In this document: piece by piece, positions 1-10,997 of the stretch
Layout: each line of letters starts with the position of its first letter
How positions within the stretch are numbered: the first letter of the stretch is position 1
Source: Candidatus Dadabacteria bacterium
GTDB taxonomy: Bacteria; Bdellovibrionota_C; UBA2361; J135
Assembly: GCA_003694225.1 (NCBI GenBank)
Contig: RFKT01000217.1
Location: 1 to 10,997 of the forward strand
Reading direction: 5' to 3'
DNA length: 10,997 nucleotides
The notes under the pieces: generated by a model
Seen by the model: only the letters and a program-made list of their open reading frames with translations
Told to the model about the DNA's origin: nothing
The model's database searches: none
Translations under genes and position numbers: made by a program

Positions 1-225
1 GAGGAGGGTTCACTGCTTGTTACAAATGAAAGGCATAAAAACTGCCTTGTCTTAGCCGGTGAGGCTTTAAGCAAAGCGGTTGAGAACTTGGACAAGGGAG
101 AGCCTCTTGAGCTTGTCGCGGAAGATATCAGATCCGCCCTTATTGCCTTAGAAGAGATTGTTGGCAAGACATACTCTGAAGATCTGCTTGGAAGGATCTT
201 TTCCACATTCTGTATCGGAAAGTAA
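1..225 (+). CDS. mnmE: tRNA modification GTPase MnmE, C-terminal end (partial)
   Basis: Reading frame 1 is open from the first base to a TAA and gives the last 74 residues of a protein whose start lies outside the window. The final residues FCIGK are the hallmark C-terminal C-x-G-K motif of MnmE (TrmE), and the preceding helical stretch ([20 protein letters not shown]) is typical of the family's C-terminal helical domain. MnmE is a cytoplasmic, K+-stimulated GTPase. With MnmG it installs the (carboxymethyl)aminomethyl group at C5 of wobble uridine 34 in certain tRNAs. The invisible part should contain the N-terminal tetrahydrofolate-binding domain and the G domain. Its partner mnmG lies about 8 kb away on the other strand. 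No clear rho-independent terminator follows. Identification is secure from the C-terminal motif. Confidence 0.93.
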
Positions 226-290
226 GCAAAGACAAATATTTCAGGCTAATTCCCCTCTGATGGGTTTTGAGTCTCTTTTTTAGATTTTAC

Positions 291-312
291 GTAGCGCAGG
301 CTTCTAGCCTGC
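291..312 (+). repeat. REP-like palindrome, copy 1 (GTAG type)
   Basis: A GTAG tetranucleotide is followed by CGCAGGC-TTCTA-GCCTGC: a perfect 6-base stem (296-301 with 307-312) and a 5-base loop. A 5' GTAG or GGAG word before an imperfect palindrome is the known signature of REP elements mobilised by REP-associated tyrosine transposases (RAYTs). No RAYT gene is in the window. The 20 bases 294-313 recur exactly at 540-559. Confidence 0.6.
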
Positions 313-424
313 ATAAAGACAACACAAATCAGGACATACAGACTTTGTCGTTTCTAACCACTTGGATTGGCGGATAAAATTTTTGGGTGTCATAAAAAAA
401 ATTTTTATAATTTTTCGCCTACAA

Positions 425-503
425 GGTGCTGGGTTACTTTGTCCGGGAATTGCTCAGTTAAATCAGGTAGTTGGTTTTTGCGCCAAAAAGGTACGGGGTA
501 ACC
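425..503 (+). repeat. Long repeat unit A, bounded by two GGTxCxGGGTxAC words
   Basis: The unit starts with a GGTGCTGGGTTACTTTG word at 425 and ends with GGTACGGGGTAAC at 490-502. Between them is a spacer containing AGTTAAATCAGG and AGTTGG. The same order and spacing (65 versus 66 bases between words) recur at 714-793, with roughly four fifths of positions identical and one single-base length change near the A/C tracts. Confidence 0.65.
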
Positions 504-509
504 TTTGAA

Positions 510-524
510 GCGAGGGAGCCTCGC
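510..524. repeat. Short hairpin GCGAGG-GAG-CCTCGC
   Basis: A perfect 6-base inverted repeat with a 3-base loop sits between long repeat unit A and the second REP-like palindrome. No T run follows it on either strand, so it is not called a terminator. It may be part of the mobile repeat cassette. Confidence 0.4.
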
Positions 525-535
525 ATTTGACCTAA

Positions 536-595
536 TGGAGCGCAGGCTTCTAGCCTGCAGAGGGGGCTTCATGTGGGCAAGAGGCCTGCGTTCCA
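536..595. repeat. Head-to-head pair of REP-like elements (BIME-like)
   Basis: Copy 2 (536-559, plus strand) has GGAG before CGCAGGC-TTCTA-GCCTGC. Copy 3 is its inverted partner: the reverse complement of 572-595 starts TGGAACGCAGGC and matches copy 2 at 19 of 24 positions. Two inverted REPs with a 12-base linker are the arrangement called BIME. Copy 3 has a weakened palindrome (GCAGGC against GCCCAC), so it may be decaying. Confidence 0.6.
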
Positions 596-630
596 CAAAA
601 GGCCTACGAGATTTGGAGAATGGTTATCTG

Positions 631-693
631 CTTTCCCGCCAAAGGTGAGGGCTAGTTCGGAAAAGGTACGGGGTAACTTTTGGGGCGGGAAAG
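631..693. repeat. 10-base inverted repeat CTTTCCCGCC / GGCGGGAAAG
   Basis: CTTTCCCGCC at 631-640 is an exact reverse complement of 684-693, 43 bases apart. The interval encloses one GGTACGGGGTAAC word (665), and the right arm abuts another (693). It may mark the ends of a small mobile repeat cassette, or be a chance product of related repeats. Confidence 0.4.
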
Positions 694-707
694 GTGCGGG
701 GCTACTT
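665..707 (+). repeat. Two further GGTACGGGGTAAC-type words
   Basis: GGTACGGGGTAACTTT starts at 665, and the diverged GGTGCGGGGCTACTT starts at 693. Both lie on the same strand as the words in the two long units. They lack the AGTTAAATCAGG spacer seen in those units and so look like solo or shortened copies. Confidence 0.6.
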
Positions 708-713
708 CAGGAA

Positions 714-793
714 GGTACAGGGTTACTTTGCTCGGAAGTTTTCTAGTTAAATCAGGCAGTTGGCTTTCCCCCCCCAAAAGGTACGGGGTAACT
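714..793 (+). repeat. Long repeat unit B, homologous to unit A
   Basis: The unit begins GGTACAGGGTTACTTTG at 714 and ends GGTACGGGGTAAC from 780. The intervening spacer shares AGTTAAATCAGG and AGTTGG with unit A. A run of eight C (768-775) replaces GCGCC of unit A and could be a slippage or sequencing-sensitive site. Confidence 0.65.
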
Positions 794-847
794 TTTTGCA
801 GGAAGATATGCCTGTCCTATTTCGATTCGTAACGCTTTTTTATCAAG

Positions 848-876
848 TTGACAGCAGTTGTTGATTGTGTTAGCAA
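848..876 (+). promoter_or_regulatory. Candidate sigma70-type promoter of the iron operon
   Basis: A perfect TTGACA (848-853) is followed after 17 bases by TAGCAA (871-876), a weak -10 with only half the consensus positions. Transcription would begin near 883, inside the 18-base palindrome. The strong -35 and the position fit, but the poor -10 keeps this tentative. A weak promoter would suit an activator- or repressor-controlled operon. Confidence 0.35.
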
Positions 877-881
877 GTGGA

Positions 882-899
882 TGCTTGATATATCAAGCA
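882..899. promoter_or_regulatory. 18-base perfect palindrome, candidate operator
   Basis: TGCTTGATATATCAAGCA is its own reverse complement over all 18 bases. It lies 42 bases before the ATG of the cupredoxin gene and just downstream of the candidate promoter, where a dimeric repressor would block transcription. The half-site TATCAAG also occurs at 841-847, directly touching the TTGACA. Given the iron-import genes downstream, a metal-responsive regulator is the obvious guess. The site is only loosely like a Fur box (TGATA..TATCA) and the regulator is not known. Confidence 0.5.
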
Positions 900-941
900 A
901 TAATCTGGCAAGTATTTTTTATACATGACATAGGATATAAT

Positions 942-1301
942 ATGGTGTATTGCAAAACGCTTTGCAGGATAGATAGAAATTTATTAGGCGTTTTTTCTAC
1001 TATTTTGGTTTGTCTGATTTTCTTTCAACCTTTTAGTTATGCTCAGGAGGCAAGGGAAATTAAGATTGTAAATCACCGTTTTGTTCCGAGTAAGATCACG
1101 GTGCCTGCCGGAAAGAAGATTAAACTTATTATCAAAAATCTGGATCCAACACCTGAAGAGTTTGAGAGTTTTGATCTTAACCGTGAAAAGATAGTTGCTG
1201 GGAGAGGAGAGATTACACTTTTTATTGGGCCTCTTAAGAAGGGGGAATATGGGTTTTTCGGCGATTTCTACCGAAACACTGGAAAATTGATAGCGGAGTA
1301 A
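942..1301 (+). CDS. Secreted cupredoxin-fold protein of an FTR1 iron-uptake operon
   Basis: This 119-residue protein has a basic N-terminus (residues 1-13), a hydrophobic core (about 14-29) and a likely signal-peptidase site after SYA near residue 34. The rest, about 85 residues, has the beta-rich pattern of the small cupredoxin domain found beside FTR1 permeases (EfeO N-domain-like): RFVPSKITVPAGKKIKL, the conserved PTPEEFES motif and a closing GPLKKGEYGFFGDF. It would act in the periplasm, passing iron to or oxidising it for the permease encoded 24 bases downstream. The mature part has no Cys or Met and only one His, so a classical type-1 copper site is absent. The ATG at 942 is preferred over a TTG at 858: it has AGGA six bases upstream and gives a clean signal peptide, while the longer version would put 28 odd residues ahead of it and span the palindrome. 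The family call is good; the metal role is inferred. Confidence 0.8.
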   Translation: MVYCKTLCRIDRNLLGVFSTILVCLIFFQPFSYAQEAREIKIVNHRFVPSKITVPAGKKIKLIIKNLDPTPEEFESFDLNREKIVAGRGEITLFIGPLKKGEYGFFGDFYRNTGKLIAE

Positions 1302-1325
1302 TGTTTAGTCACGCAGAGCTTCTAC

Positions 1326-2876
1326 ATGGACTGGATATCTACATTTTTGATTGTTTTCCGTGAGGTTGTTGAGATCTCTGTAGCTTTAGTGCTTCTTATA
1401 GCTGCCACAAGGGGAGTTGCCGGCAGGGATAGGTGGATCTTAGCAGGAATTGCCCTGGGGATAGCGGCTTCAATTGCAGTTAGTAGATTCGTTTCAATTA
1501 TCTCTCATAGCTTCCAGGGAGTCGGACAGGAGCTTCTTAATGGATGGGCTCTGGCAATTTCTACACTCCTCATCGGGTATACTGTTGTTTGGATGGGAAC
1601 CCACGGAAAGAAGATTGCCAGGCAAATTTCAGAAACCGGCTCTGCGGTGCTTGAAGGGAAGAAGCCTCTTTACGCTCTATGCGTACTTATTGGCCTTACT
1701 GTATTTAGAGACGGAGCGGAGATAGTGCTTCTTTCTCATGGATTGTTTGTAGCTAGTAAAGATGCCTATACATTATTAGTTGGATGCGCAGGTGGGCTTT
1801 TAGCTGGAGTTTTATTTGGAATTGGCATGTACAAAGGCCTTGTAAGGATTAAGACTGACATTCTCTTTATGGTACTAAGTATACTTTTAGCTTTGCTTGC
1901 AGCCGGTATGGCATCTCAGTCAGTGGCCTTTTTTTCTGCCGCAGGGGTGCTTCCATACCTTTCAGAACCTCTCTGGGATACATCATCTCTGCTCTCTGAA
2001 AGCTCTATACTTGGCGGGTTTATGCATATCGTTATAGGCTATTCATCCAGACCCACTGGTATGCAGGTTATCTCTTATTTTGGAGTGCTTGGCGCCATAT
2101 GGGTGATGTTTAGAATTTCGTCTCGTTCAGTACAAACTATAAAGGTGTGTACGCTGTTTCTAGGTATAGTCTCAGCATATGTGTTTGGTTTGAGAAATAC
2201 AGCGTACGCAATTGATAAGATTTACTCTCCGATTGTGCACGAGGGAGAAGTAGAGATAGAGCAGAGAGGAACATATACATTTGACAGCATAGATAGTAGG
2301 GACGCTAAATTAAAAGATAAGATGGGCATAGGATTTACACCTGCTTCGAGATGGGGTACCGAACTTTATTTTGTAACCGTAAAATCCAAAGGGGAAGAGG
2401 CTGAAATCGCGGCTTTGGATTGGGAAAACAGGTTCCAGCTCTTTGAACAGGGAGAGCATTGGCTCGATATCGGGCTTTATGGAGAGTATGCACTATCAAC
2501 TTCCGGAGGAGCTGACAAGGTAGAGGGCAAGCTTCTTTTAGAGAAGGAGATAGAGAGCAGGTTCGTGTCACGGGCTAATATTATCTTTGAGAGAGAGGTT
2601 GGCGCTGGCTCCGGAGATGAAATTGAAGGGGGAGTGTCTATGAATTTATTTTACCGCTATCATCCGCATTTTATGCCCGCTGTTGAGGCCTTTTATTCCG
2701 TAGAGGATATAACTGAGTCTGGCTCCTATGCGGAGAGAGAGCTTTATCTAGGCCCGGCTGTTTACGGAGCCTACGGCGGATGGAGGTATGAGCTTTCCTT
2801 AGTAAAGGGCGTAACCTCCCAATCCACAGATTGGATCGGACGGTGGGTGCTGGAGTACGAGTTTTATCTTCGGTGA
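1326..2876 (+). CDS. FTR1-family iron permease fused to a signal-like segment and a beta-barrel-like domain
   Basis: Residues 1 to about 267 form a full-length FTR1 permease with about seven hydrophobic segments. It carries the iron-binding motif REVVE (12-16), a second RDGAE (128-132, the usual Glu replaced by Asp) and family blocks such as GMASQS (194-199) and LWDTSSLLSE (216-225). FTR1 proteins import iron across the inner membrane. Residues 268-295 look just like a signal peptide: basic start, hydrophobic TLFLGIVSAYVFGL, then NTAYA before IDKIYSP. Residues 296-516 are about 220 residues of alternating short beta strands rich in Tyr, Phe, Trp and Gly, ending WVLEYEFYLR, as in outer-membrane barrels. 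I infer this part is normally a separate secreted protein. The topology agrees: seven spans would leave the FTR1 C-terminus in the cytoplasm, and the eighth would carry the barrel outward. The start has only a weak GCAGAG seven bases upstream and follows the cupredoxin stop by 24 bases. The fusion could be real or come from a lost stop codon. Confidence 0.85.
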   Translation: MDWISTFLIVFREVVEISVALVLLIAATRGVAGRDRWILAGIALGIAASIAVSRFVSIISHSFQGVGQELLNGWALAISTLLIGYTVVWMGTHGKKIARQISETGSAVLEGKKPLYALCVLIGLTVFRDGAEIVLLSHGLFVASKDAYTLLVGCAGGLLAGVLFGIGMYKGLVRIKTDILFMVLSILLALLAAGMASQSVAFFSAAGVLPYLSEPLWDTSSLLSESSILGGFMHIVIGYSSRPTGMQVISYFGVLGAIWVMFRISSRSVQTIKVCTLFLGIVSAYVFGLRNTAYAIDKIYSPIVHEGEVEIEQRGTYTFDSIDSRDAKLKDKMGIGFTPASRWGTELYFVTVKSKGEEAEIAALDWENRFQLFEQGEHWLDIGLYGEYALSTSGGADKVEGKLLLEKEIESRFVSRANIIFEREVGAGSGDEIEGGVSMNLFYRYHPHFMPAVEAFYSVEDITESGSYAERELYLGPAVYGAYGGWRYELSLVKGVTSQSTDWIGRWVLEYEFYLR

Positions 2877-2997
2877 TGCAAAGATACAGCAAGCCCTATT
2901 CTATGTTAACCCTCTGGATTTACCGATATTTTTCAGATCGCTTCCTATCTTTATCCCCATAAATGGTGACGATCAATTAAAGCGTATCTGAGTGATT

Positions 2998-3028
2998 GCA
3001 GAGCAGATTACCCAGGTATCTACTCTGC
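2998..3028. terminator. Strong hairpin between convergent operons, possible terminator
   Basis: GCAGAGCAGAT (2998-3008) and ATCTACTCTGC (3018-3028) pair at 10 of 11 positions around a 9-base loop. It lies in the 208-base gap between the ends of the iron operon (+) and the pseudopilin operon (-). That position suits a bidirectional terminator, but no T run follows on either strand, so a rho-dependent, decay-blocking or non-termination role is equally possible. Confidence 0.4.
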
Positions 3029-3084
3029 CTGATGTTGAATCTAAAGAGCCACTTTTTCAGGGCAAATAAAAAGCCGAACATTAT

Positions 3085-3897
3085 TTACTGCCTCAGCTTA
3101 GAAAGTCCCTGATATCTGCAGACTCTTTTTATGTCACACATTACCGCGCATCGTGTAGCATCTTGCACCCAATTATTGGGATTGTTATCTTTTGGAACAG
3201 GTCTGCAGGGAGATTGATTAAATCTATCGAACCTGTACAAAGTATAGTTGTCTGCATTAATCCCAGTTTGCCTTAGTGTCCAGTCACTATTAAATTTTAC
3301 ATCATACCCACCAGGAGTATTTATTAGTAAAGGCCTGCACGTTTTTTGTAATGAGCCTATTTGCTGAAAGTCTTGAGGACAACTGATTGGCTCGCACGAT
3401 GCGTTGTTAATCGCTTCAGTGTAAGCTCCTATCCTTTCATTCATGGAAAATCCTTCTCCTAGTATATCCTTCCTTCCTTCACTGACGCGTGCGCAAGAAG
3501 CGGTAAATTCTGTTCCCGGAGTTGACTTTATGCAAAGTTTGGTAACTTTTCCAAAGAATGTTGCATTAATTCTGAAATCTCCATCCTTTGGATAGGAAAC
3601 TCGGGCTACATCTGCGCCATTTATAAGCTTTCCATCAAATTTTTCCTTACTATATCCGATGTCAGTATATCCGGTTGGACAATCCCCCGGATTGCATGAG
3701 CATTGGTCTATAGCCTCATTGGCTGCTGATTCAGATGAGATATCCGCAAACTCATAATATGACAGTTGCGAATAGTTTTTAAACTTATGGCCGGAACAAT
3801 AGCAGGATAATTCAACTACGTCACCGTACGCACTGAATGCTGAAAAGGCAGCAATTACAGGTAAAAATATGGAAGTATAAATGGTTTTTCTGCTCAT
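3085..3897 (-). CDS. Secreted Cys-rich protein with two 100-residue repeats
   Basis: I do not recognise this 270-residue protein. A signal peptide is clear: MSRK, a hydrophobic core to about residue 20 and a likely cut after AYG (25). The mature part has 14 cysteines, an even number that suits disulfides in the periplasm or outside the cell. It contains a tandem duplication. EAI at 61 and 161, C68/C168, P70/P170, C73-P74/C173-P174, I80-G81/I180-G181 and LIN at 91 and 191 are all offset by exactly 100 residues; an SC pair near 31 and 134 may mark the start of each repeat. A third Cys-rich tail (231-260) follows. It has the best ribosome site of its operon, AGGAGGA seven bases before the ATG. 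It is the last gene, 17 bases after the TadG-like gene, which suggests work with the pseudopilins, perhaps as a tip or outer-surface component. That role is inferred from position only. Confidence 0.75.
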   Translation of the reverse strand: MSRKTIYTSIFLPVIAAFSAFSAYGDVVELSCYCSGHKFKNYSQLSYYEFADISSESAANEAIDQCSCNPGDCPTGYTDIGYSKEKFDGKLINGADVARVSYPKDGDFRINATFFGKVTKLCIKSTPGTEFTASCARVSEGRKDILGEGFSMNERIGAYTEAINNASCEPISCPQDFQQIGSLQKTCRPLLINTPGGYDVKFNSDWTLRQTGINADNYTLYRFDRFNQSPCRPVPKDNNPNNWVQDATRCAVMCDIKRVCRYQGLSKLRQ

Positions 3898-3914
3898 TTT
3901 ATAATCCTCCTATA

Positions 3915-4622
3915 TTAATAAAAGATTCCTCTAGTTGCTAAAGATGTTCTAGAGATGTTCTGAATCGAAATACTTCCCCCGGGGAGGAAGTTAGTAAAGA
4001 TCAAGCTTAAATCTTTAAGTGCTATGGTGACTTTAATCGCATTTGCCACATCAGGTGTTGCAATGCCCATACAGCTGGGAGTAACGTCACAAAATTCTTT
4101 ATTTTCTAGCGATGCAAACTTTACCTCGCCATTTAAACTGTAATAAAGCCCCCTTTCTATCTGTAGTGTAAAGGATGGGAAGTCGTATTTCATGCACTCT
4201 GCATAGTCTATGTCTACATCATACGGGGAATTGTAAAGCCGTTTTAAGCAAGTTGAGCCAGATGGGCCATCATGTATTTCATTTCCAGTATTAAAAATCT
4301 TATTTCTCTTTAATGCCTCAAATACTGCAACTTTACTGGACCTCCATCCTGAAAGAGAATCAGGATGCGGAGGGAGATTGGTTCCAAAAACCACCAATCG
4401 AGGTTTTAGAGTCGATGAACCGGCAAGGCTAGCAGAATCCGCAGCACTTTGCGCTGAAGCAAGTGCCATCCCTATTCTGGCATAGTTTATTGCCATGCTG
4501 CTGAGCATTATCGCAATTATAATTAGAGATAACCCAAAAATAATACTGCCCTTTTCTGCCTCAAGGTTGTGAGAGGGCTGAATACAGCGTAATGACTTAC
4601 AGTGCAAGGTCTCTAAGTGCAT
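3915..4622 (-). CDS. TadG-like pilus assembly protein
   Basis: This 235-residue protein has a short basic N-terminus, then EKGSIIFG (23-30), a single hydrophobic span (about 26-47), and immediately after it SAQSAADSASLAGSS (56-70). That Ala/Ser/Asp block is the hallmark of the N-terminal Tad (TadE/G-like) domain. The rest is a periplasmic domain with five cysteines. Unlike its two neighbours it has no Glu at position +5 after the glycine, so prepilin-peptidase cleavage is less certain, as in other TadG proteins. It lacks the long von Willebrand-type domain of classical TadG and is short for that name. The start overlaps the upstream gene's stop by ten bases and has AGGGA about six bases upstream, which suggests translational coupling. 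Confidence 0.75.
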   Translation of the reverse strand: MHLETLHCKSLRCIQPSHNLEAEKGSIIFGLSLIIIAIMLSSMAINYARIGMALASAQSAADSASLAGSSTLKPRLVVFGTNLPPHPDSLSGWRSSKVAVFEALKRNKIFNTGNEIHDGPSGSTCLKRLYNSPYDVDIDYAECMKYDFPSFTLQIERGLYYSLNGEVKFASLENKEFCDVTPSCMGIATPDVANAIKVTIALKDLSLIFTNFLPGGSISIQNISRTSLATRGIFY

Positions 4623-5098
4623 CTATATTCCCTGTCGCAATTCGGTATAAAAAAGCCTTCTTCTATAAAATTTACTTTTCTTATGACATACTGTGGGTGT
4701 ATTGATTCGGGTAAAAGAGGAATAGACGGTTCAGATACTAGTTGAACTTCAAAACGGGGAAGTACTTTGGAAAAATCAAAAGTGACAGAAGCTTGGACGA
4801 TAGTGCTTCCGGATGTTTTGTAGTTGTTTACATATGTCGTGAGAGATGAACACAAGGCGTTTTTTGTTTCTGCGCATGTAGGGTTTCTTCCAAGCGTATC
4901 CATCAATTCCGCCAATGCAGTAGAGGCTTCTCTTGTGGCATTCCCTAACAAGATTTGATCGGATATGTGCTCTTTAAAGTAAAATGATGTGATGGCAATA
5001 ATTTGCAATATCAGCACAAATGGGATGATAAGAAATAAAAATTCAATAATAGAGCTTCCCTTTTCAGGGATTATTTTTAGGAAATAAATCTTCCTCAT
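4613..5098 (-). CDS. TadE-like pseudopilin
   Basis: A 161-residue protein. Near the N-terminus EKG-SSIIEF gives a textbook type IV prepilin site: cleavage after Gly14 with Glu at +5, followed by a hydrophobic span (about 20-38). This is the TadE/TadF-type minor pseudopilin layout, processed by a prepilin peptidase and held in the inner membrane or built into the pilus base. The periplasmic part has two cysteine pairs, one near the middle and one at the extreme C-terminus (NCDREYRCT). An ATG 15 bases further upstream (5113) is possible, but the ATG at 5098 is preferred. It has GAGG five bases upstream, and its ATGA overlaps the TGA of the preceding gene (stop 5095-5097), a classic coupling arrangement. 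Confidence 0.8.
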   Translation of the reverse strand: MRKIYFLKIIPEKGSSIIEFLFLIIPFVLILQIIAITSFYFKEHISDQILLGNATREASTALAELMDTLGRNPTCAETKNALCSSLTTYVNNYKTSGSTIVQASVTFDFSKVLPRFEVQLVSEPSIPLLPESIHPQYVIRKVNFIEEGFFIPNCDREYRCT

Positions 5099-5607
5099 GA
5101 ATTCCTCGTGCATTTGATTAAAAAGGTTGAAGATACTGTAATGTTCTTATTCATGAAAATATCCATGAAACAGAATGGACATGAAGGGTGTGTTTTGTCC
5201 TGCGGCTGTATAGAAATTGTCATAAAATGTGTCTCTAATACCTCTCCATTTTGAACGGTTGTAGCGTCTTCTACAGAGTATGAAGTTGCCCAAAGTCGTG
5301 GACTTTTAGTTAATACGTTTAGATATGAACAGGTAGACTCCAACGCCTCTTTGGCAATTTCTTTGGATGCATCATATATACCGTTGCATTTGAGAGTCGC
5401 TTCAGTTACTGAGGGACACGGAGTAATAGGGTCTGATTGCATTGCCACCGATCTGCCGCCAAATCTCGCGGCTCTGATAAGCTGCTCTACAATGCTGCTT
5501 TGGTACATTAGAGAATTTAGTCCGGAGACTAGAAAGAGAGCCAGAGAGATGATAATGGCGCCTTCTATGGCAAATGCACCGTCAGTAGTTGCAATTAGAT
5601 GCTTCAT
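5095..5607 (-). CDS. TadE-like pseudopilin, first gene of the operon
   Basis: A 170-residue protein starting MKHLIATTDG-AFAIEGA. Gly10 with Glu at +5 (residue 15) is a type IV prepilin cleavage pattern, and a hydrophobic span (about 16-34) follows. The periplasmic portion has six cysteines, including a CPFC pair near the C-terminus. It resembles TadE-type minor pseudopilins by N-terminus and size; the C-terminal part is not familiar. The ATG at 5607 is chosen although its AGGGGG lies very close. A TTG at 5619 would add four residues and has a poorer upstream site. It heads a four-gene unit and is probably transcribed from a promoter in the cysS divergent gap. Tad ATPase, platform, secretin and major Flp pilin genes are not present here. 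Confidence 0.75.
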   Translation of the reverse strand: MKHLIATTDGAFAIEGAIIISLALFLVSGLNSLMYQSSIVEQLIRAARFGGRSVAMQSDPITPCPSVTEATLKCNGIYDASKEIAKEALESTCSYLNVLTKSPRLWATSYSVEDATTVQNGEVLETHFMTISIQPQDKTHPSCPFCFMDIFMNKNITVSSTFLIKCTRNS

Positions 5608-5642
5608 TCCCCCTAACAAAACCTACAGCAAAAACAACACAC

Positions 5643-5672
5643 CTTATATAATTACGTTATGTAGAAATCCAA
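5643..5672 (-). promoter_or_regulatory. Candidate promoter of the pseudopilin operon
   Basis: On the minus strand TTGGAT (5672-5667) is followed after 18 bases by TATAAG (5648-5643), which matches the -10 consensus at five of six positions. It lies 36 bases before the first start codon. The -35 is weak. No comparable pair was found for cysS on the other strand of the same gap. Confidence 0.35.
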
Positions 5673-5776
5673 AAGCTGTGTATCATCAGGAATTGTTTTG
5701 CAAAATGCGCAATATGTCCGAATGGTTATTAACAAGGGAGATTTATTTCTTTGTGCTTATGTAGTACATTGGGGTT

Positions 5777-7156
5777 ATGAAAATCTATAACAGCTACAGC
5801 CGCAAAGAAGAGGAGTTTATCCCGCTTAATCCCAATCAGGTAGGGGTTTACTGTTGCGGGCCTACGGTATATGACTACCAGCATATAGGCAATCTCCGCA
5901 CATATATATTCGAAGACCTGTTGGTACGCACCCTTAGATATGCGGGCTACAAGGTAAAACATGTGATGAACATAACCGATGTCGGGCATCTTGTCTCAGA
6001 TGCGGATGAAGGAGAAGATAAGATGCTTGTCGCCGCAAAACGGGAGAAAAAGTCATCTCACGAGATAGCTGAGTACTATACCAACGTATTCTTTGAGGAT
6101 TGCGCCGCGCTAAATATCAAAAGACCTGATGTTGTGTGCAAGGCGACAGATCACATAGATGATATGATCTCTCTGATAAAAAGGCTTGAAAAGCGTGGAA
6201 TGACCTACTTTTCAGGAGGCAATGTCTACTATGATGTCTCCAGGTTTCCTGAATACGGGCGGATGGCAAATTTAGATCTTAAAAGGCTTAAGGCTGGAGC
6301 GAGAATCGAGATAGACCAAAACAAACGCAACCCGTATGACTTTGTCCTATGGTTTACGAAATCCAAGTTTGAAAACCAGGAGCTTCAGTGGGACTCGCCT
6401 TGGGGGAGGGGGTATCCGGGATGGCATATTGAATGCAGCGCAATGAGCATGAAGCATCTGGGAGAGCAGTTTGATATACACTGCGGAGGAATAGATCATA
6501 TCCCAGTTCACCATACAAATGAGATAGCCCAGTCAGAAGGCGCTACAGGCAAGAGATGGGTGCGTTACTGGATGCACGGGGAGTTTTTGGTGATGGATAA
6601 AGAGAAGATGTCAAAATCAAAGGGCACCTTTATTACCCTGCGCGATCTTATAAAACAGGGGATAGAGCCGCTTGCATACCGGTATATGTGCCTAGGAGCG
6701 CACTATAGGACCCAGCTTAAATTTAGTATAGAGTCGCTCCGATCAGCACAAAATAGCTTTCGTAAGCTAAGATCATCAGTCCTCTCACTTAAGGGTGTAG
6801 AAGAGGGAACTCCTGATAAGAGATATATCTCTGCCTTTGAGGATGCCATGTATGATGACCTAAATGCACCGAGGGCCTTGGCACTGGTATGGGAGATCTT
6901 GGGAGACTCAGGCCTTGCACAGGCAGATAAGCTTGCAACGCTTTACGCCGTTGATGAGGTATTGGGCTTTGGCATGAAGAAGTGGGAAGAGAAAAAGATT
7001 GATATTCCGGATGAGGTTCGGGCGTTGCTATCCGACCGGGCTGAAGCCCGCAAGAGGAAGGATTGGGATGAGTCTGATAGGCTAAGGAATCTTATCCGCG
7101 AAAAAGGGTTTCTGGTGGAAGACACCAAGGAAGGCCAGAAACTAAAGCCGGTTTAA
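5777..7156 (+). CDS. cysS: Cysteinyl-tRNA synthetase
   Basis: A complete 459-residue class I aminoacyl-tRNA synthetase that charges tRNA-Cys with cysteine in the cytoplasm. The ATP-binding signature HIGN is at 36-39 and KMSKS at 277-281. The four ligands of the catalytic zinc that selects cysteine thiol are present: Cys27 (in CGPT), Cys220 (in WHIEC), His245 and Glu249 (in HHTNE). The C-terminal helical and tRNA-binding region (from about 310, with NAPRAL at 363-368 and RKRKDWDESDRLRNLI at 425-440) is intact and the length is normal. The start follows GGGG by only two bases. The next in-frame upstream ATG is followed at once by a stop, so 5777 is the only reasonable start. It stands alone, divergent from the pseudopilin operon, with no clear terminator. 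Confidence 0.97.
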   Translation: MKIYNSYSRKEEEFIPLNPNQVGVYCCGPTVYDYQHIGNLRTYIFEDLLVRTLRYAGYKVKHVMNITDVGHLVSDADEGEDKMLVAAKREKKSSHEIAEYYTNVFFEDCAALNIKRPDVVCKATDHIDDMISLIKRLEKRGMTYFSGGNVYYDVSRFPEYGRMANLDLKRLKAGARIEIDQNKRNPYDFVLWFTKSKFENQELQWDSPWGRGYPGWHIECSAMSMKHLGEQFDIHCGGIDHIPVHHTNEIAQSEGATGKRWVRYWMHGEFLVMDKEKMSKSKGTFITLRDLIKQGIEPLAYRYMCLGAHYRTQLKFSIESLRSAQNSFRKLRSSVLSLKGVEEGTPDKRYISAFEDAMYDDLNAPRALALVWEILGDSGLAQADKLATLYAVDEVLGFGMKKWEEKKIDIPDEVRALLSDRAEARKRKDWDESDRLRNLIREKGFLVEDTKEGQKLKPV

Positions 7157-7217
7157 GAAGCACATTCATTTTGCCTCAGGCCTTTTTAAATTTTTCGATA
7201 TAAGCTATCTCTTTTCA

Positions 7218-7457
7218 TTATGCGATGTTTGTTATATGTTTTTTTGCGGCGGCTTTAAATTCTTCTGACACATCGCAAAATTCTACAATATCTACACAGT
7301 ATGGGAGATCTGATTCTTCAAACTCTAGCGTTAAATTAAAGTAATCAATAGGAGATAATTTTTCGCCTTCAATTCCTATATCAAAATCGCTGTAACGAGA
7401 CGCCATTCCATCTGCACGCGAGCCGAATACAAATACCCTATACTTGGTAAGATCCAA
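7218..7457 (-). CDS. MNT-type nucleotidyltransferase domain protein, 5' end probably damaged
   Basis: A small MNT-family nucleotidyltransferase fold. GSRADG (12-17), SDFDIGI (23-29) with the catalytic pair Asp24 and Asp26, and a third acidic residue Asp56 in VDIVEF are all present. MNT proteins are often antitoxins that add nucleotides to HEPN toxins, but no HEPN gene is next to it. The only listed start is TTG at 7457, which removes the usual first helix. The same frame stays open for 18 codons further upstream and reads NYLTDDDIKTIRDIIKPV, exactly what the domain's N-terminus should look like, before hitting TAA at 7512-7514. An ATG at 7516-7518 lies one base out of frame. Either a one-base frameshift has broken the gene, a non-standard start is used, or the sequence has an error. 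It is isolated between cysS and the glycosyltransferase. Confidence 0.65.
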   Translation of the reverse strand: MDLTKYRVFVFGSRADGMASRYSDFDIGIEGEKLSPIDYFNLTLEFEESDLPYCVDIVEFCDVSEEFKAAAKKHITNIA

Positions 7458-7512
7458 GACAGGCTTAATAATATCTCTTATGGTTTTAATATCATCGTCC
7501 GTAAGGTAATTT

Positions 7513-7541
7513 TACCATATTGTAATGGTAGCCGATACCAT
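7513..7541. promoter_or_regulatory. Three alternating TACCAT/ATGGTA half-sites
   Basis: TACCAT (7513-7518), ATGGTA (7525-7530) and TACCAT (7536-7541) form two overlapping inverted repeats with 6- and 5-base spacers. A further GGTAA (7505) pairs with TTACC (7512-7516). They sit at the 5' edge of the MNT gene, where a self-regulating antitoxin-type protein could bind. There is no T run for a terminator of the glycosyltransferase gene. Confidence 0.35.
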
Positions 7542-7563
7542 AAGATTGCAATTTAATATGCAG

Positions 7564-8244
7564 TTAAGTTTTTCTCCTCCAGCATCTATAAAGGTGAAGA
7601 TACCTGTAAAGCCCTTCATAGCAGATATTGAATTTGCTCTCCCGCGTATCCTCGCATTCAACACTAATCTGAATAATTTTGCTCCCGCGCCTCTTTAGGT
7701 GGAGGATCAGTTCAAGAACATATCCTGTCCAAGGATCAATGGAGTCTAAGGCTTCGAGAATGGCTGATCTTCTGTATGCCTTGGATCCCATAGAAAAATC
7801 ATTTTCAGATATGCCAAAGACCAATTGCGCTATCAGGATATATAAAGCGCTTCCTATAATTCTTATTGGATTTCGCTTTTGCTTTCCCAAGGTCTTAGAC
7901 CCTATGACCATATCCGCATAATCCAACAGGCTTGCGGCATGGCTTATAAACGCAATGTCCGATGAGAGATCGGCATCAAGGGAGACGATCTTTTCCGATC
8001 TGGCGTTTTGGACTCCTAAAACAAACGCCCTTCCCGGCGCCCGTTCCGCTATCCTAAAATACCGGAGTGAGTCGGTGCGAGCCTGAATCTCCCTCGCTGT
8101 TGCAGGCGTGTCGTCCGTAGAACCGTTATCCACTAATATTATCTCGTATTCCTCTGCGACTCTTTCAAGGTATTTCTCTATCTTCCCTACTGTACGGTTA
8201 AGTATAGGCGCTTCATTATATATCGGGATGACAATAGAGATCAT
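7564..8244 (-). CDS. Family 2 glycosyltransferase (GT-A fold, polyprenyl-phosphate-sugar synthase-like)
   Basis: A complete 226-residue GT2 enzyme. It opens with ISIVIPIYNE (2-11), the nucleotide-binding beta strand, then DNGSTDD (39-45), the metal-binding DAD (90-92, in SLDADLSSD), and an acceptor-side NDFSMGSKAYRR (148-159). There is no hydrophobic C-terminal span, so it should be a cytosolic or peripheral enzyme like the short dolichol/undecaprenyl-phosphate mannosyltransferases, moving a sugar from a nucleotide donor to a lipid carrier or glycan. The donor and acceptor cannot be read from the sequence. It follows mnmG by 23 bases on the same strand and probably shares its transcript. It has no recognisable ribosome site; a small hairpin lies just before the ATG, so translation may depend on coupling to mnmG. 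Confidence 0.85.
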   Translation of the reverse strand: MISIVIPIYNEAPILNRTVGKIEKYLERVAEEYEIILVDNGSTDDTPATAREIQARTDSLRYFRIAERAPGRAFVLGVQNARSEKIVSLDADLSSDIAFISHAASLLDYADMVIGSKTLGKQKRNPIRIIGSALYILIAQLVFGISENDFSMGSKAYRRSAILEALDSIDPWTGYVLELILHLKRRGSKIIQISVECEDTRESKFNICYEGLYRYLHLYRCWRRKT

Positions 8245-8246
8245 GG

Positions 8247-8262
8247 CCGCAAGTATATGCGG
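8247..8262 (-). promoter_or_regulatory. Small hairpin just before the glycosyltransferase start
   Basis: CCGCA and TGCGG pair around a 6-base loop and end two bases before the ATG at 8244, between the mnmG stop and the glycosyltransferase start. In mRNA it would occupy the place where a Shine-Dalgarno sequence is expected. A regulatory role is only a guess. Confidence 0.3.
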
Positions 8263-8267
8263 TTTTA

Positions 8268-10169
8268 CTATCTGGCGCTAGAGAGGAGAGCAGTGTGCCC
8301 CTTAAAGGTAGAAGGTTCCTTAGTGTCCCTCCATTTCTTTAGATATATAGCCAGCAGGGATATAGCGGCAGGGGTTATGCCGGGTATCCTCTTTGCCTGT
8401 CCAAGGGTCTCAGGTCTTACCTTCTCTAACTTTTCTTTTATCTCTATGCTAAGCCCGTTTATGGACGAATAGGGAAAGTCATCGGGAATTGCTATAGCTT
8501 CCATAGCTTCCATTTTTCTAATCTCTGCCTTTTGCCTTTCAAGGTAGCCCTTGTACTTAATCTCCGTTTCTACTGTAACCGCTACCTCTTGAGCTACCGA
8601 AAGCTCATGGATAGCTTCAGAGAGCCTTTCTATATTTACCTCAGGCCTTTTAAGTAGCACAGCCGCAGGCACCGTTTCCTTTAAGGGCGAAGAGCCGTTG
8701 CCTAAGATAACTTGGGCGTTTTGAGGGGAAACCCTGATGGAGGAGAGTTGTTTCATTGCCTCTTTGTAATTTTTCTCCAAGACATCGAATCTCGCTTTTT
8801 GCTCTTCTGTTAACAGCCCTAGCCTGATAGCAATAGGGCAAAGCCTTAAATAGGCGTTGTCTTCCCTCAGCATAAGCCTGTATTCCGCCCTTGAGGTAAA
8901 CATCCGATATGGCTCGTCTACGCCGTTTGTTACAAGGTCATCTATCATAACTCCAATATACCCTTCGCTCCTCCTGATTATCAGAGAATCTCTTTCAAGC
9001 ACCTTCAGCGCCGCATTCGCTCCGGCTACAAGACCCTGTGCCGCCGCTTCTTCATATCCTGATGTTCCGTTGATCTGCCCTGCCAGAAAAAGCCCTGAGA
9101 TCTCTTTTGATTCAAGGGTATGTTTAAGCCCTCTTGGGTCGCAGTAATCATACTCCACAGCGTATCCCGGCCGGGCTATCACGCACTCCTCAAGACCTCG
9201 AATCTTCTTTATAAAACGCTCCTGAATGTCCGCAGGAAGGCTTGTTGATATGCCGTTGGGATATACAAGATCTGATGAGTACCCTTCAGGCTCCAAAAAA
9301 ATTGTGTGAGATGGCTTATCTGAAAATCTAAATACCTTGTCCTCTATCGACGGGCAGTACCTAGGCCCCCTGCTCTTGATCTGCCCGTTAAACATAGGGC
9401 TTAGCTCTTTGTTGGCGCGGATAATTTCATGAACCTCCTCGTTTGTTGCAGTAAGCCAGCACGAAACCTGCTTGCGGGAGATAAAGTCTGTCATCATAGA
9501 AAAAGGCTTTGGAGGGTTGTCGCCTTTCTGCTCTTTAAGCTTTTTGTAGTTGATTGTATTGCGCTTTATCCGCGGAGGTGTTCCTGTCTTAAGCCTTCCA
9601 AGCCTAAACCCAAGCGCCTGTATGCTCTCACTTAGAGAATTTGAGGGTGGAGCTCCGACCCTTCCTCCCGGAGTCATTGTTTTTCCTGTATGCATTAATC
9701 CCCTAAGAAATGTGCCGGTGGTAAGGACTACCGTTTTTGAACGTATTATAGAGCCGTCTTTTAATTTAACTCCTTTTATGGATCCATTAGAGACGGAGAG
9801 TTCAGATACCTTGCTTTCAACAATGGTAATGCCTTTTCTCCCTGTCACAGTCGCTAATGCATATTTTTTGTATAATTCCCTATCTGCTTGCGCTCTTGAT
9901 GCCCTCACCGCAGCTCCTTTGGAGCTATTAAGTATTCTATACTGTATTCCTGCAAGATCTATCAGCCTTCCCATTGCTCCACCGAGAGCGTCAATCTCCT
10001 TTACAAGGTGTCCCTTGCCTATGCCACCGATAGCTGGGTTACACGACATCTGCCCTATGTCACTACGGCTAAAGGTAGCAAGACAAACCCTCACGCCGAG
10101 CCTCTCTGCGGCTAAAGCGGCTTCTAAGCCGGCGTGACCTCCACCTATTACAAGCACATCAAAGCTCAC
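8268..10169 (-). CDS. mnmG: tRNA uridine 5-carboxymethylaminomethyl modification enzyme MnmG (GidA)
   Basis: A complete 633-residue FAD-dependent protein, normal in length for the family. The dinucleotide-binding GGGHAG is at 9-14. The conserved blocks [20 protein letters not shown] (39-58) and [11 protein letters not shown] (268-278) supply Cys43 and Cys272, the two cysteines of the active region. [13 protein letters not shown] (150-162) and the C-terminal helical part that binds MnmE (about 535-633, with [12 protein letters not shown]) are present. With MnmE it modifies wobble U34 of tRNAs in the cytoplasm. The start is GTG at 10169, fixed by GGAGGA (10175-10180) five bases upstream. It is the first gene of a likely two-gene transcript with the glycosyltransferase and is divergent from the collagen-like gene across a 171-base gap that has no convincing promoter. 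Confidence 0.97.
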
Positions 10170-10340
10170 AGTAATCCTCCATAACGCAAAAACTATGATA
10201 CACGATATAGAAATATTTTCATAACCGTCATTAGGGGAAGCGTAATAGGGGGTGAGTCACATCTCATTCCAACTCTTTCATCCTGTTCTTCTTTGGATGT
10301 AAAAAAACAGCTAAAAAGATAGATATAAAGAGGTAATGCG

Positions 10341-10997
10341 ATGGTTAGGAAGGTTTTTGCAGGTTTTGTTGCGTTATTGCTTGTGTTAGGGGGAAGAGCT
10401 GAGGCACAAACACAGTTTAAGCTGTGCATCAAAAAGAGATTTCGTCTTCCAAATAATCCAAACCGGAAGAGGGTTTTGGCCAGATGGAGAGTAGAGTGTA
10501 AGAGAAACGAGGAGGAGGTAGCAAGCTCTCTTGATAGGGATCTGCTGGCTAGTTTGGCCTCAAAGGTAGAGCAGCAAGAAAGCACTATTACTTCACTAAA
10601 TACCACCGTAAATGTGTTAAGCAACGGCGGTATTGTCGGCCCGCAAGGCCCTACAGGAGAGCCGGGCCCGCAAGGGGCTACAGGGGCAACTGGGCCTCAA
10701 GGGCCTAAAGGAGATCCGGGAGCGCCCGGACCCAAAGGTGACAAGGGAGATACCGGCGCCACAGGACCCCAAGGCCCAACCGGCGCTACAGGGCCTCAAG
10801 GGATAACAGGGCCAACTGGTCCTCAAGGGCCTAAGGGAGATATTGGCCCAACTGGAGCGACAGGACCCACTGGAGCTACCGGCCCTCAGGGACCTGCGGG
10901 AACCTTCGACCCCAATTTGGTAGTAATTAAAAATGTTGTATTTGACAATCTTCCTTATGGCGGAATTATCTCAGCCAAGTGTGATACAGGTTATATC
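10341..10997 (+). CDS. Secreted collagen-like protein (partial, 3' end outside the window)
   Basis: The visible 219 residues show a signal peptide (MVRK, hydrophobic 5-18, cut likely after AEA at 22). Next comes a short basic segment with two cysteines (29 and 53), then a probable coiled coil (about 64-93, [20 protein letters not shown]), and an uninterrupted run of 31 Gly-X-Y triplets (97-189). Last is the beginning of a further domain (190 onward, with Cys213). Glycine in every third place, with common PQ, PT, AT, PK and DP pairs and [12 protein letters not shown] charged pairs, is the pattern of bacterial collagen-like triple helices, and the preceding coiled coil would serve as a trimer seed. 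The protein is probably exported to the periplasm, cell surface or an external fibre. AGAGG lies seven bases before the ATG. It is divergent from mnmG. The function is unknown, and the missing C-terminal domain would be the best clue. Confidence 0.85.
10629..10907 (+). repeat. Gly-X-Y coding repeat, 31 triplets
   Basis: Nine-base periodicity from Gly-X-Y codons runs without a break through residues 97-189 of the collagen-like protein. GAT, GPQ and GPT triplets recur often. Synonymous codons vary (GGC, GGG, GGA, GGT), so this is an older repeat kept by selection on the protein rather than a fresh DNA expansion. It can still vary in length between strains. Confidence 0.85.

Follow-up and report, generated by a model that had tools for sequence, protein, structure and literature searches.

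An FTR1 iron permease fused in one frame to a putative outer-membrane beta-barrel, with a predicted signal peptidase I site between them

General porins are usually regarded as the entry route of ferrous iron through the outer membrane. In Bradyrhizobium, the FbcH cytochrome b/c1 precursor is a single chain that signal peptidase cuts into an exported protein and a polytopic protein of the inner membrane; to our knowledge, bacterial polyproteins cut by this enzyme are few. Importers made of an FTR1 permease and a cupredoxin are already known. In FtrABCD of Bordetella and Brucella, an FTR1-family permease acts together with a periplasmic cupredoxin in the import of unchelated Fe2+, according to the available part of PMC11966278. 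At the outer membrane, FupA of Francisella (PMC4905997) and OmpC of E. coli (PMC7315122) are tied to ferrous iron uptake in the parts of these papers that were accessible, OmpC being a case of a porin for ferrous iron. Among the matches listed, and as far as their text was available, open PMC papers contained no permease fused to an outer-membrane barrel.

A fusion of this kind, its barrel being putative, is encoded in the window, the whole stretch of 10,997 nucleotides analysed here, which is the entire contig C11 of an assembly that is 70% complete and consists of 343 contigs. The window resembles EfeUOB/M in having an FTR1 permease, to which the EfeU model (NF041756) aligns over residues 7–262, and differs from it in that this match stays below the EfeU cut-off (123.7 vs 255 bits); no EfeO or EfeB was seen in the window by Pfam or by eye.

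The fused gene and its operon

A single open frame of 516 codons, free of stops in the open reading frame list and its translation, extends over 1326..2876 on the forward strand and encodes an FTR1 permease, an internal signal peptide and a barrel-like domain (516 aa). Support for the unbroken frame was drawn from independent assemblies, in which full-length relatives are found, and the FTR1–barrel fusion is real. Residues 1–262 (1326..2111) form the FTR1 domain, with Pfam FTR1 (PF03239) matching residues 5–260 at 118.6 bits against a cut-off of 25.3. Two R-E-x-x-E type motifs are expected in this family, and the window protein has R12-E13-x-x-E16 (R-E-V-V-E) and R128-D129-G130-A131-E132, the second being a variant with D for E; R12, E13, E16, R128, G130, and E132 are invariant in the five fused proteins aligned. 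Seven transmembrane helices are likewise expected in the family; for the FTR1 half of the window protein, helices appear only in an AlphaFold model of low confidence. Residues 263–295 (2112..2210) show a tripartite pattern of n-region linker, hydrophobic core, and c-region ending in AYA, so that the order at the joint is basic linker, hydrophobic core, RNTAYA, and then IDKIYSP. Residues 296–516 (2211..2873; 221 residues) are an acidic, putative outer-membrane beta-barrel domain.

The barrel assignment draws on the protein family. The true C-termini of the family end in F in 40 of 51 cases and in F, Y, or W in 45 of 51 (the 52 rows of the barrel tree minus the contig-cut G072); in the window the F is followed by three residues, YLR, so the aromatic end is not strict. 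The beta-alternation of the family profile is 2.05 compared with 1.29 (sd 0.14) after column shuffling, with 0 of 2000 shuffles as high, and the helical moment of the profile is at chance level. This amplitude test was chosen after an earlier count of strand peaks had come out non-significant (14 peaks vs 11.8 on average; 243 of 1000 shuffles had at least as many). When 53 members were scanned at E ≤ 0.5, six matched PF13557, three PF13505, and two DUF6662. In single scans of 20 members, the PF13557 cut-off is passed by the distant G007 and by G182, whose barrel lies beside FTR1, and the barrel of G348, also scanned singly, has a weak PF13505 match; no Pfam match was obtained for six fused barrels scanned in this way, nor for residues 296–516 of the window. 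AlphaFold, run with two-sequence inputs (the window and L013), gave a mean pLDDT of 33.6 for the full length and 42.7 for the barrel, with no residue at 70 or above. A Foldseek search with this low-confidence barrel model returned 411 matches at E up to 10 and none at 0.001 or better; a PDB sequence search with two barrel alignments returned no match, and the one match obtained with the fused alignment was weak and irrelevant. Twelve columns are conserved in at least 90% of the family, six of them acidic, and the net charge over the 52 rows has a mean of −10 (range −42 to +4; −17 in the window). Given these acidic conserved columns and the negative net charge, the lumen would be acidic and favour cations.

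Directly upstream, 24 nt from the FTR1 start, is a gene for a periplasmic protein that resembles cupredoxins and has a signal peptide of its own (942..1301, forward strand; PF13473, 91.8 bits). Its likely start is the ATG at 942, and the longest frame begins at a TTG at 858. A cupredoxin gene lies upstream in 15 of the 16 fused loci scanned, always with a gap of 9–37 nt (15/15), and the contig of the sixteenth (G063) ends first. Since no conserved cysteine was found in 23 aligned cupredoxins, these are presumably not classical type 1 copper proteins. In L013, a Fur-like frame recognized by eye stands directly upstream of the operon. A preliminary description of this DNA had proposed FTR1 in the first ~267 residues and a cupredoxin gene next door, and the two Pfam matches bear out both. 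It had also called the last ~220 residues barrel-like; the family C-termini and beta-alternation agree with this, while the window domain itself has no Pfam match to add.

Several other features of the window were recorded. Upstream of the operon, positions 421–802 contain a degenerate 27-nt direct repeat around GGTACGGGGTAACTTTT, present five times, and a stretch that includes the palindrome GCAGGCTTCTAGCCTGC, present twice. On the reverse strand, 3085–3897 encodes a secreted cysteine-rich protein of 270 residues whose Pfam match, below the cut-off, is probably due to chance, and 3915–5619 holds three small genes resembling TadE/TadG by eye, one with a Tad match (PF13400) of 21 bits against a cut-off of 22.3 and two without a match. 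A 79-residue frame at 7218–7457 (reverse strand) resembles a small nucleotidyltransferase by eye (GSRADGMASRYSDFDIGI), and a protein at 10341–10997, also judged by eye, combines a signal peptide with collagen-like Gly-X-Y repeats and is cut by the contig end.

Recurrence of the fusion and of its separate parts

Looked for in other genomes, as the preliminary description had suggested, the same fusion was found at 19 loci, window included, of which 17 are complete and two (G072, G113) are cut by contig ends. The loci fall into three groups: the window's class accounts for four, the class of G057 (a genome titled Zetaproteobacteria) for 12, and the order of G427 for three. Sixteen were obtained from translated stretches, and G113, G465, and G474 were added later. 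Searching 57 genomes (its own included) with the whole window protein gave matches in eight, with full-length relatives besides the window in G001, G033, and G036 (47%, 43%, and 40% identical, respectively); a further full-length fused relative from G057 is 35% identical. Close relatives do not all carry two separate genes, the arrangement that the preliminary description had set against a genuine fusion: G001, G033, and G036 are fused, and G019 is split. A search for 16S genes found none in G000, G001, G019, or G033. In the third group, identity to G427 is 61% for G465 and 57% for G474; the G427 protein has matches in 13 of 33 genomes of its order. The barrel profile matches in nine of 45 genomes of the window's class, 28 of 78 of G057's class, and 54 of 398 drawn from G057's phylum, a set that overlaps the 78. 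Among the viral contigs searched, no relative was found. Some long FTR1 frames were rejected as fusions: those of G078, G083, G089, and G087 (L137–L140) are FTR1 plus the next gene counted across TAA/TAG, that of G059 has only an upstream extension, and G084 and both G134 copies are without a barrel.

Split versions of the pair also occur. In G019, which belongs to the window's order, FTR1 and barrel are adjoining separate genes, and the barrel gene has an ordinary signal peptide of its own, with AVA directly before IDKIYSP. G036 has one split copy in addition to its fusion, and in Alteromonas macleodii and Pseudoalteromonas xiamenensis the cupredoxin, the permease, and the barrel (annotated as a hypothetical protein) are three genes. 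FTR1 is rare within the window's class, being present in six of its 45 genomes in seven copies, of which four are fused, two have the barrel next door, and one (G041) has none. In G057's class, where 63 of 78 genomes have an FTR1 match, 19 other copies were examined, a part of the FTR1 copies outside the fused set; all 19 are without a barrel and form a separate clade on the FTR1 tree, and 18 of them have a Fur-like frame beside them (by eye), the contig of G087 ending first.

The barrel tree (52 rows, 16 fused), restricted to matches above 100 bits whose frames have 190 residues or more, needs at least seven changes of the fused state, four of them forced by well-supported branches. The FTR1 tree (57 rows, 17 fused), built without L105 (a copy of L032), G465, and G474, needs four changes, all forced. 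Inside the window's fused clade lie the split G019 on both trees and the barrel-less G041 on the FTR1 tree. Left outside the barrel tree were weak relatives, including G007, G008, G015, G031, G137, G170, G245, G357, G359, G365, and G379, together with the split Hydrogenophaga pieces (L032, L105), short pieces (G109, the second G098 contig), and G113, G465, and G474. Since the trees have long branches and gain and loss look alike on them, we limit our claim to three separate groups and repeated joining or splitting. For 19 of the 52 barrels there is no FTR1 on the same strand of the fetched stretch, so the link between barrel and FTR1 is not an exclusive one.

Three further arrangements were noted. 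On a Hydrogenophaga plasmid (L032, 4832–5662), the barrel gene beside FTR1 is broken into two pieces by an in-frame stop, and the pieces are annotated as two hypothetical proteins. In G348 (L106, 3749–7094), barrel and cupredoxin genes without FTR1 adjoin frames that are FeoA/FeoB-like by eye, an apparent change of permease. In G131 and G096 (L094, L113), stand-alone barrels lie beside response-regulator-like and cytochrome-like frames (IPVFARKYGxxCxxCH; by eye), neighbours hinting at another role.

The joint and the competing explanations

The joint was scored in the first 16 of the 19 fused loci, which were also scanned for internal starts. In all 16, the linker carries a net positive charge (+1 to +7), the core of 12 residues has a mean hydropathy of 2.08–3.06, and the conserved mature domain is immediately preceded by A at −1 and A, S, or T at −3; in the other three (G113, G465, G474), an internal signal peptide with a small-x-Ala site was judged by eye. 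The preliminary description had noted a signal peptide ending in NTAYA in the fused gene of the window, carrying an outer-membrane or periplasmic barrel outward, with signal peptidase perhaps separating the halves, a reading that the results support. The first five fused proteins aligned all keep A293 and A295 (A-x-A), and a signal peptidase I site is predicted after A295. The dN/dS values, which are rough since synonymous sites are often near saturation, show purifying selection on the protein across the joint in close pairs: 0.08–0.57 at the junction in eight of nine pairs (the ninth was not computable), compared with 0.06–0.14 for FTR1 (five computable) and 0.06–0.09 for the barrel (four computable).

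The incomplete, fragmented assembly behind the window could by itself raise the suspicion of an assembly error or of a stop codon lost in one genome, the latter being the alternative that the preliminary description had offered. This reading fails because the fusion recurs at 19 loci of three groups, all in separate genomes and those first found only 35–47% identical to the window, and because the joint is under protein-level selection; we reject it, and the chance left to it is negligible. Two products might also be made from one gene through an internal translation start in the last part of FTR1. In the window, an in-frame ATG at residue 261 would yield a full signal peptide, and when ATG, GTG, and TTG are all counted, an internal start with an SD match of at least four bases exists in nine of 16 fused loci. 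However, the ATG of the window lacks an SD match, no candidate start lies 18–45 residues before the cut site in G001, the sole candidate of G114 is a TTG without an SD match, an internal ATG with a match of at least four bases occurs in just two of 16 loci, the candidates stand at differing places, and selection keeps the frame through the joint. For comparison, the ATG of FTR1 itself has an SD match of at least four bases in 11 of 16 loci, the window not among them. As the positions of internal starts are not conserved, translation from the FTR1 start is the simplest source of the barrel; internal starts may be used in single genomes, but as the account of the fused genes in general we consider them quite improbable.

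It is also conceivable that the chain is not cut at all, so that the signal-like span would be an eighth transmembrane helix, with the beta domain tethered in the periplasm and aiding FTR1 or the cupredoxin there. An internal signal can indeed serve a membrane-anchored domain. Yet A/S/T-x-A stands right before the mature domain in 16 of 16 loci, the aromatic C-termini and the beta-alternation are typical of outer-membrane proteins, and in split relatives the barrel domain is a gene of its own, that of G019 behind an ordinary signal peptide, all of which makes an uncut chain unlikely. The first strand seems to begin ~13 residues past the cut site, a tether that would be too short to span the periplasm, so that an uncut barrel could presumably not reach the outer membrane. 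A larger, though still minor, chance is left for a barrel with a different metal or function (efflux, sensing, envelope stability) that is merely co-expressed with FTR1. The 19 barrels lacking FTR1 on their strand fit this idea, and FTR1 proteins for other metals exist. Against it stand the repeated fusion to or co-location with FTR1 and cupredoxin, the Fur-like frame upstream in L013, and the feoA/feoB-like frames beside the barrel and cupredoxin in G348, both recognized by eye.

A proposed two-membrane route and its relation to known systems

With these alternatives weighed, we propose that the fused gene probably encodes a polyprotein that signal peptidase I cuts between an iron permease of the inner membrane and an acidic channel of the outer membrane, and that its products work with the upstream cupredoxin. 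The C-terminus of FTR1 lies inside in the known topology of the family, and given this topology and the positive linker, the FTR1 part would insert in the inner membrane with its C-terminus left in the cytoplasm. The next hydrophobic stretch would then act as an internal signal peptide for export of the barrel via Sec, signal peptidase I would cleave after AYA (A295), and the freed barrel would be folded into the outer membrane by BAM with the use of its aromatic C-terminus. A two-gene operon could in this way supply a cation pore lined by acidic residues for the outer membrane, an iron-handling protein for the periplasm, and an iron permease for the inner membrane. What the sequences show directly is the fused frame and its conservation, the signal-peptide pattern, the lack of an internal start at a conserved position, the beta-like periodicity, and the gene order; that the chain is cleaved, that the barrel sits in the outer membrane, that iron is the substrate, and that acidic residues line the pore is inferred.

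The fuller proposal is more tentative, and we place it somewhat short of an even chance: in three separate lineages, synthesis of a single chain would supply, at a fixed 1:1 ratio, a dedicated Fe(II) pore for the outer membrane and the iron permease of the inner membrane, and so a complete two-membrane ferrous route. That a conserved barrel is made together with the permease, in a single chain, points to such a dedicated pore, and if this is true, ferrous iron has a complete route of its own across both membranes. The fusion is found partly in Zetaproteobacteria, which are known for iron oxidation.

The window is like FtrABCD in combining an FTR1-family permease with a periplasmic cupredoxin, and iron passing from barrel to cupredoxin to FTR1 would resemble the route proposed for that system in the available part of PMC11966278. 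It differs in adding a fused barrel, which that part of the paper does not mention for FtrABCD, and no FtrA- or FtrD-like protein was seen in the window (nine stretches by Pfam, the rest by eye). The likeness to FupA and OmpC is drawn from their described tie to ferrous iron uptake, and a fusion to a permease is not described for either in the accessible text of PMC4905997 and PMC7315122. The operons of Alteromonas and Pseudoalteromonas have the same three parts in the same order as the window, but as separate genes and with FTR1 parts on a distant branch of the FTR1 tree. For the processing logic of the proposed polyprotein, FbcH is a precedent, although both FbcH products stay at the inner membrane, whereas the second product of the window would be a putative outer-membrane barrel; a pair of this kind, one partner for each membrane, would join the bacterial polyproteins cut by signal peptidase.
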